64,000 nucleotides of DNA, taken from NCBI RefSeq assembly GCF_943736985.1, contig NZ_CALSFS010000014.1:1-64000 (forward strand), written 5' to 3'. This DNA comes from Clostridium sp. Marseille-Q2269. GTDB taxonomy: Bacteria > Bacillota > Clostridia > Clostridiales > Clostridiaceae. Within the stretch, counting starts at the first letter, position 1; each line of letters starts with the position of its first letter. Under the pieces are notes generated by a model, which saw nothing but the letters and a program-made list of their open reading frames with translations, made no database searches and was not told where the DNA came from. Positions 1-64,000 of this stretch are shown one piece after another. The position numbers and the translations under genes were made by a program.

Positions 1-591
1 TAATATAACTATAGAAGTAAAAATAATTTCTATAATGCCGGTAACTACTACTAATACTTTTTTTATATACTTAGCATTAGTTATTAATGCAATTAAAAAC
101 ACAAACAAATGTAAAATCAAAGAAAATATTGATAAAAAAATTGAATTATAAATAATATAGTTTAATATATAAATTATATTTAGATTTAATTTATATACAA
201 ATGCTATTAATAAAGGTAAAGTAATAACAAAATATATGCTTAATATTTTTGCCAATAATATTATTATTTGATATAAAAAACATTGTTTTAATGTTACAGG
301 GGATAAAAACAATATCTCTATTTTTTGGTTCTTAAAATAATCTTTATATATTTTTAATGGGATTGTTGAAGTCATTAATATACATGTAACAAATAATATT
401 AGATTATTTGCTACTACAACTGATGAATAACTTACATTAAATTTTTTAAGTAGATGTACTATAAAAAATATGAGTCCTATCATAGAAATTATAATAAATA
501 AAACAATATTAATTATATCTTTTTTACTAAACTCATTAGTTATTCTATTCTTTAATATTTTAAATTTAATATTTAATATATTAAATATCAT
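1..591 (-). CDS. ABC transporter permease, partial (cut by window start)
   Basis: The reading frame opens with ATG at 589-591 and stays open to base 1, giving at least 197 residues with no stop. It begins MIFNILNIKFKILKN and contains at least four hydrophobic segments (for example IVLFIIISMIGLIFFIV and ILSIYFVITLPLLIAFV) separated by short basic loops. Its start overlaps the end of the upstream ABC ATPase gene by 11 bases, so the two are translationally coupled subunits of one transporter. The position after a leaderless bacteriocin gene suggests export or self-immunity. That role is inference. The C-terminus lies outside the window. Confidence 0.8.
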   Translation of the reverse strand, partial: MIFNILNIKFKILKNRITNEFSKKDIINIVLFIIISMIGLIFFIVHLLKKFNVSYSSVVVANNLILFVTCILMTSTIPLKIYKDYFKNQKIEILFLSPVTLKQCFLYQIIILLAKILSIYFVITLPLLIAFVYKLNLNIIYILNYIIYNSIFLSIFSLILHLFVFLIALITNAKYIKKVLVVVTGIIEIIFTSIVIL

Positions 592-1309
592 TGTTAACAC
601 CTGTTTTCTCTATAATCTCAACAAATTTATCTTCTAGAGAAGATCGAGCTGTTAAATTTTCTAATTTATCATTAAATTTAATTTTTCCATTATCTAAAAT
701 AATAATATCAGTACATATATTGCTTGCAACATCTAAATCGTGAGTAGAAAAGATAACCATTTTATTGTTTTTTGCAAAATCTTTAATAAAAACTTTTAAT
801 TTTTTTATGGTTATTGGATCTAATCCTGTAAATGGCTCATCTAATATTAAAATTTCAGGATTATGTATTAATGCACTTATAATAGAAATTTTTTGTTTCA
901 TTCCTTTTGAATATTCGGAAATCATAGTATTAGACTTTAATTTTATATCAAATAAATCTAAAAAATAATCTATCTTATTTTTAAAATCTTCTTCATCTTT
1001 ATATGAATATAAATTTGATACAAATTCAATAAATTCTCTTCCTGTTAAATCTTCATATAAATTAGGATTATCAGGAACATATCCAATTTTACTTTTAATT
1101 TTATTATCTAAATGTATATTAAAGTTATTTATAAAAACACTTCCACAAGTTGGTTTTAATAATCCTAATATTATTCTTATAGTTGTAGTTTTTCCTGCCC
1201 CATTAGGCCCTATTAATCCATATATATTATTATTTTTAAGACTTAAATGTTTAATATCCAGTACTATATTTTTATTGTAAACTTTTTTTATATTATTAAG
1301 TAAAATCAT
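581..1309 (-). CDS. ABC transporter ATP-binding protein, probable bacteriocin export/immunity
   Basis: A 242-residue ABC ATPase. Walker A is GPNGAGKTTT (about residues 34-43), the signature region is YSKGMKQK (about 133-140), Walker B is ILILDEP (about 153-159), and the H-loop follows as STHDLD. The architecture is that of NatA/BcrA-type ATPases that pair with a separate membrane subunit. The permease gene overlaps its 3' end. It lies 115 bases downstream of the bacteriocin gene on the same strand, beyond an A/T-only hairpin that would reduce but not abolish read-through. Lacticin Q and aureocin A53 loci also carry ABC transporters for export and immunity, so that role is likely here; it is inferred from position only. 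Confidence 0.85.
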   Translation of the reverse strand: MILLNNIKKVYNKNIVLDIKHLSLKNNNIYGLIGPNGAGKTTTIRIILGLLKPTCGSVFINNFNIHLDNKIKSKIGYVPDNPNLYEDLTGREFIEFVSNLYSYKDEEDFKNKIDYFLDLFDIKLKSNTMISEYSKGMKQKISIISALIHNPEILILDEPFTGLDPITIKKLKVFIKDFAKNNKMVIFSTHDLDVASNICTDIIILDNGKIKFNDKLENLTARSSLEDKFVEIIEKTGVNNDI

Positions 1310-1352
1310 TATATATTTCCTTTCATGTAATACTATATATTTACATTATATC

Positions 1353-1403
1353 AATAAAAAACTTAAAAAAAATATATAATATATTTTTTTTAAGTTTTTT
1401 ATT
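1353..1403 (-). terminator. A/T-only hairpin between bacteriocin and ABC genes
   Basis: A near-perfect inverted repeat made only of A/T apart from one G-C pair: AATAAAAAACTTAAAAAAAA pairs with its complement across a short TATATAATATA centre. It sits just after the bacteriocin stop codon. It could act as a weak terminator or processing site that lets most transcripts stop after the bacteriocin and a fraction continue into the ABC genes. Confidence 0.5.
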
Positions 1404-1424
1404 ATAGCGCAAATAATTGTGTAA

Positions 1425-1574
1425 TTACATGCCTAAAATTTGTCTTATTTGATCAGCTATCCAGGCTGCACTCATACCTCTATCTATCCATTTCATTATA
1501 GTAGATTTATGAGCCCATACATATTTAACAGCTTTAGATCCATATTTTGCTACGGCTTTTAAAACAGCACCCAT
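1425..1574 (-). CDS. leaderless bacteriocin, aureocin A53 / lacticin Q type
   Basis: A 49-residue peptide. ATG is at 1572-1574, preceded after 8 bases by a strong AGGAGG site (1583-1588). It starts MGAVLKAVAKYGSKAVKYVW and ends WIADQIRQILGM. It is cationic, amphipathic and contains three Trp. There is no GG-type leader and no Cys. The block AKYGSKAV is the same as in lacticin Q, and the ending KIKQILG of lacticin Q resembles QIRQILG here; aureocin A53 and BHT-B share the AKYGxKAV pattern. These family members are made without a leader, keep formyl-Met, fold as a compact helical bundle and permeabilise membranes. An ABC transporter follows downstream, as expected for immunity. The gene is too short for normal ORF calling. 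Activity is inferred. Confidence 0.88.
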   Translation of the reverse strand: MGAVLKAVAKYGSKAVKYVWAHKSTIMKWIDRGMSAAWIADQIRQILGM

Positions 1575-1623
1575 TGAAAATTCCTCCTTATAAATTTAAT
1601 AAGGCAAGCTTGTCTTTGTTAAT

Positions 1624-1651
1624 ATTATAACATAAAATTCTATAATATCAA
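1624..1651 (-). promoter_or_regulatory. sigma-A type promoter for the bacteriocin gene
   Basis: On the minus strand TTGATA (1646-1651) and TATAAT (1624-1629) are separated by 16 bases, placing a start site about 40 bases before the bacteriocin ATG. No other gene lies downstream before the peptide. Confidence 0.6.
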
Positions 1652-1847
1652 CCATTAATTTCAAATTTTTTTATAAAAATACAAGTTTTATGGTTTTTTA
1701 CATAATTATTCAAAAAAATTTACAAATTAACATTTTTCTGAATACTTATGTAAAAATTACCTGACTGATAGTTATAAAATACTTATTAAGTACATACTTT
1801 AATTTTATAATTTTTTAAAATCAATATAGGCATCCATAGTAAAGCCA

Positions 1848-1890
1848 TGGTATCTAAACTAGCTATGGTTCTCTAGTAGTTTAGATACCA
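1848..1890. repeat. perfect 14-base inverted repeat
   Basis: TGGTATCTAAACTA (1848-1861) is exactly complementary to TAGTTTAGATACCA (1877-1890) across a 15-base loop. No T-tract follows on either strand, so it is not an obvious terminator. It lies in the 1650-1990 non-coding stretch between the bacteriocin promoter and the IS element. Apart from this repeat and the IS left end I see no gene in that stretch. Confidence 0.6.
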
Positions 1891-1992
1891 TAATTCTCAG
1901 CATCTTACAAAAAATATTAATAAGCTAATGGCTCATACTATAATACAAAGGTTTCATGCAACAATTACTTAAATAAAGATTAATTTATATTA

Positions 1993-2682
1993 GGGTGTGT
2001 CTGAAAACTAACTAGTGCAAAAGACTTAAATTTTAGCTATAATAATATAAAAAACTATGAAGTTAAAACAATGACACAAAAACGCTACGAAATATCAGAT
2101 GAACAATGGAATCAAATAAAAAACTTATTTCCCGTTGCAAAGACAGGAAGACCACCCAAAGATAATAGAATTATGTTTAATGCCATACTATGGATTGCAA
2201 AAAGCGGTGCTGCATGGCGTGATTTACCTGAACGCTTTGGGTCATGGAAAACAGTATATAGTCGTTTTTGTAAGTGGCGTGATGACGGTACTTTAGTAGT
2301 AATTTTTAAAGAGCTAACCTCAGAAACAGATTATGAAAATTTAAGTATCGATTCAACATGCATTAAAGCCCACCAACATAGTGCAGGTGCTAAAAAGGGG
2401 CTGTAAACAACGAAACGAAACAACATATTGGATTAAGCCACGGAGGACATACGACAAAAATTCATGCAGTTGTGGATGCCCTTGGCAATCCGGTATACTT
2501 TCAATTGTCATCTGGTAATTTACATGACAGTACACAAGCCATAGATATCCTTTCAAACATTGATATACAAAGTAGTAATATTTTAGCTGATAAAGCATAT
2601 GGCACAAATGAAATTTGTTTATATTTCTGCCATTTTTCTTTTATCTAAATAAACTCTTGATATATTATTTTCAGACACGCCC
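1993..2682 (+). mobile_element. IS5-family (IS427-group) element, internally deleted
   Basis: Terminal inverted repeats GGGTGTGTCTGAAAA (1993-2007) and its complement with one mismatch (2668-2682) bound a transposase remnant. TA dinucleotides flank both ends, consistent with the short target duplication of this group. The element is about 690 bases, shorter than the usual roughly 830 or more of the group, because the 3' part of the transposase is missing. Both ends are intact, so it might still be mobilised in trans. Confidence 0.85.
2071..2648 (+). pseudogene. IS5-family transposase, two frames, C-terminally deleted
   Basis: The first frame (2071-2406, 111 residues) has the usual IS427-group N-terminus (MTQKRYEISDEQWNQIKNLF) and the first catalytic Asp in LSIDST. 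At 2392-2397 an AAAAAG stretch would allow the -1 frameshift typical of these elements, leading into a second frame with HGGHTTKIHAVVDALGNP and LADKAYGTNEI. That frame then meets an unrelated tail and a stop at 2646-2648, before the region carrying the catalytic Glu. The DDE triad is therefore incomplete and the enzyme should be inactive. Confidence 0.85.
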
Positions 2683-2751
2683 TAAAATAATACATTTACC
2701 TTTTTCATATTTATAAATTGTTATCATATATAATTTCATACTATTTTTTAA

Positions 2752-2789
2752 CAAAAATAAAGACCACTGATTAAATATCAGCAGTCTTT
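2752..2789 (-). terminator. Rho-independent terminator of the lysine permease gene
   Basis: Stem AAAGAC-CTGAT with its complement (2759-2789, small internal mismatches), followed on the minus strand by a T-rich tract. It lies 16 bases after the permease stop codon. Confidence 0.75.
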
Positions 2790-2804
2790 GTGTTTTGTTT
2801 TACA

Positions 2805-4268
2805 TTAAGCACTTTGTGTTTTAGAATGACTATCTTCTATATCAAAGTTTACATCTTTTAAATTAATAACTTTTGTTTTATGTTTTATTTTATATCCAAA
2901 CCACAAAACAAAGAATATTGGTAATCCTATATAAGATGCTATTATTCCATTCCAATCAATCTTAGCAGCTTCAAAATAACTAGCACCTTGTCCCAAAATA
3001 ACAATTATACATAGTACTAATGCTATTATTGGACCAAGTGGGAATAATTTTGCTTTATAAACAAGCTTCTTTAAATCATATCCTTGAAACACATATGCTT
3101 TACGAAAACGATAATGACATAGTGCTATTCCAGCCCAAGCAATAAATCCTGCAAGTCCTGATGCTGCAACAAGCCACACATAAACAGTAGTTTCAGCATA
3201 AATGCCTGTTAAAAAACAAGCTGATGCTACTAAAGTAGTTAATGCCAATGCATTTACCGGAACTCCCCTTGGATTAAGCTTTCCTAACCATTTAGGAGCT
3301 TTTCCTTCTTTAGCCATTGCATATAACATTCTACTTGAAGCATACATTCCTGAATTTCCACAGGATATTACTGAAGTTAAAATAACTGCATTCATTAATG
3401 ATGCTGCAGCTGCAATACCAGCTCTTTCAAATACTAATGTAAATGGACTTGTATTAACTCCTGCATCTGTATAAGGTATTATTGCACTTACAACAAATAT
3501 TGTTCCTAAATAAAAAACTATAATTCTCCAAAATATTGTATTAATTGCTTTGGGTATAGTTTTATCAGGATTTTCACTTTCACCAGCAGCTATACCTACC
3601 AACTCTGTACCTTGAAAAGAAAAACCTGCAATTAAAAATATCATAAAAATAGATTTAGCGCCCCCAACAAATGGAGCATCTTTAATAGTAAAGTTTTTAA
3701 GTCCTACAGTATGTCCCCCTAATATACCCATAATAGTTGCAATACCTATTAATAAAAATACAATAACAGTAAATACTTTAATACCTGCAAACCAATATTC
3801 TGATTCTCCATAAGCTTTAGCAGATAATAAATTAAGTCCAACTATTAATATAAGAAATAGAACACTCCAAATAATAGCAGGTACATTAGGAAACCAAAAT
3901 TTCATAATTAGTGATCCAGCAACCATTTCAGCCGCAACTGTAATAGCCCAGTTATACCAATAGTTCCATCCAAGTGCAAATCCAAATGCAGGATCTACAA
4001 ATTTTGAAGCATAGGTCTCAAAGGAACCAGACACAGGCATAAAGGTAGCCATCTCTCCTAAACTTGTCATTAAAAAGTAAACCATAACTCCTATACAGGC
4101 ATATGCAGTAAGTGCTCCTCCAGGACCTGCCTGCTTTATAGTAGCACCTAGTGCTAAAAATATTCCTGTTCCTATGGCTCCACCCATAGCTATCATATTA
4201 AGATGTCTTGCTTGTAAGCTTCTCTTAAGCTTATGTGAACCAGAATTATTTTCTTTTGTATTACTCAT
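2805..4268 (-). CDS. lysP: lysine-specific amino acid permease (APC superfamily)
   Basis: A 487-residue membrane protein of the AAT family of the APC superfamily. It has 12 predicted membrane segments, a cytoplasmic N-terminus with LKRSLQARHLNMIAMGGAIG, the TM1 glycine motif GGAIGTGIFL (about residues 30-39) and the family stretch AGFSFQGTELVGIAAGE in TM6. These features match LysP-type symporters that import amino acids with protons. The substrate is supported by the leader, which carries a lysine riboswitch with a terminator, so expression should fall when lysine is abundant. Length and domain order are normal. It is a single-gene unit with its own terminator. Confidence 0.88.
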   Translation of the reverse strand: MSNTKENNSGSHKLKRSLQARHLNMIAMGGAIGTGIFLALGATIKQAGPGGALTAYACIGVMVYFLMTSLGEMATFMPVSGSFETYASKFVDPAFGFALGWNYWYNWAITVAAEMVAGSLIMKFWFPNVPAIIWSVLFLILIVGLNLLSAKAYGESEYWFAGIKVFTVIVFLLIGIATIMGILGGHTVGLKNFTIKDAPFVGGAKSIFMIFLIAGFSFQGTELVGIAAGESENPDKTIPKAINTIFWRIIVFYLGTIFVVSAIIPYTDAGVNTSPFTLVFERAGIAAAASLMNAVILTSVISCGNSGMYASSRMLYAMAKEGKAPKWLGKLNPRGVPVNALALTTLVASACFLTGIYAETTVYVWLVAASGLAGFIAWAGIALCHYRFRKAYVFQGYDLKKLVYKAKLFPLGPIIALVLCIIVILGQGASYFEAAKIDWNGIIASYIGLPIFFVLWFGYKIKHKTKVINLKDVNFDIEDSHSKTQSA

Positions 4269-4325
4269 TTTTTCTTCCTCCTTATCGGTTTTATTTTCCG
4301 ATAAGCGAATTAACTAAGAATAGAA

Positions 4326-4356
4326 TAAAAAATACCCTGAGACTATCTCAGGGTAT
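4326..4356 (-). terminator. riboswitch-controlled terminator before lysP
   Basis: A 9-bp perfect stem, ATACCCTGA with TCAGGGTAT, is followed on the minus strand by TTTTTT. It lies between the lysine aptamer and the lysP start, in the place of the expression platform. Lysine binding should favour this terminator. Confidence 0.85.
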
Positions 4357-4400
4357 TAAAGTATGCATTTATATGTACAAATACATTTTAATTCCACAAC

Positions 4401-4575
4401 GAATGATAGCTCCCCACAAATTATTTTTGTGACAGTTTTGTATATATTTTATACAAACCCAGCAACACAACATTAAAGCATTTGTTGTATGCTTCGGCGA
4501 AAATTCCTTTCAAACTGCTTCTCAGTGCTTATCTCCACAATTTTACTCTTAAAGTTCGCTCCTCTACCTCAGTTA
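4401..4575 (-). promoter_or_regulatory. lysine riboswitch (L-box) aptamer
   Basis: Read on the minus strand the element contains, in order, the conserved L-box blocks GGTAGAGGAGCGAACTTTAA, AGAGTA, CGCCGAAG, TGCTGG, CTGTCAC and GGGGAGCTATC. The first and last blocks can pair as P1. These are the signature motifs of the lysC-type lysine aptamer. It is followed by an intrinsic terminator and then by the lysine permease gene, a common target of this class. Confidence 0.92.
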
Positions 4576-4592
4576 TTCACTTATGATTATTT

Positions 4593-4621
4593 AATATACA
4601 CCATATTTAAAAATATGTAAA
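4593..4621 (-). promoter_or_regulatory. promoter of the lysine riboswitch / lysP transcript
   Basis: TTTACA (4616-4621) and TATATT (4593-4598) with a 17-base spacer lie just upstream of the aptamer on the minus strand. Confidence 0.5.
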
Positions 4622-4750
4622 CATGTTTGAAAAAATTTTAAATATTTTGTAAACTATTTTAAAAGAAATAATATTAATACTCCGTATTTGTATTCATAAA
4701 TACAAATACTTTAAGAATCTATAATTTATCTTAAATAATTTTAAAATTAT

Positions 4751-4850
4751 GGGGGTCATAGTACTAAAAACTTATATACAACATATTGATTTACAAATTT
4801 AAGATTATCACAATATATTGTAATATTTATTCTTAATACCATAGTCCCTT
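4751..4850 (-). repeat. palindromic dispersed repeat, copy 1
   Basis: About 100 bases forming an imperfect hairpin. The reverse complement runs GGACTATGG-TATTAAGAATAAAT-TACAATATATTGT and then returns through its own inverted copy. The same sequence, in opposite orientation and with about 70% or more identity by eye, occurs at 9826-9925. It lies directly after the response regulator stop codon and could also act as a terminator-like stem. It resembles a small non-autonomous palindromic element. Confidence 0.65.
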
Positions 4851-4859
4851 ATTTAAATA

Positions 4860-5534
4860 TCAAACTTTATGATATTTATATTGTGGTCTACCTACTTTGC
4901 CGTATTCCACTAATTTCTCTACTTTATTTTCTTTTTCCATAAACTCAAGATATCTTCTAACAGTTACTCTTGCTATGCCTAATTTTTCTGCTAAATCCTC
5001 TGCTGTAAGATCCTTATCATTTCCTTGTTCTATTTCTTTCCATATAGAATTATATGTGTATTTATTAAGCCCTTTAGCGAAATCGTCTTCACTTTGAGAT
5101 GTATTAGCCCCAGCTATTACCTTATCTAATTCCTTTTGTTCAATTACATCATTTTTTTTAAATTCATAATATCTGCTCTTAAATTGAATAAGGGCTTCCT
5201 TAAATCTTTGAAAATTAAATGGTTTTATAAGATAATCCACAACTCCACCTCTAAAAGCCTGTTGTATTCTTTCAATAGATTTATCTGCTGTAATTAAAAT
5301 AATATCTATATCTATATTTTTTTCCCTTATCCATTTTAATAGGTCAATACCATTTTCTTTAGGAAGATATACATCAAGTAATATTAAATCTGGTTTTTTA
5401 AGGGATATAAATTTTTTGGCCTCATCAAGATTGGAAACTGCTTTATATAAAGAAAATCCTTCTACTCTTTTTAAAAACTTAGAGTTTATTTCTCTAACCA
5501 TAGGATCATCTTCTACTATCATTACTTGAATCAA
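4860..5534 (-). CDS. CitB/DcuR-family response regulator
   Basis: I chose the TTG at 5532-5534, which lies 8 bases after AAGGAG. The product then begins MIQVMIVEDDPMV, the normal start of this family. It has 224 residues. The receiver domain has the acidic pair EDD, phospho-acceptor Asp in LILLDVYLP (about residue 54), Thr in LITAD and Lys in LIKPFNF. The C-terminal part (about 160-220) is the winged-helix domain of DcuR/DpiA regulators (ARVTVRRYLEFM). It overlaps the sensor gene by 29 bases, so the pair is co-translated. By family it should control di- or tricarboxylate uptake and use; the adjacent carrier and malic enzyme genes are the likely targets (inferred). Confidence 0.88.
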   Translation of the reverse strand: MIQVMIVEDDPMVREINSKFLKRVEGFSLYKAVSNLDEAKKFISLKKPDLILLDVYLPKENGIDLLKWIREKNIDIDIILITADKSIERIQQAFRGGVVDYLIKPFNFQRFKEALIQFKSRYYEFKKNDVIEQKELDKVIAGANTSQSEDDFAKGLNKYTYNSIWKEIEQGNDKDLTAEDLAEKLGIARVTVRRYLEFMEKENKVEKLVEYGKVGRPQYKYHKV

Positions 5535-7134
5535 GATTATCACTCCTTGTCATAGGTATAGTAATATTCCAAAGGGCACCATTGTCCACTTCAAGTTTTA
5601 TTGTGCCCTTAGCCTCATGAATTATCTTCTTTACTATATACATTCCATATCCTCGCTGTCCTTCCTTCGTTGAAAACCCTTGATGATATATTTTTTCTCT
5701 ATATTCTACTGGAATTCCACCACCATTATCTTTAACTACTATATTTAAATAATCTTTATTTTCCACTATTTTTATATATATTAATCCAGTACCATCATTT
5801 TTAACTTCATCTAGAGAATTTTCTATTAAATTTCCTATAATTGATACGATTTCCTCTGGAGTAATATACTGAGGTAACTTTGTAAGCTTTGAATTTTCAT
5901 CTATTTTTAACTTAACTCTACATTCTTCAGCTTTATTATATTTTGATAATAACAAGGCAGATATGGAAGGATTTTTTATATTATGAGTCAAAATATTGCT
6001 TATATTACTTCTACTTTTAGCCATATCGGAAATAAATTGTAGAGCTTCATCATACTCTTCTAACTGTATAAGTCCTGAAATAGTATGTAGTTTATTCATA
6101 AATTCATGATTTTGAGCTCTTAAAGACCAAGCCATTTTTCTAACACCTGTAAGCTCTTCTGCCATTCTAGTCACTTCTGTTTTATCTCTAAAACTAGCAA
6201 TAGCTCCCACAGTCTTTCCTCTATTCATTATAGGAATTCTATTAGTCATTATTGTGGTATCATTTATTTTCTGCTCTCTTTCAAACTCAGATTTCCCTGT
6301 TTGTAATATATTAATCATTCCCGTATTTTGAATAATCGCCTCTATATTCTCACCTATAATCTGCTCTTTATTAACCTCATTTTCAAGATGCAATATTTTT
6401 AATGCTGAATCGTTAATAAGAGTAATTCTACCTCTATAGTCAACTGCTACTAATCCTTCATGAATAGTATCAAGTATTCCCATCTTTTCATTATAAAGAT
6501 TTGTTATTTCTTCAGGTTCAAGCCCCAGCAAAATATTTTTTATATTATTGGATAATAAAATTGCACCTATTGTTCCTGCCATAAGTCCACCAAGACCAAT
6601 TAAAATTATATATAAAATAGCTGTATGCTTGGCTGTCTCAATATTTTCAGTAAGAGTACCTACAGAAACAAAACCTATTTCCTTTTTATTTCCTTTATCA
6701 TATATAGGGGCAAAAGCTCTCATTGATTTCCCTAAGGTTCCTGTAGCCTCAGAAATGTATGTTTCACCTCTTTTAACTACTCTATACTCATCTCCTCCTT
6801 CAAATTTTTTTCTTATCATTTTAGGATTTGGATGAGAATATCTAATTCCTTCATTATCTGCTACAATTATATATTCAATCTGCTGTAAGTTTTTAAGCTG
6901 CATATTTATATAAAGACCAATCTTTCCGCTAGGGTCCTTTTTTTCTAATGAATCTACTATCTGAGTAGAATGTGCTACCATCTCTGCTACATTCATAATA
7001 TTAGTCTTAGCTTTACTTTCAATATTTCCAGTCATCCATGAAACCACAAAAGAAATAATTATAGATATAGAAAGGAAAACCACTGTAATAATTAATAAGG
7101 TAATCTTCGTTTGTAACTTCATCGCTTTTCTCAT
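5506..7134 (-). CDS. CitA/DcuS-family sensor histidine kinase
   Basis: 542 residues. There is an N-terminal membrane helix (about 10-32), an extracytoplasmic PAS/sCache sensor domain (about 35-170) with IEYIIVADNEGIRYSHPNP, a second helix (about 172-195), a cytoplasmic PAS domain (about 215-325), then the histidine box AQNHEFMNKLH typical of CitA/DcuS kinases (about 340-350). The ATPase domain has NLIENSLDE, DNGGGIP and GYGMYIVKKII. The periplasmic fold and RYSHPNP motif are those that bind citrate, malate or fumarate. It is co-transcribed with the response regulator. The likely ligand is a C4- or C6-carboxylate, matching the neighbouring malic enzyme gene. Confidence 0.9.
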   Translation of the reverse strand: MRKAMKLQTKITLLIITVVFLSISIIISFVVSWMTGNIESKAKTNIMNVAEMVAHSTQIVDSLEKKDPSGKIGLYINMQLKNLQQIEYIIVADNEGIRYSHPNPKMIRKKFEGGDEYRVVKRGETYISEATGTLGKSMRAFAPIYDKGNKKEIGFVSVGTLTENIETAKHTAILYIILIGLGGLMAGTIGAILLSNNIKNILLGLEPEEITNLYNEKMGILDTIHEGLVAVDYRGRITLINDSALKILHLENEVNKEQIIGENIEAIIQNTGMINILQTGKSEFEREQKINDTTIMTNRIPIMNRGKTVGAIASFRDKTEVTRMAEELTGVRKMAWSLRAQNHEFMNKLHTISGLIQLEEYDEALQFISDMAKSRSNISNILTHNIKNPSISALLLSKYNKAEECRVKLKIDENSKLTKLPQYITPEEIVSIIGNLIENSLDEVKNDGTGLIYIKIVENKDYLNIVVKDNGGGIPVEYREKIYHQGFSTKEGQRGYGMYIVKKIIHEAKGTIKLEVDNGALWNITIPMTRSDNLDSSNDSRR

Positions 7135-7187
7135 ATTCTCACCTTAACCTTAATATATAAATTCAAACCTTACAATTAAAAACTTAA

Positions 7188-7302
7188 AAAACATGAAATC
7201 ATAGAAGACAATGGATATACATATAAGGATTAATATAAAAATAGATATTCTAATCCTATTATATAGTATTTCTTTCGTTATTGTCTTCTATTTTTCCATG
7301 TT
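7188..7302. repeat. long imperfect inverted repeat between sensor kinase and carrier genes
   Basis: AAACATGAAATCATAGAAGA (7188-7207) and ATTGTCTTCTATTTTTCCATGTTT (7279-7302) pair with few mismatches, and an inner pair GGATTA / TAATCC extends the structure. It may terminate the carrier transcript before the kinase gene. It is unlike the repeat at 4751 and 9826 in sequence, though similar in size. Confidence 0.5.
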
Positions 7303-7346
7303 TAATTAACTATTTATATAATTGTACTAAGCCTTAATGATTATCT

Positions 7347-8321
7347 TTATCCTGCACTAACTTCATTGTTTAATTTTTTCATTTTATTTTTATTAGCCAT
7401 CTTAAATACATAAGATACAATGAATGGACATACTATAGCAGATACTACGCAGGCAGCTGCAACTTGTGCAGTAGCCACAGTTGCTACCACTGCTAATGTT
7501 GGATCTGCCGCTGCAACAGCAGCTGGTGTAGCTACAGCATTTCCTGCAGTGGATCCTGTTGCTAAACCAATTATAGGTTCTTCTTTAAATAATTTTAAAA
7601 GCACATAAGCTCCTATTCCAGTTAAAGCGGCTATTATTCCTAATAATATTCCAGGACCTCCAGCTTTTACAATAGTTTCAAGATTCATTCCTGCACCTAA
7701 TGGGAAAGAGAAAAATGGAATTAATAACATTTTACTGCTTCCAAGAAATTTTCTCATATCCGTATCTAAATTTCCTAAAATCATTCCTATTACAATTGGA
7801 ATCATTACTGCCACAAGAGCCTTAATAGGAACTTGAGCAAGGCCTGATGCACCTAATGCAACTAATGTGAAAAATGGACCATCTTTTAAAGATAATAGAG
7901 CATAAGCACCTACATCAGTTTCATCACCATACTGTGAAGCAAGAGATGCATATAATCCACCATTACAATTTGTTAGGGCTGCAAGAATTGCTAATGGGGA
8001 TAAACCTAACACCCCAGCAGGTCCAAAGACTTTTCCTACAAATATACCAATACCCGCCCCTACTATAAATTTTCCTGTTATTAATATTGCGCCTTTTTTT
8101 ATTGCCTTTGGTGCTAATTTAAAATTAATTTGTGAACCAATTAAAAACATAAAACAAGCTAAAATTGGTGATGCTGCTTTTTCGCTAAACAATGCAGTTG
8201 TAAATCCACCTATTTTTAAAAATTGTGGAAAAAATGTATTAATTAATACCCCTAAGAAAAGAGGAACAACCATCATACCCCCTGGAATTTTATCAAGGGT
8301 TTTCTTAATTGGAATTTGCAT
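7347..8321 (-). CDS. KdgT-family carboxylate permease, possibly for malate
   Basis: A 324-residue membrane protein with about ten hydrophobic segments. It matches the 2-keto-3-deoxygluconate permease (KdgT) family: N-terminal KKTLDKIPGGMMVVPLFLG, central ALTNCNGGLYASLASQYGD and late LATGSTAGNAVATPAAVAAA. KdgT is a proton symporter for a sugar acid. Here no pectin or ketodeoxygluconate genes are nearby; instead a malic enzyme gene lies 30 bases upstream in the same operon and a DcuS-like sensor pair follows. A malate or related carboxylate substrate is therefore more likely than KDG. That is inference from context. Confidence 0.8.
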   Translation of the reverse strand: MQIPIKKTLDKIPGGMMVVPLFLGVLINTFFPQFLKIGGFTTALFSEKAASPILACFMFLIGSQINFKLAPKAIKKGAILITGKFIVGAGIGIFVGKVFGPAGVLGLSPLAILAALTNCNGGLYASLASQYGDETDVGAYALLSLKDGPFFTLVALGASGLAQVPIKALVAVMIPIVIGMILGNLDTDMRKFLGSSKMLLIPFFSFPLGAGMNLETIVKAGGPGILLGIIAALTGIGAYVLLKLFKEEPIIGLATGSTAGNAVATPAAVAAADPTLAVVATVATAQVAAACVVSAIVCPFIVSYVFKMANKNKMKKLNNEVSAG

Positions 8322-8351
8322 TCTTATACCTCCATTACTTTAAAATAATTT

Positions 8352-9524
8352 TTATACTCTCGCTACTCCGCTTTTTCTAGCTGCATCTTTTATTGCTTCT
8401 GCTACATTATGGGCAACGACTCTATCTAGTGCATATGGAATTACATTGTCCTCATTTAAATCTTCATCTTTTATCATATTAGCTATTGCATATGCTGCTG
8501 CGATTTTCATTTCTTCATTAATTTCTGTTGCTCTAACATCTAATGCTCCTTTAAATATTCCTGGGAACGCAAGTACATTATTAACTTGGTTAGGGAAATC
8601 TGATCTTCCTGTTCCAATTACTCTAGCTCCTGCTTCTTTTGCCAAATCTGGCATTATTTCTGGAGTTGGATTTGCCATAGCAAATAATATAGAGTCATTG
8701 TTCATTGATTTCACCATATCTTGACTTACTATTCCTGGTGCTGAAACCCCTATAAATACATCTGCACCTACTAATGCATCAGCTAAAGTTCCTTTAAGAT
8801 TATCTGGATTTGTTACTTTTGCAAGTGCTTTTTTAGCATCATCCACATTTTCTATTCCGTCATAAAGAATACCAACCTTATCGCATACAATTAAATTTGC
8901 TACTCCTAAAGAAAGTAGTAATTTAGATATAGCAGTTCCAGCAGCTCCAGCACCATTTACAACAACTTTTATATTTTCTATTTTCTTATTAACTACCTTT
9001 AATCCATTTATTATTCCTGCCAAAACAACTATAGCGGTTCCATGCTGGTCATCATGAAATACAGGTATATCAAGTTCTTTCTTTAATTTTTCTTCTATTT
9101 CAAAGCATCTTGGTGCCCCAATATCTTCTAAATTAATTCCACCAAAACCTGGAGCTATAAGTTTTACAGTCTTTACTATCTCATCAACATCTTTTGTATC
9201 TAGACATATTGGAAATGCATCAACATCTGCAAATTCTTTAAATAAAAGAGCTTTTCCTTCCATAACTGGTAATCCAGCTTTAGGACCTATGTCACCTAAT
9301 CCTAACACTGCTGTTCCATCTGTAACTACTGCAACCATATTTCCTTTTGAAGTATATTTATACACATTCTCTTCATTTTCATGAATCTTTCTGCATGGTT
9401 CTGCAACTCCAGGAGTATAAGCTAAACTTAGATCGTCTCTTGTTTTAACTTCCATCTTTGATTTTATTTCTATTTTACCTCTATTATCTTCATGTAATTT
9501 TAAACTTTCTTCAAAATAATTCAT
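8352..9524 (-). CDS. NAD(P)-dependent malic enzyme
   Basis: 390 residues, the usual length of short bacterial malic enzymes, which oxidatively decarboxylate malate to pyruvate and CO2. Visible features are LAYTPGVAEPC (about 33-43), the catalytic Tyr/Lys region with GPKAGLPVMEGKALLFK (about 80-97), the metal-binding stretch HDDQHGTA (about 156-163) and the Rossmann motif VVNGAGAAG (about 188-196). It is the first gene of an operon with the KdgT-like carrier, consistent with import and use of malate to make pyruvate. A cre-like site lies just before the gene, suggesting CcpA repression in the presence of preferred sugars. Confidence 0.92.
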   Translation of the reverse strand: MNYFEESLKLHEDNRGKIEIKSKMEVKTRDDLSLAYTPGVAEPCRKIHENEENVYKYTSKGNMVAVVTDGTAVLGLGDIGPKAGLPVMEGKALLFKEFADVDAFPICLDTKDVDEIVKTVKLIAPGFGGINLEDIGAPRCFEIEEKLKKELDIPVFHDDQHGTAIVVLAGIINGLKVVNKKIENIKVVVNGAGAAGTAISKLLLSLGVANLIVCDKVGILYDGIENVDDAKKALAKVTNPDNLKGTLADALVGADVFIGVSAPGIVSQDMVKSMNNDSILFAMANPTPEIMPDLAKEAGARVIGTGRSDFPNQVNNVLAFPGIFKGALDVRATEINEEMKIAAAYAIANMIKDEDLNEDNVIPYALDRVVAHNVAEAIKDAARKSGVARV

Positions 9525-9558
9525 TTTTATATCATCCCTTCATTTTTTATATAAATGG

Positions 9559-9572
9559 TGTAACCGTTTCCT
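9559..9572 (-). promoter_or_regulatory. cre-like CcpA operator before the malic enzyme gene
   Basis: On the minus strand AGGAAACGGTTACA matches the cre consensus TGNNARCGNWWWCA at 13 of 14 positions (only the first differs). It lies 35 bases upstream of the start codon, a position suited to blocking transcription. The regulator gene is not in the window. Confidence 0.5.
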
Positions 9573-9825
9573 GTAGATAAATCATATCATCAACCTTAAA
9601 TTATTAAAATATTTTAAACTTTAAAAATATATTATGGTCATAAAAAATACTTTGTTATAGTTTTAACATCGTTTACATTGTTGTTATGTCTTATTATCCT
9701 TTCATAAATAAATGTTATTTTAAATTTGTCTTAATTTAAAAATTATAAAGTTAGATCTAAATGATTTACTCTAATGTTTTATTGAAAAGTACATTTGAAA
9801 TACATTTAAAAAACCCCAAAAAATC

Positions 9826-9925
9826 AGGACTGTGGCACTAAGAATAAATCCTACAATATATTGTCTTAACTTTAAACTTGTAAAACAATATATTGTGCTT
9901 AAATTCTTTAATGCCACAGTACCTT
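9826..9925 (+). repeat. palindromic dispersed repeat, copy 2
   Basis: AGGACTGTGGCACTAAGAAT begins a 100-base imperfect palindrome with an ACAATATATTGT core on each arm, ending GCCACAGTACC. It is clearly homologous to the reverse complement of 4751-4850. The C/G changes at the tips of the stem are matched on the other arm (TGTGGCA with TGCCACA here; CATAGT/ACTATG in copy 1), which suggests selection or gene conversion for pairing. It lies in the 9573-9978 gap, which otherwise contains no gene that I can see. Confidence 0.65.
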
Positions 9926-9978
9926 AATTTAATGAAACTTATATTTATTTAAATCTAAACATTAAGAAACTAATTTCA

Positions 9979-10461
9979 TTAGAAAGTTACAATCACACTT
10001 TCTTTTTCTTTAACTTCATTTCCTGTTTCTATAACCATATTAGGATAATCAGAATAATTAGTTATTACTAACATAGTATATGTTGAAAACCCTTTATTTT
10101 TAATTAATTCTTCATCAAACTTAATAAGATCTTGTCCTTCTTTTACCGAATCTCCTTCCTGTACAAAAACTTCAAAGCCTTCTCCATTCATAGAAACTGT
10201 ATCAATTCCAACGTGAATTAATGCTTCTACTCCATTTTGAAATTTAATTGCAATTGCATGTTTAGACTCCTCCATAACTACTGTAATTTCACCATCTGCT
10301 GGTGCTTTTACTATATTGGTAGTTGGAACAATTGCTAATCCATCTCCCATAATTTTTGATGAAAATACCTCATTTGGTACTTCATCAATTGGAATTAACT
10401 TTCCTGATAAGTACGCTTTTAATTTTAAATTTTTCTCTTTCTTTTTAAATAATGAAAACAT
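9979..10461 (-). CDS. PTS glucose-type EIIA component
   Basis: 160 residues, a stand-alone EIIA-Glc domain. The two active-site histidines are in ESKHAIAIKF (about residue 80) and LIHVGIDTV (about residue 95), the second being the phosphate acceptor. The family ending with GFEVFVQEGD and a valine-rich strand is present. It starts after TAGGAGG. It should pass phosphate from HPr to EIIB of a glucose/maltose-type permease, and the neighbouring EIICB, which lacks an EIIA domain, is the obvious partner. The gene may also take part in regulation, as Crr does elsewhere, but nothing here shows that. Confidence 0.92.
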   Translation of the reverse strand: MFSLFKKKEKNLKLKAYLSGKLIPIDEVPNEVFSSKIMGDGLAIVPTTNIVKAPADGEITVVMEESKHAIAIKFQNGVEALIHVGIDTVSMNGEGFEVFVQEGDSVKEGQDLIKFDEELIKNKGFSTYTMLVITNYSDYPNMVIETGNEVKEKESVIVTF

Positions 10462-10618
10462 ATTTGACCTCCTAGAATAGAATTTATACTATATAACAAA
10501 TAATAATATGATTTTTTTCTAATAATATTATTATATTTATTAATCCCTCCCATTTGTTGAAACATATAATTTATTTTGATATACTTATGTGAACTATAAA
10601 GAAAGGATTTGACGAAAA

Positions 10619-11030
10619 TTGTTAGATTGTATCGATAATAATATTTTAAATACATTAACTCAAAGTGAATTATCTGTACTTCAATATATCGATGGCCACT
10701 CAAATGAAGTACTTAATATGAGTATTCAAGAATTAAGTGAAAAAGTTTTTTTCTCAACTGCTACAATTTTACGTCTATGTAAAAAACTTAATCTTAGTGG
10801 ATTTTCTGAACTTAATTTACTTTAAAAAACAATATTTCTTCTAACAATTTGCTTAGATCCACAGCTGTTTCCACTAAAAAAGTAATAACGGATTTATACA
10901 GTGAAATTGAAAATACAGGCCGTCTTCTTGATACAAAAACATTAAATACTATTGCAGGTTATCTTTTAAGCGATAAAAAAATTCATTTATTCTCCTATGG
11001 GTTAACTAATATGGCCTTTGAGTATATGAG
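10619..11030 (+). pseudogene. RpiR-family transcription regulator, frameshifted and truncated
   Basis: The N-terminal HTH_6 domain (TTG start at 10619; ELSEKVFFSTATILRLCKKL) reads to a TAA at 10823-10825. Translation continues one frame back as LKNNISSNNLLRSTAV, then the start of the SIS domain (KKIHLFSYGL). This is a one-base loss. The SIS domain then stops abruptly at about 11030, where sequence of the convergent EIICB gene begins. The full family length is about 250-280 residues, so half is gone. RpiR proteins of this type (MalR/GlvR) control maltose PTS operons, so regulation of the neighbouring genes may be altered. Confidence 0.85.
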
Positions 11031-12480
11031 TTGAAGATGGCTTAACAATTCTCATACTACCAGTTTTCTTTAATAAGTCTTCATTTACTAATAACATGTC
11101 TTTAATATCTACTCTAAGCCTTGAGATACAATTATTAACTGCTACTATGTTGTCAATTCCACCTAATCTATTAATGATTTTAATAGCTAAATTAGTTTTT
11201 CCAGATGAAGCTTTAGACGAATCTTCTTCTTCAACATCTTCATTTACATCAATAGAAATATTCTTATTTGTGAAATACCACTTAAATACCATGTAATAAA
11301 TAACTGCAAATACTATACCTACTAATATTACAATATACCATCTTGATCCAGGTACTAAAACTCCATAAATCAAGAAATCAATAATTCCTCCACCAGTATT
11401 TCCAATTGCCACACCTAGTAAACTTAATATACCAAAGGAAATACCTCCCATTATAGCATGGAATAAGAATAGTTGTGGAGCAATAAACATAAATGAGAAT
11501 TCTAATGGTTCTGTAATACCTGACACAATAGATGCAGCAACTCCTGCAACCATTAAAGCCTTTACTTTAGGTTTCTTATTATCAGGGGATGTCTTATATA
11601 TAGCATAAGCTGCTGCTGGAAGTCCAAACATCATAAATGGCATTTTACCTTGTCCTAAAAAGGCTGTAAATTGTTTTAACTGAGAAATATCTACCTTATC
11701 AAAGAATTGAAGGAATATATTTAAACATCCTTCCACACCTTGATATACTCCACCTACAGATGTTGTACGGAATACACCATTTAAAACATGATGTAGTCCA
11801 GTAGGAATTAAAATTCTTTCTAAGAATCCAAACAAAAATACACCTGTATGTCCTAAACTTGCAATTAAGCTCCCTAAAGAATTTATTCCTGATGAAATTG
11901 GAACCCAAACAAATGGAATAACTTGTCCAAGAAGTGTCATAGCTCCTATAACTACAATGGCTACAAATCTCTTTCCACCATAAAAGGCAATAGCTATAGG
12001 GAAGTCAATTTTATAAAATTTATTATGAAGCATTGATGTTAATATACCTGTAAGGATACCTGCAAAAGCTCCCATTTCTATAGTTTTCTCAATTCCTAAA
12101 ATATTTGACATTTTAAGTGAAGCAAAGTTGAATGCTCCAGAATTAATAATAATTGATGCACTTAATAAAAATGTATAATATCCAATGAATCCTGCAAATG
12201 CTGCAATCTCTTTTTCTTCTTTTGCTAATCCAAAAGCAATACATATAGCAAATAATACTGGAATCATTCCAAAAACTGTAGCAGTAATCGTTTTAATCAA
12301 AGTTAAAACATATACAATTACTGAATTTTGTAAAAAAGGTAATGCTGCTTGAATTTGTGGTTTAAGTAGTGCAGAACTTAGACCTAATATTAAACCTGCA
12401 GCGGCTAAAGTAGCAATTGGTAACATTAAACTTCTACCTAGGGCAGAGAAAAAATCCATTATTCTATTTTTCTTGCTCAT
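11002..12480 (-). CDS. PTS maltose/glucose-type EIICB component, 3' truncated
   Basis: The ATG at 12478-12480 fits the AAGGAG site better than the one two codons upstream. The product has 492 residues: an EIIC domain (about 1-390, roughly ten membrane helices, GLPAAAYAIYKTS and GITEPLEFSFMF motifs) and an EIIB domain with the phospho-Cys in NNCISRLRVDIKD. In intact proteins the EIIB domain continues beyond KPSSTH for about 15-30 residues; here it switches to LKGHIS and stops, at the junction with the broken RpiR gene. The active Cys remains but domain stability may be reduced. It imports and phosphorylates an alpha-glucoside, feeding the GH4 enzyme encoded upstream. Confidence 0.85.
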   Translation of the reverse strand: MSKKNRIMDFFSALGRSLMLPIATLAAAGLILGLSSALLKPQIQAALPFLQNSVIVYVLTLIKTITATVFGMIPVLFAICIAFGLAKEEKEIAAFAGFIGYYTFLLSASIIINSGAFNFASLKMSNILGIEKTIEMGAFAGILTGILTSMLHNKFYKIDFPIAIAFYGGKRFVAIVVIGAMTLLGQVIPFVWVPISSGINSLGSLIASLGHTGVFLFGFLERILIPTGLHHVLNGVFRTTSVGGVYQGVEGCLNIFLQFFDKVDISQLKQFTAFLGQGKMPFMMFGLPAAAYAIYKTSPDNKKPKVKALMVAGVAASIVSGITEPLEFSFMFIAPQLFLFHAIMGGISFGILSLLGVAIGNTGGGIIDFLIYGVLVPGSRWYIVILVGIVFAVIYYMVFKWYFTNKNISIDVNEDVEEEDSSKASSGKTNLAIKIINRLGGIDNIVAVNNCISRLRVDIKDMLLVNEDLLKKTGSMRIVKPSSTHILKGHIS

Positions 12481-12578
12481 ACACATTCTCCTTTTTAATT
12501 AAACATTTGTAATATCTCAATATTCTAAAGCTTTTCAATCTATATAAATATGCATATTTTTCTAAAAATTTTAAATAT

Positions 12579-12621
12579 AATAAAGGTAATTAAAACTTAT
12601 TCATATTTAATTACCTTTATT
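12579..12621 (-). terminator. hairpin between the GH4 gene and the EIICB gene
   Basis: AATAAAGGTAATTAAA (12579-12594) pairs perfectly with TTTAATTACCTTTATT (12606-12621) over an 11-base loop. A T-rich stretch follows on the minus strand, so it should terminate or attenuate the GH4 transcript before EIICB. Confidence 0.6.
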
Positions 12622-12637
12622 AAAGTGTTATTATGCT

Positions 12638-13963
12638 CTACTTAAGTTCTGGCCAATATCCTTTGTTTTCTTCAATTAATGCATCCAATACTTTTCTAGC
12701 TTTCTTTCCATCATTTATTAATCTATTAATGGTAAAAGCTTGTAATGCTTTTGTATAGGATTTTTCATAATAAGCATCTATTAATAATTTTTCACAAGAC
12801 ACTTGATTTACCAATAATCCTAAATAAAATTGTGGAATATTACCAACTCTCATAGGCCTTGGTCCGTTAATGCCAAGTTCTGCAACTACTTCTACCATGG
12901 CATCATCTTGCATATTATTTATTGCTCCATTATTTTCTACAATAATTATATATCTTTTATTTTTATTGTAAGCAATGGATGCGGCAACTTCTATCATCAT
13001 CTCTGCATGGGCATCACTTTCAAGCTTTATAATTCCTTCTGTGGTTCCTGCATCAATTACTTTTCTACATTCAGTGAAAACACGGTTTTCTCTATGAGCC
13101 ATAACTTCATCAGCTCTTGTAAAGTTTGGATCAAGATGAGATGCCTTATAATCTGGATATAAGTAATATTGATCATAGGTATTGGGTAAATAATCTGGGA
13201 AATCATTCATAAGTGTTTGAACCATTCCATAAGTATCTAGCCAAGATTGATCTCTTTGCTCTGCATCTTGAGGTAAAAAACCTTTTTCTTTAATTAATTT
13301 TTTTAACTTAGGTAATAAATCTTCTCCTGTATTTTTATCATATATGTGTGTAAACCAACCATAGTGATTTAATCCAAAATATACTGGATCTAAAGTTTCC
13401 CAATCACAGCCTAACAAACGACTGCATGAGCGTACAACATTTTCAGGCTGATCACATATATTTAAAATCTTAGTATCATTAGGGAACTCTCTTCTTAATG
13501 CTTCTGCAACTATTGCTGCTGGGTTAGAATAATTAAGTATCCATGCATTTGGAGAATATTTTCTTATATCATAAATAGCTTTAATCATTTCTTTTGTAGA
13601 TCTTAATCCGTAAGCCATTCCACCTGCTCCACAAGTTTCTTGTCCTATAAGTCCCATACTTAAAGGAATGTGCTCATCTTTTGCTCTCATTTGTAAACCA
13701 CCAACACGCATTTGCATAAACACAAAATCCATATCCTTATAAGCTTCTTCAATATTAGTAGTATATTTAAAATCTAATCCTTCATAATTCTCTTTCATTA
13801 AGATTTGCCCAAACTCTCCAATTGGGTTTTGTCTTTCTGCATCTATATCAAATAATACCAATTTATTAAGAGGTAAATCATTCTTGCATCTACAAAAGGA
13901 TTTTAAAAATCCTGGTGTAAAAGTACTTCCGCCACCTACAATAACTACATTATATTTTTTCAT
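12638..13963 (-). CDS. malA: 6-phospho-alpha-glucosidase, glycoside hydrolase family 4
   Basis: The start chosen is ATG 13961-13963, preceded by TAGGAGTG at 7 bases; an in-frame ATG 12 codons earlier has no such site. The 441-residue product has the NAD-binding motif VVIVGGGSTFTPG (about 5-17), FMQMRVGG, the metal/substrate motif NYSNPAAIVAEA and CDQP. GH4 enzymes of the MalA/GlvA type use NAD+ and Mn2+ to cleave 6-phospho-alpha-glucosides such as maltose 6-phosphate. The nearby maltose-type EIICB and EIIA genes supply that substrate. The symbol is by family resemblance; other alpha-glucoside phosphates are possible. Confidence 0.88.
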   Translation of the reverse strand: MKKYNVVIVGGGSTFTPGFLKSFCRCKNDLPLNKLVLFDIDAERQNPIGEFGQILMKENYEGLDFKYTTNIEEAYKDMDFVFMQMRVGGLQMRAKDEHIPLSMGLIGQETCGAGGMAYGLRSTKEMIKAIYDIRKYSPNAWILNYSNPAAIVAEALRREFPNDTKILNICDQPENVVRSCSRLLGCDWETLDPVYFGLNHYGWFTHIYDKNTGEDLLPKLKKLIKEKGFLPQDAEQRDQSWLDTYGMVQTLMNDFPDYLPNTYDQYYLYPDYKASHLDPNFTRADEVMAHRENRVFTECRKVIDAGTTEGIIKLESDAHAEMMIEVAASIAYNKNKRYIIIVENNGAINNMQDDAMVEVVAELGINGPRPMRVGNIPQFYLGLLVNQVSCEKLLIDAYYEKSYTKALQAFTINRLINDGKKARKVLDALIEENKGYWPELK

Positions 13964-14281
13964 AATATTCACTCCTAATTCAGTTTTGATAATGGCCACT
14001 TATCTTTAATGATATTTTAAGTTTTTATTTAATTATTATCAATATATCTTAAAAGTATAGTTATGTATAATGACGTATGTAATTTGTTACTTTAAATGTT
14101 ATTTGTAACACTGGGCATTCTACTACATTTTTATATATTTCTTTATGTGAATCACTCTATTTTTATTAATATCTCTTTTTAACGAATACTAGCTAATAAA
14201 ATTAATTTATTAATGCTATTCTATAATGAATTATTAAATCATTTAATATATTTTTAAATTTTTCACTATATTATTGTCTAT

Positions 14282-14348
14282 AATTTAAACTAAATCATTC
14301 TCAATATTAAGTATGATTTTTTTATTTAAATTAATATTTAGTTTAAAT
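14282..14348. repeat. A/T-rich inverted repeat
   Basis: AATTTAAACTAAAT (14282-14295) pairs with ATTTAGTTTAAAT (14336-14348), partly extended inside. It abuts the GAACAG terminator hairpin. The surrounding 13964-14636 gap holds no intact gene: it contains this repeat, that terminator, and a decayed fragment at 14453-14555. Confidence 0.45.
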
Positions 14349-14388
14349 AAAAAAGAACAGTTTAGCATGAGCTCTAACTGTTCTTTTT
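14349..14388. terminator. bidirectional terminator
   Basis: AAAAAGAACAGTT (14349-14361) pairs with AACTGTTCTTTTT (14376-14388). A-tract and T-tract on either side make it usable in both directions. It probably ends the exonuclease transcript on the minus strand. Confidence 0.7.
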
Positions 14389-14452
14389 AATATAGTGACA
14401 ACCTACCATAAAAAGGTTTTATTACTTTTTTAGAAATTTCATTAATGTTTTA

Positions 14453-14555
14453 TTGTTATATAAAAATAATTTTAATACATGCTACATTATTTGAATCCGT
14501 ATTTTTACTTGTTTCACCTGTTGATTTATTTTAATCTGTATTTTTTTGTTCCACC
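14453..14555 (-). pseudogene. decayed copy of the 3' end of the repeat-protein gene
   Basis: TGTTATATAAAAATA at 14454 repeats the sequence found just after the stop of the 381-residue gene (15882), and the following TTTGAATCCGTATTTTTA and GTTTCACCTGTTGATTTATT match its internal Ser/Thr/Asn-repeat codons (about 16087-16144). The fragment has stops and lost bases, so it is a relic of a second copy or of a duplicated tail. The exonuclease gene now lies between the relic and the intact gene. Confidence 0.6.
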
Positions 14556-14636
14556 TAATGCTCATATTCTTGAATTAAATTAAAAATTCCTATCCACCTA
14601 AAGCCTTTTCTCTTTAACAAAATTTCTAAAAATTTA

Positions 14637-15566
14637 TTATTTTCCTTTGCATTTTTGTAGGAATGCATCTTCATTAAAAAATTTTATATTTTGTCCCCTT
14701 TTCTTTAAATCCACTGCCCTTTTAAGTTTATTGCTCATTTCTTCCCTATTCAAATCCTTTATATCTTTCGTATTGGTTACTATGCACGTTGTCTTCCTAG
14801 TTACGGAACTTCCAACAGTGCCACTAAGCTTTCTAACCAATATTATTGCTTCATCTCTTGTCATAGACACTAATCCGCCAGTAAATACAACAACCTCTTC
14901 TTTAAATGCAGTAAAGCTAAAATCTTCCGTTATGTTTTTATTTTTATTGGGGTTTTGTCTATTAGATCTTTTAAATATCCTTCCTTTAGTTGAAAATGGT
15001 TTGTATCCATCCTCATTTACATATCCTAGCGTTACTCCAATTAACTTTGATATTTCATTAATATCCTTTGAATTCAATTCTTCTGATATATTAAGTAAGA
15101 TATTACTACATGCCATTGCATCTTCCAAAGCATCATGATGTTGAAAGTCATATCCTAAAAACTTATTTACTGTATTCAATCTTGCATTATCAATATTACT
15201 ATAAAAATTTTTAGAAAGCTTCATTGTACATATATACTTAAAACTTGGAACTTTTATATTATAAAGTTCTAATGTATTTCTTAATACAGACATATCAAAA
15301 GAAGCATTATGAGCTATTACTAAATTATTCTCAAAATAATGTTTAATTTTCTCCCAAACTTTATCAAACTCCAATTCGTCTTGAACCATATGAGGCCTTA
15401 TTCCATGAATTCCAATATTTATTGGCATAAATCTCATTTCCTTAGGCTTTATCAAGTGATGTACTTTTTCTATAATCTTGCCATTTTCCACAACCACAAT
15501 TCCTATAGAGCATGGACTATTCCTTTTTTCATTTGCAGTTTCAAAATCTATAGCTACGAAATTCAT
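14637..15566 (-). CDS. DnaQ-like 3'-5' exonuclease with C-terminal BRCT domain
   Basis: 309 residues. The N-terminal exonuclease domain (about 1-165) has the DEDDh residues: Asp and Glu in VAIDFETA, Asp in HNASFDMSVL, and His/Asp in HHDALEDAMA. A linker with basic residues is followed by a BRCT domain (about 220-305) containing VVFTGGLVSMTRDEA and GTVGSSVTRKTTCIV, as in the C-terminus of DNA ligase. The combination is known in Firmicutes and suggests proofreading or repair on DNA, perhaps recruited by BRCT to breaks. The real role is not established here. It is transcribed alone, divergent from the ywbE-like gene. Confidence 0.88.
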   Translation of the reverse strand: MNFVAIDFETANEKRNSPCSIGIVVVENGKIIEKVHHLIKPKEMRFMPINIGIHGIRPHMVQDELEFDKVWEKIKHYFENNLVIAHNASFDMSVLRNTLELYNIKVPSFKYICTMKLSKNFYSNIDNARLNTVNKFLGYDFQHHDALEDAMACSNILLNISEELNSKDINEISKLIGVTLGYVNEDGYKPFSTKGRIFKRSNRQNPNKNKNITEDFSFTAFKEEVVVFTGGLVSMTRDEAIILVRKLSGTVGSSVTRKTTCIVTNTKDIKDLNREEMSNKLKRAVDLKKRGQNIKFFNEDAFLQKCKGK

Positions 15567-15649
15567 TTATCTTCCCCTACATTTATATTTGTTTACTATA
15601 ATTTCTTGTGATATTATTATAACATTGAATACAAAGGAGTACTAAATAT

Positions 15650-15844
15650 ATGGATGGTAAAAAGAGAGAAGATATTTATCCAGGAAGAATTGTAGATATT
15701 GTATTGAAGGAAGATCAACGTACTGGAAAATTGACAAGAGGAACCGTGAAAAATATACTTACAAATTCCAGCTTTCATCATAGGGGTATAAAAGTAAGAT
15801 TAAATGATGGTAGAATAGGAAGAGTTCAAATTATAATAAAATAG
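15650..15844 (+). CDS. ywbE: YwbE-family protein (DUF2196)
   Basis: A 64-residue protein matching the YwbE family throughout: DIYPGRIVDIVLKEDQRTGK, then LTRGTVKNILTNS, HHRGIKVRL and GRIGRVQII. The fold is expected to be a small beta-barrel resembling KOW or Hfq-like RNA-binding domains, but no function is firmly known. An AAGGAG site precedes the start. It is divergent from the exonuclease gene and ends in its own terminator. Confidence 0.85.
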   Translation: MDGKKREDIYPGRIVDIVLKEDQRTGKLTRGTVKNILTNSSFHHRGIKVRLNDGRIGRVQIIIK

Positions 15845-15849
15845 GTAAA

Positions 15850-15880
15850 ACCCATCACAACTCTGTGATGGGTACTTTAT
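15850..15880 (+). terminator. terminator of the ywbE-like gene
   Basis: ACCCATCACA with TGTGATGGGT (15850-15873), followed by a T-rich tract. A very similar hairpin occurs at 29055-29084. Confidence 0.8.
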
Positions 15881-15929
15881 TGTTATATAAAAATACTTTT
15901 CATATATACTACATAAATATATTACTACG

Positions 15930-17075
15930 TTACTTACTTGTATCTCCAGTTGTCTCACCTGTTGATGGTTTTACATCTGTACTTTTATTTGTTCCGTCTG
16001 TTGATGATTTTGTATCTGTACTTCCCGTTTTTCCACTTGTTGATTCATCTGGATTTGTATTTTTATTTTCTCCACTTGTTGATTTATTTGAATCTGTATT
16101 TTTATTTGTTTCACCTGTTGATTTATTTGAATCTGTATTTTTATTTGTTTCATCTGTTGATTTGTTTGAATCTACATTTGGGGTTGATCCATCTGTTGAT
16201 GATTTCGTATCCATATTTTCGTTTGTTCTATCTGTATTTTTAGTTTTTTCACCATTTGATGGTTTTACATCTGAGTTGTTAGTATCTCCATCAGATGATC
16301 CTTTTATATCAGAAGATTTTTTAGTACTATCAGTTTTTATATTAGGGGTCTGTGTATTAGTAGAGTTCCATTTGAAATAAAACTTTCCTAAAGCCCCAAT
16401 AACCACAACTAAAATAATGGATACAACGACTATCATTGCCTTTTTATTCTTACCAAGCTTATTATTGTTATGAATATTTTTTCCTCTTTGTTTATTTATT
16501 GTTTTTGAACTATATGCCACTTCATTATTAGCCCTTGTAAAATCACCTTTTTTATTAGAATCTACTGCTCGATTTTTTTTCATTATCTTTGCAATCATAT
16601 TATTTATATTAGAAAATATGGATAAAACTCCTTTTTGATCTGAAGAATGTACTTGTTTAAATTTTTCAGGTGATCTGATTATAACAGCAGGCTTATTATT
16701 CAATCCATATTCATTTTCTACATATAATGTAACAGAAAATTCATCATCATTACTTAAAAAAGGTATATTTACATCTAAAACATCATCTTCTATTGAAGAA
16801 TCGAATTTTAAACCCTTTGTTATTTTAGCATCCGTAATTTTTAAACTACTTTTTGGGCTTTGTACATGTAAAGTTATATCATGAATTATTTTATTTGATA
16901 TATTCTTAACAGTAACAATATATGCATGAATATTTTTGTTATTTATCTTTACAGGTATATTCTCTCCTATATTACATAGTAGTCTGGGTGCTAAATTTTT
17001 ATAATAATCTAACAGTAATCCAGATATAAATGATATTATTATGGTTATAATGGCAGTTTTAATAATATTTATCAT
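15930..17075 (-). CDS. membrane-anchored protein with Ser/Thr/Asn-rich repeat tail, unknown function
   Basis: 381 residues that I cannot assign to a named family. There is an N-terminal membrane helix (about 5-25) and a beta-rich domain (about 35-150, possibly Ig-like: IVTVKNISNKIIHDITLHVQ). A second helix, AMIVVVSIILVVVIGALG, lies at about 212-230. The last 150 residues are low complexity, built on units like ETNKNTDSNKST. The tail after the second helix would lie outside the cell if both termini face outward. It resembles a wall-spanning stalk, but there is no LPXTG signal. The repeat DNA is slippery and probably variable in unit number. A decayed tail copy lies at 14453. Confidence 0.75.
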   Translation of the reverse strand: MINIIKTAIITIIISFISGLLLDYYKNLAPRLLCNIGENIPVKINNKNIHAYIVTVKNISNKIIHDITLHVQSPKSSLKITDAKITKGLKFDSSIEDDVLDVNIPFLSNDDEFSVTLYVENEYGLNNKPAVIIRSPEKFKQVHSSDQKGVLSIFSNINNMIAKIMKKNRAVDSNKKGDFTRANNEVAYSSKTINKQRGKNIHNNNKLGKNKKAMIVVVSIILVVVIGALGKFYFKWNSTNTQTPNIKTDSTKKSSDIKGSSDGDTNNSDVKPSNGEKTKNTDRTNENMDTKSSTDGSTPNVDSNKSTDETNKNTDSNKSTGETNKNTDSNKSTSGENKNTNPDESTSGKTGSTDTKSSTDGTNKSTDVKPSTGETTGDTSK

Positions 17076-17224
17076 GTTACTCTTCGCTTCCCCATTCCTT
17101 ATATTATGTATTAAATTATAAGATACATAGATATTTGTGTCAAACTCAAAAAATTGGAATGGAAATTTCGGTGTCTTATATGGTTTTGTTATATTGAAAC
17201 TACCTACATCATTAATTTGTAATA

Positions 17225-19861
17225 TTATACTATTTCATTTTTGATTGATTCTACTACATTACTTTTTTTAATGCAGTTTGAAGAAAAATAATATGATAAA
17301 AAAATAGATACAATTATAAGTATAGTATAGGTTGAAATTATTCCTACTGGGAAAACAAACATAAACTCGGACCATGTTATTAGGGTTAAATGCATCATAT
17401 AAAAACAAATAAAAAATATTATTGGGATACTTACAATAATAGGTGTTACAGCAAAGAATAAACCTTCTATCATCAGCATTTTATTTAATCCTTTTGGTGT
17501 TAATCCTACTGATCTAAATATAGCAAATTCTCTCTTGCGTACTCTAAGATTATTAGAAATTGTAGAAAAAACATTAAAAATACCAATTAAACCAATCATT
17601 AAGGCTATAGCAAAAACACCACTAGTTGTAGCTTTTTTAACCAGCTTATCATGATTTTTTCCTTCCAATAGACTCCATATCCTAAAGTCTTCGGATCCAA
17701 GGTAAGAACTACAAATCTTAGTTAATTTTTTCTTTGTGCTGGCACTAACCTTATCACCCACCAATAAATCAATTGACATAATGTTGTATTCAAGCATGCG
17801 ATCTGGTGAAAAATTACTAACTATTTTCTGATATGTTTTCATAGGTACTATACAAGCTATGCTGTATCCACCTGTTGATAGTTCACCTGGAAAAATTTTT
17901 GTAACAGCTCCTACTTGAACATTAAATTTATAATTTCCATTAATATTTTCCTCTACTTTTTCATTTAAAACTAGCTCATCGCCATCTTTTATATTTAATA
18001 ACGGCATGTTTTGTCCAGCTTTTGACCCTTTTGGTGTATAATATGTGCTGTCTAATAATATTCCTGTAGGTTCCCCATCTTGATAATATTTTTTAGAGTC
18101 AATACCAATTTCTTCACAATATTTTTTAAATGATTCATCGCTTAATCCAACTAAATTTGCTATAATTCTATGCTTCCCATTTTCATTCAATACATTATAT
18201 TTCATGGTATTTACTCCATCAAACCCTCCAGATTTAGAAAAAACATCTGACTCCTGTTTTGATGTTACATAGGTTGAAGTATGTACTTGTCTTCTTACTA
18301 CGCTTTTTTTAACTTCAGGCAAGGAAAGAATTTTATTTATCATTTCATCACTTGGTTCATCTGTAATATCTAGATTAACCCTCATATCATATTTGATTGT
18401 TTCATAATTTTTAGACTCAGCTAATTTGTATATATACATTACGCTAATATATCCAACTATTAAGGTAAAACAAATTGCAAGAGATAGTACAGCAGTACGT
18501 AAACTTTTTTTATTAGCTGAAAATTGCGATTTTGCTAGTACACCTTCTACACCAAATATTTTTTGTATTATAGGATGATTTTTCGGTTTCTTTAATTTGA
18601 CTTTGTTATTATTTTGACGTATTCCAACAATAGGTGATACTTTAGCTACTTTTCTTGCTGGAATATAAGCAGATATTAAAACGGTAATCAATGAAATACT
18701 AATAGCAAAAACAACTACTACCCATGAAAAGGGAACATTTATTTTTTTGAAATCCTCCATAGAACTAAGAATTTCATTAATTTTAAAAACAACTGTATAA
18801 CTAAATATATATCCTATTATAATGCCTATTGGTAATTGAACAAGCCAAAGTAAAAAGCCTTCATATAAAACTGAATGTTTAATTTGCTTTGGGGTTGCTC
18901 CTAAACTTTTTAAGATACCTAGTTGTTTAATCCTGTTATTGGCAGATAAAGAAAATGCATTATAGATAATAAGAATAAATGCTCCCATAACTAATAAAGT
19001 CATTATTATTATCATTGCTATTATTGCAATTATTTGAGTGTTTTCACCGTTTTTATTGCTAATTCCATATAAATTTAATAAAGGTGTATTATAACGAATA
19101 TTATATTTACCATATTCATCCTGTTTTAATCCCGTAGACTTAGCTATTTGGGGTAATAACTTGTAAATTTTATGAGGTTTCTCAAATCGTATATAAACTG
19201 TAAGTTCATCTTTAGATTTAATTTGTGAATGATCCAAGTATCCCATAGCAATATATCCAGGATATGCAGACACTCCAGAATAATCCATTTCTCCAACTAT
19301 GGTATACGTCTTAGTCCCTGTTACCTCGAAAGTCTCACCTGATTTTTTGAAATCTTGGGTTTTAATCATTTTATCACCCAACATACGATTACCTATGGGA
19401 ATAGTCAACTTATCACCAACTTTATAGGAAGGATTATCCAAGAAGAATAATTTTGATAAAACAATTTCTCCAGATTTTTGAGGAAGTTTACCTTTCATAA
19501 GATCATCTTGATTACCCATATCCGACCAAAAATTTGCATCTGCATCTCTCATTAATAGATAGGGACGTTTTGTATTTGAAAGTTTAGCAGTAATCCACTG
19601 TCCTTTAACCATGGTGGTTTCAACTTCTGGGTTTTCTGTTACATATTTTAATTTATCACCTGATATAGCATCCCATAATTCCCCATGCCAATAACCTTGC
19701 TTTTCAATTCTTATGGATACTTGTGCTTTCCATAAAGTATGTACAAATATACATAATGAGCATAAAAGTGCTGAGGCAATTATAATAGCAACTATTATAG
19801 AAATTGTATGTCTTTTATTCTTTTTCAAATGATGATATGTATATTCGCTCATGATATTCAT
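17225..19861 (-). CDS. ABC transporter permease, two FtsX domains
   Basis: 878 residues. An N-terminal helix (about 20-42) is followed by a large extracytoplasmic MacB-like domain (about 45-270). Then comes an FtsX core with three helices (about 278-405; [24 protein letters not shown]), a fourth helix, a second extracellular domain (about 490-730) and a second FtsX core (about 740-870; [19 protein letters not shown]). This is the layout of long permeases of peptide-resistance or lipoprotein-release transporters. Its ATG overlaps the ATPase stop. With the upstream two-component genes it forms a cassette likely responding to antimicrobial peptides or envelope stress (inferred). Confidence 0.88.
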
Positions 19862-20541
19862 TATTTAATCACCTCATCTGATGCAATTTTACCATCAGCT
19901 ATTCTAATCATTCGATCTGCTGATAGTGCAATTTTTTCATCATGAGTTATCATTAAAATAGTCTGGTTATATTCTTTATTTGAAATCTTTAACATTTCAA
20001 GAATACTTTCAGAATTTTTCCTGTCAAGGTTTCCAGTAGGTTCATCTGCTAAAATAATAGAAGGTCTATATATTAATGAACGCCCAATAGCAACCCTTTG
20101 TTGCTGCCCACCTGAAAGCTGGTTTGGTAGGTAATTAATCCTTTCTTTTAAACCAAGTATTTCTACAACCTTATCAAATTCTTCCTTTTTAGGTTTTCTG
20201 CTATCTAAAAGCATAGGTAATAATATATTTTTTTCAACAGTTAAAGTAGGGATAAGATTAAAAAATTGATATATTAGTCCTACCTTTCGGCGACGAAATA
20301 AAGCTAATTTAGTTTCATTCATGGATGAAATATCAGTATCATCAATATAAATTTTACCTTTTGAAGGTTTATCCACTCCCCCTAACATATGTAGAAGTGT
20401 AGATTTTCCTGATCCACTTGGTCCAATTATTGAAACAAATTGTCCTTTGTTTATTTTCAAATTTAAATTATCCAATGCAGTAACCTTTGTTTCACCTATT
20501 CCGTAGGTTTTTGTAAGATTTTCAATTCTTAATATTTCCAA
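19861..20541 (-). CDS. ABC transporter ATP-binding protein, MacB/LolD type
   Basis: 226 residues. Walker A is GPSGSGKST (about 39-47), the Q-loop follows, the signature is [13 protein letters not shown] (about 141-153), Walker B is IILADEP, and the H-loop is MITHDEKIA. The sequence is typical of ATPases that partner FtsX-type permeases in mechanotransmission rather than ordinary transport. The permease follows with a one-base overlap. A palindrome at 20569-20597 separates it from the kinase gene and may allow separate control. Confidence 0.93.
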
Positions 20542-20568
20542 AATATTTTCTCCTTTCTATAGTTCAAT

Positions 20569-20597
20569 ACCTGGTAAAAACATGTTTTTTACCGGGT
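20569..20597. repeat. palindrome between kinase and ABC genes
   Basis: ACCTGGTAAAAACATGTTTTTTACCGGGT is nearly self-complementary over its whole length and centred on CATG. No T-tract follows on the minus strand, so an operator for the response regulator or an RNA processing stem is as likely as a terminator. Confidence 0.5.
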
Positions 20598-20657
20598 GCT
20601 TTCTTTTATATACCACTATAATACCTTTGTTAAGTTACATTTTAGTGACATTGGTAA

Positions 20658-21859
20658 TTAATTTTTATAAAACTTTATTATAAATTTTGCTCCTCCTGTC
20701 TCCTTATTTACAGCAATAATTTCACCATTTTGTTTTTTATTATTGAATTTGCAACAGCAAGTCCAATCCCTACACTGTCTTTAGATGAATTCACACCCTT
20801 ATAAAATCTAGTAAAAATATTTGGAATATCCTTCTTATGAAATCCTGTGCCATTATCTTCAATTGTTATTTGTGTGCATATTGGGGTTTGTTTATAATCT
20901 ATAGAAATTTCTCCTCCATTCGGTGTGTGTTCAGAACAATTTTTTACTATATTTAAAATAGCTTCATTGATCCAGTGAAAATCACCAGTAAAAAATATAT
21001 CACTATTATCTTTTATAAAAAGTTGTTGGTTCTTTTTTTCTATCATTAAATGTAACGGCTCAACAGCTACATGCACTAATTCATCAACATTGATAGATGC
21101 ATATTCTAATATCATTGCATCTGCATCAATTTTTGAAATTATTAATAATGAGGATACTAAATAATTTAAACGCTGTATCTGTGCTGAAATGCTTTCAATA
21201 TATAAGGATTCTTCTCCTTCAATATAACTACTTTCTAACAATTCAACCATAAGGGACATAGATGTAAGAGGGGTTTTAAGTTGGTGGGATATATCTGCAA
21301 GATTATTACATAGCTTCTCTTTTTCTTTTCTTTCCTTTTCCCTACTTTCTCTAAGCATCATAACTGTTTTATATAATTCATCTTCTAAAATTGAAAATTC
21401 GTCTTCTTTCTTCTCAATTTGCATTTTATAAATCCCTTGATTTATATTGTAAATATATTCTGCTAAATTGTGTATACGTCTGCGCTTTATAATATTTAAA
21501 ATTACTAATGAACCTACAAAATAAAAAAATAGTAAAGCAATTAATAATAAAATACTAATAACTATTTTATTAAACATTTGATAATTATTAAAATTACTTT
21601 TAAAATCTTCAACATAACTGTATTTTTCTAATACTTTTCTACCCTTATTTATATCTGTTGAATTTTTCTTTTTTAGTGCCGATACCAAAGCTTGTTCAAT
21701 ATCAGAATTATCATTAACTCCAGCCCCTATAAGTTGTGCTGTTTTCTCATAAAAATTTTTCTTTGCCTGCGTATAAATGACTCCACCAAATATAGCACAA
21801 AGAAGTGTTATGTATACTAAACTACTAAGAAACCACACTATCATACTTTTTTTCTTCAT
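20658..21859 (-). pseudogene. sensor histidine kinase, frameshifted near its C-terminus
   Basis: As it stands the frame gives 383 residues: two membrane helices (about 8-30 and 97-122) around a short outer loop, HAMP-like region, histidine box DISHQLKTPLTSM (about 195), N-box IVKNCSEHTPNGG, and G-boxes DNGTGF and VGIGLAVANSIIK. After that a six-A run (20733-20738) shifts the frame. Adding one A restores KQNGEI, then KETGGAKFIIKFYKN and a stop at 20658. The shift removes the last roughly 27 normal residues, a beta-strand of the ATPase domain. It could be a sequencing error, decay or a phase-variable tract. It pairs with the upstream response regulator. Confidence 0.8.
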
Positions 21860-21867
21860 ATAAATAT

Positions 21868-22533
21868 TTAATCCTCCATTCTATAACCTATTCCTCTCAC
21901 TGTTCTAATAAAAGAATCATCTCCTAACTTCTCTCTAAGACGTTTAATTGCCACGGATAATGTATTGTTATTTACAAATTCTCCATTACAGTCCCAAAGC
22001 TTTTCCAATAAAATGGTTCTTGTCAAAGTACGATTTTTATTTTCTAGCAATTTTAGTAATAAATTATACTCACCAACTGTCAATTCTATTTCATGGTTAT
22101 CTTTATACACTCTTCCTTCTGACTTTATTACTTTAATATCTTTACAACATAAAATGGACTCTTGTTTATTCTGTTTAAGGGTTCTACGTAAAACAGCAGT
22201 AATACGAGCTTGTAAAACACTTAATTTAAACGGTTTTGTAATATAGTCATCCCCACCCATATCTAGTCCTTTTATCATAGTACTTTCTTCATCTGTCACA
22301 GTAAGAAAAATAATAGGAATATCTTTAATTCTTTTTATATAACTGCAAAAATCAAATCCTGATCCATCAGGAAGATTTAAATCTAGTAATATTAAATCTA
22401 TATCTGTTTTAAAAAGCTCTTTTCCTTTTTTTAAATTTTTACCATGAATAACTCTGTAATTATTTTTCAATAAAAATGACTTAATTCCAAAAGCAATTGT
22501 ATCATCGTCTTCAATTATCAAAATTGTAACCAT
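21868..22533 (-). CDS. OmpR-family response regulator
   Basis: 221 residues. The receiver domain has EDDD near the N-terminus, the phospho-acceptor Asp in DLILLDLNLPDGSG (about residue 51), Thr in FLTVTD and Lys in YITKPFKL. A C-terminal winged helix (about 130-220) ends RTVRGIGYRM. It is the first gene of the RR-HK-ABC-permease cassette and lies 8 bases from the kinase start. Such regulators commonly activate their own ABC genes in response to peptide antibiotics. Confidence 0.92.
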   Translation of the reverse strand: MVTILIIEDDDTIAFGIKSFLLKNNYRVIHGKNLKKGKELFKTDIDLILLDLNLPDGSGFDFCSYIKRIKDIPIIFLTVTDEESTMIKGLDMGGDDYITKPFKLSVLQARITAVLRRTLKQNKQESILCCKDIKVIKSEGRVYKDNHEIELTVGEYNLLLKLLENKNRTLTRTILLEKLWDCNGEFVNNNTLSVAIKRLREKLGDDSFIRTVRGIGYRMED

Positions 22534-23103
22534 TTCTGTCTCTCCTTAATCTCTTATAATTGTTATCTTGGTTTCTTACATATTTTAAATAATTAAATGA
22601 ATTTTCATATATTTTAATCATATAATAGTTCATATGAAATGCGTTATGATCAATGTTTCATAGAAGTTTCAATGTAAAATAAATTTTTGAAAATCTAGCT
22701 TAAGCTGTTATGCTAATAAAATTATTAATATAATTTATAAATATAATCTCTTATGTCTAAAAATCTGGACAAATTTAATAAGAAGTTAAAAATATATACT
22801 ATAGCTTTATAGTAAAAATTCTACCACAATTGTAAAAAACATAAAAATTATTTATAAATATGTTATTAAAGTAAAAATAAATCATATGATATATCATTTA
22901 CCCTAAATGTTAACAATAAAAAAGCATCTCTCATGAGATGCTTAAGTAACTACTATACAATTATAAAATTTCATATTATGTTTATTTAAAGTAATACGCA
23001 TATACCTTAATCACTTAGTTTTTCAATATGGGAATATTGAGATAAAAGTTTCTCATTTGCTATTTCCAGCTGTTTATAATTTATATAAGAATTTTATCTA
23101 TAT
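22534..23103. other. gap with no intact gene
   Basis: The stretch is very A+T rich. It contains a hairpin terminator at 22918-22943. On the minus strand at 23007-23092 it has a short open stretch, NYKQLEIANEKLLSQYSHIE, that looks like the coiled linker before the histidine box of a HisKA_3 kinase. That fragment has no start codon and stops at once, so it is at best a relic. I see no RNA gene. Confidence 0.5.
22918..22943 (-). terminator. terminator after the LiaI-like membrane gene
   Basis: AAGCATCTC and GAGATGCTT pair over a 4-base loop, with TTTTTTA following on the minus strand. It is 160 bases beyond the last gene of the ECF sigma operon. Confidence 0.75.
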
Positions 23104-23409
23104 CTAGATTGTTCCCTTAAACACTGCCCAATGAGTAGTAATAAATTCTGTTACTCCCATTCCCATAGCAAAGAATAATAAAAGCATGACTAATACTACT
23201 GCCCCAAAATCATATTTCATTTTTTCTTCTTTATTTATTATATAAGCTGTAAGAATTTCTATTCCTAAGAGCACTAGCACCATAGGCCAAAAAGATACTA
23301 TTAAAGAAATGTCAATGTTGTTAATAACTGATCTAAGTAAAAACATTATTCCAGATATAACTAAAACAATACCTGCAGTTAATGTCCCTACTCTACGTCC
23401 TTTAAGCAT
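23104..23409 (-). CDS. small membrane protein, LiaI/LiaF-like transmembrane domain (DUF5668-like)
   Basis: 101 residues with an RRVGTLTAGIVLVISGIMFL start and four hydrophobic segments. The pattern resembles the N-terminal membrane domain shared by LiaI, LiaF and DUF5668 proteins, which sit in envelope-stress operons. Its start overlaps the upstream TM2-domain gene by 8 bases. It is the last gene of the sigma/anti-sigma operon, so it is probably an envelope-stress effector, but the mechanism is unknown. Confidence 0.7.
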   Translation of the reverse strand: MLKGRRVGTLTAGIVLVISGIMFLLRSVINNIDISLIVSFWPMVLVLLGIEILTAYIINKEEKMKYDFGAVVLVMLLLFFAMGMGVTEFITTHWAVFKGTI

Positions 23410-23926
23410 CTATTTTACACTCCCTTTTTTTCCCCTTAATAAGTCTTATACCAATAACGATTATTGTCACCCCTATAATTATCTTAGGGATTTGTTTCAT
23501 AAAATGATGTGTAACTGAATAGATTTCTTGTGGAATATATCCTTCTAAAATATTTAGAATATTATCACCCATTAAATAAATACCTGAAATTAATACTACT
23601 ACACCAATAGCAAGATTACGTTTTTCAAATATACTTTTATCTAATTCTGATAATTTATCTATAGAGAATAAATACTTATCTTCTAAAATTAAAAATTCTT
23701 CATCATCTACACTTAATCTATTCATACAATCGAAAAATGAGTAAAACCAAATAAGTGGCAAAATAAATAATAATGGTCCTATATCAAGCCAAGTGGAAAA
23801 AAATATTAAAAATAAAAATACAGACATAAAAGACACACCTATTTTCATAAATCCCATATACATGTGTCCTGCCCCAGGCAAAAGTGAAAAAACAAAAGTT
23901 AAGAATTTACTTTTCTTTTTTATCAT
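23402..23926 (-). CDS. TM2-domain / DUF5668-like membrane protein
   Basis: 174 residues. The N-terminus contains a TM2-like motif, LLPGAGHMYMGFMKIGVSFM, with a second helix after it. The middle is charged (about 75-105). The C-terminal part holds two more helices similar to the LiaI-like domain of the next gene. It overlaps the anti-sigma gene by 20 bases and the next gene by 8, so the operon is tightly coupled. No catalytic residues are visible. A role in envelope homeostasis is inferred from operon position. Confidence 0.72.
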   Translation of the reverse strand: MIKKKSKFLTFVFSLLPGAGHMYMGFMKIGVSFMSVFLFLIFFSTWLDIGPLLFILPLIWFYSFFDCMNRLSVDDEEFLILEDKYLFSIDKLSELDKSIFEKRNLAIGVVVLISGIYLMGDNILNILEGYIPQEIYSVTHHFMKQIPKIIIGVTIIVIGIRLIKGKKRECKIDA

Positions 23927-24359
23927 TATTAAAAACCTCCATTTTAATTATCTTTTCAGAAAATGTATTAAGATTTGAATTAATCGAATTTATAAAACTT
24001 AAATTTAATGGCTTTACATGGTTTACTTTTGTACTGGCCAAAAAATTTAATCCATTTGAAAAAACCATAATTAATGCTATACTAGCAGCAATTGCAACTC
24101 TGGCACAGTACCTATTAAATTGAATATTATTTTCTTTATTACTTTTTATTTTAATTTGTACTTTTTCTTCGAAACCTAAAGGAGCTTGTGCAAGTTCGTC
24201 ATTTTCAAAACTATCAGCAAATATACCAGCACATTTCTCACAATCACTAATATGATCCAATACTAAAATCAATTCTTCGTCCTTAAGAGTGCCAAATTTA
24301 AGTGACTTTATTGTGTATTCAGTTAAATGTCCTTCTTTGTTAAATAATATTGGCTTCAC
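23907..24359 (-). CDS. anti-sigma factor with zinc-binding HxxxCxxC motif
   Basis: The start chosen is GTG at 24357-24359, which overlaps the sigma stop as GTGA and follows AGGAGG by a good distance. The 150-residue product has the ZAS motif HISDCEKC (about 40-47), a single membrane helix (about 86-106; VAIAASIALIMVFSNGL) and a short outer tail. This is the standard layout of membrane anti-sigma factors that hold an ECF sigma until a signal triggers release. It is coupled to the sigma gene directly upstream. Confidence 0.85.
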   Translation of the reverse strand: MKPILFNKEGHLTEYTIKSLKFGTLKDEELILVLDHISDCEKCAGIFADSFENDELAQAPLGFEEKVQIKIKSNKENNIQFNRYCARVAIAASIALIMVFSNGLNFLASTKVNHVKPLNLSFINSINSNLNTFSEKIIKMEVFNNDKKEK

Positions 24360-24871
24360 ATAAACTCCTCCTTCCATAAATCTCTTAATAATTTTTTTGA
24401 TCTATACAATTGTGTTTCTAAAGTTTTTATGTTTTTTCCAGTTTTCTTTGCCAAATGTGAAAGTTTAATATCTTTACAAAAATAGCTTATGGCCACAGTT
24501 TTATATGGCTCTTTTAATTTATTACATACTGCATATATTCTCTCCATGGCATTTTTTTTAACTATTGTTTCTTCTGGAGAATCTCCATGATCTTTTATGT
24601 TCTCATACTTTTTATCCCATAAACTAATATTTGTTCTTATTTTGCTCTTAAAATAATCTTTACACTTATTTGCAGCAATGGTAGTAATCCAAGCTTTGAA
24701 GTTGCCACCATCAAACTTTTCATAATTTTCATATGCAGCTAAAAAAGTTTGCTGTGCCAAATCTTCAGCATCGAAATAATTTTTTGTAAAGGATAGACAA
24801 ATAGTAATAATTAACCGTTCATATTGTTTTATACAATTTGCAAATTGTTCCTTCTCAATAATTATCACCAC
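24356..24871 (-). CDS. ECF-family RNA polymerase sigma factor
   Basis: Up to 171 residues; the exact start is uncertain because two GTG codons follow AAGGTGG. Region 2 (about 15-80) has the DAEDLAQQTFLAAYENYEKF and KAWITTIAANKCKDYFK motifs. Region 4 (about 115-165) has LKEPYKTVAISYFCKDI and LETQLYRSKKLLRDLW. It is first of four genes with an anti-sigma factor and two membrane proteins. Such systems in Firmicutes answer cell-envelope stress. A relic of a second ECF gene lies just upstream. Confidence 0.9.
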   Translation of the reverse strand: MVIIIEKEQFANCIKQYERLIITICLSFTKNYFDAEDLAQQTFLAAYENYEKFDGGNFKAWITTIAANKCKDYFKSKIRTNISLWDKKYENIKDHGDSPEETIVKKNAMERIYAVCNKLKEPYKTVAISYFCKDIKLSHLAKKTGKNIKTLETQLYRSKKLLRDLWKEEFM

Positions 24872-24889
24872 CTTCTTTTATCCTTACAT

Positions 24890-25027
24890 TTAATATAACG
24901 ATTGAGAACTAAAAAACACTTCAATATTTAATATAATTATAATAAAAATTTTTATGAGCTTACTAAATGCTACTTTATCACCTTTTTTCGCTAACCTAGC
25001 CAATTCTATCAAGTCTGTATGTTCCAT
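24890..25027 (-). pseudogene. N-terminal relic of a second ECF sigma factor
   Basis: An ATG at 25025-25027 with AGGAGG-like GGAGG before it opens 45 residues starting MEHTDLIELARLAKKGDKVA followed by FSKLIKIF, the usual beginning of ECF sigma factors. After about 25 residues it runs into a hydrophobic non-family tail and stops. The rest of the gene is missing. It lies 19 bases upstream of the intact ECF gene, so it may be a degraded tandem copy whose promoter and start now lead into the operon. Confidence 0.65.
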
Positions 25028-25107
25028 TTTAACCTCCATATTACAATATACTCACATTTTACATTCATGTATTAGATAAGTTAGGGTCACTTTTGGTTCT
25101 TTATTCA

Positions 25108-25144
25108 ATCAAAAATACTGGAACAGTTTTTTACCATTCCAGTA
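25108..25144 (-). terminator. terminator of the second ABC/two-component cassette
   Basis: TACTGGAA and TTCCAGTA form an 8-bp stem (25116-25144) followed on the minus strand by TTTTTG. It lies about 150 bases after the kinase stop. Confidence 0.65.
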
Positions 25145-25296
25145 ATATAATCATCTTTATATATTTTAGATATTTTGTTTATTAATTCTATACAACTCTT
25201 GCTTGTTAAAAAATAATCTAAAAGATTTGTTATAATAACAGACTTTTTTGTTGTTTTATAAAATTAAAAGATAATCATAATGCTTTATTATAAAAT

Positions 25297-26202
25297 TTAT
25301 ATATATCTCCATTCACATATAATAGAAACCCTATTTTTTTCAAACTTTGATGTTATAATTCCCTCCATCTTTTCCATTAGACTTTTTACAATAGAAAGTC
25401 CAAGTCCTGCACCTTGTCCTTTTCTTACCTTATCTGCCATATAAAATCTATCAAACATACATAGTACATCTTTCTCACAAATACTAGTACATATATTAGA
25501 AATTTTAAATATAACTTTATCATTACTTCTTTCTAAATTTATTTCAATATCTTTTTCTCCATATTTTAATGTATTAGAAAGTAGATTCTCAAATACCCTT
25601 TCTAAACTATCCTTATCACCCATTATAAAAATGGGGTTATCCACAATATTTATTTTTGGTTCAATTCCTCTGCTGTGAAAGGCTTCATAAAATGATAATA
25701 TTTCATTACGTACCATATTAGTTAAATTTATTTTTATCATATCTAATTCATAATCTTCACTTTCTATTGAAGCTAATTCAAAAAAATCATTTATAAGTAT
25801 ATTTAATTTACTAGTTTTACTTTTAAGTATATCCATTGCTTCTTTTTTATCTATTTCATCATTTTCAAGTAATTTTAGATATCCTATTATTGAAGTCACT
25901 GGAGTTCTTAAGTCATGAGACATATTAGCTATTCCCTGTTTCAATGTGTTTTCAAACATTATCTTTTCTTGTTCATTTTTTTTATATAGTTCTAGATACT
26001 CATTAATTTGAAAACTAAGCTCTTCTATATTTTTATCTTTTATTTCAGTATTAACCTTCTTATTTGTTTTTCTCTCATTAAATTCTCTAATCTGATTGGT
26101 AATATCTCTTATTTGTCTTTTATATAAAAATACCTTAATACACATTACTATTGAAAATATAATCATAAAAATCACGAACAAAATAACAGCAAATAAATAC
26201 AT
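25297..26202 (-). CDS. sensor histidine kinase of the BcrS/lantibiotic-immunity type
   Basis: 301 residues. A single N-terminal helix (about 3-25) without a real outer loop is followed by a coiled stretch, the histidine box MSHDLRTPVTSI (about 97), N-box NLLSNTLKYGEKDI, and G-boxes including GAGLGLSIVKSLMEKMEG. Kinases with so little outside sequence usually sense through a partner transporter. Here the ABC ATPase and permease genes lie directly upstream in the same unit, which supports such a sensing complex. Confidence 0.88.
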   Translation of the reverse strand: MYLFAVILFVIFMIIFSIVMCIKVFLYKRQIRDITNQIREFNERKTNKKVNTEIKDKNIEELSFQINEYLELYKKNEQEKIMFENTLKQGIANMSHDLRTPVTSIIGYLKLLENDEIDKKEAMDILKSKTSKLNILINDFFELASIESEDYELDMIKINLTNMVRNEILSFYEAFHSRGIEPKINIVDNPIFIMGDKDSLERVFENLLSNTLKYGEKDIEINLERSNDKVIFKISNICTSICEKDVLCMFDRFYMADKVRKGQGAGLGLSIVKSLMEKMEGIITSKFEKNRVSIICEWRYI

Positions 26203-26241
26203 CTCATTTCTCCTAATTTATATAATAATTTTTTATCTTGA

Positions 26242-26994
26242 TTACTTAATATCTTTATGTTTTACATATAAAACACTTATTAAAGTTGTTATTGTAAAAA
26301 TTACTATTGATGAAATTATTGCACTTATGATAACTGATTTTGGTGCAAATCTTGCTAGTGCTTCTCTACCAACAATAACAGGAAATACGCATTTAATTAT
26401 AGCTGGAATAGGTGGCTTCAAACCTAATGCTTGAAATGCTAATGTAAATAAAATTGGTGAAAAAGCTGTACACACATTACTTCTTATTATTATAGCAATC
26501 ATAGAAACTATGGACATTGTTGCCACACTATACATTATCCCAATAATAACTACTCTAATTAAATATAATATAGTGCTATAATTTAAAGTTTTACAAAATC
26601 CATAGTTAATTGAAACATGTATAACTAAAATTGTTGTATATATTAACTGTAAAAATAAAAAAGTTATTATAAAGACTATTAATTTACTTAATATAACTTT
26701 ACTTCTCTTATATCCATAAATAAAACTTTTATTCATATTATGCTTTAAGTCTTTAGCAATAAATTCTCCTGCAAATAAAGAAAATATAAAACTTGTAATC
26801 ACAAGCCATTCAAATGCAAATTCTATTGAATCCATTCCATTTACAAGATAAAGATGTTCTTTTTTCATACTTGTTATATTTGAATAGTAACTATGAATCA
26901 TAAGAAATAAAACCAATAGTGTTAATATTATAATTCCAATAAGATACTTGCTCTTTTTTAATTTATAAAATTCTCCTCTAATCAAATTACTCAT
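26242..26994 (-). CDS. ABC-2 type permease, lantibiotic/bacitracin-resistance family
   Basis: The start chosen is ATG 26992-26994, after GGAGGGG; an upstream in-frame start lacks spacing. The 250-residue protein has six hydrophobic segments and starts MSNLIRGEFYKLKKSKYL, the usual form of BcrB/LanE-like subunits. It overlaps the ATPase gene by 8 bases. With the ATPase it probably removes peptide antibiotics from the membrane or senses them. The substrate is unknown. The peptide made at 1425-1574 is 25 kb away, so no link can be claimed. Confidence 0.88.
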   Translation of the reverse strand: MSNLIRGEFYKLKKSKYLIGIIILTLLVLFLMIHSYYSNITSMKKEHLYLVNGMDSIEFAFEWLVITSFIFSLFAGEFIAKDLKHNMNKSFIYGYKRSKVILSKLIVFIITFLFLQLIYTTILVIHVSINYGFCKTLNYSTILYLIRVVIIGIMYSVATMSIVSMIAIIIRSNVCTAFSPILFTLAFQALGLKPPIPAIIKCVFPVIVGREALARFAPKSVIISAIISSIVIFTITTLISVLYVKHKDIK

Positions 26995-27907
26995 TATCTT
27001 CCCCTCCAACTAATTTAGTAAAATAATCCTCTAGGGATTCACCCATTTTCATTATTTCTTTAACTCCTATATTATGTTTGGCTAGAGCAAGAGTAATCTT
27101 TTCTCCATCAAATTGGTCATATATTCTTATAATGTTATCTTTCAAAACTTCGTAATCTTTTATTCCCAGTTCATTTTCTAGAATAATTGACACACTTGAA
27201 GAATCACTTATTTTTAAGTGAAGATACATTTTACATTTATTTGAAAGTTCACTTGAAGTTATTTCTTCAACTAATTTCCCATCATTTATAAAACCATATC
27301 TATTTGAAATATGGGTAAGTTCAGATAATATATGGCTTGATATTAAAATAGTAGTTCCTCTTTCTTTATTTAATTTAAGTAAAAGCTCTCTTATTTCTTT
27401 TATTCCAATTGGGTCTAATCCATTTATAGGTTCATCTAAAATCAAAAGTTCTGGATCACTTAATAAAGCCATAGCAATTCCTAATCGTTGTTTCATTCCT
27501 AATGAGAAATTTTTAGATTTCTTTTTTTCTACATCCTTAAGCCCTACTAGATCTAAAACCTCATTAATACACTTAGTTCCCGGAATCCCCCTTTGAATTT
27601 TTATAAGTTCAAGATTTTCTTTTGCAGTCATATTAAGATACAACTCTGGTGATTCTATTAAAGTACCAATTCTTCTTCTTTCTTTTATAACTTCCTTTTC
27701 TTCGCTATGATCGAATAACTGAACTTGTCCTTCATTAGGTATGGCAAGACCTGTAAGCACTCTAATCATAGTTGTTTTGCCAGCACCATTTTTTCCTACA
27801 AATCCATATATATCACCTTTTTTAATATTAATAGATATACTGTCTAGCACCTTATGTTTTTTATATATTTTCGTGATATTACTGGTTCTAATTACATATT
27901 CATCCAT
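26987..27907 (-). CDS. ABC transporter ATP-binding protein, BcrA type
   Basis: 306 residues. Walker A is GKNGAGKTTMIRVL (about 38-51), the signature FSLGMKQRLGIAMAL (about 135-149), Walker B LLILDEPINGLDP, and the H-loop is ISSHILSEL. The C-terminal extension of about 85 residues is typical of BcrA/NatA-like subunits. It starts the ABC-ABC-HK transcription unit; the response regulator gene lies upstream, separated by 254 bases holding a structured region. Confidence 0.93.
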   Translation of the reverse strand: MDEYVIRTSNITKIYKKHKVLDSISINIKKGDIYGFVGKNGAGKTTMIRVLTGLAIPNEGQVQLFDHSEEKEVIKERRRIGTLIESPELYLNMTAKENLELIKIQRGIPGTKCINEVLDLVGLKDVEKKKSKNFSLGMKQRLGIAMALLSDPELLILDEPINGLDPIGIKEIRELLLKLNKERGTTILISSHILSELTHISNRYGFINDGKLVEEITSSELSNKCKMYLHLKISDSSSVSIILENELGIKDYEVLKDNIIRIYDQFDGEKITLALAKHNIGVKEIMKMGESLEDYFTKLVGGEDNE

Positions 27908-27944
27908 TCTATATTTCCCTCCTCTTATAAATCATGTTTTTATC

Positions 27945-28075
27945 CATGACTACCTGCTCTAATACTTCCATGTTCTTAAAGTTGGAAGTAAAGATCAGCT
28001 ATGTCCCTGGATAACGATTTCTAAGCTTTAGAGGAGTGAACACTCTCCTAAAACTAAGAACTCTGTTTATAATAA
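27945..28075 (-). other. structured non-coding region before the ABC/kinase genes
   Basis: Read on the minus strand the region has a stem GGAGAGTGTTCACTCC and another ACTTCC...GGAAGT with the loop AACTTTAAGAACAT, then AGCAGGTAGTCATGG. It is more GC-rich and more structured than nearby gaps. There is no T-tract typical of a terminator. It may be a leader RNA or a remnant of an IS200/IS605-type element, whose ends form such stems. I cannot identify it. Confidence 0.35.
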
Positions 28076-28161
28076 ACAATGATTTATAAGAAAACTTTAC
28101 TAAAACCTTTCAAAAGTATTAAATCTTATTAATATTTATTTTTATGCTAAATTTAAACTGA

Positions 28162-28860
28162 CTATTTTCTTAATCTATACCCCATTGCCCAGATTGTTTC
28201 TATGTAATCATAATCTTTATTATTGGCCTTGGTCAGCTTATTTCTTAATCTACTTACATGTACATTTACAGTATTGTCCTGTCCTAAAAAATCTTCTCCC
28301 CATATGCTTTCAAAGATATTAGATTTACTATAAACCTTATTAGGATTAGTTAATAATAACTTCAATACTGAAAATTCTCTTGCTGTTAATGTAATTATAG
28401 TTTGTCCAACTTTTACTTCCTTGCTTTCTACATTTAAAGTAATATCTTTATAACTTAAGATATTGTTTTTTCCCTCACCTGTACAAAATTCTAAATACCT
28501 TCTCAGATTGGAATTTACTCTTGCAACTACTTCATCTGGATCAAATGGCTTACAAATAAAATCGTCAGCTCCTTTTTCTAATAATTCTAGCTTAGTTTTT
28601 TTGGATGTTTTTGCACTCACAATAATAATTGGAGCTTTAGTTATTCCTCTTATTTTTAATATAGCTTCTTCTCCACTGAGGCCTGGAATCATTAAATCTA
28701 ATAAAATCATATGCAATTCTTCATTTTCTACACACATTAATGCTTCCGTTCCTGAAAAAGCTCCTCTACATTTATATCCCTTATTCTCAAAAATACTACA
28801 AAGTAATTTATTAATATCATTATCATCTTCAACTACCAAAATCTTAGCTGTTTTATACAT
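28162..28860 (-). CDS. OmpR-family response regulator
   Basis: 232 residues. The receiver domain has VVEDDND, phospho-acceptor Asp in MILLDLMIPGLSGE (about 55), Ser/Thr in IIVSAKT and Lys in FICKPFDPDE. A C-terminal winged helix (about 130-230) ends YIETIWAMGYRLRK. It most closely resembles regulators paired with intramembrane-sensing kinases. The kinase is four genes downstream, after the ABC pair, so the whole stretch is one functional cassette. Confidence 0.9.
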   Translation of the reverse strand: MYKTAKILVVEDDNDINKLLCSIFENKGYKCRGAFSGTEALMCVENEELHMILLDLMIPGLSGEEAILKIRGITKAPIIIVSAKTSKKTKLELLEKGADDFICKPFDPDEVVARVNSNLRRYLEFCTGEGKNNILSYKDITLNVESKEVKVGQTIITLTAREFSVLKLLLTNPNKVYSKSNIFESIWGEDFLGQDNTVNVHVSRLRNKLTKANNKDYDYIETIWAMGYRLRK

Positions 28861-29054
28861 AAACTCTCCTCTTCTAATCTATATAAATTTATTTATTGTT
28901 TTTTCATTTCTATATGTATATATTTTACCATATTTTTCTACATTCTTAGTAAAATAAAACTGTAGTAAGTGACCACAAAATACCTGCATAAAAAGTTTCC
29001 TTAAAATTGAAACTTATATCTTAGTTATTAGCTTACTTGTGAAATAAACTAGGT

Positions 29055-29084
29055 AAAACCCACCACAAATATGTGATGGGTTTT
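29055..29084. terminator. terminator overlapping the flagellin relic stop
   Basis: AAAACCCA-CACA pairs with TGTGATGGGTTTT, with T-tracts on the minus side. It is nearly the same as the hairpin at 15850-15873. Confidence 0.7.
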
Positions 29085-29593
29085 AGTTATTCAAAGACTT
29101 TAGCAATTGAATTGTACTTTCCTGTTGCTTGAGTACTTGGGAAAACATAACTTGGGCTACTTGTTGAAGAATACTATATTTAGTGTAATTCATCAATTCC
29201 TCTTGTTAATTGGTTGATTTCCTCTTGGATATTCTTTCTGTCCTCTGGAGAATTTGTATCATTGGCTGCTTGTACCGCTAATTCCCTCATTCTTTGAAGT
29301 ATGGATTGAATTTCTCTCACTCCACCTTCTGCAACTTGTATCATGGAAATACCATCTTGAGCGTTTCTTGATGCCATTTCAAGGCCTCTTATCTGTGCTC
29401 TCATCTTTTGTGAGATTGCAAGTCCTGCTGGATCATCAGCTGCTCTATTAATTCTCCTACCTGAAGCAAGTCTTTCCATAGCCTTTCCAGCCAAAGTACC
29501 ATTTATCATAATATTTCTATATGCAATCATAGCCTTTAAATTATGATTAATTATCATACCACTATCCCCTCTCGTGGTATTAAACACTTTCAC
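29083..29593 (-). pseudogene. flagellin remnant: N-terminal domain fused out of frame to the C-terminal end
   Basis: The first frame (137 residues; the motif MIINHNLKAMIAYRN may be the true start) carries the conserved flagellin D0/D1 N-terminus: GKAMERLASGRRINRAADDP and RELAVQAANDT. It stops at 29180-29182. In another frame the sequence continues SILQQVAQVMFSQVLKQQES and TIQLLKSL, the last helix of flagellin, to a stop at 29083-29085. The variable centre and most of the C-terminal D1 are missing. The gene is thus a collapsed flagellin. No other motility gene lies in the window, so the functional flagellin genes should lie elsewhere. Confidence 0.8.
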
Positions 29594-29761
29594 TTTTAAA
29601 TATGGTAATTATTTTTATTATATCATAATATTTATATTTATACTAAAATATAATCATTATAATTATTATTGTAAATTCATCAATAAAACACTAATGAAAA
29701 TGAAATTAATGTATTTCATGTAATAAATAAAAAGAACCATAAAAATCTAAATTCTAAATTT

Positions 29762-30726
29762 TTATTTCAATTCTTCTACATTCCATTTAACAAATAGTAT
29801 AAGTCCTAAATTAATTATTACTGTTATTAATAAGATCCTTCCTATGGGTATGTGCATATGTATTGCTTGTCCAAATATCAATTGTCCCGGTATAACACTT
29901 ATAGTTGCTCTGCTGTTGAAAAGGCTGACACACTCCCTAACATATGCCCCGGTACTTCTTTTTGTATAAATGTTAAAGTTAGTACATTTGATAATGATAA
30001 AGATAACATAATTGCCATACCACCAATTCCAAAAAGCCATGCTAAAGTATAATTATTTAACTTTATAAATCCTAATATAGACATTAACATAACTCCTGCT
30101 ATCATAGGGAAATATGTATAATGGACTTTTTTCATTGAAAACATATTTGGTTTTAAACTTATCCAAAGACTTCCTAATACCATGCCCAATACACATATTC
30201 CTTCTACTATTCCATAAATCTCTGACGGAAGCTCAAGTAATATGTTTATAAAGTATGGGGCAACTATAGATAATATGGGTGCCGTAAAATTCACAGCTGA
30301 GCTCACTTGATTAATTATTCCATTTGCTGAAGTAAGTTTATCTTTATCCACTATTTGTGGAATTAAAGATACCACTGCTGGCCCATATAATGTAGAACAT
30401 ATGGACAATATAAACATAACTACTGCAGCTATAGATTCTGTATCTCTTCCTTTAAATAATATAAAGGCATACACACCAATCAATACTGAGCAGAAGAAAT
30501 CTAAGTATACCATTATCTTTTTTCTATTTACTTTGTCTGAAAGCCTACCTGCTATTGGAGCAAATACAATATACGGTATAGTTGATATTGCTAATATATT
30601 AGCAAAAGCAGCTGTACTCCCTGTAAGCTCTAATAAATATAAAGACATACTAAATCTTTGAATTGCATTTCCAAAAAGTGAAATAATCTGCCCTATAACT
30701 ATTATGATAAAGTTTTTATTTTTCAT
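29762..30726 (-). pseudogene. MFS transporter, frameshifted, siderophore- or drug-efflux type
   Basis: The first frame (30726 down to 29899, 275 residues) has N-terminal helices with the MFS motif GRLSDKVNRKKIM (about 61-73) and ends in GSVSAFSTAEQL. Shifting one base gives ATISVIPGQLIFGQAI and the last helix to a stop at 29762. The total of about 320 residues is short of the usual 400, so a central segment is also lost. Its start overlaps the end of the siderophore ATPase gene by 4 bases, so it was part of that operon and may have exported the siderophore (inferred). Confidence 0.75.
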
Positions 30727-31517
30727 GCCTCTGCCCTAAAAAGTTCATATTCCATACATACTGGGTATTTGCCATTTTCACTTTCTTTAAGATTAGCATT
30801 TACACCATATATTTCTCTTAAAGTTTCTTTATTAATTACATCTATTGGCTTTCCTTCACAAACAATCTTTCCTTTTTTAAGTCCAATTATATTATCTGCA
30901 AATCTGCAAGCATTGTTAAGCTCGTGAAGCACTATAACTATAGTAATATTTTTTTCTTTATTAAGTCTTTGAAGTACTTCTAATACCTCAAGCTGATAAG
31001 ACATATCCAAATAGGTTGTAGGCTCATCAAGCATTATAATATCTGTTTCTTGAGCTAAAATCATAGCAATCCAAGCTCTTTGCCTTTGACCACCAGATAA
31101 ATTTTCAACTTCTCTATGACTAAATTCACTAAGCCCAGTTTCTCCTATTGCCCAATCAATGATTTGTTTATCATGACTATTTAGTCCACCTATCATTTTT
31201 TGATGAGGAAATCTTCCATAGGCAACAAGTTCTCTAACTGTGAGTCCACTTGGACAAACTGGTCCTTGGGGAAGAAAAGCTATTTCTTTTGCTATATTTT
31301 TTTCTTTTATTTGATTTATATTTTTATTATTTATTAAAATGTCTACATTTTTAGGCTTATTGATTCTTGCTATAGTTTTTAATAAAGTTGACTTTCCACA
31401 TCCATTTGCTCCGATTATTATGCTTATCTTCCCCTTTGGTATACATAAATCCATATTTTCAATTATAGTATTGTTTTCATATGATACTGATAAATTTTTT
31501 ATATTAATAACTTCCAT
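30723..31517 (-). CDS. iron-siderophore ABC transporter ATP-binding protein, FecE type
   Basis: 264 residues. Walker A is GANGCGKSTLLKTIA (about 37-51), the signature LSGGQRQRAWIAMIL (about 139-153), Walker B IIMLDEPTTYLD and the H-loop VLHELNNACRFAD. These features define the FepC/FecE branch, with the characteristic LAQETDIIMLDEPTTYLD region. It follows the permease gene by two bases and energises the FecCD-type channel encoded upstream. Confidence 0.93.
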   Translation of the reverse strand: MEVINIKNLSVSYENNTIIENMDLCIPKGKISIIIGANGCGKSTLLKTIARINKPKNVDILINNKNINQIKEKNIAKEIAFLPQGPVCPSGLTVRELVAYGRFPHQKMIGGLNSHDKQIIDWAIGETGLSEFSHREVENLSGGQRQRAWIAMILAQETDIIMLDEPTTYLDMSYQLEVLEVLQRLNKEKNITIVIVLHELNNACRFADNIIGLKKGKIVCEGKPIDVINKETLREIYGVNANLKESENGKYPVCMEYELFRAEA

Positions 31518-31519
31518 AA

Positions 31520-32527
31520 TTATTTCTCCTTCATCATTAAATAAATAAAGTATGGTACTCCAAATATGGATACTATTATTCCCACTGGAATTTCAATTGG
31601 AGAAAATAAATTTCTTGAAACTGCATCTGCAAGAATAATTATTATAGAACTTATTATGGCGGATATTACAACAAAATTCTTATGATATGGGCCAACTAAT
31701 TTTCTTGCAATATGAGGGGATATAAGCCCTAAAAATCCAATATTTCCTGCAAAAGCTGTTGCTGTTCCTGCTAATATAACTGCAAAACTTAAAAACTTTT
31801 TTCTCTCTTTTTCTAAATTTAATCCTAAAGATATAGAAAGCTCATCTGAAAGATTTAAAACATCTAATTTTTTATGATTTAATAAAACTAATATAAACAT
31901 TAAGGTTACTATTAAAATTATTATCTTTGCATAGCTCCATCCAGATACCCAAAAGCTTCCTGAAGTCCAAACTAGCACTCTATTGTAATCTCCAACGCCT
32001 CCTCTAAAGGTAAAAAAAGTTATAAAGGCATTAAGACCTGCATTTAATCCAATTCCTATTAATAGAAGTCTTTTAGGTTTTATTCCATTTTTACTAGATA
32101 GTATATATATTATAAATGAAGCTATTCCCGATGCTACTATAGCCATAAATGGTAGTACAAATACTGAAAATTGTCCAAGTTCACTATAGTGATTAGAAGT
32201 TTCATAGGTAATAAATAATACTGCGGCCACAGCAGCTCCTGCATTTATCCCTATTATCCCTGTATCTGCTAAGTCATTTTTAGTTATAGTTTGAAGAATT
32301 GATCCTGATGTTGATAAGGCAATTGCTACGGAAATTCCAACTAAAATTCTTGGAAGCCTGATATCTAATATTGCTGTATTTTCAATCATTGTTCCATTTC
32401 CAATAAGTATATTTATAACTTCTCCTACAGAAACTTTATATGTACCCCAACATAGTGTAGCCATAAAAGAAATAAGTAATAAGACTAATAAAATTATTAA
32501 TATTACTTTGAATCCTTTCTTCTTCAT
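31520..32527 (-). CDS. iron-siderophore ABC transporter permease, FecCD family (second subunit)
   Basis: 335 residues with about nine or ten membrane helices. The family motifs DIRLPRILVGI (about 53-63), SGSILQTITKNDLADTGIIG and GNIGFLGLISPHIARKLVG are present. The second motif is where permeases contact the ATPase. Its start overlaps the stop of the first permease gene by a single base. The two permeases form the heterodimeric channel. Confidence 0.93.
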   Translation of the reverse strand: MKKKGFKVILIILLVLLLISFMATLCWGTYKVSVGEVINILIGNGTMIENTAILDIRLPRILVGISVAIALSTSGSILQTITKNDLADTGIIGINAGAAVAAVLFITYETSNHYSELGQFSVFVLPFMAIVASGIASFIIYILSSKNGIKPKRLLLIGIGLNAGLNAFITFFTFRGGVGDYNRVLVWTSGSFWVSGWSYAKIIILIVTLMFILVLLNHKKLDVLNLSDELSISLGLNLEKERKKFLSFAVILAGTATAFAGNIGFLGLISPHIARKLVGPYHKNFVVISAIISSIIIILADAVSRNLFSPIEIPVGIIVSIFGVPYFIYLMMKEK

Positions 32528-33519
32528 TAGCCCCTCTCCTTTCTAGCCACTGATATGAAAAATGGTATCCCTATTAATGCGGTAAATATTCCAATTGGAG
32601 TTTCATAAGGATCAAATAACATTCTTGCTGCAATATCTGAATAAGTTAAAAGCACTGCTCCTAATAAAAAAGAACATAGTATGTTTATTTTATAATCTTC
32701 TCCTAATATTTTTCTAACTACCTGAGGAACAATAAGTCCTACAAAACCTATATTTTTTCCTACAGCTACTGCCGCTGCACACATAGGTATCATAACCATA
32801 AGTGTTGTGAATCTTATCTTTTCAGGATTTTCTCCAAGACCTATGGCAACATCATCACCAAGATTTAATATATTTATCTTAGGTGACAATAGAATTGATA
32901 TACTAAGCCCTATAACTCCTGCTATAAATACTAATCTGAAATCTGCCCAACTTGTATTTCTAAAGCCTCCAAATACCCAAAAACCTATCATTTGAGATTG
33001 ATTTGACAATAATCCAATTATTGTGGTCAATGAAATAAAAAATGTACTCATTGCTGTTCCTGCCAAAAGTATCTTTGCTATGGAGTTATTATTTGCTTTG
33101 TTTGATAGGAAACTTAAAACTATTAATCCAGTTATCAATGCTCCTATAAAAGATGCTATCATAACAGTGCTAGTACTTATTGTTATTCCTAGCACATAAA
33201 AAATAGCTATTACTAAAGTAGCTCCTTGACTTACACCTAAAATAGATGGCTCAGCTATAGGATTTCTTGTAACTCCTTGTATCATTGCTCCTGTCATTCC
33301 TAAAATTCCTCCTGTAAATAATACAGATAGAACTCTTGGAATACGCACATTTCTAATTAACATAAGATTAAGAGTTTCACTATAATTAAATATACTATTC
33401 CATATATCTAAAAAATCTATATGGACTGCTCCTAGCATTATAGCTAGAAGCAATCCTATTATTATAAGTAAGGTAGTAAAACTTATAAAACCTATGGTAT
33501 ATTTTTTATTTCGTTTCAT
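32527..33519 (-). CDS. iron-siderophore ABC transporter permease, FecCD family (first subunit)
   Basis: 330 residues, about ten helices. The motifs NVRIPRVLSVLFTGGILGMT (about 56-75), GVTRNPIAEPSILGVSQGA and GKNIGFVGLIVPQVVRKILG mark the FecCD family. It overlaps the end of the binding-protein gene by 14 bases. It works with the next gene product; the ligand is a ferric siderophore or haem-like compound that cannot be told from sequence. Confidence 0.93.
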   Translation of the reverse strand: MKRNKKYTIGFISFTTLLIIIGLLLAIMLGAVHIDFLDIWNSIFNYSETLNLMLIRNVRIPRVLSVLFTGGILGMTGAMIQGVTRNPIAEPSILGVSQGATLVIAIFYVLGITISTSTVMIASFIGALITGLIVLSFLSNKANNNSIAKILLAGTAMSTFFISLTTIIGLLSNQSQMIGFWVFGGFRNTSWADFRLVFIAGVIGLSISILLSPKINILNLGDDVAIGLGENPEKIRFTTLMVMIPMCAAAVAVGKNIGFVGLIVPQVVRKILGEDYKINILCSFLLGAVLLTYSDIAARMLFDPYETPIGIFTALIGIPFFISVARKERG

Positions 33520-34455
33520 TTAACATGCCACCTATTTTATCTAGTAACACTTCTCTACCTATTGGACTGTACCCTTGATTAAAATATGGTGAAGCTCCTA
33601 ATTTAACTACTTTTCCTTTTTTAACTGCGGGTAAGTTATTCCAGATTGCATTTTTCTTAAATTGATCATAATCTTTATCTGTTGCCATTAGAAATATATA
33701 ATCAGATTTAATGGCTGCCAAACCTTCATAAGTGACTACAGGAAGACTGATATTACTTTGTTTTGGCATTCCTTGTGGTTTAGAGAGTCCCATATCTTCA
33801 TATAAAACAGTACCAAAACCTGCTCCATCAAATACAAAGAATTGTCCACCACTTGCTAAAAACGAAAGATATGTACTTTTTTTCCGTATTCCTTTTTAAT
33901 TTTATCTCCTGCTGCCTTAGCCTTTGCTTCATATTGTTTGATCCATTTATTTGCTGCATCTTCTTTATTAAATAAATTTCCTAAAGATATTATATTATCT
34001 TTCCAGCTTAATGCATCTAATTTGACCATAACTGTAGGAGCAATTTTACTTAATTGTGCATACATTTTTTCTTGAACTGTTGATATAACTATTAAGTCTG
34101 GTTTTAGATTCATAACAGCTTCTGTATCCATAGTACTCTGCATGCTATATCCTAAAATTTTTGCTCCTTTTAATGTATCTTCTAAATATGATGGAAATTT
34201 TTTATAATCATAGGCATCACTATTTGCAGTTCCTATAACCTTATATCTTAAAATTGATAAAATATCACTATTACCACTTAAATCTACTATTCTTTTAGGC
34301 TCTGCTGGTATTTTAACCTGGCCTTTTACATCTTTAACTGTTACAGTCTTTTCTGTTGCTTTATCATTACTTGAATTACCTTTGGTTCCACAACCTACAA
34401 GCATTATAGTAGATATACAAAAAATTGCTAATATCTTTAATACATTCTTTTTCAT
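33506..34455 (-). pseudogene. iron-siderophore binding lipoprotein, frameshifted
   Basis: The N-terminal frame (34455 to 33856, 199 residues) has a lipoprotein signal with lipobox LVGC (about 19-22) and the FepB-like start PKRIVDLSGNSDILSIL. At a seven-A run (33877-33883) the frame is lost after EYGKK. Adding one A continues with STYLSFLASGGQFFVFDGAG and then KPQGMPKQ to the stop at 33506. The whole would be a normal binding protein of about 316 residues. Either this is a sequencing error, or uptake through this operon is blocked. Both parts are otherwise well conserved. Confidence 0.82.
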
Positions 34456-34477
34456 AATTATTTAATATGACCTCCTT

Positions 34478-34499
34478 GATAATTGATTTTCATATTATT
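34478..34499. promoter_or_regulatory. possible Fur box before the siderophore operon
   Basis: GATAATTGATTTTCATATTA resembles GATAATGATAATCATTATC with a small spacing difference. It lies between the binding-protein start and the divergent AraC gene, where an iron operator would be expected. The match is imperfect. The rest of the 34456-34741 gap shows no other clear feature. Confidence 0.35.
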
Positions 34500-34741
34500 T
34501 TATTTGTTGTAATTGTATATGATATTCACTCTCATTTCAATCATTGCAACTAATTTAATAATTTTATCATCTATTAGACTAATTTATGCTATAATAAACA
34601 AAGTTCTTAAAAGTATTATATCCAAATGAAAATAAACAATTTATTAAGTGTTTTATAATTTATGGAGTGACAATTAGTAATTATACTTAGCTTGTGTATA
34701 AATAATTAAGTGTTTAAAATTAGGAAAAGGAGGGATAATTT

Positions 34742-35746
34742 ATGATTTGTAAAACAACAAAAGATTTTCAAAATACCGTTTTAAATAAAATGACTTTTTC
34801 AGCCTATCCTATGGGAAACTATACTCTATATAAAAATAAATCTAGACCGGAGCTTGGATATTTTATTAAATATGGCAGAGAAGGCTATTATGATTTAGGA
34901 ATTGGTGATTATACTATACCATTAAATTTTTCTCTTTCTTTTGATCATAATGAAGAATTAATGCGTTTTGGTACTGTATACACTGGGGAGACTAAATTTA
35001 AAATTGAAAACAACCCGGTTTCTTCCTTTAGTCCTTCCTCATTTTTTGTAGTAGAAAAAAGCCTAAAAGGAAAACAGGCTTGGAAAAAAGGTCAGCACTT
35101 TCATGGAGCGGAAATAACAATTTATAAAAAATACTTTGATGAAGTAATAAAACCAATCTTTCCAAAGACTATAGATTTTAGTGATTTTATTAGTAACTAT
35201 ACTTATCACTATCTACCTCTGGAAATAGCTTCTATTATTCAAAACTTAAAAAATCTAGCGGAAGCTGATTGTCTAGATCCTTTATATTTAGAAAGTAAGA
35301 TTTTAGAATCTATAGCTCTGCTTTATAACCAGCTATATTCCTCACCACAAAATGCTTTTACCAACCAATTAAATTATGGACATATTAGAATAGGAGAAAA
35401 CAGATATATTACTTTAACTGCCTCAGATGTAAATTCCATAAAAAAAGCCCACAATATTTTAACAAAAGAAGCTTGTGATCCTCCTACCATTAAAAGTTTA
35501 AGTAAAATGGTGTTTCTAAATGAACAAAAATTAAAAGCAGGTTTCCTATTAAAATATCATATGTCCATTGGTGAATACACTAATTCCATCAAAATGACAA
35601 TGGCAGAGAATTTATTAACTACAACAGATTTAAGCATTGATGAAATATCTAAAATCATTGGCTACAATTATAGTGGAAGTTTTATAAAAATGTTTAAAAA
35701 AGTTCATAGAAAAACCCCCTTAGTTTTTAGAAAAATGAAGGGGTAA
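34742..35746 (+). CDS. AraC-family transcription regulator
   Basis: 334 residues. The N-terminal 220 residues form a ligand-sensing domain without close resemblance I can name. The C-terminal 100 hold two HTH motifs with IKSLSKMVFLNEQKLKAGF and ISKIIGYNYSGSFIKMFKK, and the family ending KTPLVFRKM. It is preceded by AAAGGAGGG. The gene is divergent from the siderophore uptake operon. PchR/YbtA-type AraC regulators activate such operons when the siderophore is bound, so that is the probable job. Confidence 0.85.
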   Translation: MICKTTKDFQNTVLNKMTFSAYPMGNYTLYKNKSRPELGYFIKYGREGYYDLGIGDYTIPLNFSLSFDHNEELMRFGTVYTGETKFKIENNPVSSFSPSSFFVVEKSLKGKQAWKKGQHFHGAEITIYKKYFDEVIKPIFPKTIDFSDFISNYTYHYLPLEIASIIQNLKNLAEADCLDPLYLESKILESIALLYNQLYSSPQNAFTNQLNYGHIRIGENRYITLTASDVNSIKKAHNILTKEACDPPTIKSLSKMVFLNEQKLKAGFLLKYHMSIGEYTNSIKMTMAENLLTTTDLSIDEISKIIGYNYSGSFIKMFKKVHRKTPLVFRKMKG

Positions 35747-35827
35747 AATGAAATTTAAATATATATTTAAATATTATTTACACAATAAAAATTACCTAAC
35801 TATTAGATTATTGTAAATAAAAATTTG

Positions 35828-35865
35828 GAGCATAGGACTTAGAAAAAATCCTATGCTCACTTTTA
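35828..35865 (+). terminator. terminator of the AraC-family gene
   Basis: GAGCATAGGA pairs with TCCTATGCTC (35828-35858), followed by CTTTT. It lies about 80 bases after the stop codon. Confidence 0.75.
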
Positions 35866-35977
35866 AAACAGTGATTACTCCCTATCTAAATAAATTTTAT
35901 TATATTGTGATTTTAAATCTTCTCTGTAACCTTTCTTAACCCCATGAAAAATTCCACCTCTCTTAATATAAAATTAA

Positions 35978-36015
35978 AACTCCCCCTAGATAAACAATAT
36001 GATCTAGGGGGAGTT
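35978..36015 (-). terminator. strong GC-rich hairpin, probable terminator of the manO-like gene
   Basis: AACTCCCCCTAGAT (35978-35991) pairs perfectly with ATCTAGGGGGAGTT (36002-36015), followed by TTTTAATTTT on the minus strand. It lies 360 bases beyond the ManO gene. Between them (36016-36376) I see only A/T-rich sequence with a weaker palindrome at about 36064-36110. Confidence 0.7.
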
Positions 36016-36376
36016 CACTTATATAAAAATCTTTTATTATATTCACATTAAATCAAATATAAAACATATACTTATAAATATTTTAATTTAATAAAAATAA
36101 GTATATGTAATATTTTTATGTGTATTTAAAGTTATTTTATCTTTATAAAAGAGTTTAATAGAAGATATTGTTCTTAAAATATATGCTAAATTAAAGCTCC
36201 ATACTAGAACTTTAAAGTATTTTAAACTATTTAATTTTAATAGCCTAGTTAAGAACAACTAAAATCATCTCTTCAAGTCTCCTTTTTTATAAAATAATTA
36301 CCTTGAATGGTATCACATGGAATTTAAACTGTCAATGTTTTGAGGCTAATGAAATTTTCACTACTTCTTTAGTTAA

Positions 36377-36751
36377 TTAATTCTTCTTTCCTATGGATTT
36401 CACCGCTCGTTTTACCACATCAAAAAAACTTAATGAACAAACCATACGATTTTTGTCGACATAATTTCGAATAACACGAAGTACCTTTTTTGCTTCTTTA
36501 GAAGCGAAAGTATAGGTACCATTTTTCTTAGTTCGGATTGCATATCGAGGAATCCACTTTCCTTTTAACAATACAGATGCAATAACATAGTCAACCTCTT
36601 CCCAAGGAATTTGAATATATTTGCCAGAGTCACGAGAATTGTAAAACTCAAAACCTTTGTCTCCTATCATAATTTTGCCATAGCTTGCGAATCCAGTAAA
36701 AGCTGTTGCATCAATTACTAAATCAACCTTTGTATTAAGGGATTGAACCAT
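36377..36751 (-). CDS. manO: DUF956 family protein (ManO) of the mannose PTS operon
   Basis: A 124-residue protein of the DUF956 family, which is found almost only next to mannose-type PTS genes. Features: VDLVIDATAFTGFASYGKIM, a central IPWEEVDYVIASV and a basic C-terminus. The likely fold is PH-like; its job is thought to be regulatory for mannose PTS genes, though this is not firmly shown. A terminator separates it from the EIID gene, so it is expressed by read-through or its own promoter. Confidence 0.88.
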   Translation of the reverse strand: MVQSLNTKVDLVIDATAFTGFASYGKIMIGDKGFEFYNSRDSGKYIQIPWEEVDYVIASVLLKGKWIPRYAIRTKKNGTYTFASKEAKKVLRVIRNYVDKNRMVCSLSFFDVVKRAVKSIGKKN

Positions 36752-36898
36752 TTAACTTACACCTCTTTTCTACTTAATATATAATTTTATTTTATTATAT
36801 ATTTTATATCTATTTCTATTAATTATTTGAAAAAATTTAAAACAACATATATTAATTAATTTATTATCTTCACTTTAACTAATTTATATGTTAGCAAA

Positions 36899-36922
36899 AA
36901 CCTAGGCTAAAAAGCCTAGGTT
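36899..36922 (-). terminator. terminator between EIID gene and manO
   Basis: AACCTAGGCT and AGCCTAGGTT form a perfect 10-bp stem over AAAA, with TTTTT following on the minus strand. It lies 11 bases after the EIID stop. Confidence 0.85.
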
Positions 36923-36933
36923 AGGTAAAAACA

Positions 36934-37845
36934 TTACATTAAGCCTATTAAGTGGAAAACAATACCCACTATGAATAATCCCAAAATAATTACAATCGGA
37001 GATACTTTCCTCTTAAGTAACCACATACAGATAAGTGTAACTATTAATCCTGCAAGTCCAGGAATTAATAAATCTAAGTTATTTTGAAGAGTTGTAACCT
37101 TATGATCAGTTAATGACAAACCTGCTCCTTGTTGCACAAGAGCTTCTTTTATGCCCTCTGCTCCACTTGGAAGTTTACCCCAATCAATAAAAGCTCCCTT
37201 ACTCAACTTAACGGATGATACCACTGGTGCAAATTTAACAGATACCCATCTGTTAACTAATGATCCTAGAATGAACATACCAAGGATGGATGCTCCTTTT
37301 GTAATATCTTGTAATAAACCACCTGACAAATCATCAGTAATACGAGATCCTGTCTTGAAGCCAAACTCTTGTGTATACCACATAAATGCCATACGAATAA
37401 TATTCCAAGCAAAGAAAAAGATAATTGGTCCAAGTATGTTACCACTCATAGCAAGTGAAGCAGCTAATCCTCCTAAAATCGGTCTAAGAGTGAACCAGAA
37501 AACTGGATCTCCAACACCAGCTAAAGGTCCCATCATACCAACCTTAACACCTTGAATAGCTACGTCATCTATTTGTGCACCATTTGCACGTTCTTCTTCT
37601 AAAGCCAGTGTTACACCAAGAACTGGTGAAGCTACATATGGATGAGTGTTAAAGAATTCTAAGTGACGTTTTAATGCTTCTGCTCGATCTTCTTTAGTCT
37701 TGTATAATTTTTTGATTGCAGGAATCATTGCAAATGTCCAACCACCATTTTGCATCCTTTCATAGTTCCAAGAACCTTGAAGGAAAAATGAACGGAACCA
37801 CACAGCAATACGATCTCTTTTTGTTAATTCTATTTTTTTTGACAT
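36934..37845 (-). CDS. manZ: PTS mannose-type EIID component
   Basis: The start is ATG 37843-37845, preceded by GGAGGAG; an earlier in-frame start is in the upstream gene's tail. The 303-residue protein starts MSKKIELTKRDRIAVWFRSF and has GSWNYERMQNGGWTFAMIP (about 21-39), ANGAQIDDVAIQGVKVGMMG and several C-terminal helices. EIID forms the membrane channel with EIIC for mannose, glucose and related sugars, delivering sugar 6-phosphate. It is third in the operon after EIIAB and EIIC. Confidence 0.94.
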   Translation of the reverse strand: MSKKIELTKRDRIAVWFRSFFLQGSWNYERMQNGGWTFAMIPAIKKLYKTKEDRAEALKRHLEFFNTHPYVASPVLGVTLALEEERANGAQIDDVAIQGVKVGMMGPLAGVGDPVFWFTLRPILGGLAASLAMSGNILGPIIFFFAWNIIRMAFMWYTQEFGFKTGSRITDDLSGGLLQDITKGASILGMFILGSLVNRWVSVKFAPVVSSVKLSKGAFIDWGKLPSGAEGIKEALVQQGAGLSLTDHKVTTLQNNLDLLIPGLAGLIVTLICMWLLKRKVSPIVIILGLFIVGIVFHLIGLM

Positions 37846-37864
37846 TTTCGTCTCCTCCTCCTTC

Positions 37865-38671
37865 TTAGTATCTATCAATAAGATCACCTAATGGATCACC
37901 CATATTTGAGTTCCCACCTTTACCTGAGCCACCTTGTTTACTAAGTGCTAAGTAAATAAGAGCTAAGGCTACACCTATTGCACCAAGTCCTATAAGTGTA
38001 ATTTGTGAAATAGTTGCTAATACAAAACCAATTGCAAAGAATGGCCATACTTCTTTTGTAGCCATCATATTGATTACCATTGCGTAACCAACAGCTACAA
38101 CCATTCCACCACCTATTGCTAAACCATCTGTTAACCAAACAGGCATAGACTCAAGTAACGTACGAATTGGACCCGCACCAATTGCTAAAATTAGTGCTGC
38201 TGGAATTGCTATACGTATTCCCTGTAAACAGATAGCAGCTATTTGCCACATTTCAATAGCTCTTATATTTCCTTTTCTAGCTGCAATATCCATAAAATGT
38301 ACAAATGCTGTAGCAATTGTACGACAAATAATTGTTAATAATAATCCTGCAACTGCTAGAGGTACAGCAATAGCAATTGCTGAAGCAATTCCTCCCTGAC
38401 CTTGTCCTCCAAGAACTAAAATTATTGCAGATGCAACAGATGCTAATGCTGCATCGGGAGCTACCGCGGCACCAATATTTGCCCAACCTGATGCCATCAT
38501 TTGAAGAGTACCACCTAAGATTAAACATGGTAATAAATTACCTGTGACTAAGCCAATTAAGGTACACGCTACTATTGGTTGATGGAATTGGAATTCATCC
38601 AATATACCTTCTATACCAGCTAGAAATGCTACAAGAATCACTAATAGCACTTGAACTATATTTAAAGTCAT
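37865..38671 (-). CDS. manY: PTS mannose-type EIIC component
   Basis: 268 residues, strongly hydrophobic with about eight helices. The motifs AFLAGIEGILDEFQFHQPIV (about 17-36), GGTLQMMASGWANIGAAVAP and GLAIGGGMVVAVGYAMVINM are characteristic of EIIC of the Man family. It is 35 bases after the EIIAB gene and 19 bases before EIID. It forms the translocation path together with EIID. Confidence 0.95.
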   Translation of the reverse strand: MTLNIVQVLLVILVAFLAGIEGILDEFQFHQPIVACTLIGLVTGNLLPCLILGGTLQMMASGWANIGAAVAPDAALASVASAIILVLGGQGQGGIASAIAIAVPLAVAGLLLTIICRTIATAFVHFMDIAARKGNIRAIEMWQIAAICLQGIRIAIPAALILAIGAGPIRTLLESMPVWLTDGLAIGGGMVVAVGYAMVINMMATKEVWPFFAIGFVLATISQITLIGLGAIGVALALIYLALSKQGGSGKGGNSNMGDPLGDLIDRY

Positions 38672-38706
38672 AATTATTAATCCTCCTTTTCATTTAAATA
38701 ATTATA

Positions 38707-39684
38707 TTATTTTTGTTTATTTAATTCATTTTGTGCTTTTTTAAGTATTTGGTCCATATTTTCCTTGGAATCACCTGGTACTTTACGAACATCAAAATTA
38801 ACTCCAGCTTGTTTTAACTTATTGAATACATCCACATCTTCTTGATTCATAGCAAGTACTTTATTCAATTGAATCTTACCTGTAGAGTGAGCCATAGAAC
38901 CGATATTTATTGTTTCTAAATGTATTCCACCTTCTACAACCCTAAGCACATCTTTTGGATTTTCAAAAAGAAGTAGTGCTCGTTCTCCACCAAAATGTTC
39001 ATTATCTTTTCCAAGTTTAATCATATGATCAACTGGAACAACATGAGCTTTAACACCTGGTGGCACAGCTTGTTGGATTAACCTTTTACGAAGTTCATCT
39101 TTAGCTACTGCATCTGAAACAACAATAATTCGTGTAGGGTTCACAGTTTTTGTCCAAGCAGTAGCTACCTGTCCATGAAGTAAACGAGAGTCAATACGGG
39201 CTAAAACATATTGGAATGATCCTGGTTTACCTACATTAGTTTGTTGAGTAGAAGTTGCAATAGTTTTGCCAGCATCTACTGGTTCCAATTTTTCTGGCTT
39301 AACTTTAACTCCTTCTTTAGCTGATTTTAAGATAGAAGCCGCAATTTCCTGGGCAGATTCCATTGAAAGACGAGAAGCATAAGCTTCAATCACCATTGGT
39401 AAATTCATACCAGCTACAATTGCCCATTTATCTTTATGTTCTTCAAATAGTGTATTAGCTTGGTTGAATGGTGTACCACCCCAAAGATCAACTAAGAATA
39501 AGATTTCATCTTGGTTATCAAAGGATTGGATTGATTTTTTAATTTTTGCTTTCAAATCATCAGGTCCTTCACTAGGCATCAACGTAACAGCTTTTACATT
39601 TTCTTGTTCTCCAAAAATCATTTCACTAGATTGCAAGATACCTTTAGCAAATTCTCCGTGACTAGCGAGAATAATTCCTACCAT
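38707..39684 (-). CDS. manX: PTS mannose-type EIIAB component
   Basis: The start is ATG 39682-39684 after AGGAGGT; an upstream in-frame start adds 22 non-family residues. The 325-residue product has EIIA (about 1-135; phospho-His in ILASHGEFAKG), a Pro/Thr linker (about 135-160) and EIIB (about 160-325; phospho-His in DSRLLHGQVATAW). It passes phosphate from HPr to the sugar. It is the first gene of manXYZ, behind a long structured leader that starts about 285 bases upstream. Confidence 0.94.
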   Translation of the reverse strand: MVGIILASHGEFAKGILQSSEMIFGEQENVKAVTLMPSEGPDDLKAKIKKSIQSFDNQDEILFLVDLWGGTPFNQANTLFEEHKDKWAIVAGMNLPMVIEAYASRLSMESAQEIAASILKSAKEGVKVKPEKLEPVDAGKTIATSTQQTNVGKPGSFQYVLARIDSRLLHGQVATAWTKTVNPTRIIVVSDAVAKDELRKRLIQQAVPPGVKAHVVPVDHMIKLGKDNEHFGGERALLLFENPKDVLRVVEGGIHLETINIGSMAHSTGKIQLNKVLAMNQEDVDVFNKLKQAGVNFDVRKVPGDSKENMDQILKKAQNELNKQK

Positions 39685-39723
39685 TTTTATACCTCCTATT
39701 TTTTTATTTATTACAAAAACAAA

Positions 39724-39893
39724 GGGCATGAGCATTAGAAAATAAAACAAACTAACATAAAAGTGAAATTTTATCGCATTACGTGCACACTGAATTAAAT
39801 GATAAAAAATATGATAATATCTTATAAAACTTTTTAAAATATGCGATATAACAAATTTATATTATATTATTTTATTTATCTATGCTCATGCCT
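39724..39893. repeat. long imperfect inverted repeat in the man leader
   Basis: The left arm GGGCATGAGCATTAGAAAAT (39724 onward) and the right arm, whose reverse complement reads AGGCATGAGCATAGATAAAT (ending 39893), pair over about 57 bases each, including an inner ATCGCAT block. It lies inside the predicted 5' leader of manXYZ. The arms look like terminal repeats of a short palindromic element, or a regulatory stem. Confidence 0.55.
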
Positions 39894-39975
39894 AATTTAA
39901 TAGTAACACGCTAGATATTCCTATAATTTACTTAGAAACTTTTACTATATATATTTCTATTTTGATTACGCTTTC

Positions 39976-40004
39976 ATAATATCATTTTTTCTTGAATTTT
40001 TCAA
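39976..40004 (-). promoter_or_regulatory. promoter of the mannose PTS operon
   Basis: TTGAAA (39999-40004) and TATTAT (39976-39981) with a 17-base spacer on the minus strand. No sigma-54 type -24/-12 sequence was found in this gap. The remaining 40005-40316 shows no gene or clear structure. Confidence 0.5.
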
Positions 40005-40316
40005 CAAAATTTAAGAAATTTTTTTAAATTTTTAAATTTTCTAAATTATTGAAACTTTATTTCACAAAAATGGTTTTTATTGTATAACTAAACATTTACA
40101 TAACTTATATAACACAGTTATAAAATTTTAGTGTATATTAAAATTATTACTTACTATTTCATTTATTGTACTATCTATCTTAATTATTCTTTACTTCTCT
40201 ATATCAATTTGTTTTTTAATTTCCATCTTCTTTTTTTTTAATTCATACGCTATATTTATTTCTTCGCTTTTTAAAAGGATGTCTGTGCATTTTCACCCAT
40301 AGTACCCTTGTTTAAT

Positions 40317-41474
40317 TTACTCTAACTCATTTTCAAGAGATAGCATTTTTTCTTGTCTCATTTCATGCAAAGTTTTATGGCTACCTTTAATCATAGCCCA
40401 ACAATAAATTCTAATTGTAGACCATCCAGTAACCTTCTGTCCCCATTTATTAAATGTAAGTTTTTCACCTTTAAAATCAACATATTTAGTATCAATAACT
40501 GTAGCTTCTGAATTATCTGCATTCTTAATCTTAGCAATGTCTCCTGCTTTAATAATTCCCCACTCAAACAACTTATCCATTCCTGGAAGTATAGTTCTTG
40601 TAATGGGTGTATCTCTTTTAGTTGCATATGTAGGTAGTTTTTTATTATCCACCTCAACATAAAAATCTTCTAAAGAAGGTGGGGGTAATATTCTATTAAT
40701 ATCTATAAAATAACTATCCTCTATTTTCATTGGACTTAATTCAAAGCAGCTAATATCAACATCATTTGATATTAGTCAAGCTGCAGCTGATAATGTTTGC
40801 TTATCAAAGTATGATGCTATAAGTATTATTCTTTGTTTTGAATTAAAGGTTTTTAATGCATTATTCTTTTCAAGAAAATCATTTAAAATTCTTGATGCTT
40901 TTTCATAAGCAGTTAAATCTCCAAGTTCAAATTCATCTCTATATTTTTCAATATATGATGCAAATATTTTATCAACTAAATCATCTGGAGTTTTGATTTT
41001 AGCATAACTTGCAGCATACCTTATAGCTTGAAATTCAAAAGCTTCTTTTCTTTGCCTAATATCTTCAACATCTCTTTTAATTTCAATAAGTACAAGATTA
41101 CCATTTTCATCTACTGCTGTTAAATCACTTCTACCATTTTCTTTGTTTACAACTTGCTTTCCAACCACAAGAAGAGTTTCTTCTTGAAATATAACTTCTA
41201 TGTTCTTTCTTAAGAATTCTTCTATATGTTCTTCTCTTAAGTTTAAAGATTTAAAGTTTGTATTTTCTATTTCAATATCTTCAAGTTCTATAGAGTCTTT
41301 CATTTTTACTGGAATTAACATATGGTTTACCTGCCTAACTATTTTATATTTAAGATTATAGCCTTTAGAAATATTTGTATACTTACTACAGTTAAATTTT
41401 AAACTATATTTATTATTTATACTAACAATATTTATATCTTTCATTTTATTTTTTACTTTTTTGAGTACTAGCAT
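40317..41474 (-). pseudogene. PDDEXK nuclease plus RAMA-domain protein, split by an in-frame TGA
   Basis: Two frames in the same phase are separated by one stop codon, TGA at 40776-40778. The first part (232 residues) has a NucS/DUF91-like nuclease core with GRSDLTAVDENGNLVLIEIK (about 115-134), the D...ExK motif. The second part contains a RAMA (restriction adenine methylase associated) fold with VIDTKYVDFKGEKLTFNKWG. Reading the TGA as Trp (TGG) gives continuous LSAAAWLISNDVDISCF and one protein of about 385 residues. RAMA domains recognise modified or specific DNA. It lies next to a type I R-M system, so it may be a defence nuclease now inactivated. Confidence 0.78.
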
Positions 41475-41871
41475 TTATCCTATTGAGAGGCAGGATCTCA
41501 TTTGCTAATATCCTAAATTTCTATAGGATATTTCACATTTTTTTCAGATGCTTCTACCCGTTGTGAAGAGATACTTTAATAAACTCACTTGCTACTTGCT
41601 TTCCTTAATGTGTTGAATGCTATACGCTTAGCTCCAACCTTGGTATAAGATACCTCTTAAAAGTAATGGTGGAGTGAAAATATCAGCTATTAATTTACAA
41701 TACATGACCATACTGATAATATTCCATTACTTTACTAATTATTGATTTGTGCACACACTTGATTATTTAACAAATATTTAATCAAACAAGATCTCATTCA
41801 AATTATTAACTTACGCTGTTCCCAAGCAAATGAGGGAAAGTGAATACCTAACTTTCCCTCTAACAACAAAT
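41475..41871. other. gap with an hsdS fragment and a hairpin
   Basis: On the minus strand 41797-41838 reads FPSFAWEQRKL, then stops. This copies the conserved TRD-boundary block PWEQRKL of the HsdS gene at 43494. A hairpin (GAGGGAAAGT with ACTTTCCCTC, 41832-41860) lies just before it, following the hsdM stop, and probably terminates the R-M operon. The rest, to 41475, has no ORF I can assign. Confidence 0.6.
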
Positions 41872-43461
41872 TTAAATTTTTACGCCTAAAATCTTCAATT
41901 GTTCATTAATCTCAGCTTCAAGCTCAGCAATTTCCTTATTATCTTGCTCTAACAGCTTATTTATTTCTTCTAAATCAATTGGTTCTTCTTCCTCAAAAGT
42001 ATCAACATAACGTGGTATGTTTAAATTAAAATCATTTTCTCTAATTTCTTCAATAGATGCTAAATGAGCATACTTTTCAACGTCTTTGCGTTCCTTATAT
42101 GTTTTTATTATTTTATCAATATCTTCATCTCTTAAATTATTTTGATTTTTATTCTTTTCAAAATCATTACTTGCATCAATAAATAATATATCTTTATTTT
42201 CACGATTCTTCTTTAACACTAAAATTACTGTTGGAATACTTGTTCCATAAAATAAATTTGCTGGTAATCCAATTATTGTATCAAGATAATTTTTACCAAT
42301 TAAAGTTTCTCTTATTTTTCCTTCTGCTGCACCTCTAAACAAAACTCCATGAGGTAAAACAATAGCCATTGTTCCAGTCTTATTTAAATGATATATACTA
42401 TGCAATATAAAAGCATAATCTGCTTTTGAAGCTGGTGCTAACTTCCCATATTCACTAAAACGTGGGTCTTTTAATTTAGTTGAATCATTATCCCATTTTG
42501 CCGAATATGGTGGATTTGCAACTACTGCATCAAAGCTACGTGGATGATCAATACCTTTTGCATCTGGACCATCTGGCCAATCACTTTCCAAAGTATCAGC
42601 ATTACTTAATACCATATTGTTATAAGATATACCATGCATCATCAAATTCATACGTGCCAAGTTATATGTAGTTGTATTCAATTCTTGACCAAAGTACTTT
42701 ATTGGAGTGCCTTTTGGTAATTCTTGACCTACAGTAAGTAATAAAGAACCTGATCCCATTGTTGGGTCATATACACTAAATAATTCATCTGATTTTTCTA
42801 CGCCTTCTGTTACTACTTTAGCTAAAATCTTACTTACTTGATGTGGTGTATAGAATTCTCCACCCTTTTTACCAGCACTAGCCGCAAATTGACCAATTAA
42901 GTATTCATATATTTCACCTAAAATATCTTTTCCATCATTACCTTTGTATTCAATACTATCAACTAACTTTACTATATTGTTAAGTGATTTAGCGCGTTCA
43001 TTTGTAGAACTTCCAAGACGAGAATCTCCTAAATTAATATCATTAAATACTCCGCGGAAATCTTTTACTGCTTCTTTATTTAATTCTGCATTTTTATTAA
43101 AGTTATCAAAAATAGTTTGATAGTCACTAGGAATAACTTGTGAATCATTAATTTTATCAATCAATGACTGCCATGTATCCTTTGGAGTAATTGCATATCC
43201 TAAGCTTGCTGAAATATCTTGCAGATAATCTTCTAACTCTGACTCATCTACTTGTGAATTATAGGATTCATTAATAGACTCCCCATCTATAACGTCAATA
43301 ACATTATTCTTTAACAAATACTCCTCTTGATGTTCTGATAAATATCTATAAAACATAAATGCCAATATATAATTTTTGTACTCTGATGCATCCATCGTTC
43401 CACGTAATTCATTTGCCATTGCCCATAATTTATTAGTAATTGATTGTATATTATTGCTCAT
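41872..43461 (-). CDS. hsdM: type I restriction-modification methyltransferase subunit
   Basis: 529 residues. The HsdM N-terminal helical domain (about 5-150; KLWAMANELRGTMDASEYKN) is followed by the N6-adenine methylase domain with AdoMet motif DPTMGSGSLL (about 232-241) and catalytic NPPY (about 316-319). A coiled C-terminus (about 495-525) should contact HsdS. It methylates adenine at the recognition site set by HsdS. Gene order here, HsdM last, is unusual. All key residues are present. Confidence 0.95.
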   Translation of the reverse strand: MSNNIQSITNKLWAMANELRGTMDASEYKNYILAFMFYRYLSEHQEEYLLKNNVIDVIDGESINESYNSQVDESELEDYLQDISASLGYAITPKDTWQSLIDKINDSQVIPSDYQTIFDNFNKNAELNKEAVKDFRGVFNDINLGDSRLGSSTNERAKSLNNIVKLVDSIEYKGNDGKDILGEIYEYLIGQFAASAGKKGGEFYTPHQVSKILAKVVTEGVEKSDELFSVYDPTMGSGSLLLTVGQELPKGTPIKYFGQELNTTTYNLARMNLMMHGISYNNMVLSNADTLESDWPDGPDAKGIDHPRSFDAVVANPPYSAKWDNDSTKLKDPRFSEYGKLAPASKADYAFILHSIYHLNKTGTMAIVLPHGVLFRGAAEGKIRETLIGKNYLDTIIGLPANLFYGTSIPTVILVLKKNRENKDILFIDASNDFEKNKNQNNLRDEDIDKIIKTYKERKDVEKYAHLASIEEIRENDFNLNIPRYVDTFEEEEPIDLEEINKLLEQDNKEIAELEAEINEQLKILGVKI

Positions 43462-43493
43462 TATTTTTATTTCCTCTCTTTTATTAATTTGCT

Positions 43494-44729
43494 TTAGATA
43501 AACATCTGTTGTAAAAGTGCCTTCTTTTGTTGTTGTAAATGCTCTAACTTACGCTGATGAATGGTGATAAGGTTTGATAATTTTTCAATAAAGTCAACGA
43601 TTCTATTTTGTTCATCAATATCATGAGGAACGCAAATATTGCCTTCCAGAAATCCTAAATCAGTAATGTTAACATTGTTCCTTGCCCCGACATTAACTAA
43701 TGGATATAAATAGGCATCCAATCTACTCTTATCCTCAAAATAACTTTGAATAATGCTAGAATTAACATCAGAAACACTATTATAAACGCAATATAAAGAT
43801 GGAACTATACCTTCTATTCCTTTATTTGTCTTAATAATTCCATTTGGATAACCTTTGATAGGAGATTTTGTGTATATAACATCTCCTTTATTTACTATAC
43901 GGTAATTTTTAATTGATTCTTCTGTTGAACGTAGTCCAAAAAAGATATGTTTTTTTGTTAGTTCTGTACCTAATGATGCAGCAAGAACATCATCTTGAGT
44001 ATATTTACCTGTATTATTTTTTTCAGTAGACGGGATTAATAACTCTCCCAATTTACGCTGTTCCCACGGGCCAGTAAATCCCTGAAAACGAAGTTCTGGA
44101 AAATTTTCACCATTTCTAGGAAACATTTTTTGCAGCAAACTTTTCTTCTTATCTTGTAAGTGATTTAACTTACGCTGATGAAGGGTGATAAGGCTATCGA
44201 GATTTTGAAAAAAGTTACCTATTTTCCTCTGCTCCTTTTTTGATGTGCTAGTCATTACTTCTAAAGATAACAAACATTCTGGACTAACTGATTGCCTTTT
44301 TGTAACGGTTCCTTCTTCAAATCTAAGTGCCTTTGATTTGAAATTTTCAGTTGTAACAATTCTTTCTATAAATGAAGGTTCTTCTTGTGTTGTGAAAGTC
44401 ACATATATAGGAGAAATCACGCCTTTTCCATACTTATTTCTATCAATCGCTCCATATTTTAGATTAGCAGGATTATAGACAATATCATCAATTTCTGTAA
44501 GCAGATATTTTTTGGTAGTTTCATCTGAAATCAACTGGTCTCTATTATTTGTTTTTCTTTCTCTTAAAGGAATTACACCTTGCCCAGAAGCAAATGCAAG
44601 TCTTGGAGCATCTTCTGAAATTAATTGTGTTATTTGTCTTCTTTTAAGTATGTCTCCCAACTTACGCTGTTCCCAAGGGTCGGTGAATCCTGGAAATCTT
44701 AGCTTTGGTTTATTGTTGTTTTTTCCCAT
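43494..44729 (-). CDS. hsdS: type I restriction-modification specificity subunit (two TRDs)
   Basis: The start is ATG 44727-44729 after AAAGGAG, overlapping the rhuM 3' end by 20 bases. About 411 residues. There are two target-recognition domains, each beginning FxGFTxPWEQRKLG (about 10 and 217), and each followed by a coiled spacer of the HQRKLxHLQxxKKxLLQxMF type. The two halves carry nearly identical DNA at these blocks (for example 43544-43572 and 44159-44187), giving sites for recombination that would swap TRDs. It determines the DNA sequence for HsdM and HsdR. Confidence 0.93.
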   Translation of the reverse strand: MGKNNNKPKLRFPGFTDPWEQRKLGDILKRRQITQLISEDAPRLAFASGQGVIPLRERKTNNRDQLISDETTKKYLLTEIDDIVYNPANLKYGAIDRNKYGKGVISPIYVTFTTQEEPSFIERIVTTENFKSKALRFEEGTVTKRQSVSPECLLSLEVMTSTSKKEQRKIGNFFQNLDSLITLHQRKLNHLQDKKKSLLQKMFPRNGENFPELRFQGFTGPWEQRKLGELLIPSTEKNNTGKYTQDDVLAASLGTELTKKHIFFGLRSTEESIKNYRIVNKGDVIYTKSPIKGYPNGIIKTNKGIEGIVPSLYCVYNSVSDVNSSIIQSYFEDKSRLDAYLYPLVNVGARNNVNITDLGFLEGNICVPHDIDEQNRIVDFIEKLSNLITIHQRKLEHLQQQKKALLQQMFI

Positions 44730-45726
44730 TGTTAACTCCTTTAATCCTTCTGATCTCCTTATCAAAATCAGAAACTATTTTTTGATTTTTGTTAAACTCT
44801 TGATATTCTCCTATTGCCTTTTCTTTAGCAGTGCTATGGGAAATACGTCCATGACCTTTTAAGATTTCATAACGATTGAATTTCAAAAATTCATCAATAC
44901 TTATCGCAAAATCTTCCATAGATAACAACGTTTCATCTTCAAGAAGTCGCTCAACATAGTCGAAATAAGCTGAGACGTTACGTTCAAGGCCCCTAATTTC
45001 CTTTTCTGATAAGTAATTTTTAGCCACAAGCACATCAGACTGCAAAATTCGGCCATTAGGAGAGTTCTTCCAAGTAGTAAGCCCCATATGTTCTTTATCT
45101 CTATCTGAACTATTATAAATAATTTCTGCAGCTGTTTTACCAGTTATTCCAAAATGAAATTTATTTTGAATAATTGCATAAAATTTTTTTGTGATTTGTG
45201 AATTTTTATCGTAGTCATATGAAATTTCTGCAAACACATCTGTGATTTGTTGCCAAATTCTACGTTCACTTGCTCTAATTGAGCGTACAGTTTCAAGTAA
45301 CTCACGGAAGTAATCTTTACCCAAAACATTCTCACCTTGCTTCATGCGCTCAACATCAATCTTAAATCCTTTTTTGATATAGTCTTTCAAAATATCAGTG
45401 GCCCAAATTCTAAATTTTGTTGCTTTTTGAGAATTAACACGGTAACCAACTGAAATAATGGCATCTAAATTATAAAACTTGACCTGTTTTGTTTGGGTTT
45501 TTCCTTCTATAGCGCCGTGCTTTGTGGTATTTGCCAAAACGGAAACAACCACTTTCTCATCAAGCTCTTCAGACTGAAAAATGTTTTTAAAATGTTTGCT
45601 TATAGCAGAAACACCCACACCAAAAAGCTCAGATATAGCTTTCTGTGTCGCCCAGATTGTTTCATCTTTCATCACGACTTCGATTTTTTCATATTCATCA
45701 TACATTAAAAATTGTATCTCGTTCAT
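44710..45726 (-). CDS. RhuM-family protein inside the type I R-M operon
   Basis: 338 residues. The N-terminal part (about 15-110) has an HTH-like stretch, TQKAISELFGVGVSAISKHF, and RhuM hallmarks VKFYNLDAIISVGYRVNS and ATKFRIWATDILKDYI. The rest (about 140-280) is helical and contains the RhuM/Fic-like extension FAEISYDYDKNSQITKKFYA. RhuM was named in a Salmonella pathogenicity island, and its biochemical role is unknown. Genes of this family often sit inside type I R-M operons. Here it is between hsdR and hsdS, 12 bases from hsdR, and overlaps hsdS, so it is co-expressed. Confidence 0.9.
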   Translation of the reverse strand: MNEIQFLMYDEYEKIEVVMKDETIWATQKAISELFGVGVSAISKHFKNIFQSEELDEKVVVSVLANTTKHGAIEGKTQTKQVKFYNLDAIISVGYRVNSQKATKFRIWATDILKDYIKKGFKIDVERMKQGENVLGKDYFRELLETVRSIRASERRIWQQITDVFAEISYDYDKNSQITKKFYAIIQNKFHFGITGKTAAEIIYNSSDRDKEHMGLTTWKNSPNGRILQSDVLVAKNYLSEKEIRGLERNVSAYFDYVERLLEDETLLSMEDFAISIDEFLKFNRYEILKGHGRISHSTAKEKAIGEYQEFNKNQKIVSDFDKEIRRIKGVNNGKKQQ

Positions 45727-45738
45727 TTAATCACCTTC

Positions 45739-48700
45739 TTAATTTTCTACTAACTCATCAGCTAATTCATAAATGGCCTCACGCAAACCGTTGCGGTACT
45801 TGATTTTAGATAAGGCTTGTACATCTTTGCTGTGTGCTAAAGTCTTGTAATCCACGCTTGCTTTTGCAATTATATCTCGAATTTGACCAGTATCATCTAA
45901 ATCTTGCACGCCATAACGATGGGGACTAAACAATTGGCGCATCTCTGCACTTGTAATAATATCTGTAATTCCCCATTTTACTCTAAAATCTAAGAATAGT
46001 CTATCAATACTTACATTGCTAGCCGCTTGAATAATTTGCTCACTATGGCTAAGCTTTACTGGATATTTAAGATTAGTACCCTCCGGCGGATAGTACCCTT
46101 TGATAATAGCCATTGCTGCATTTATAATTTTCATCGCGTAATTTCTATCATCTAATCCATTAGCAAATTGATCAATTCTCTCTTTCGTAGCTTGTGCTTC
46201 CTCTTTCTTACCATCATGTACTTGATTTAATAATTGTTCTACCAATTCAGTTAAATAATCATAATCTATTTTTACATCCTTCACATGAGTCATTTTTAAC
46301 TCAATTTGATAAAAAGGAATTTTCTTTTCTTTTGATATATGTTGTTTAAGCTCATTGGTTAAAACTGTAGTAAGCATAGTTTCCTCTTCACTTGTCATGC
46401 CTAATTTTTCAACTAATTCATCAGGATTTTCATAATTGAAACCTACTGCATTTCCATCAACTTCTTCAGAGTTGTATTGCTTAAGTTTTGCCATACCAGC
46501 ATTGTAATCACGTATTAATTCAAGCATATCTTCCTTTTTTTTCTCCGAAGGTGGTAATTGTTGAAATTCATTAGTTAAATCACTTAATTTTTTAACTGTC
46601 TCTTTTACTTCATTAAATACCTCTTCAAAAGGTTTTGCTACAATTCCATCTTTTTCATTAGCTTTACGTTGCTCCTCATCTGATAAAATTGCAGAATCCT
46701 TATTTGCATAAATTGCCAAAGCCTTATTCATAAGCTTCTCATTATATGCGGGCCAACGATAATTTACAATACGCCCCCAAGGTTTTTCTTGCATATCAGC
46801 AATACGATTTGTTCTTGAATAGGCTTGAATAAGTCCAGCCCCTTTAAGTGTTCTATCTACATAAAGGGTATTAAGTTCTGGTGCATCAAATCCAGTCAAA
46901 AGTTGATCTACCACAATTACAATATCTAAGTAATTCTTATCTGTAGCAGTTTTATTCAGACGACTAGTAACATCTTGTGTATATCCTGCTACATCATCCA
47001 TGCCAAAGCTTGTACTAAATTCTTTATTATAAATATCTATCGCTTCAAATAAGCCTTTATTAGTTTCAAGCATACTATCATTATTGGAAGTATTTAAACT
47101 AAATGTAATTGCAACCTTCAGTACTTGTTTGTCATTCTTCCTATTCTCATCATTTACTCGCTTAAACTCTCTAAAATACATCATCGCCATTGGTGTACTA
47201 GCCTTTCCGCCGCCTACATGCGTTGTAAATAATGCATTATACTTACCTTCATTTGAACGATTTCTCCAGTTAGTAAAGATATCTTCAACTACAAGTTTTA
47301 CATGGTCAAGATTTTCATCATAAAAACTTGGTTCAACTGCATCATCCATATCTTCTTGACTTAGATTATTAATCTTTTCTATAATTTTTTCTTCAGTCCA
47401 CTTTGGATAACGTTCTCTGTAAAAGTTTGGTAGGTATTCTAATTTCATTTGTTCTTCATCAATTGTTGTTTCAAAATCAACTTTAAAACCCAAAACATTT
47501 CTATCTGCTATTGCTTCACGAATGGTATAAGCATGTAAAAGTGGTCCAAAAATATCTTCAGTTCGTAAACCACTAGTAGTCTCATCAAACATTGGTGTTC
47601 CTGTATAACCAACCCAAGCAGACTTTTTAAAAGCCTTTTGTATCTTTTCAAAACTTTCACCACCAGTTGAACGATGTGCCTCATCCACGATAAATACAAT
47701 ATTTTTATCAGGTGATTTAAAAGACTTACGTTTTACTAAGGTATCAAGCTTTTGAACAGAAGTAACAACAATATTATTATCTTTGCTCTTTAGTTTACGA
47801 CTTAAATCATTAGTATTATATGTATTTTGAACACTGCCAATGGTATCTTCACTAGCATCTGGATCATATGCTCTATAATTTTCATTTGTTTGTTTTGTTA
47901 AAGCAATTCTATCTACCACAAATACTACTTTATCAACTTTAGGCATACGACTTGCAAGCCAAGCTGTTTTAAAACTAGTTATTGTTTTACCAGAACCAGT
48001 AGTATGCCAGATATAACCTACTTTATTTGTACCAAACTCAAAATCAACTCGTTTTAAATTTTCAATTACATTCTGGGTAGCATATACTTGATATGGGCGC
48101 ATTACCTTTAGCATTTGTTTGTTTTTTGTGCCATCCAAAATCATATAATTAGTAGCCATTTGATGTGCCATTGGAATACTTAACATTGAATCAGCAAACT
48201 CTTTCCAATTACGTACAATGGTATTATCACTTTTACGTTGCCAGTTAAAAGCAAAGTCTTTATTAAACTTATCTGATGTGGTATTAGCCATATACTTCAC
48301 GTTATTTGGTGTAATTGCCACCAATATTTGCAGAGTAGAAAAAATATCCCGATATTGGTTTTCCTCAGAATATTGATGCATTTGATTTAGTGCTTCATTG
48401 ACATCATGTGTATCACGTTTTTCTTCAATTTGTATTATAGGTAAACCATTAATAAGAAGTGTCGTATCAAAACGACGATTTTGTTTTCCAGTGATAACTG
48501 CAGGACGTTCAATCTGATTAACTACTTGATACACTGTATCTCCAGCACCAATTTGTTTTTGATCAAAAACTGTTAAAAACACGTGACGACCGTCATCTAA
48601 GTCAATTTCCATTTGTGATACCCCATTAAGTCCATATAAAAATTGTCCAGCTTCATATGGTGTTTGAATATTAGATATAATCTTTTTCACTTGATTAAAT

Positions 48701-48948
48701 TCTACAGTACTTAAAGGATGATCAAGTGTATTTTGATTGTGCCTCTCAAGAATCTCTTTAAAGTTGTCCCAAAGCTTTTCTGTAGTTTTAATTTTTGGTT
48801 CATACTTCCACAGTTTTGTTTTTATACAGTAATCAGCAGGTTTTTCTCTAACAATAAAATCACTGATTCCTTCTAGGTGTTCAGGTTTAGTTATTGTTCC
48901 ACTGGTAATATACTGTATTAACTCAGTTTCAAATTGCTCTTCATTCAT
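45739..48948 (-). CDS. hsdR: type I restriction endonuclease / translocase subunit
   Basis: 1069 residues. The N-terminal PDDEXK nuclease (about 90-190) has DTTLLINGLPIIQIEEKR, giving the D...ExK catalytic residues. The SF2 motor follows with Walker A HTTGSGKTITSF (about 315-326), VDEAHRS (about 421), GYTGTP (motif III) and QAYSRTNR (motif VI). The helical C-terminus should bind HsdM. It cleaves unmethylated DNA at a distance after translocation. All key motifs are intact. Its start overlaps the half-HsdS stop by four bases. Confidence 0.96.
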   Translation of the reverse strand: MNEEQFETELIQYITSGTITKPEHLEGISDFIVREKPADYCIKTKLWKYEPKIKTTEKLWDNFKEILERHNQNTLDHPLSTVEFNQVKKIISNIQTPYEAGQFLYGLNGVSQMEIDLDDGRHVFLTVFDQKQIGAGDTVYQVVNQIERPAVITGKQNRRFDTTLLINGLPIIQIEEKRDTHDVNEALNQMHQYSEENQYRDIFSTLQILVAITPNNVKYMANTTSDKFNKDFAFNWQRKSDNTIVRNWKEFADSMLSIPMAHQMATNYMILDGTKNKQMLKVMRPYQVYATQNVIENLKRVDFEFGTNKVGYIWHTTGSGKTITSFKTAWLASRMPKVDKVVFVVDRIALTKQTNENYRAYDPDASEDTIGSVQNTYNTNDLSRKLKSKDNNIVVTSVQKLDTLVKRKSFKSPDKNIVFIVDEAHRSTGGESFEKIQKAFKKSAWVGYTGTPMFDETTSGLRTEDIFGPLLHAYTIREAIADRNVLGFKVDFETTIDEEQMKLEYLPNFYRERYPKWTEEKIIEKINNLSQEDMDDAVEPSFYDENLDHVKLVVEDIFTNWRNRSNEGKYNALFTTHVGGGKASTPMAMMYFREFKRVNDENRKNDKQVLKVAITFSLNTSNNDSMLETNKGLFEAIDIYNKEFSTSFGMDDVAGYTQDVTSRLNKTATDKNYLDIVIVVDQLLTGFDAPELNTLYVDRTLKGAGLIQAYSRTNRIADMQEKPWGRIVNYRWPAYNEKLMNKALAIYANKDSAILSDEEQRKANEKDGIVAKPFEEVFNEVKETVKKLSDLTNEFQQLPPSEKKKEDMLELIRDYNAGMAKLKQYNSEEVDGNAVGFNYENPDELVEKLGMTSEEETMLTTVLTNELKQHISKEKKIPFYQIELKMTHVKDVKIDYDYLTELVEQLLNQVHDGKKEEAQATKERIDQFANGLDDRNYAMKIINAAMAIIKGYYPPEGTNLKYPVKLSHSEQIIQAASNVSIDRLFLDFRVKWGITDIITSAEMRQLFSPHRYGVQDLDDTGQIRDIIAKASVDYKTLAHSKDVQALSKIKYRNGLREAIYELADELVEN

Positions 48949-49520
48949 TTCTCACATGCCTCCTCTAACTTGGATAATCTGATTTTTGTTTCAAGTTCTG
49001 CTGTTCTATTTCTAAGGGCTTGTAGCCTTAATTGATTAAAATAAACTTGTCCTATAATTTTTTGCTTATCTATGGAAGGTATTTTCGGTATTTCAAGCTG
49101 TTTAAGTTGCTTTAGAGTATATTTTAAAACTTGAGACCCTTGTAGTCCCAGAACAAACTGTTTCTTGATTGTTCTGTTTTCATTAATAAGATAAACTAAA
49201 AACTTTGAATCAATTTTATTGCTAGGTAATAACTTAACGTAGTTTTGCGTATAAATATATCCATCATGCTCTTTTCTTACTATAGTTGCAATTCCCGTGA
49301 TTAAACTAAATACTACATCACCATGGCATAAGGTATTTAATTTATCATTGGTTCTGACTTGTTTATTGACCACAGTTTTTGAAATAATACCTACCAAATC
49401 ATCTGTTAAATCTGTTTGACTATAATAAGTAAAAAGAGGTGTTTTTTCATCAAACACTTCAGTAATTCTAAACTGAGGCGACCCACTTACTAACTCAACT
49501 AATTTGCTTAACTTTTCCAT
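48945..49520 (-). CDS. single-TRD specificity-like subunit (half HsdS)
   Basis: 191 residues with only one target-recognition domain, ending in a coiled C-terminus (RNRTAELETKIRLSKLEEAC). The core SGSPQFRITEVFDEK and LGLQGSQVLKYTLKQLKQLE with PKIPSIDKQKIIGQVY fit HsdS TRDs. A normal HsdS has two TRDs. Single-TRD forms can act as homodimers recognising palindromic sites. It is the first gene of the operon. It may give the system a second specificity, or bring a separate targeting function. Confidence 0.8.
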   Translation of the reverse strand: MEKLSKLVELVSGSPQFRITEVFDEKTPLFTYYSQTDLTDDLVGIISKTVVNKQVRTNDKLNTLCHGDVVFSLITGIATIVRKEHDGYIYTQNYVKLLPSNKIDSKFLVYLINENRTIKKQFVLGLQGSQVLKYTLKQLKQLEIPKIPSIDKQKIIGQVYFNQLRLQALRNRTAELETKIRLSKLEEACEK

Positions 49521-49564
49521 AAAATATTGTGCCTTTCTAAAATTACTTTATTTACCATGATGTA

Positions 49565-49593
49565 ATCATATCACAAAAGGAATTTTATTGCAA
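49565..49593 (-). promoter_or_regulatory. promoter of the type I R-M operon
   Basis: TTGCAA (49588-49593) and TATGAT (49565-49570) with a 17-base spacer, about 40 bases before the half-HsdS start on the minus strand. Confidence 0.6.
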
Positions 49594-49599
49594 CTATTA

Positions 49600-49627
49600 A
49601 AAATGTAATTTTCTAAAATTACATTTT
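49600..49627. promoter_or_regulatory. 28-base perfect palindrome next to the R-M promoter
   Basis: AAAATGTAATTTT, a two-base centre, then AAAATTACATTTT. It ends seven bases upstream of the -35 box. The half-site CTAAAATTAC recurs at about 49538-49547, after the start point. This looks like an operator for a dimeric regulator. The bound protein is unknown; RhuM with its HTH-like segment is one candidate. Confidence 0.5.
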
Positions 49628-49675
49628 AATTATTTTCAGCTAATTATTTTTGCCAAAAAGTGCACACCCCAACCT

Positions 49676-49722
49676 AAAAATGCACCCACCTTACTAAAAT
49701 ACATAAGGTGTGTGCATTTTTT
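49676..49722. terminator. bidirectional hairpin between tmRNA and R-M operon
   Basis: AAAAATGCACCCACCTTA pairs with TAAGGTGTGTGCATTTTTT with one mismatch. It isolates the R-M operon from the tmRNA gene. Confidence 0.75.
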
Positions 49723-49778
49723 AATTACATTTCCAATTTCTATCTTCAAAACTTGTTTTTCAAACACTTCATTTTCTC

Positions 49779-49812
49779 CAAAAAACACTAAAAGCCACTG
49801 AAATCAGTGACT
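49779..49812 (-). terminator. terminator of the tmRNA gene
   Basis: AGTCACTG and CAGTGGCT pair over ATTT, with a T-rich stretch following on the minus strand, about 30 bases after the tmRNA CCA end. Confidence 0.75.
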
Positions 49813-49859
49813 TTCTATTGTATCAATATTATAGTTTATGTATGGTGGAGGCGAGGGGA

Positions 49860-50148
49860 CATGTTATTCCATTATCTCTAATGGCACTGACTATATCTTA
49901 TGGTGAAAACTTGTAAGTTTTCATCATCTTGGCATGTTATAGAAGTTATATTATAGTTTTAAACTTCTATCCTAGTATTTCTTACTTAAGAAAATTTTAT
50001 TTCTTAAGGTTAGAAACCTATGAGTCGATACACGGCTGTTGGGTTTCCCCACATACCACTCGGTATTGCCGACGCCTTTACGTTTCGGTTTCACCGATAA
50101 AGCCAAGTTTTCACTTATGAATTACTTCATAAGGCGACTCTCTTTTGA
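49860..50148 (-). ncRNA. group I intron in the tmRNA T-loop, 289 nt, no ORF
   Basis: Core elements read on the minus strand: P (GTGGGGAAACCC), Q (CAACAGCC), R (GTGTATCGACTCATA) and S (AAGATATAGTCA), in the classical order, the R/S pair forming P7 with the guanosine site. P1 pairs the 5' exon CGAT with GTCG at 50134-50137 in the intron, with the U-G pair exactly at the splice site. The intron ends in G (49860). Splicing therefore joins ...GGGGTTCGAT to TCCCCTCG. No homing endonuclease is encoded, and 289 nt is close to the minimum size. Self-splicing should be required for tmRNA function. Confidence 0.92.
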
Positions 50149-50359
50149 ATCGAACCCCTGTCCGAAAGCAGCAACCCCTGAGCATCTCCGAGTGCAGTTT
50201 ATCCTTTTACATTCCCTCCTCTAAGCGCCGATAAACAGGCTCTTAGATTTAGTAGCTTCATTAATTCCGTTCCTTACTCAAAGCTTTGTAAGGCTCGGGA
50301 CCCCACTGTCGACGCCAGGCCCTAAGTCGTGGGTCTCTTAGGCTGACGAGCTGCAACTA

Positions 50360-50389
50360 TTAGGCAGCTAATGCAAAATTATCGTTTGC
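50360..50389 (-). CDS. tmRNA tag peptide reading frame
   Basis: Resume codon GCA, then AAC GAT AAT TTT GCA TTA GCT GCC and TAA: ANDNFALAA. It ends in the LAA-type degron recognised by ClpXP and matches clostridial tags. Confidence 0.93.
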   Translation of the reverse strand, partial: ANDNFALAA

Positions 50390-50549
50390 GATTATCTTTA
50401 AGTTCCCAGTTTTTTAACGCAGGTACAGGATCCCTTCGACTCGCTTCTCAGGAGCAACTTGCCCCCGTCGAAACCATTGCGCCCCCATATTATAAAAATT
50501 TATATGGTTTTTGCAACGATATTTACATATTAAATTTTTTAGTATCTAT

Positions 50550-50578
50550 AGTTTACAATATGAAAATGTAATTGTCAA
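50550..50578 (-). promoter_or_regulatory. promoter of the tmRNA gene
   Basis: TTGACA (50573-50578) and TAAACT (50550-50555) with 17 bases between, about 60 bases before the mature 5' end, leaving a leader to be removed by RNase P. Confidence 0.6.
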
Positions 50579-50840
50579 ATACTCTTACAAGTTAAAACTG
50601 TCAATACTTTGAAAATATGCTTATTAAATACTATTTTTAGTCATTATTATAAATATATTTAGAATGTAATTATAAAATACTACTTGTGCATATTAGTATA
50701 ACTATTTTTTAATATATTACTCCATAAAAACTATGCACAAATCAATTCAGTAAACATATAATATATTATTATTTTAGGAATTTCAATATTTATTTTTTAC
50801 TATTTTTACACAAATTTTTGAATTTTTGTTTTAGTTTTCA

Positions 50841-50869
50841 TTGACAAATATTATAATATTATTTATAAT
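50841..50869 (+). promoter_or_regulatory. consensus promoter of the T-box leader
   Basis: TTGACA (50841-50846), 17 bases, TATAAT (50864-50869): an exact sigma-A consensus on the plus strand, followed by the T-box leader. Upstream (50590-50840) I see only A/T-rich sequence. Confidence 0.85.
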
Positions 50870-50894
50870 TTAGTCAAAAATACTATTCAAATAG

Positions 50895-51168
50895 GTATAC
50901 TAAGAATTAAAAGCTATGAATAGAGAAAGTACGTTAATAGAAACTTTCAGAGAGAAGTCTCCCCTGGCTGTAAGAGACTTTAAGTGAAAATTACCAGAAG
51001 TGCCTCTAGGAGCTCTTTTTCGAATAAAGTAGATTTTAGCGTGTACGCCCGTTATAGCGTTATGGTATGTTTGTACCTGATACTTAGAGTTATATGCCCT
51101 TTGACATATAAACAGAGTGGGACCGTGGAATATAACTTCTGCCTCTGTACTAGAGGTAGGAGTTTTTT
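50895..51168 (+). promoter_or_regulatory. T-box riboswitch leader
   Basis: Stem I has GAATAGAGAAAGTACG and the distal arm AAGTCTC...GAGACTT. The T-box sequence itself is AGAGTGGGACCGTGGA (51112-51127), with GGGACC that pairs with the uncharged tRNA acceptor. A terminator follows (51134-51168): AACTTCTGCCTCT with its complement, then TTTTTT. The leader ends about 120 bases before the transporter start. The specifier codon is not certain; the likely stretch on the 3' side of stem I reads AAAATTACCAGAAGTGCC, which allows ACC (Thr) or AGT (Ser) among others. Confidence 0.88.
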
Positions 51169-51289
51169 GTTTGCAAAAATTTAGTTAATAAAACACTATA
51201 TACAAAATTAAAATTCTAATGTTTATTTAAAAATTAAAATATTTTAAAAGTGAAAATATTTTAATTATATTAATAAGGGGGATTATAAA

Positions 51290-52453
51290 ATGAAAAAATT
51301 GTTTGATAATTTAATTTTCAAACTTGTTCTTGGAGTTATCATAGGTATACTAATTGGTTCCTATGCTTCCAAGGCTACAATAGGTGTAGTAATTACCATA
51401 AAATATGTTTTGGGTCAAATTATTTTCTTTGCTGTACCTTTAATAATATTAGGTTTTATAGCACCTTCCATAGCTAGACTAAAACAAAATGCTAGTAAAT
51501 TCTTAGGTATAACAGTGCTTATTGCTTATATTTCTTCTGTGGCAGCTGCATTTTTGTCTATGGTTACTGGTTATGCCTTAATTCCTAAACTTTCCATAGC
51601 ATCTAACCCAGAAGGTTTGAAAAAATTACCAGAATTAATATTTAAATTAGACATACCACCTATTATGAGTGTTATGAGTGCTTTGGCTTTAGCCTTATTA
51701 TTAGGTCTAGCTACTGGATGGAGTAATTCAGATTTGGTTGAAAAATTATTAGATCAATTTCAAAATATAGTTTTAAGTATAGTAAATAGAGTTGTTATAC
51801 CTATACTACCATTTTTTATAGCAACGAATTTTTCAGCTTTAGCTTATGAAGGAAGTCTAAGTACACAATTACCAATATTTTTAAAAGTTATAATTATAGT
51901 TTTAATAGGTCATTTTATTTGGCTTACTGTTCTTTATTTAGTTGGAGGAGCTATTTCAAAAGAAAACCCATGGGAAGTATTGAAGCACTATGGACCTGCC
52001 TATCTCACAGCAGTGGGAACTATGTCTAGTGCAGCTACTTTGCCTATAGCTTTAAACTCTGCTAAAAAATCATCAGTTCTTAGAGAAGATATTGTTGATT
52101 TTAGCATACCATTATGCTCTAATATTCACTTATGTGGTTCTGTTTTAACAGAAGTTTTCTTTGTAATGACAGTTTCTCAAATCTTATACGGTAAATTACC
52201 ACCTTTTGGTACTATGCTATTATTTATATTATTACTAGGTATATTTGCAATTGGAGCTCCAGGGGTTCCGGGCGGAACAGTTATGGCGTCTTTAGGATTA
52301 ATCATCAGTGTGTTATCCTTTAACGAAGCTGGTACTGCACTAATATTAACTATATTTGCCCTTCAAGACAGTTTTGGAACTGCATGTAATGTAACTGGAG
52401 ATGGTGCTATAGCACTAATGCTTACAGGTATTGCTAAGAAAAAGAATTTATAA
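51290..52453 (+). CDS. DAACS-family amino acid:cation symporter
   Basis: A 387-residue membrane protein with about eight helices and re-entrant loops. Family features: ATLPIALNSAKK (the re-entrant serine-rich type), GAPGVPGGTVMASLGLI and DSFGTACNVTGDGAIAL (binding site, about 360-376). GltP/SstT relatives import glutamate, aspartate, serine or threonine with Na+ or H+. A T-box leader controls it, so its amino acid should be one whose uncharged tRNA signals need. Whether that is Ser, Thr or another cannot be fixed from sequence. It is transcribed alone between tmRNA and smpB. Confidence 0.85.
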   Translation: MKKLFDNLIFKLVLGVIIGILIGSYASKATIGVVITIKYVLGQIIFFAVPLIILGFIAPSIARLKQNASKFLGITVLIAYISSVAAAFLSMVTGYALIPKLSIASNPEGLKKLPELIFKLDIPPIMSVMSALALALLLGLATGWSNSDLVEKLLDQFQNIVLSIVNRVVIPILPFFIATNFSALAYEGSLSTQLPIFLKVIIIVLIGHFIWLTVLYLVGGAISKENPWEVLKHYGPAYLTAVGTMSSAATLPIALNSAKKSSVLREDIVDFSIPLCSNIHLCGSVLTEVFFVMTVSQILYGKLPPFGTMLLFILLLGIFAIGAPGVPGGTVMASLGLIISVLSFNEAGTALILTIFALQDSFGTACNVTGDGAIALMLTGIAKKKNL

Positions 52454-52534
52454 ATTTAAAGTTTCATATAGACATTTAATTTTAAAAGAATATTATATCT
52501 TAAAAATATATTTAATTTTAATATAGCGAAAATA

Positions 52535-52582
52535 AAAATACATTTCATAAACATATGAATCAGTTTATGAAATGTATTTTTT
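52535..52582. terminator. bidirectional terminator between the DAACS gene and smpB
   Basis: AAATACATTTCATAAAC pairs with GTTTATGAAATGTATTT over a ten-base loop, with T-tracts on both strands. It serves the transporter (+) and smpB (-). Confidence 0.85.
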
Positions 52583-52631
52583 ATTGTAGCGGTATTAAAA
52601 TTAAATATATTTTATACACCCTTATTCATTC

Positions 52632-53102
52632 TTAATATTTACTTCTTTCTTTAATCTGTCTATCTATTTCTCTTTTTGCTGCTTTTTCTAGCATAACATC
52701 TCTCTTATCATAATTTTTCTTACCCTTAGCCACAGCTAAACTAACTTTTACTCTTCCATGCTTAAGGTATAATGATAGAGGAACTAGCGTGTATCCTTGT
52801 TGAGTTGTAAATCCTACCAACTTATATATTTCGCTTTTGTGAAGTAATAATTTTCTATCTCTTAAGGGATCTTTATTATATATATTACCTTGCTCGTAAG
52901 GACTTATATGCATATTTCTAACAAAAACTTCTCCATTTCTAATATCAGCATAACTATCTTTCAAATTTGCTTTTCCTTGCCTTATAGATTTAACTTCTGT
53001 TCCTACTAATTCTATACCTGCTTCATAGGTTTCTTCTATAAAATAATCATGCCTTGCTTTTCTATTTTCTGCAAGAGTACTGTTTCCCTTCTTTTTACTC
53101 AT
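52632..53102 (-). CDS. smpB: SsrA-binding protein SmpB
   Basis: 156 residues, normal length. Family features: [20 protein letters not shown] (about 10-29), [24 protein letters not shown] and the basic tail. SmpB binds tmRNA, positions it in stalled ribosomes and is needed for tagging. The cognate tmRNA gene is 2.1 kb away, split by the T-box transporter gene. It is the last gene of a minus-strand run (rnr, surE, smpB) but separated from surE by 87 bases. Confidence 0.97.
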
Positions 53103-53189
53103 AAAATCACCGCCTAACGGAATAACTTTTTCGTTGTAATAATAAGTATATCATCTATACATACTCATTTCAAACATAAGGACTTTAAT

Positions 53190-53948
53190 TTATCTTATAA
53201 ATAATTCTTCTGTTTGTGATAATATATTAAAATTGGTTAAATCATAATGTAAAGGTGTTAAGGTCACATATTTATTTTTTATATAATACACATCTGTACC
53301 TTCATGTATATCCTCATTTTTCTGCCCTTCTAATGTAAATATTTTATTTCCTTCTTTATCTGTTTCCTCCGAAAATCTAGTATTAAAAATTCTATTTCCT
53401 ACTTTACATACTTTTATTCCTTTTATTTCTTCTTCACTGCAAAAGGGTACATTTAAATTTAAAACTACATCATTTTTCAAATCCTCTATTTGGATTTTAT
53501 TTAACATTTCTAATGTATATTTTGCAGCTATATTATAATTCTCTTTTTTGTCTTTTCTAAATTCTGTAGATACAGCAATGGAGGGTACCTTATACATAGC
53601 TCCTTCTATAGCAGCAGACACTGTTCCTGAATATAATATATCATCACCTATGTTGAGACCTTTATTGATGCCTGACATAACTATATCAATATTATCTATA
53701 CCTAACTTATCTAAAGCCACTCTCACGCAATCTGCTGGAGTTCCACTTGTGCTATAGGCTTTCACTTTATAAGGTTTCTTTACCTGTTTTACTACTATAG
53801 GTTCTCTTATAGTTATAGAGTGACTTGATGCACTTCTTTCGCTTTCTGGTGCTACCATAATAACATTATGATTCTCACTTAATAGTTCTCCTAATGTATT
53901 TATTCCCTCAGCATTTATACCATCATCGTTAGTCAATAATATATTCAT
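53190..53948 (-). CDS. surE: 5'/3'-nucleotidase SurE
   Basis: 252 residues. The metal site is at [13 protein letters not shown] (about 4-16, two adjacent Asp), with Ser in ERSASSHSI and Asn in [13 protein letters not shown]. SurE removes phosphate from nucleoside monophosphates under stress or stationary phase. It sits between rnr and smpB, a place seen in clostridia. All catalytic residues are visible. Confidence 0.94.
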
Positions 53949-54275
53949 ATTTAGCCTCCATTTTATAGATTTTTATTCTTTTAATATAAATCATACACTT
54001 ATAATATTAGTATATTTTTCATAATTTTACTATTATATATGTTTAATAATACATGGCTTTCTAAATTATATATTATATAGTTGTCCATTATTAAAACTTT
54101 TATAATATATAAATAAATTAATATAATATAATATAAATTTTAAACTAATGCATTCTTATATACTTTAGAATTATTAACTTCACAATAAATCTATAAGAAA
54201 AACTCAGTATTAACTTTAAACTGAGTTTCTCTTAAATTTATTTTTTATCTATAAATTAGCATTAAGTTTTGTATC
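53949..54275. other. gap between surE and rnr
   Basis: Very A/T rich. It holds the rnr terminator at 54199-54229 and otherwise no ORF or structure I can support. The surE promoter must lie here. Confidence 0.5.
54199..54229 (-). terminator. terminator of rnr
   Basis: AAAACTCAGT and ACTGAGTTT-type arms pair over TATTAACTTTAA, with a T-rich minus strand following. Confidence 0.65.
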
Positions 54276-56420
54276 TTATATATTTTCTGACTGTTCCTTT
54301 TCCTCATGTTCTTTTATAATATCAAAATATATTTCATGGCTAAATAAGTCCACTTTTGAAACTTTAATTTTCACTGCATCCCCTAATCTATATACATTTT
54401 TACTAGCTTCTCCAATTAAACTTAATCGTCTTTCATCATATATATAATAATCATCAGATAGTGTACTTATATGAACTAGCCCTTCTACAGTATTTGGTAG
54501 TTCTACAAACATTCCAAAGTTAGTTACTGAAGATATTATGCCTTCATATTCTTCTCCTATTCTTTCGCTCATGTATTCTGCTTTCTTTAGATCATCTACT
54601 TCTCTTTCCGCTTCTTGGGCTATTCTTTCCATTTCAGAAGATTGCTTAGAGGCATATTCTACTTCTGTTGTAAGTCTTGCCACTCTCTTATCATTAATCT
54701 TTCCATTTATATATTCTTTTATTATTCTGTGTATCATAAGATCTGGATATCTTCTTATTGGTGAAGTAAAGTGACAATAATATCTTGCGGCTAATCCAAA
54801 GTGGCCTATACATTCTGGAGAATATCTAGCCTGCTTTAAAGAACGTAAAAGTAATGTACTAACTACTGTTTCTTCTTTTTCTCCTCTTACTTTTTCTATA
54901 ATGCTTTGTAGTGCTTTTGGATGAATATCATTACTCCATTTTATAACATATCCTAAGTTATGAACGAATTCATTAAAATGCATTAATTTTTCTTCATCTG
55001 GATCTTCATGTATTCTATATACGAAAGGAAGATTAGACCAGAACATATGCTCTGCTATAGTTTCATTACAAACAAGCATAAATTCTTCTATTATTCTATT
55101 GGCTATAGCTCTTTCATAAGGTTTTATATCTATTGGTTTACCCTTTTCATCTAATATTATTTTGCATTCTTCAAAATCAAAGTCTATAGCCCCTCTTTTT
55201 AACCTTTTCTTATAAAGTACTGTGCATAATTCCTCCATAAGTTTAAAACTATCTACTAAATTACTATATTTATTTATAGTTTCTTCATCCTTGTCTCTTA
55301 ATATTTTAGTTACATCTGTATATGTCATTCTTTCAGTAGTTTTTATTATACTTTCCACTACCCTATGATCCACCACTTTACCACTCTTATCTATTTCCAT
55401 AAAACAACTTAAAGTTAATCTATCAATTTTAGGATTTAAACTACATATTCCATTGGATAATTTTTTAGGTAGCATTGGTATTACTCTATCTATAAGATAT
55501 ACTGAAGTTGCTCTTTTTAACGCTTCTCTATCTAGTGGATTCTTTTCTTTTACATAATGAGATACATCTGCTATATGTACTCCTAAATAGTAGTTCCCAT
55601 TAGATAGTCTCTCTAAAGATATTGCATCATCTAAATCCTTAGCATCTTCTCCATCTATAGTAACAATAGTTAAATCTCTTAAGTCTTCTCTTTTTTTATA
55701 TTCTTCTTGTGGAATTGTCTCTGATATATTCTCTGCATAACTTTGTACTTTTGCTGGGAATTCTTCTGGTAGCTTATTTTTCTTTATTATAGTCAATATA
55801 TCTATGCCTTTTTCTTCCTTATAACCTAATATTTCTATAACTCTTCCTTCTGGATTTCTTCTCTTTTCTGGATAAGTCACAATTTCTGCTACAACCACTT
55901 GGCCTGTTTTTGCTCCATTTCTATGTCCCTTGGGTATAAATATATCCTGATGTATCTTTTGGTCATCAGAAACTACAAAACCAAAATTTTTACTATCTTC
56001 ATATACTCCTATAATTGTTTTATTTCCTCTATCTAATATTCTTATTATTTCACCCTCGCACCTTTTACCGTTAGCTGATTCTTTAGTTATTTTTGCTAGT
56101 ACCCTATCATTATGCATAGCTCCATTCATGCTAGATGCAGGTATAAAAATATCCTCTCTTTCTTCTTCTGGTATAACAAATCCAAATCCCTTTTGGTTAC
56201 CCTGAAGCTTTCCTACAACTAATCCCATTCTAGATGGTATTCCGTAATGTTCTGTTCTTGTTTTAACTATTTGACCATCTTTTTCCATATCCCTTAACAT
56301 TTTTTCAAATTCTTTATATTCATGTTTAGTTACTCCAAACACTTGCTTTAATTCTTTTATGTCCATAGGCTTGTATGCCTGTTCTTCCATAAAAGCTAAT
56401 ATTGTTTCCTTTACTTTCAT
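54276..56420 (-). CDS. rnr: ribonuclease R
   Basis: 714 residues. An N-terminal HTH-like domain (about 1-60), two cold-shock domains (about 65-210), the RNB catalytic domain (about 245-570) with TIDGEDAKDLDDAIS (metal-binding Asp cluster) and a C-terminal S1 domain (about 625-705). It degrades structured RNA 3' to 5' and, with SmpB-tmRNA, destroys non-stop mRNA and handles tmRNA. Association with secG and smpB is conserved in Firmicutes. All catalytic Asp are present. Confidence 0.97.
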   Translation of the reverse strand: MKVKETILAFMEEQAYKPMDIKELKQVFGVTKHEYKEFEKMLRDMEKDGQIVKTRTEHYGIPSRMGLVVGKLQGNQKGFGFVIPEEEREDIFIPASSMNGAMHNDRVLAKITKESANGKRCEGEIIRILDRGNKTIIGVYEDSKNFGFVVSDDQKIHQDIFIPKGHRNGAKTGQVVVAEIVTYPEKRRNPEGRVIEILGYKEEKGIDILTIIKKNKLPEEFPAKVQSYAENISETIPQEEYKKREDLRDLTIVTIDGEDAKDLDDAISLERLSNGNYYLGVHIADVSHYVKEKNPLDREALKRATSVYLIDRVIPMLPKKLSNGICSLNPKIDRLTLSCFMEIDKSGKVVDHRVVESIIKTTERMTYTDVTKILRDKDEETINKYSNLVDSFKLMEELCTVLYKKRLKRGAIDFDFEECKIILDEKGKPIDIKPYERAIANRIIEEFMLVCNETIAEHMFWSNLPFVYRIHEDPDEEKLMHFNEFVHNLGYVIKWSNDIHPKALQSIIEKVRGEKEETVVSTLLLRSLKQARYSPECIGHFGLAARYYCHFTSPIRRYPDLMIHRIIKEYINGKINDKRVARLTTEVEYASKQSSEMERIAQEAEREVDDLKKAEYMSERIGEEYEGIISSVTNFGMFVELPNTVEGLVHISTLSDDYYIYDERRLSLIGEASKNVYRLGDAVKIKVSKVDLFSHEIYFDIIKEHEEKEQSENI

Positions 56421-56567
56421 AAAATCCCTCCTATAATTAAATATTTCTAATATATATTCTAAGCATTAATCTATTTTTTTATAATATAATCCACAATTTT
56501 TATATGTTATATTATATCATAGTAAATATATCCATAAGTTAATAAATATATTTTAAAATTTTTTATA

Positions 56568-56606
56568 AAAAAATAGCTGTTAATTATTTACATTAAACAG
56601 CTAATT
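56568..56606 (-). terminator. terminator of secG
   Basis: AATAGCTGTT pairs with AACAGCTAATT (56574-56606); minus-strand T-tract TTTTTTTATAA follows. Confidence 0.7.
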
Positions 56607-56632
56607 AAATTCATACTCTTTTAAGTTTTTTA

Positions 56633-56866
56633 TTATTTAGCTAATAAATTTTGTGCTAATACTATGGCAGCAAATAATACAGAGCTTATTACTGTAATTC
56701 TTGATAACATAGATTCAGAAGTTCTAGTTCTATTCTTTGAATAAAAAGTTTCTGAACTTCCACCCATAAAACCACTTAATCCATTAGTCTTACTAGGTTG
56801 CATTAAAACTACTATAATTAATACTATTGAAACTATAGTTAACGCTACTATTGAAAATGTATGCAT
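56633..56866 (-). CDS. secG: preprotein translocase subunit SecG
   Basis: 77 residues with two membrane helices (about 3-22 and 53-75) and the conserved VLMQPSKTNGLSGFMGGSSE loop between them. SecG is the small, accessory subunit of the SecYEG translocon. It lies between eno and rnr, the usual place in Firmicutes. Confidence 0.95.
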   Translation of the reverse strand: MHTFSIVALTIVSIVLIIVVLMQPSKTNGLSGFMGGSSETFYSKNRTRTSESMLSRITVISSVLFAAIVLAQNLLAK

Positions 56867-57046
56867 TTTATATCCTCCTAATATGTAAAAGATTATATAT
56901 CCTTACTATTACAATAATCCAATTTAATTCATAATATATAATTTTATTTTAACACATAATTTACAGTAATACAACGACTTAACTTTAGAGATTTATATTC
57001 ATGTTGTAATCACAAAACCCATTTAAAATTGTATATTTAAAATAAC

Positions 57047-57077
57047 AAAGTGCTACTCACAAGATGAGTAACACTTT
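57047..57077 (-). terminator. terminator of the pgk-tpiA-gpmI-eno operon
   Basis: AAAGTGCTACTC and GAGTAACACTTT pair over a seven-base loop, 13 bases after the eno stop codon, with an A/T-rich downstream part. Confidence 0.8.
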
Positions 57078-57089
57078 ATTCCAAAACTA

Positions 57090-58397
<1,308 letters not shown>

Positions 58398-58439
58398 TTA
58401 TTTTTAAAAAACTTATTTTTCTCAAATATAGTTTCCCTA

Positions 58440-59969
58440 TTATTTAATAAGACTATTCCCTGTCATTTGATTTGGCTTTGGAAGATCCATAATTTGTAAC
58501 ATTGTTGGTGCTATATCTGCTAATCTTCCGCCATCTTTTAATTCCCTACTGTTGTTAGATACATACATAAATGGTACTGGATTTGTTGTATGAGCTGTCA
58601 TAGGCTTTCCTGTAGAATAGTCTATCATTTCTTCAGAATTTCCGTGATCAGCTGTAATAAAAGCAGTTCCGTCTTTCTCTAAAATCTTTTTCACTATTTT
58701 TCCTACACAGTCATCTACAGTCTCTATAGCTTTTTTTGCCGCTTCAAAAATTCCTGTATGACCTACCATATCTGGGTTAGCAAAATTTAATATTACCATA
58801 TCATATTTATCTTCGTCTAATCTTTCCAAAAGTTTATCTGTAACTTCATATGCATTCATTTCCGGTTGCATATCATAAGTTGCTACCTTTGGAGATGGAA
58901 CTAAAACCCTGTCTTCTCCTTCATTAGGTTCTTCTACTCCACCGTTAAAGAAGAAAGTTACATGAGCATATTTTTCTGTTTCAGCTATTCTTAATTGTTT
59001 TTTGCCTTTTTTACTTACATATTCACCTAAAGTATTAGTTAAGTGTTGTGGTGGAAAAGCTACTTCTACATTTTCCAATGTACTATCATATTCTGTCATA
59101 GTAACAAAAGTTAAATTTAAAGCTTCTCTTTCAAAGCCATCAAATACTTTATCGTTTATAGCTCTGGTAAGTTCCCTGGCTCTATCTGGTCTAAAATTAA
59201 AAAATATTACTGAATCATTATTTTGTATTTTTGCTTTAGCTTTTCCTTCTTTTAATACTACTGTTGGTAAAACAAATTCATCAGTTTTGTTATCTTTATA
59301 AGATTTTTCTAATCCTTCTATAGATGAATTAGCTTCTTCACCTTTTCCTAATACAATAGCATTGTAGCAAAGTTGTACTCTTTCCCATCTTTTATCTCTA
59401 TCCATTGCATAATATCTTCCTGATACTGTAGCTATCTCACCTACACCAATTTCTTTCATGTAGCTTTCTATTTCTTCTATATATTCTTTAGCTGATGATG
59501 GGGCTACATCTCTTCCATCCAAAAATGCATGAACATAAACTTTTTTCACATCTTTTTCTTTTGCTAATTTTATTAAGCCTTTTAAATGATCTATATGAGA
59601 ATGTACTCCACCTGGTGATAAAAGGCCTAAAAGATGTAAGATAGAATTGTTTTTATTTGCATTTTCTATAGCTTTATTCAAAGCTGCATTTTCAAAAAAA
59701 TCTCCATCTGAAATAGCTTTAGTTATTTTTGTAAGAGCTTGATATACTATTCTTCCTGATCCTATATTTAAATGTCCTACTTCTGAATTTCCCATTTGTC
59801 CTTCTGGAAGACCTACATCCATTCCGCTAGCACCTAAATGAGTATGTGGATATTTTTTTAATATACTATCTAAATTAGGCTTATTAGCTGCTGATACAGC
59901 GTTACCATCTACTTTATTTGTTAACCCAAATCCGTCTAATATCATCAAAACTACTGGTTTTTTACTCAT
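58440..59969 (-). CDS. gpmI: 2,3-bisphosphoglycerate-independent phosphoglycerate mutase
   Basis: 509 residues, alkaline phosphatase fold. The metal site is at MILDGFGL, the phospho-Ser is in [15 protein letters not shown] (about residue 62) and the late metal motif is ADHGNSEEM. It interconverts 3- and 2-phosphoglycerate, needing Mn2+, not a cofactor. It lies 24 bases after tpiA and 54 before eno, so the operon is continuous. Confidence 0.97.
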
Positions 59970-59993
59970 AGTTTACCTCCTCAGGTGATGAAA

Positions 59994-60740
59994 CTAGTAA
60001 TTTACTATAGCTGCAAAATCTTGTGATTTTAAGCTTGCGCCTCCTACTAGTGCACCATCAATCTCTTCTTTAGCCATTTGTGCTTTAATAGTACCAGGTT
60101 TAACAGATCCACCATATTGGATTCTTACTTTATCTGCTACTTCTTTACCATACATATCTTTTACTACAGTTCTTATATATCCTATAGTTTCATTTGCTTG
60201 TTCATCTGTAGCAGTTTTTCCTGTTCCTATAGCCCAAATTGGTTCATATGCTATAACTAATTTTTCTACTTGTTCTTTAGTTAATTCTTTTAATCCAACT
60301 TTTATTTGTTCATTTAAAACTTTTTCTGTTACGTTTCCTTCTCTTTCATCTAAGCTTTCTCCGCAACAAACTATTGGAATTAAATTATGTTCAAATGCTT
60401 TTTTTACTTTTTTATTAACAGTTTCATCTATTTCATTAAAATATTGTCTTCTTTCACTATGTCCTATAATTACATAATGAACTCCTAATTCTTCTAACAT
60501 TTTAGGCGCTATTTCACCTGTATAAGCTCCATTTTCTTCAAAGTGCATATTTTGAGCTCCTACTTTTATATTAGTTCCTTTAACTTCTTCTAATACTGCT
60601 GGAAGGCACACATAAGTAGGGCATACAACTACATCACATTTTGCATCTTTAACAAGTGGTTTTAGTTCTTTAACCAATTCTACTGCTTCTTTTACAGTTT
60701 TGTTCATTTTCCAGTTTCCTGCTATTATAGCTGTTCTCAT
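59994..60740 (-). CDS. tpiA: triosephosphate isomerase
   Basis: The start taken is ATG 60738-60740 after GGAGAG; an upstream TTG adds six non-family residues. 248 residues. Key residues: Lys in GNWKMN (about 11), His in [11 protein letters not shown] (about 95), Glu in [11 protein letters not shown] (about 167), and the phosphate loop GGSVKPG. It interconverts dihydroxyacetone phosphate and glyceraldehyde 3-phosphate. It lies 46 bases after pgk. Confidence 0.97.
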
Positions 60741-60786
60741 TATAAAATCACTCTCCAAATATATTTTTTAATACATGTCTTTTTTC

Positions 60787-61983
60787 CTATTTGTCATTAA
60801 GAGCTGCTATTCCTGGTAGTTCTTTTCCTTCTAAGAATTCTAAAGAAGCTCCTCCACCTGTAGAAATATGAGTCATCTTATCTCCAAATCCAAGTATATT
60901 TACTGCTGCTGCACTATCTCCTCCGCCGATTATAGTTACAGCATTAGAATCTGCCATAGCCTTAGCTACTTCTATAGTTCCATTTGCAAAGTTTTTAAAT
61001 TCAAAAACTCCCATAGGTCCGTTCCATACTACTGTTTTTGCTGATTTTATAGCATCTGAATATATTTTTGATGTTTTAGGTCCTATGTCTAATCCCATAT
61101 ATCCATCTTTAATGTTTTGATCTTCAGTTACAACAGGAGTTGCATCTTTATCAAATTTATCAGCTATTACATTGTCTATTGGCAATAATAATTTTACACT
61201 TTTTTCTTTAGCTTTAGCTATCATTTCTTTTGAATATTCTACCTTATCTTCTTCAACTAAAGAAGTTCCTATAGTATATCCTTGAGCTTTTAGGAATGTA
61301 TATCCCATTCCTCCACCTATTATTAATGTATCTACTTTATCTAATAAATTATTTATAACATTTATTTTATCTGAAACTTTTGCTCCACCTAATATTGCTA
61401 CAAATGGTCTTTCTGGTTTTTCTACTGCATTTCCTAAGAATTTTAATTCTTTTTGTATTAAATATCCGCAAGCTGCTTCTTTTAAATAATTTGTAACACC
61501 TACTGTTGAACAATGTGCTCTATGAGCTGTTCCAAATGCATCATTCACAAATAGATCTGCAAGAGAAGCTAATTCTTTAGAAAAATTCTCTTCATTTTTA
61601 GTTTCTTCTTTTCTGTATCTAGTATTTTGTAATAATACTACATCTCCATCTTTCATTTCTTCTACAGCTTTTTTAGCATTTTCCCCAACTACATTATCAT
61701 CATCTGCAAATACTACTTCCTTATTTAACATTTCTGATAATCTTTTAGCTACTGGTAATAATGAAAGTTCTTTTTTAGGTTCACCCTTTGGTTTTCCCAT
61801 GTGTGAACAAAGTATAGCCTTAGCACCTTTTTCCATTAGATATTTAATTGTTGGAAGTGCTCCTACTAATCTATTTTCATCTGTTATTTTTCCTTCACTT
61901 AATGGTACATTAAAATCACATCTTACTAATACTTTTTTACCTTTTACATCTATATCTTCTATACTTTTTTTATTATAATTCAT
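60787..61983 (-). CDS. pgk: phosphoglycerate kinase
   Basis: The second ATG (61981-61983) is chosen since AGAGGTGG lies right at the first. 398 residues: the signature [20 protein letters not shown] (about 20-39), [13 protein letters not shown], hinge and [10 protein letters not shown] with the adenine-binding GGGDSAAAV. It makes ATP from 1,3-bisphosphoglycerate. It starts an operon with tpiA, gpmI and eno with its own promoter (62063-62092). Confidence 0.97.
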
Positions 61984-62062
61984 TGACATCCACCTCTTTA
62001 TATAATATTATTGGGCTCATTAGCATATATAATTTGTAATTTATGCTACACTATCTTATTTT

Positions 62063-62092
62063 ATTTTAGCTTTATTGCTATAATAATGTCAA
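62063..62092 (-). promoter_or_regulatory. promoter of pgk-tpiA-gpmI-eno
   Basis: TTGACA (62087-62092) and TAAAAT (62063-62068) with an 18-base spacer on the minus strand, after the gapA terminator. Confidence 0.65.
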
Positions 62093-62174
62093 TATTTACT
62101 ATATACTTGTAATAGATTTATTCGTTATAATAATATATTACATCAATATTTTTAACTCAATATCAATAATGTAT

Positions 62175-62217
62175 AAAAAAGGTTTGGACTTATATATAAC
62201 AAACCCAAACCTTTTTT
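62175..62217 (-). terminator. terminator of gapA
   Basis: AAAAAAGGTTTGG pairs with CCAAACCTTTTTT across a 17-base loop; it lies about 60 bases after the gapA stop and separates cggR-gapA from the pgk operon. Confidence 0.85.
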
Positions 62218-62275
62218 CCCTTAAAAGTAGGACTTTTAATATATTTATTAAAAGTATCCTCTCTATTTTTTTATA

Positions 62276-63295
<1,020 letters not shown>

Positions 63296-63351
63296 CTAAA
63301 ATTATAAACATTATTATTTTTTATATATATTTTTATCTTTTATAAACTAAA

Positions 63352-64000
63352 TTATTTACTTTCTAAAATATTAATAATTTCTCTAGCAGCTCCCTCATCT
63401 GTTATTAATACACTATTTTTATTTCTGAGTTCTGTTGCCAGTATAGCCTTAGCTTTCTTCTGACCACCTGATACTGCTATAAGTTTATCTACATTTTTTA
63501 TGTTTTCTCTTTTTATACCTATAGTAGGACTTGAATATACTACATTACCTTCAGTATCAAAATAATATCCAAAAGCTTCTGCCACAGCACCATTTTCTTT
63601 TATATAATTTATTTCTTCTGGCGCCATTCCTCTTCTTCTTCCCATTACTTCAGCTATTCCTATACCATGTATTAATATATTAACTTCATATATTATATCT
63701 AATACTTCTTTTATTGATTTTTCTTCCATAACAGCTTTTAATGCTATCTCACTAAGGTTATCTTGTACATGCATTAATTTATAATTAGCATTAATTCTAG
63801 AAGCTAGATTTGCAACTAAAGTATTAGCTTGCATTTCTACATTTCTACCTATACCACCTCTTGCTGGAACTACTACTACATCTTTTAATGTATTAATTTT
63901 TGGCATATTATCTATAACTTCTTTTACATTACTACCACCAGTTAATGCTATTATATCTTTATCTTGTACTATATTCTTTAAATAATTAGCTGCAGCTTTT
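63352..64000 (-). CDS. cggR: central glycolytic genes regulator CggR, partial (cut by window end)
   Basis: The reading frame is open from base 64000 to the stop at 63352, giving 215 residues of the SorC/DeoR-type effector-binding domain; the N-terminal HTH lies beyond the window. Visible motifs: GGSNVKEVI, VVPARGGIGRNVEMQANTLV, IHGIGIAE and SPTIGIKREN with the sugar-phosphate pocket. CggR represses gapA and following glycolytic genes and is released by fructose 1,6-bisphosphate. Its gene directly precedes gapA, as in Bacillus. Confidence 0.92.
   Translation of the reverse strand, partial: KAAANYLKNIVQDKDIIALTGGSNVKEVIDNMPKINTLKDVVVVPARGGIGRNVEMQANTLVANLASRINANYKLMHVQDNLSEIALKAVMEEKSIKEVLDIIYEVNILIHGIGIAEVMGRRRGMAPEEINYIKENGAVAEAFGYYFDTEGNVVYSSPTIGIKRENIKNVDKLIAVSGGQKKAKAILATELRNKNSVLITDEGAAREIINILESK

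What the first reader, a model, noticed from the sequence alone, without database searches (positions are those of the whole stretch)
49860..50148. Group I intron in the T-loop of tmRNA
The intron has clear P, Q, R and S elements; P1 can be drawn with the U-G pair at the exact 5' junction, the last base is G, and excision restores a perfect T-arm and a 355-nt tmRNA. Insertion in the T-loop means the 3' end of tmRNA cannot fold or be charged until splicing occurs, so ribosome rescue depends on splicing. I recall that tmRNA group I introns have been reported, so the class may not be new, but the case is rare.
Basis: partly seen in the sequence, partly recalled or inferred. Interest (0 to 1): 0.85.

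Follow-up and report, generated by a model that had tools for sequence, protein, structure and literature searches.

The report
Known group I intron in tmRNA
The gene for tmRNA, the RNA that rescues stuck bacterial ribosomes, is interrupted here by a small RNA segment that almost certainly cuts itself out; this is real, but the same arrangement is already described in many bacteria.

Summary
On the minus strand a tmRNA gene (50486-49843) is split in its T-loop by a 289-nt group I intron at 50148-49860. With the exons joined, ARAGORN reports a 355-nt tmRNA (tag ANDNFALAA); unspliced, it reports none. Rfam's general group I model scores only 27.8 bits (gathering score 50), but an alignment with 12 homologous introns at the same site in other Bacillota supports the core: 98.7% of cells pair, 36 of 75 pairs show changes on both sides, 0 of 500 shuffles reach these values.

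It is not new. T-loop group I introns of tmRNA are in print: 883 unique sequences, most at loop position 7, predominantly in Bacillota (PMC11915505). A 287-nt Clostridium botulinum tmRNA intron, after a 338-nt 5' exon as here, is listed among introns previously shown to self-splice (PMC2729099, passages). In the family of one relative 46 of 206 genomes carry a strong match, so it is not rare in this group. That tmRNA cannot fold or be charged before splicing was not tested and is stronger than the evidence. Splicing of this copy was not observed. Verdict: an ordinary member of a known class.

The parts
50149..50486 (-). tmRNA 5' exon, 338 nt; starts GGGGGCG (acceptor strand), holds the tag frame ANDNFALAA, ends in the T-loop ...GGGGTTCGAT
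   Evidence: RF00023 138.8 bits; ARAGORN on joined exons
49860..50148 (-). group I intron, 289 nt, begins UC and ends in G; longest stop-free run in six frames 67 codons
49843..49859 (-). tmRNA 3' exon, 17 nt: last T-loop base, T-stem strand, acceptor strand (with a G-U pair at the place that I recall as the alanine signal G3-U70), ACCA
   Evidence: ARAGORN on joined exons; sequence
50135..50152 (-). P1: exon CGAU (50152-50149) with intron GUCG (50138-50135), U50149-G50138 at the splice site; extension 50148/50147 with 50139/50140
   Evidence: paired in 13 of 13; five of six pairs never vary, one changes C-G to A-U in 4 of 13
50114..50133 (-). P2 hairpin with GUAA loop
   Evidence: 5 of 8 pairs change on both sides
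50102..50107 (-). P3, 5' strand (CUUGGC)
   Evidence: pairs with 49933-49928; 3 of 6 pairs change on both sides
49928..49933 (-). P3, 3' strand (GCCAAG)
50060..50097 (-). P4 (50097-50092 with 50065-50060) enclosing P5
   Evidence: all cells paired; P4 varies on one side only in 2 of 6 pairs, P5 never varies
50032..50059 (-). P6 and P6a with GAAA loop
   Evidence: 2 of 4 pairs in each helix change on both sides
50021..50026 (-). P7, 5' strand (GACU.A)
   Evidence: paired and invariant in 13 of 13
49889..49893 (-). P7, 3' strand (UAGUC)
   Evidence: paired and invariant in 13 of 13
49939..50017 (-). P7.1 and P7.2, extra hairpins between the 5' strand of P7 and the 3' strand of P3 (a mark of subgroup IA, recalled)
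   Evidence: 2 of 5 and 5 of 9 pairs change on both sides; 2 of 13 rows have gaps in P7.1
49900..49927 (-). P8 hairpin
   Evidence: 9 of 11 pairs change on both sides, with gaps in up to 11 of 13 rows for the inner pairs
49861..49887 (-). P9.0 (49887-49885 with 49863-49861, next to the terminal G49860) enclosing P9 with GAGA loop
   Evidence: P9.0: 3 of 3 pairs change on both sides; P9: 4 of 6
49790..49815 (-). terminator-like hairpin downstream of the tmRNA
   Evidence: consensus scan only
52632..53102 (-). smpB, the gene of tmRNA's partner protein, upstream of the tmRNA gene
   Evidence: PF01668 E=7.3e-64

Best explanation
[quoted passage not shown] Shown by comparison: the conserved core, the splice-site U-G pair, the terminal G with P9.0, and homologues at the same site. 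Inferred from what is known of group I introns: guanosine bound in the core cuts after U50149; the freed end of the 5' exon then cuts after G49860 and joins the 3' exon, giving a 355-nt tmRNA. Intron and 3' exon both begin with UC, so the UC that lengthens P1 before the first step can be exchanged for the exon's UC before the second. The intron has no room for an endonuclease gene and most likely persists as a near-neutral passenger, kept because a copy that fails to splice costs the cell its tmRNA.
For: Covariation on 13 sequences: 98.7% of cells paired (shuffles 86.7), 36 pairs with both-side changes (shuffles 22.0), covariation score 0.397 (shuffles 0.176), 0 of 500 shuffles reach any of these; slid versions pair 33.6 to 39.6%. 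Same-site homologues in 12 of 80 smpB loci by blastn. ARAGORN finds the 355-nt tmRNA only with the exons joined. Published class with the same boundary rules. The C. botulinum tmRNA intron is listed among introns previously shown to self-splice.
Against: Rfam Intron_gpI stays below its gathering score (27.8 against 50 bits). 'Further standard pair types' is not above shuffles (196 of 500). P5, P7 and five of six P1 pairs never vary and P4 varies on one side only, so these give no compensatory support. The innermost P9 pair is unpaired in 5 of 13. No splicing was observed for this sequence.
Confidence: 0.96

Rival explanations
1. The insert is a decayed group I intron that no longer splices, and the gene is a tmRNA pseudogene.
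For: Rfam score below threshold; a second tmRNA gene elsewhere cannot be excluded, as no whole genome is held for the window.
Against: All 75 drawn pairs are standard in the window copy; the columns that are invariant in the 12 relatives are kept; the joined exons make an intact tmRNA with tag and CCA; a terminator-like hairpin follows and smpB lies upstream.
Confidence: 0.03
2. The intron works as a switch: splicing answers to GTP level or stress and so sets the amount of tmRNA.
For: The T-loop is rebuilt only by splicing (sequence); the intron is found across distant Bacillota.
Against: I saw no extra conserved element beyond the intron's own helices; 160 of 206 family genomes show no strong match, so lineages do without it; the passages read do not mention regulation.
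Confidence: 0.03
3. The insert is a chance stretch rich in inverted repeats, or an island end, and not a ribozyme.
For: tmRNA genes are frequent integration sites of islands.
Against: Covariation and same-site homologues; the tmRNA 3' end is not repeated in the window apart from one 9-base match.
Confidence: 0.005

Closest known systems
tmRNA group I introns at T-loop position 7 (PMC11915505, passages and section 12 part 1 read; the first report, Williams 2002, Nucleic Acids Res 30:179, is not held and was seen only in reference lists)
   Same: Insertion in the T-loop; U at -1 paired with G in P1; terminal G; 289 nt against a reported mean of 293 bp for 843 founding sequences; no endonuclease gene, as in 847 of 883; Bacillota-like host.
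   Different: No difference found. The figure that numbers the loop positions was not held; that the window's site is their position 7 is my inference from a seven-base loop with internucleotide positions 1-8. The exact sequence could not be looked up in their database.
Clostridium botulinum tmRNA intron (PMC2729099, passages read)
   Same: 338-nt 5' exon in both; intron 287 against 289 nt. ARAGORN labels the window's tag as matching the C. botulinum tag.
   Different: Sequences were not compared; that record was not fetched.
Rfam RF00028 Intron_gpI
   Same: Aligns over the whole model, positions 1-253.
   Different: Score below the gathering threshold; in that alignment the P7.1/P7.2 region is one large insertion.

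Membership tests
Group I intron | U-G pair at the 5' splice site in P1 | tested here: met
   UG in 13 of 13; the pattern that cut the 12 relatives required CGAT before the intron, so only the G side is independent
Group I intron | Crossing P3 and P7 with P4-P6 and P8 | tested here: met
   P3 3 of 6 and P8 9 of 11 pairs change on both sides; P4 one side only; P7 paired in all but invariant
Group I intron | Terminal G, positioned by P9.0 | tested here: met
   G49860; G in 12 of 12 relatives where the pattern allowed G or T; P9.0 3 of 3 pairs change on both sides
Group I intron | Rfam RF00028 gathering score (a curation threshold, not a structural feature) | tested here: not met
   27.8 against 50 bits; five relatives (L018, L011, L010, L059, L053) also gave no RF00028 hit at gathering
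Group I intron | Guanosine-started self-splicing | not testable with these tools
   needs RNA
tmRNA intron, T-loop position 7 | Inserted between the sixth and seventh T-loop bases of an otherwise complete tmRNA | tested here: met
   TTCGAT|T in the joined RNA; ARAGORN 355 nt; equation with the paper's position 7 is inferred
tmRNA intron, T-loop position 7 | Sequence homology to other introns at that site | tested here: met
   best blastn piece 74.3 to 83.6% over 127 to 293 bases in 12 of 80 loci, same site
Subgroup IA | P7.1/P7.2 between P7 and P3 (rule recalled) | tested here: met
   both helices show both-side changes

The most novel reading that the evidence does not exclude
Splicing is a real control point: because the T-loop is rebuilt only by splicing, GTP level or stress would tune ribosome rescue through this intron.
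Probability: 0.03. Interest if true: 0.6.

Novelty: already known. Interest (0 to 1): 0.15.

Why it matters
Little beyond annotation: ARAGORN misses this gene and Rfam's gathering thresholds report it without its 3' end and without the intron, so such genomes can seem to lack a complete tmRNA. That such introns gather in this one loop, perhaps by several founding events, is already discussed in print (PMC11915505).

Tried and rejected
Island at the tmRNA: a type I restriction cluster (41872-49520) lies just downstream of the 3' exon, but none of the 10 ORFs scanned matched an integrase family (two matched nothing), and the tmRNA 3' end is not repeated in the window save for one 9-base match. 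No island is claimed.

Descent against transfer: intron and 5'-exon distances agree across 23 loci (Mantel r 0.81, 0 of 2000 permutations as high), which fits mostly vertical descent; but presence is patchy, the nearest tmRNA exon by blastn among the 80 loci is without the intron (L009, 87.6%), and the intron and exon trees place the window differently. Left undecided.

Mobile carriers: no plasmid record matched. Two phage records did: an unannotated one at 67.2% over the tmRNA 5' exon part of the query, not the intron, and Enterococcus phage VRE9_3 with 36 bases of the intron's 3' part, next to a gene annotated as homing endonuclease. The second may be a phage group I intron; not tested further.

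Host identity: the best enolase identity was 89% among 206 genomes of one family, 201 of which matched; best SmpB identity 85%. The window's organism was not identified.

Full report
Observation. Rfam's tmRNA model matches the minus strand at 50146-50478 with 138.8 bits and ends at the T-loop. ARAGORN finds no tmRNA in the window. On that strand the 5' exon runs 50486-50149 (338 nt), an insert follows at 50148-49860 (289 nt), and the 3' exon runs 49859-49843 (17 nt). With the exons joined ARAGORN reports a 355-nt tmRNA with tag ANDNFALAA; with the insert in place it reports none.

Is the insert a group I intron? Rfam's general model aligns over its whole length but at 27.8 bits, below its gathering score of 50; at gathering it is not reported. 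I therefore looked for homologues. blastn found relatives of the insert in 12 of 80, printed and cut. The cutting pattern required CGAT on the 5' side and allowed G or T as the last intron base; G was found in 12 of 12.

Covariation. On a sequence-only alignment of the 13 I drew P1, P2, P3, P4, P5, P6, P6a, P7, P7.1, P7.2, P8, P9.0 and P9 by hand, looking at the window copy and the relatives; all 75 pairs are standard in the window. Because the relatives were in view when I drew it, the structure leans somewhat towards them. The count: of 907 cells 98.7% pair (shuffles 86.7, sd 0.7); 36 of 75 pairs show a change on both sides (shuffles 22.0, sd 2.5); 134 cells with such changes (shuffles 42.3); covariation score 0.397 (shuffles 0.176). 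None of 500 shuffles reaches these four. Partners slid by 1 to 3 columns pair in 33.6 to 39.6% of cells. The fifth measure, further pair types, is not above shuffles (66 against 64.7; 196 of 500). P5, P7 and five of six P1 pairs never vary, and P4 varies on one side only. P9.0, which places the terminal G, has both-side changes in 3 of 3 pairs. I regard the fold as settled.

How it most likely works. Shown by comparison: the core, P1 with U-G, the terminal G. Inferred from what is known of group I introns: guanosine attack after U50149, then exon joining after G49860. Intron and 3' exon both begin with UC, so sliding the boundary by 1 or 2 gives the same joined exons, and the P1 extension of the first step can be exchanged for the exon's UC in the second. 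That extension changes from C-G to A-U in 4 of 13; in those four the intron begins UA, so the exchange is one base pair shorter. The longest stop-free run in six frames of the insert is 67 codons, on the opposite strand; an endonuclease gene is present in only 36 of 883 published cases.

The T-stem and acceptor strands are in the exons and P1 uses only loop bases, so these helices could pair in the precursor. In the passages that I read nobody tests whether the unspliced RNA can be charged. The T-loop itself is not intact before splicing, so dependence of function on splicing is a fair inference.

Distribution. A covariance model of the 5' half of the intron with its exon end (R1, built from the 13) matches those 13 and, at E up to 1, one weak opposite-strand place in L010 (18.3 bits) in the window and 80 loci. 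A locus without a match may simply not hold the tmRNA. In whole genomes R1 matches 50 of 206 in the family of G001 (the genome of L001, titled Clostridium peptidivorans), 46 of them at 126 bits or more and 4 at 42 bits or less; and 20 of 398 drawn from the phylum, 14 at 124 bits or more, 3 at 88 to 98 and 3 below 52. Both searches used stricter filters, which lose weak matches. Intron boundaries were cut by pattern in 25 of 33 sequences (that pattern required a terminal G); the other 8 I read by eye, and each allows CGAU before and G at the end, with A or C as first 3' exon base in 6 of the 8.

Known or new. PMC11915505 (passages, section 12 part 1) reports 883 unique intron-form genes among 97,179 unique tmRNA genes, all in the T-loop, most at position 7, predominantly in Bacillota, with the same boundary rules. 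PMC2729099 (passages) works with a C. botulinum tmRNA intron of 287 nt after a 338-nt 5' exon and lists it among introns previously shown to self-splice. The first report, Williams 2002, is known to me here only from reference lists; it is not held. Literature searches. The window's gene is an ordinary member of this class.

Noticed in passing
It might spread the intron from outside it.
   Followed up: partly
   Followed up: partly
L110 701-736 (Enterococcus phage VRE9_3, PP680569.1 136686-136721): 36 bases at 94.4% identity to the 3' part of the window's intron (about 49900-49865), shortly downstream of a gene annotated as homing endonuclease; possibly a related phage group I intron.
   Followed up: partly
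window 41872-49520: Type I restriction-modification cluster (hsdM, hsdS, a RhuM-family gene, hsdR, a second, half-size hsdS) directly downstream of the tmRNA.
   Followed up: partly
window 4399-4574, minus: Lysine riboswitch (RF00168, 119.3 bits) upstream of an amino acid permease gene at 2805-4268.
   Followed up: no
window 51290-52453, plus: A sodium:dicarboxylate symporter gene (PF00375) lies between smpB and the tmRNA, which in for example L001, L003 and L018 are under 200 bases apart.
   Followed up: no
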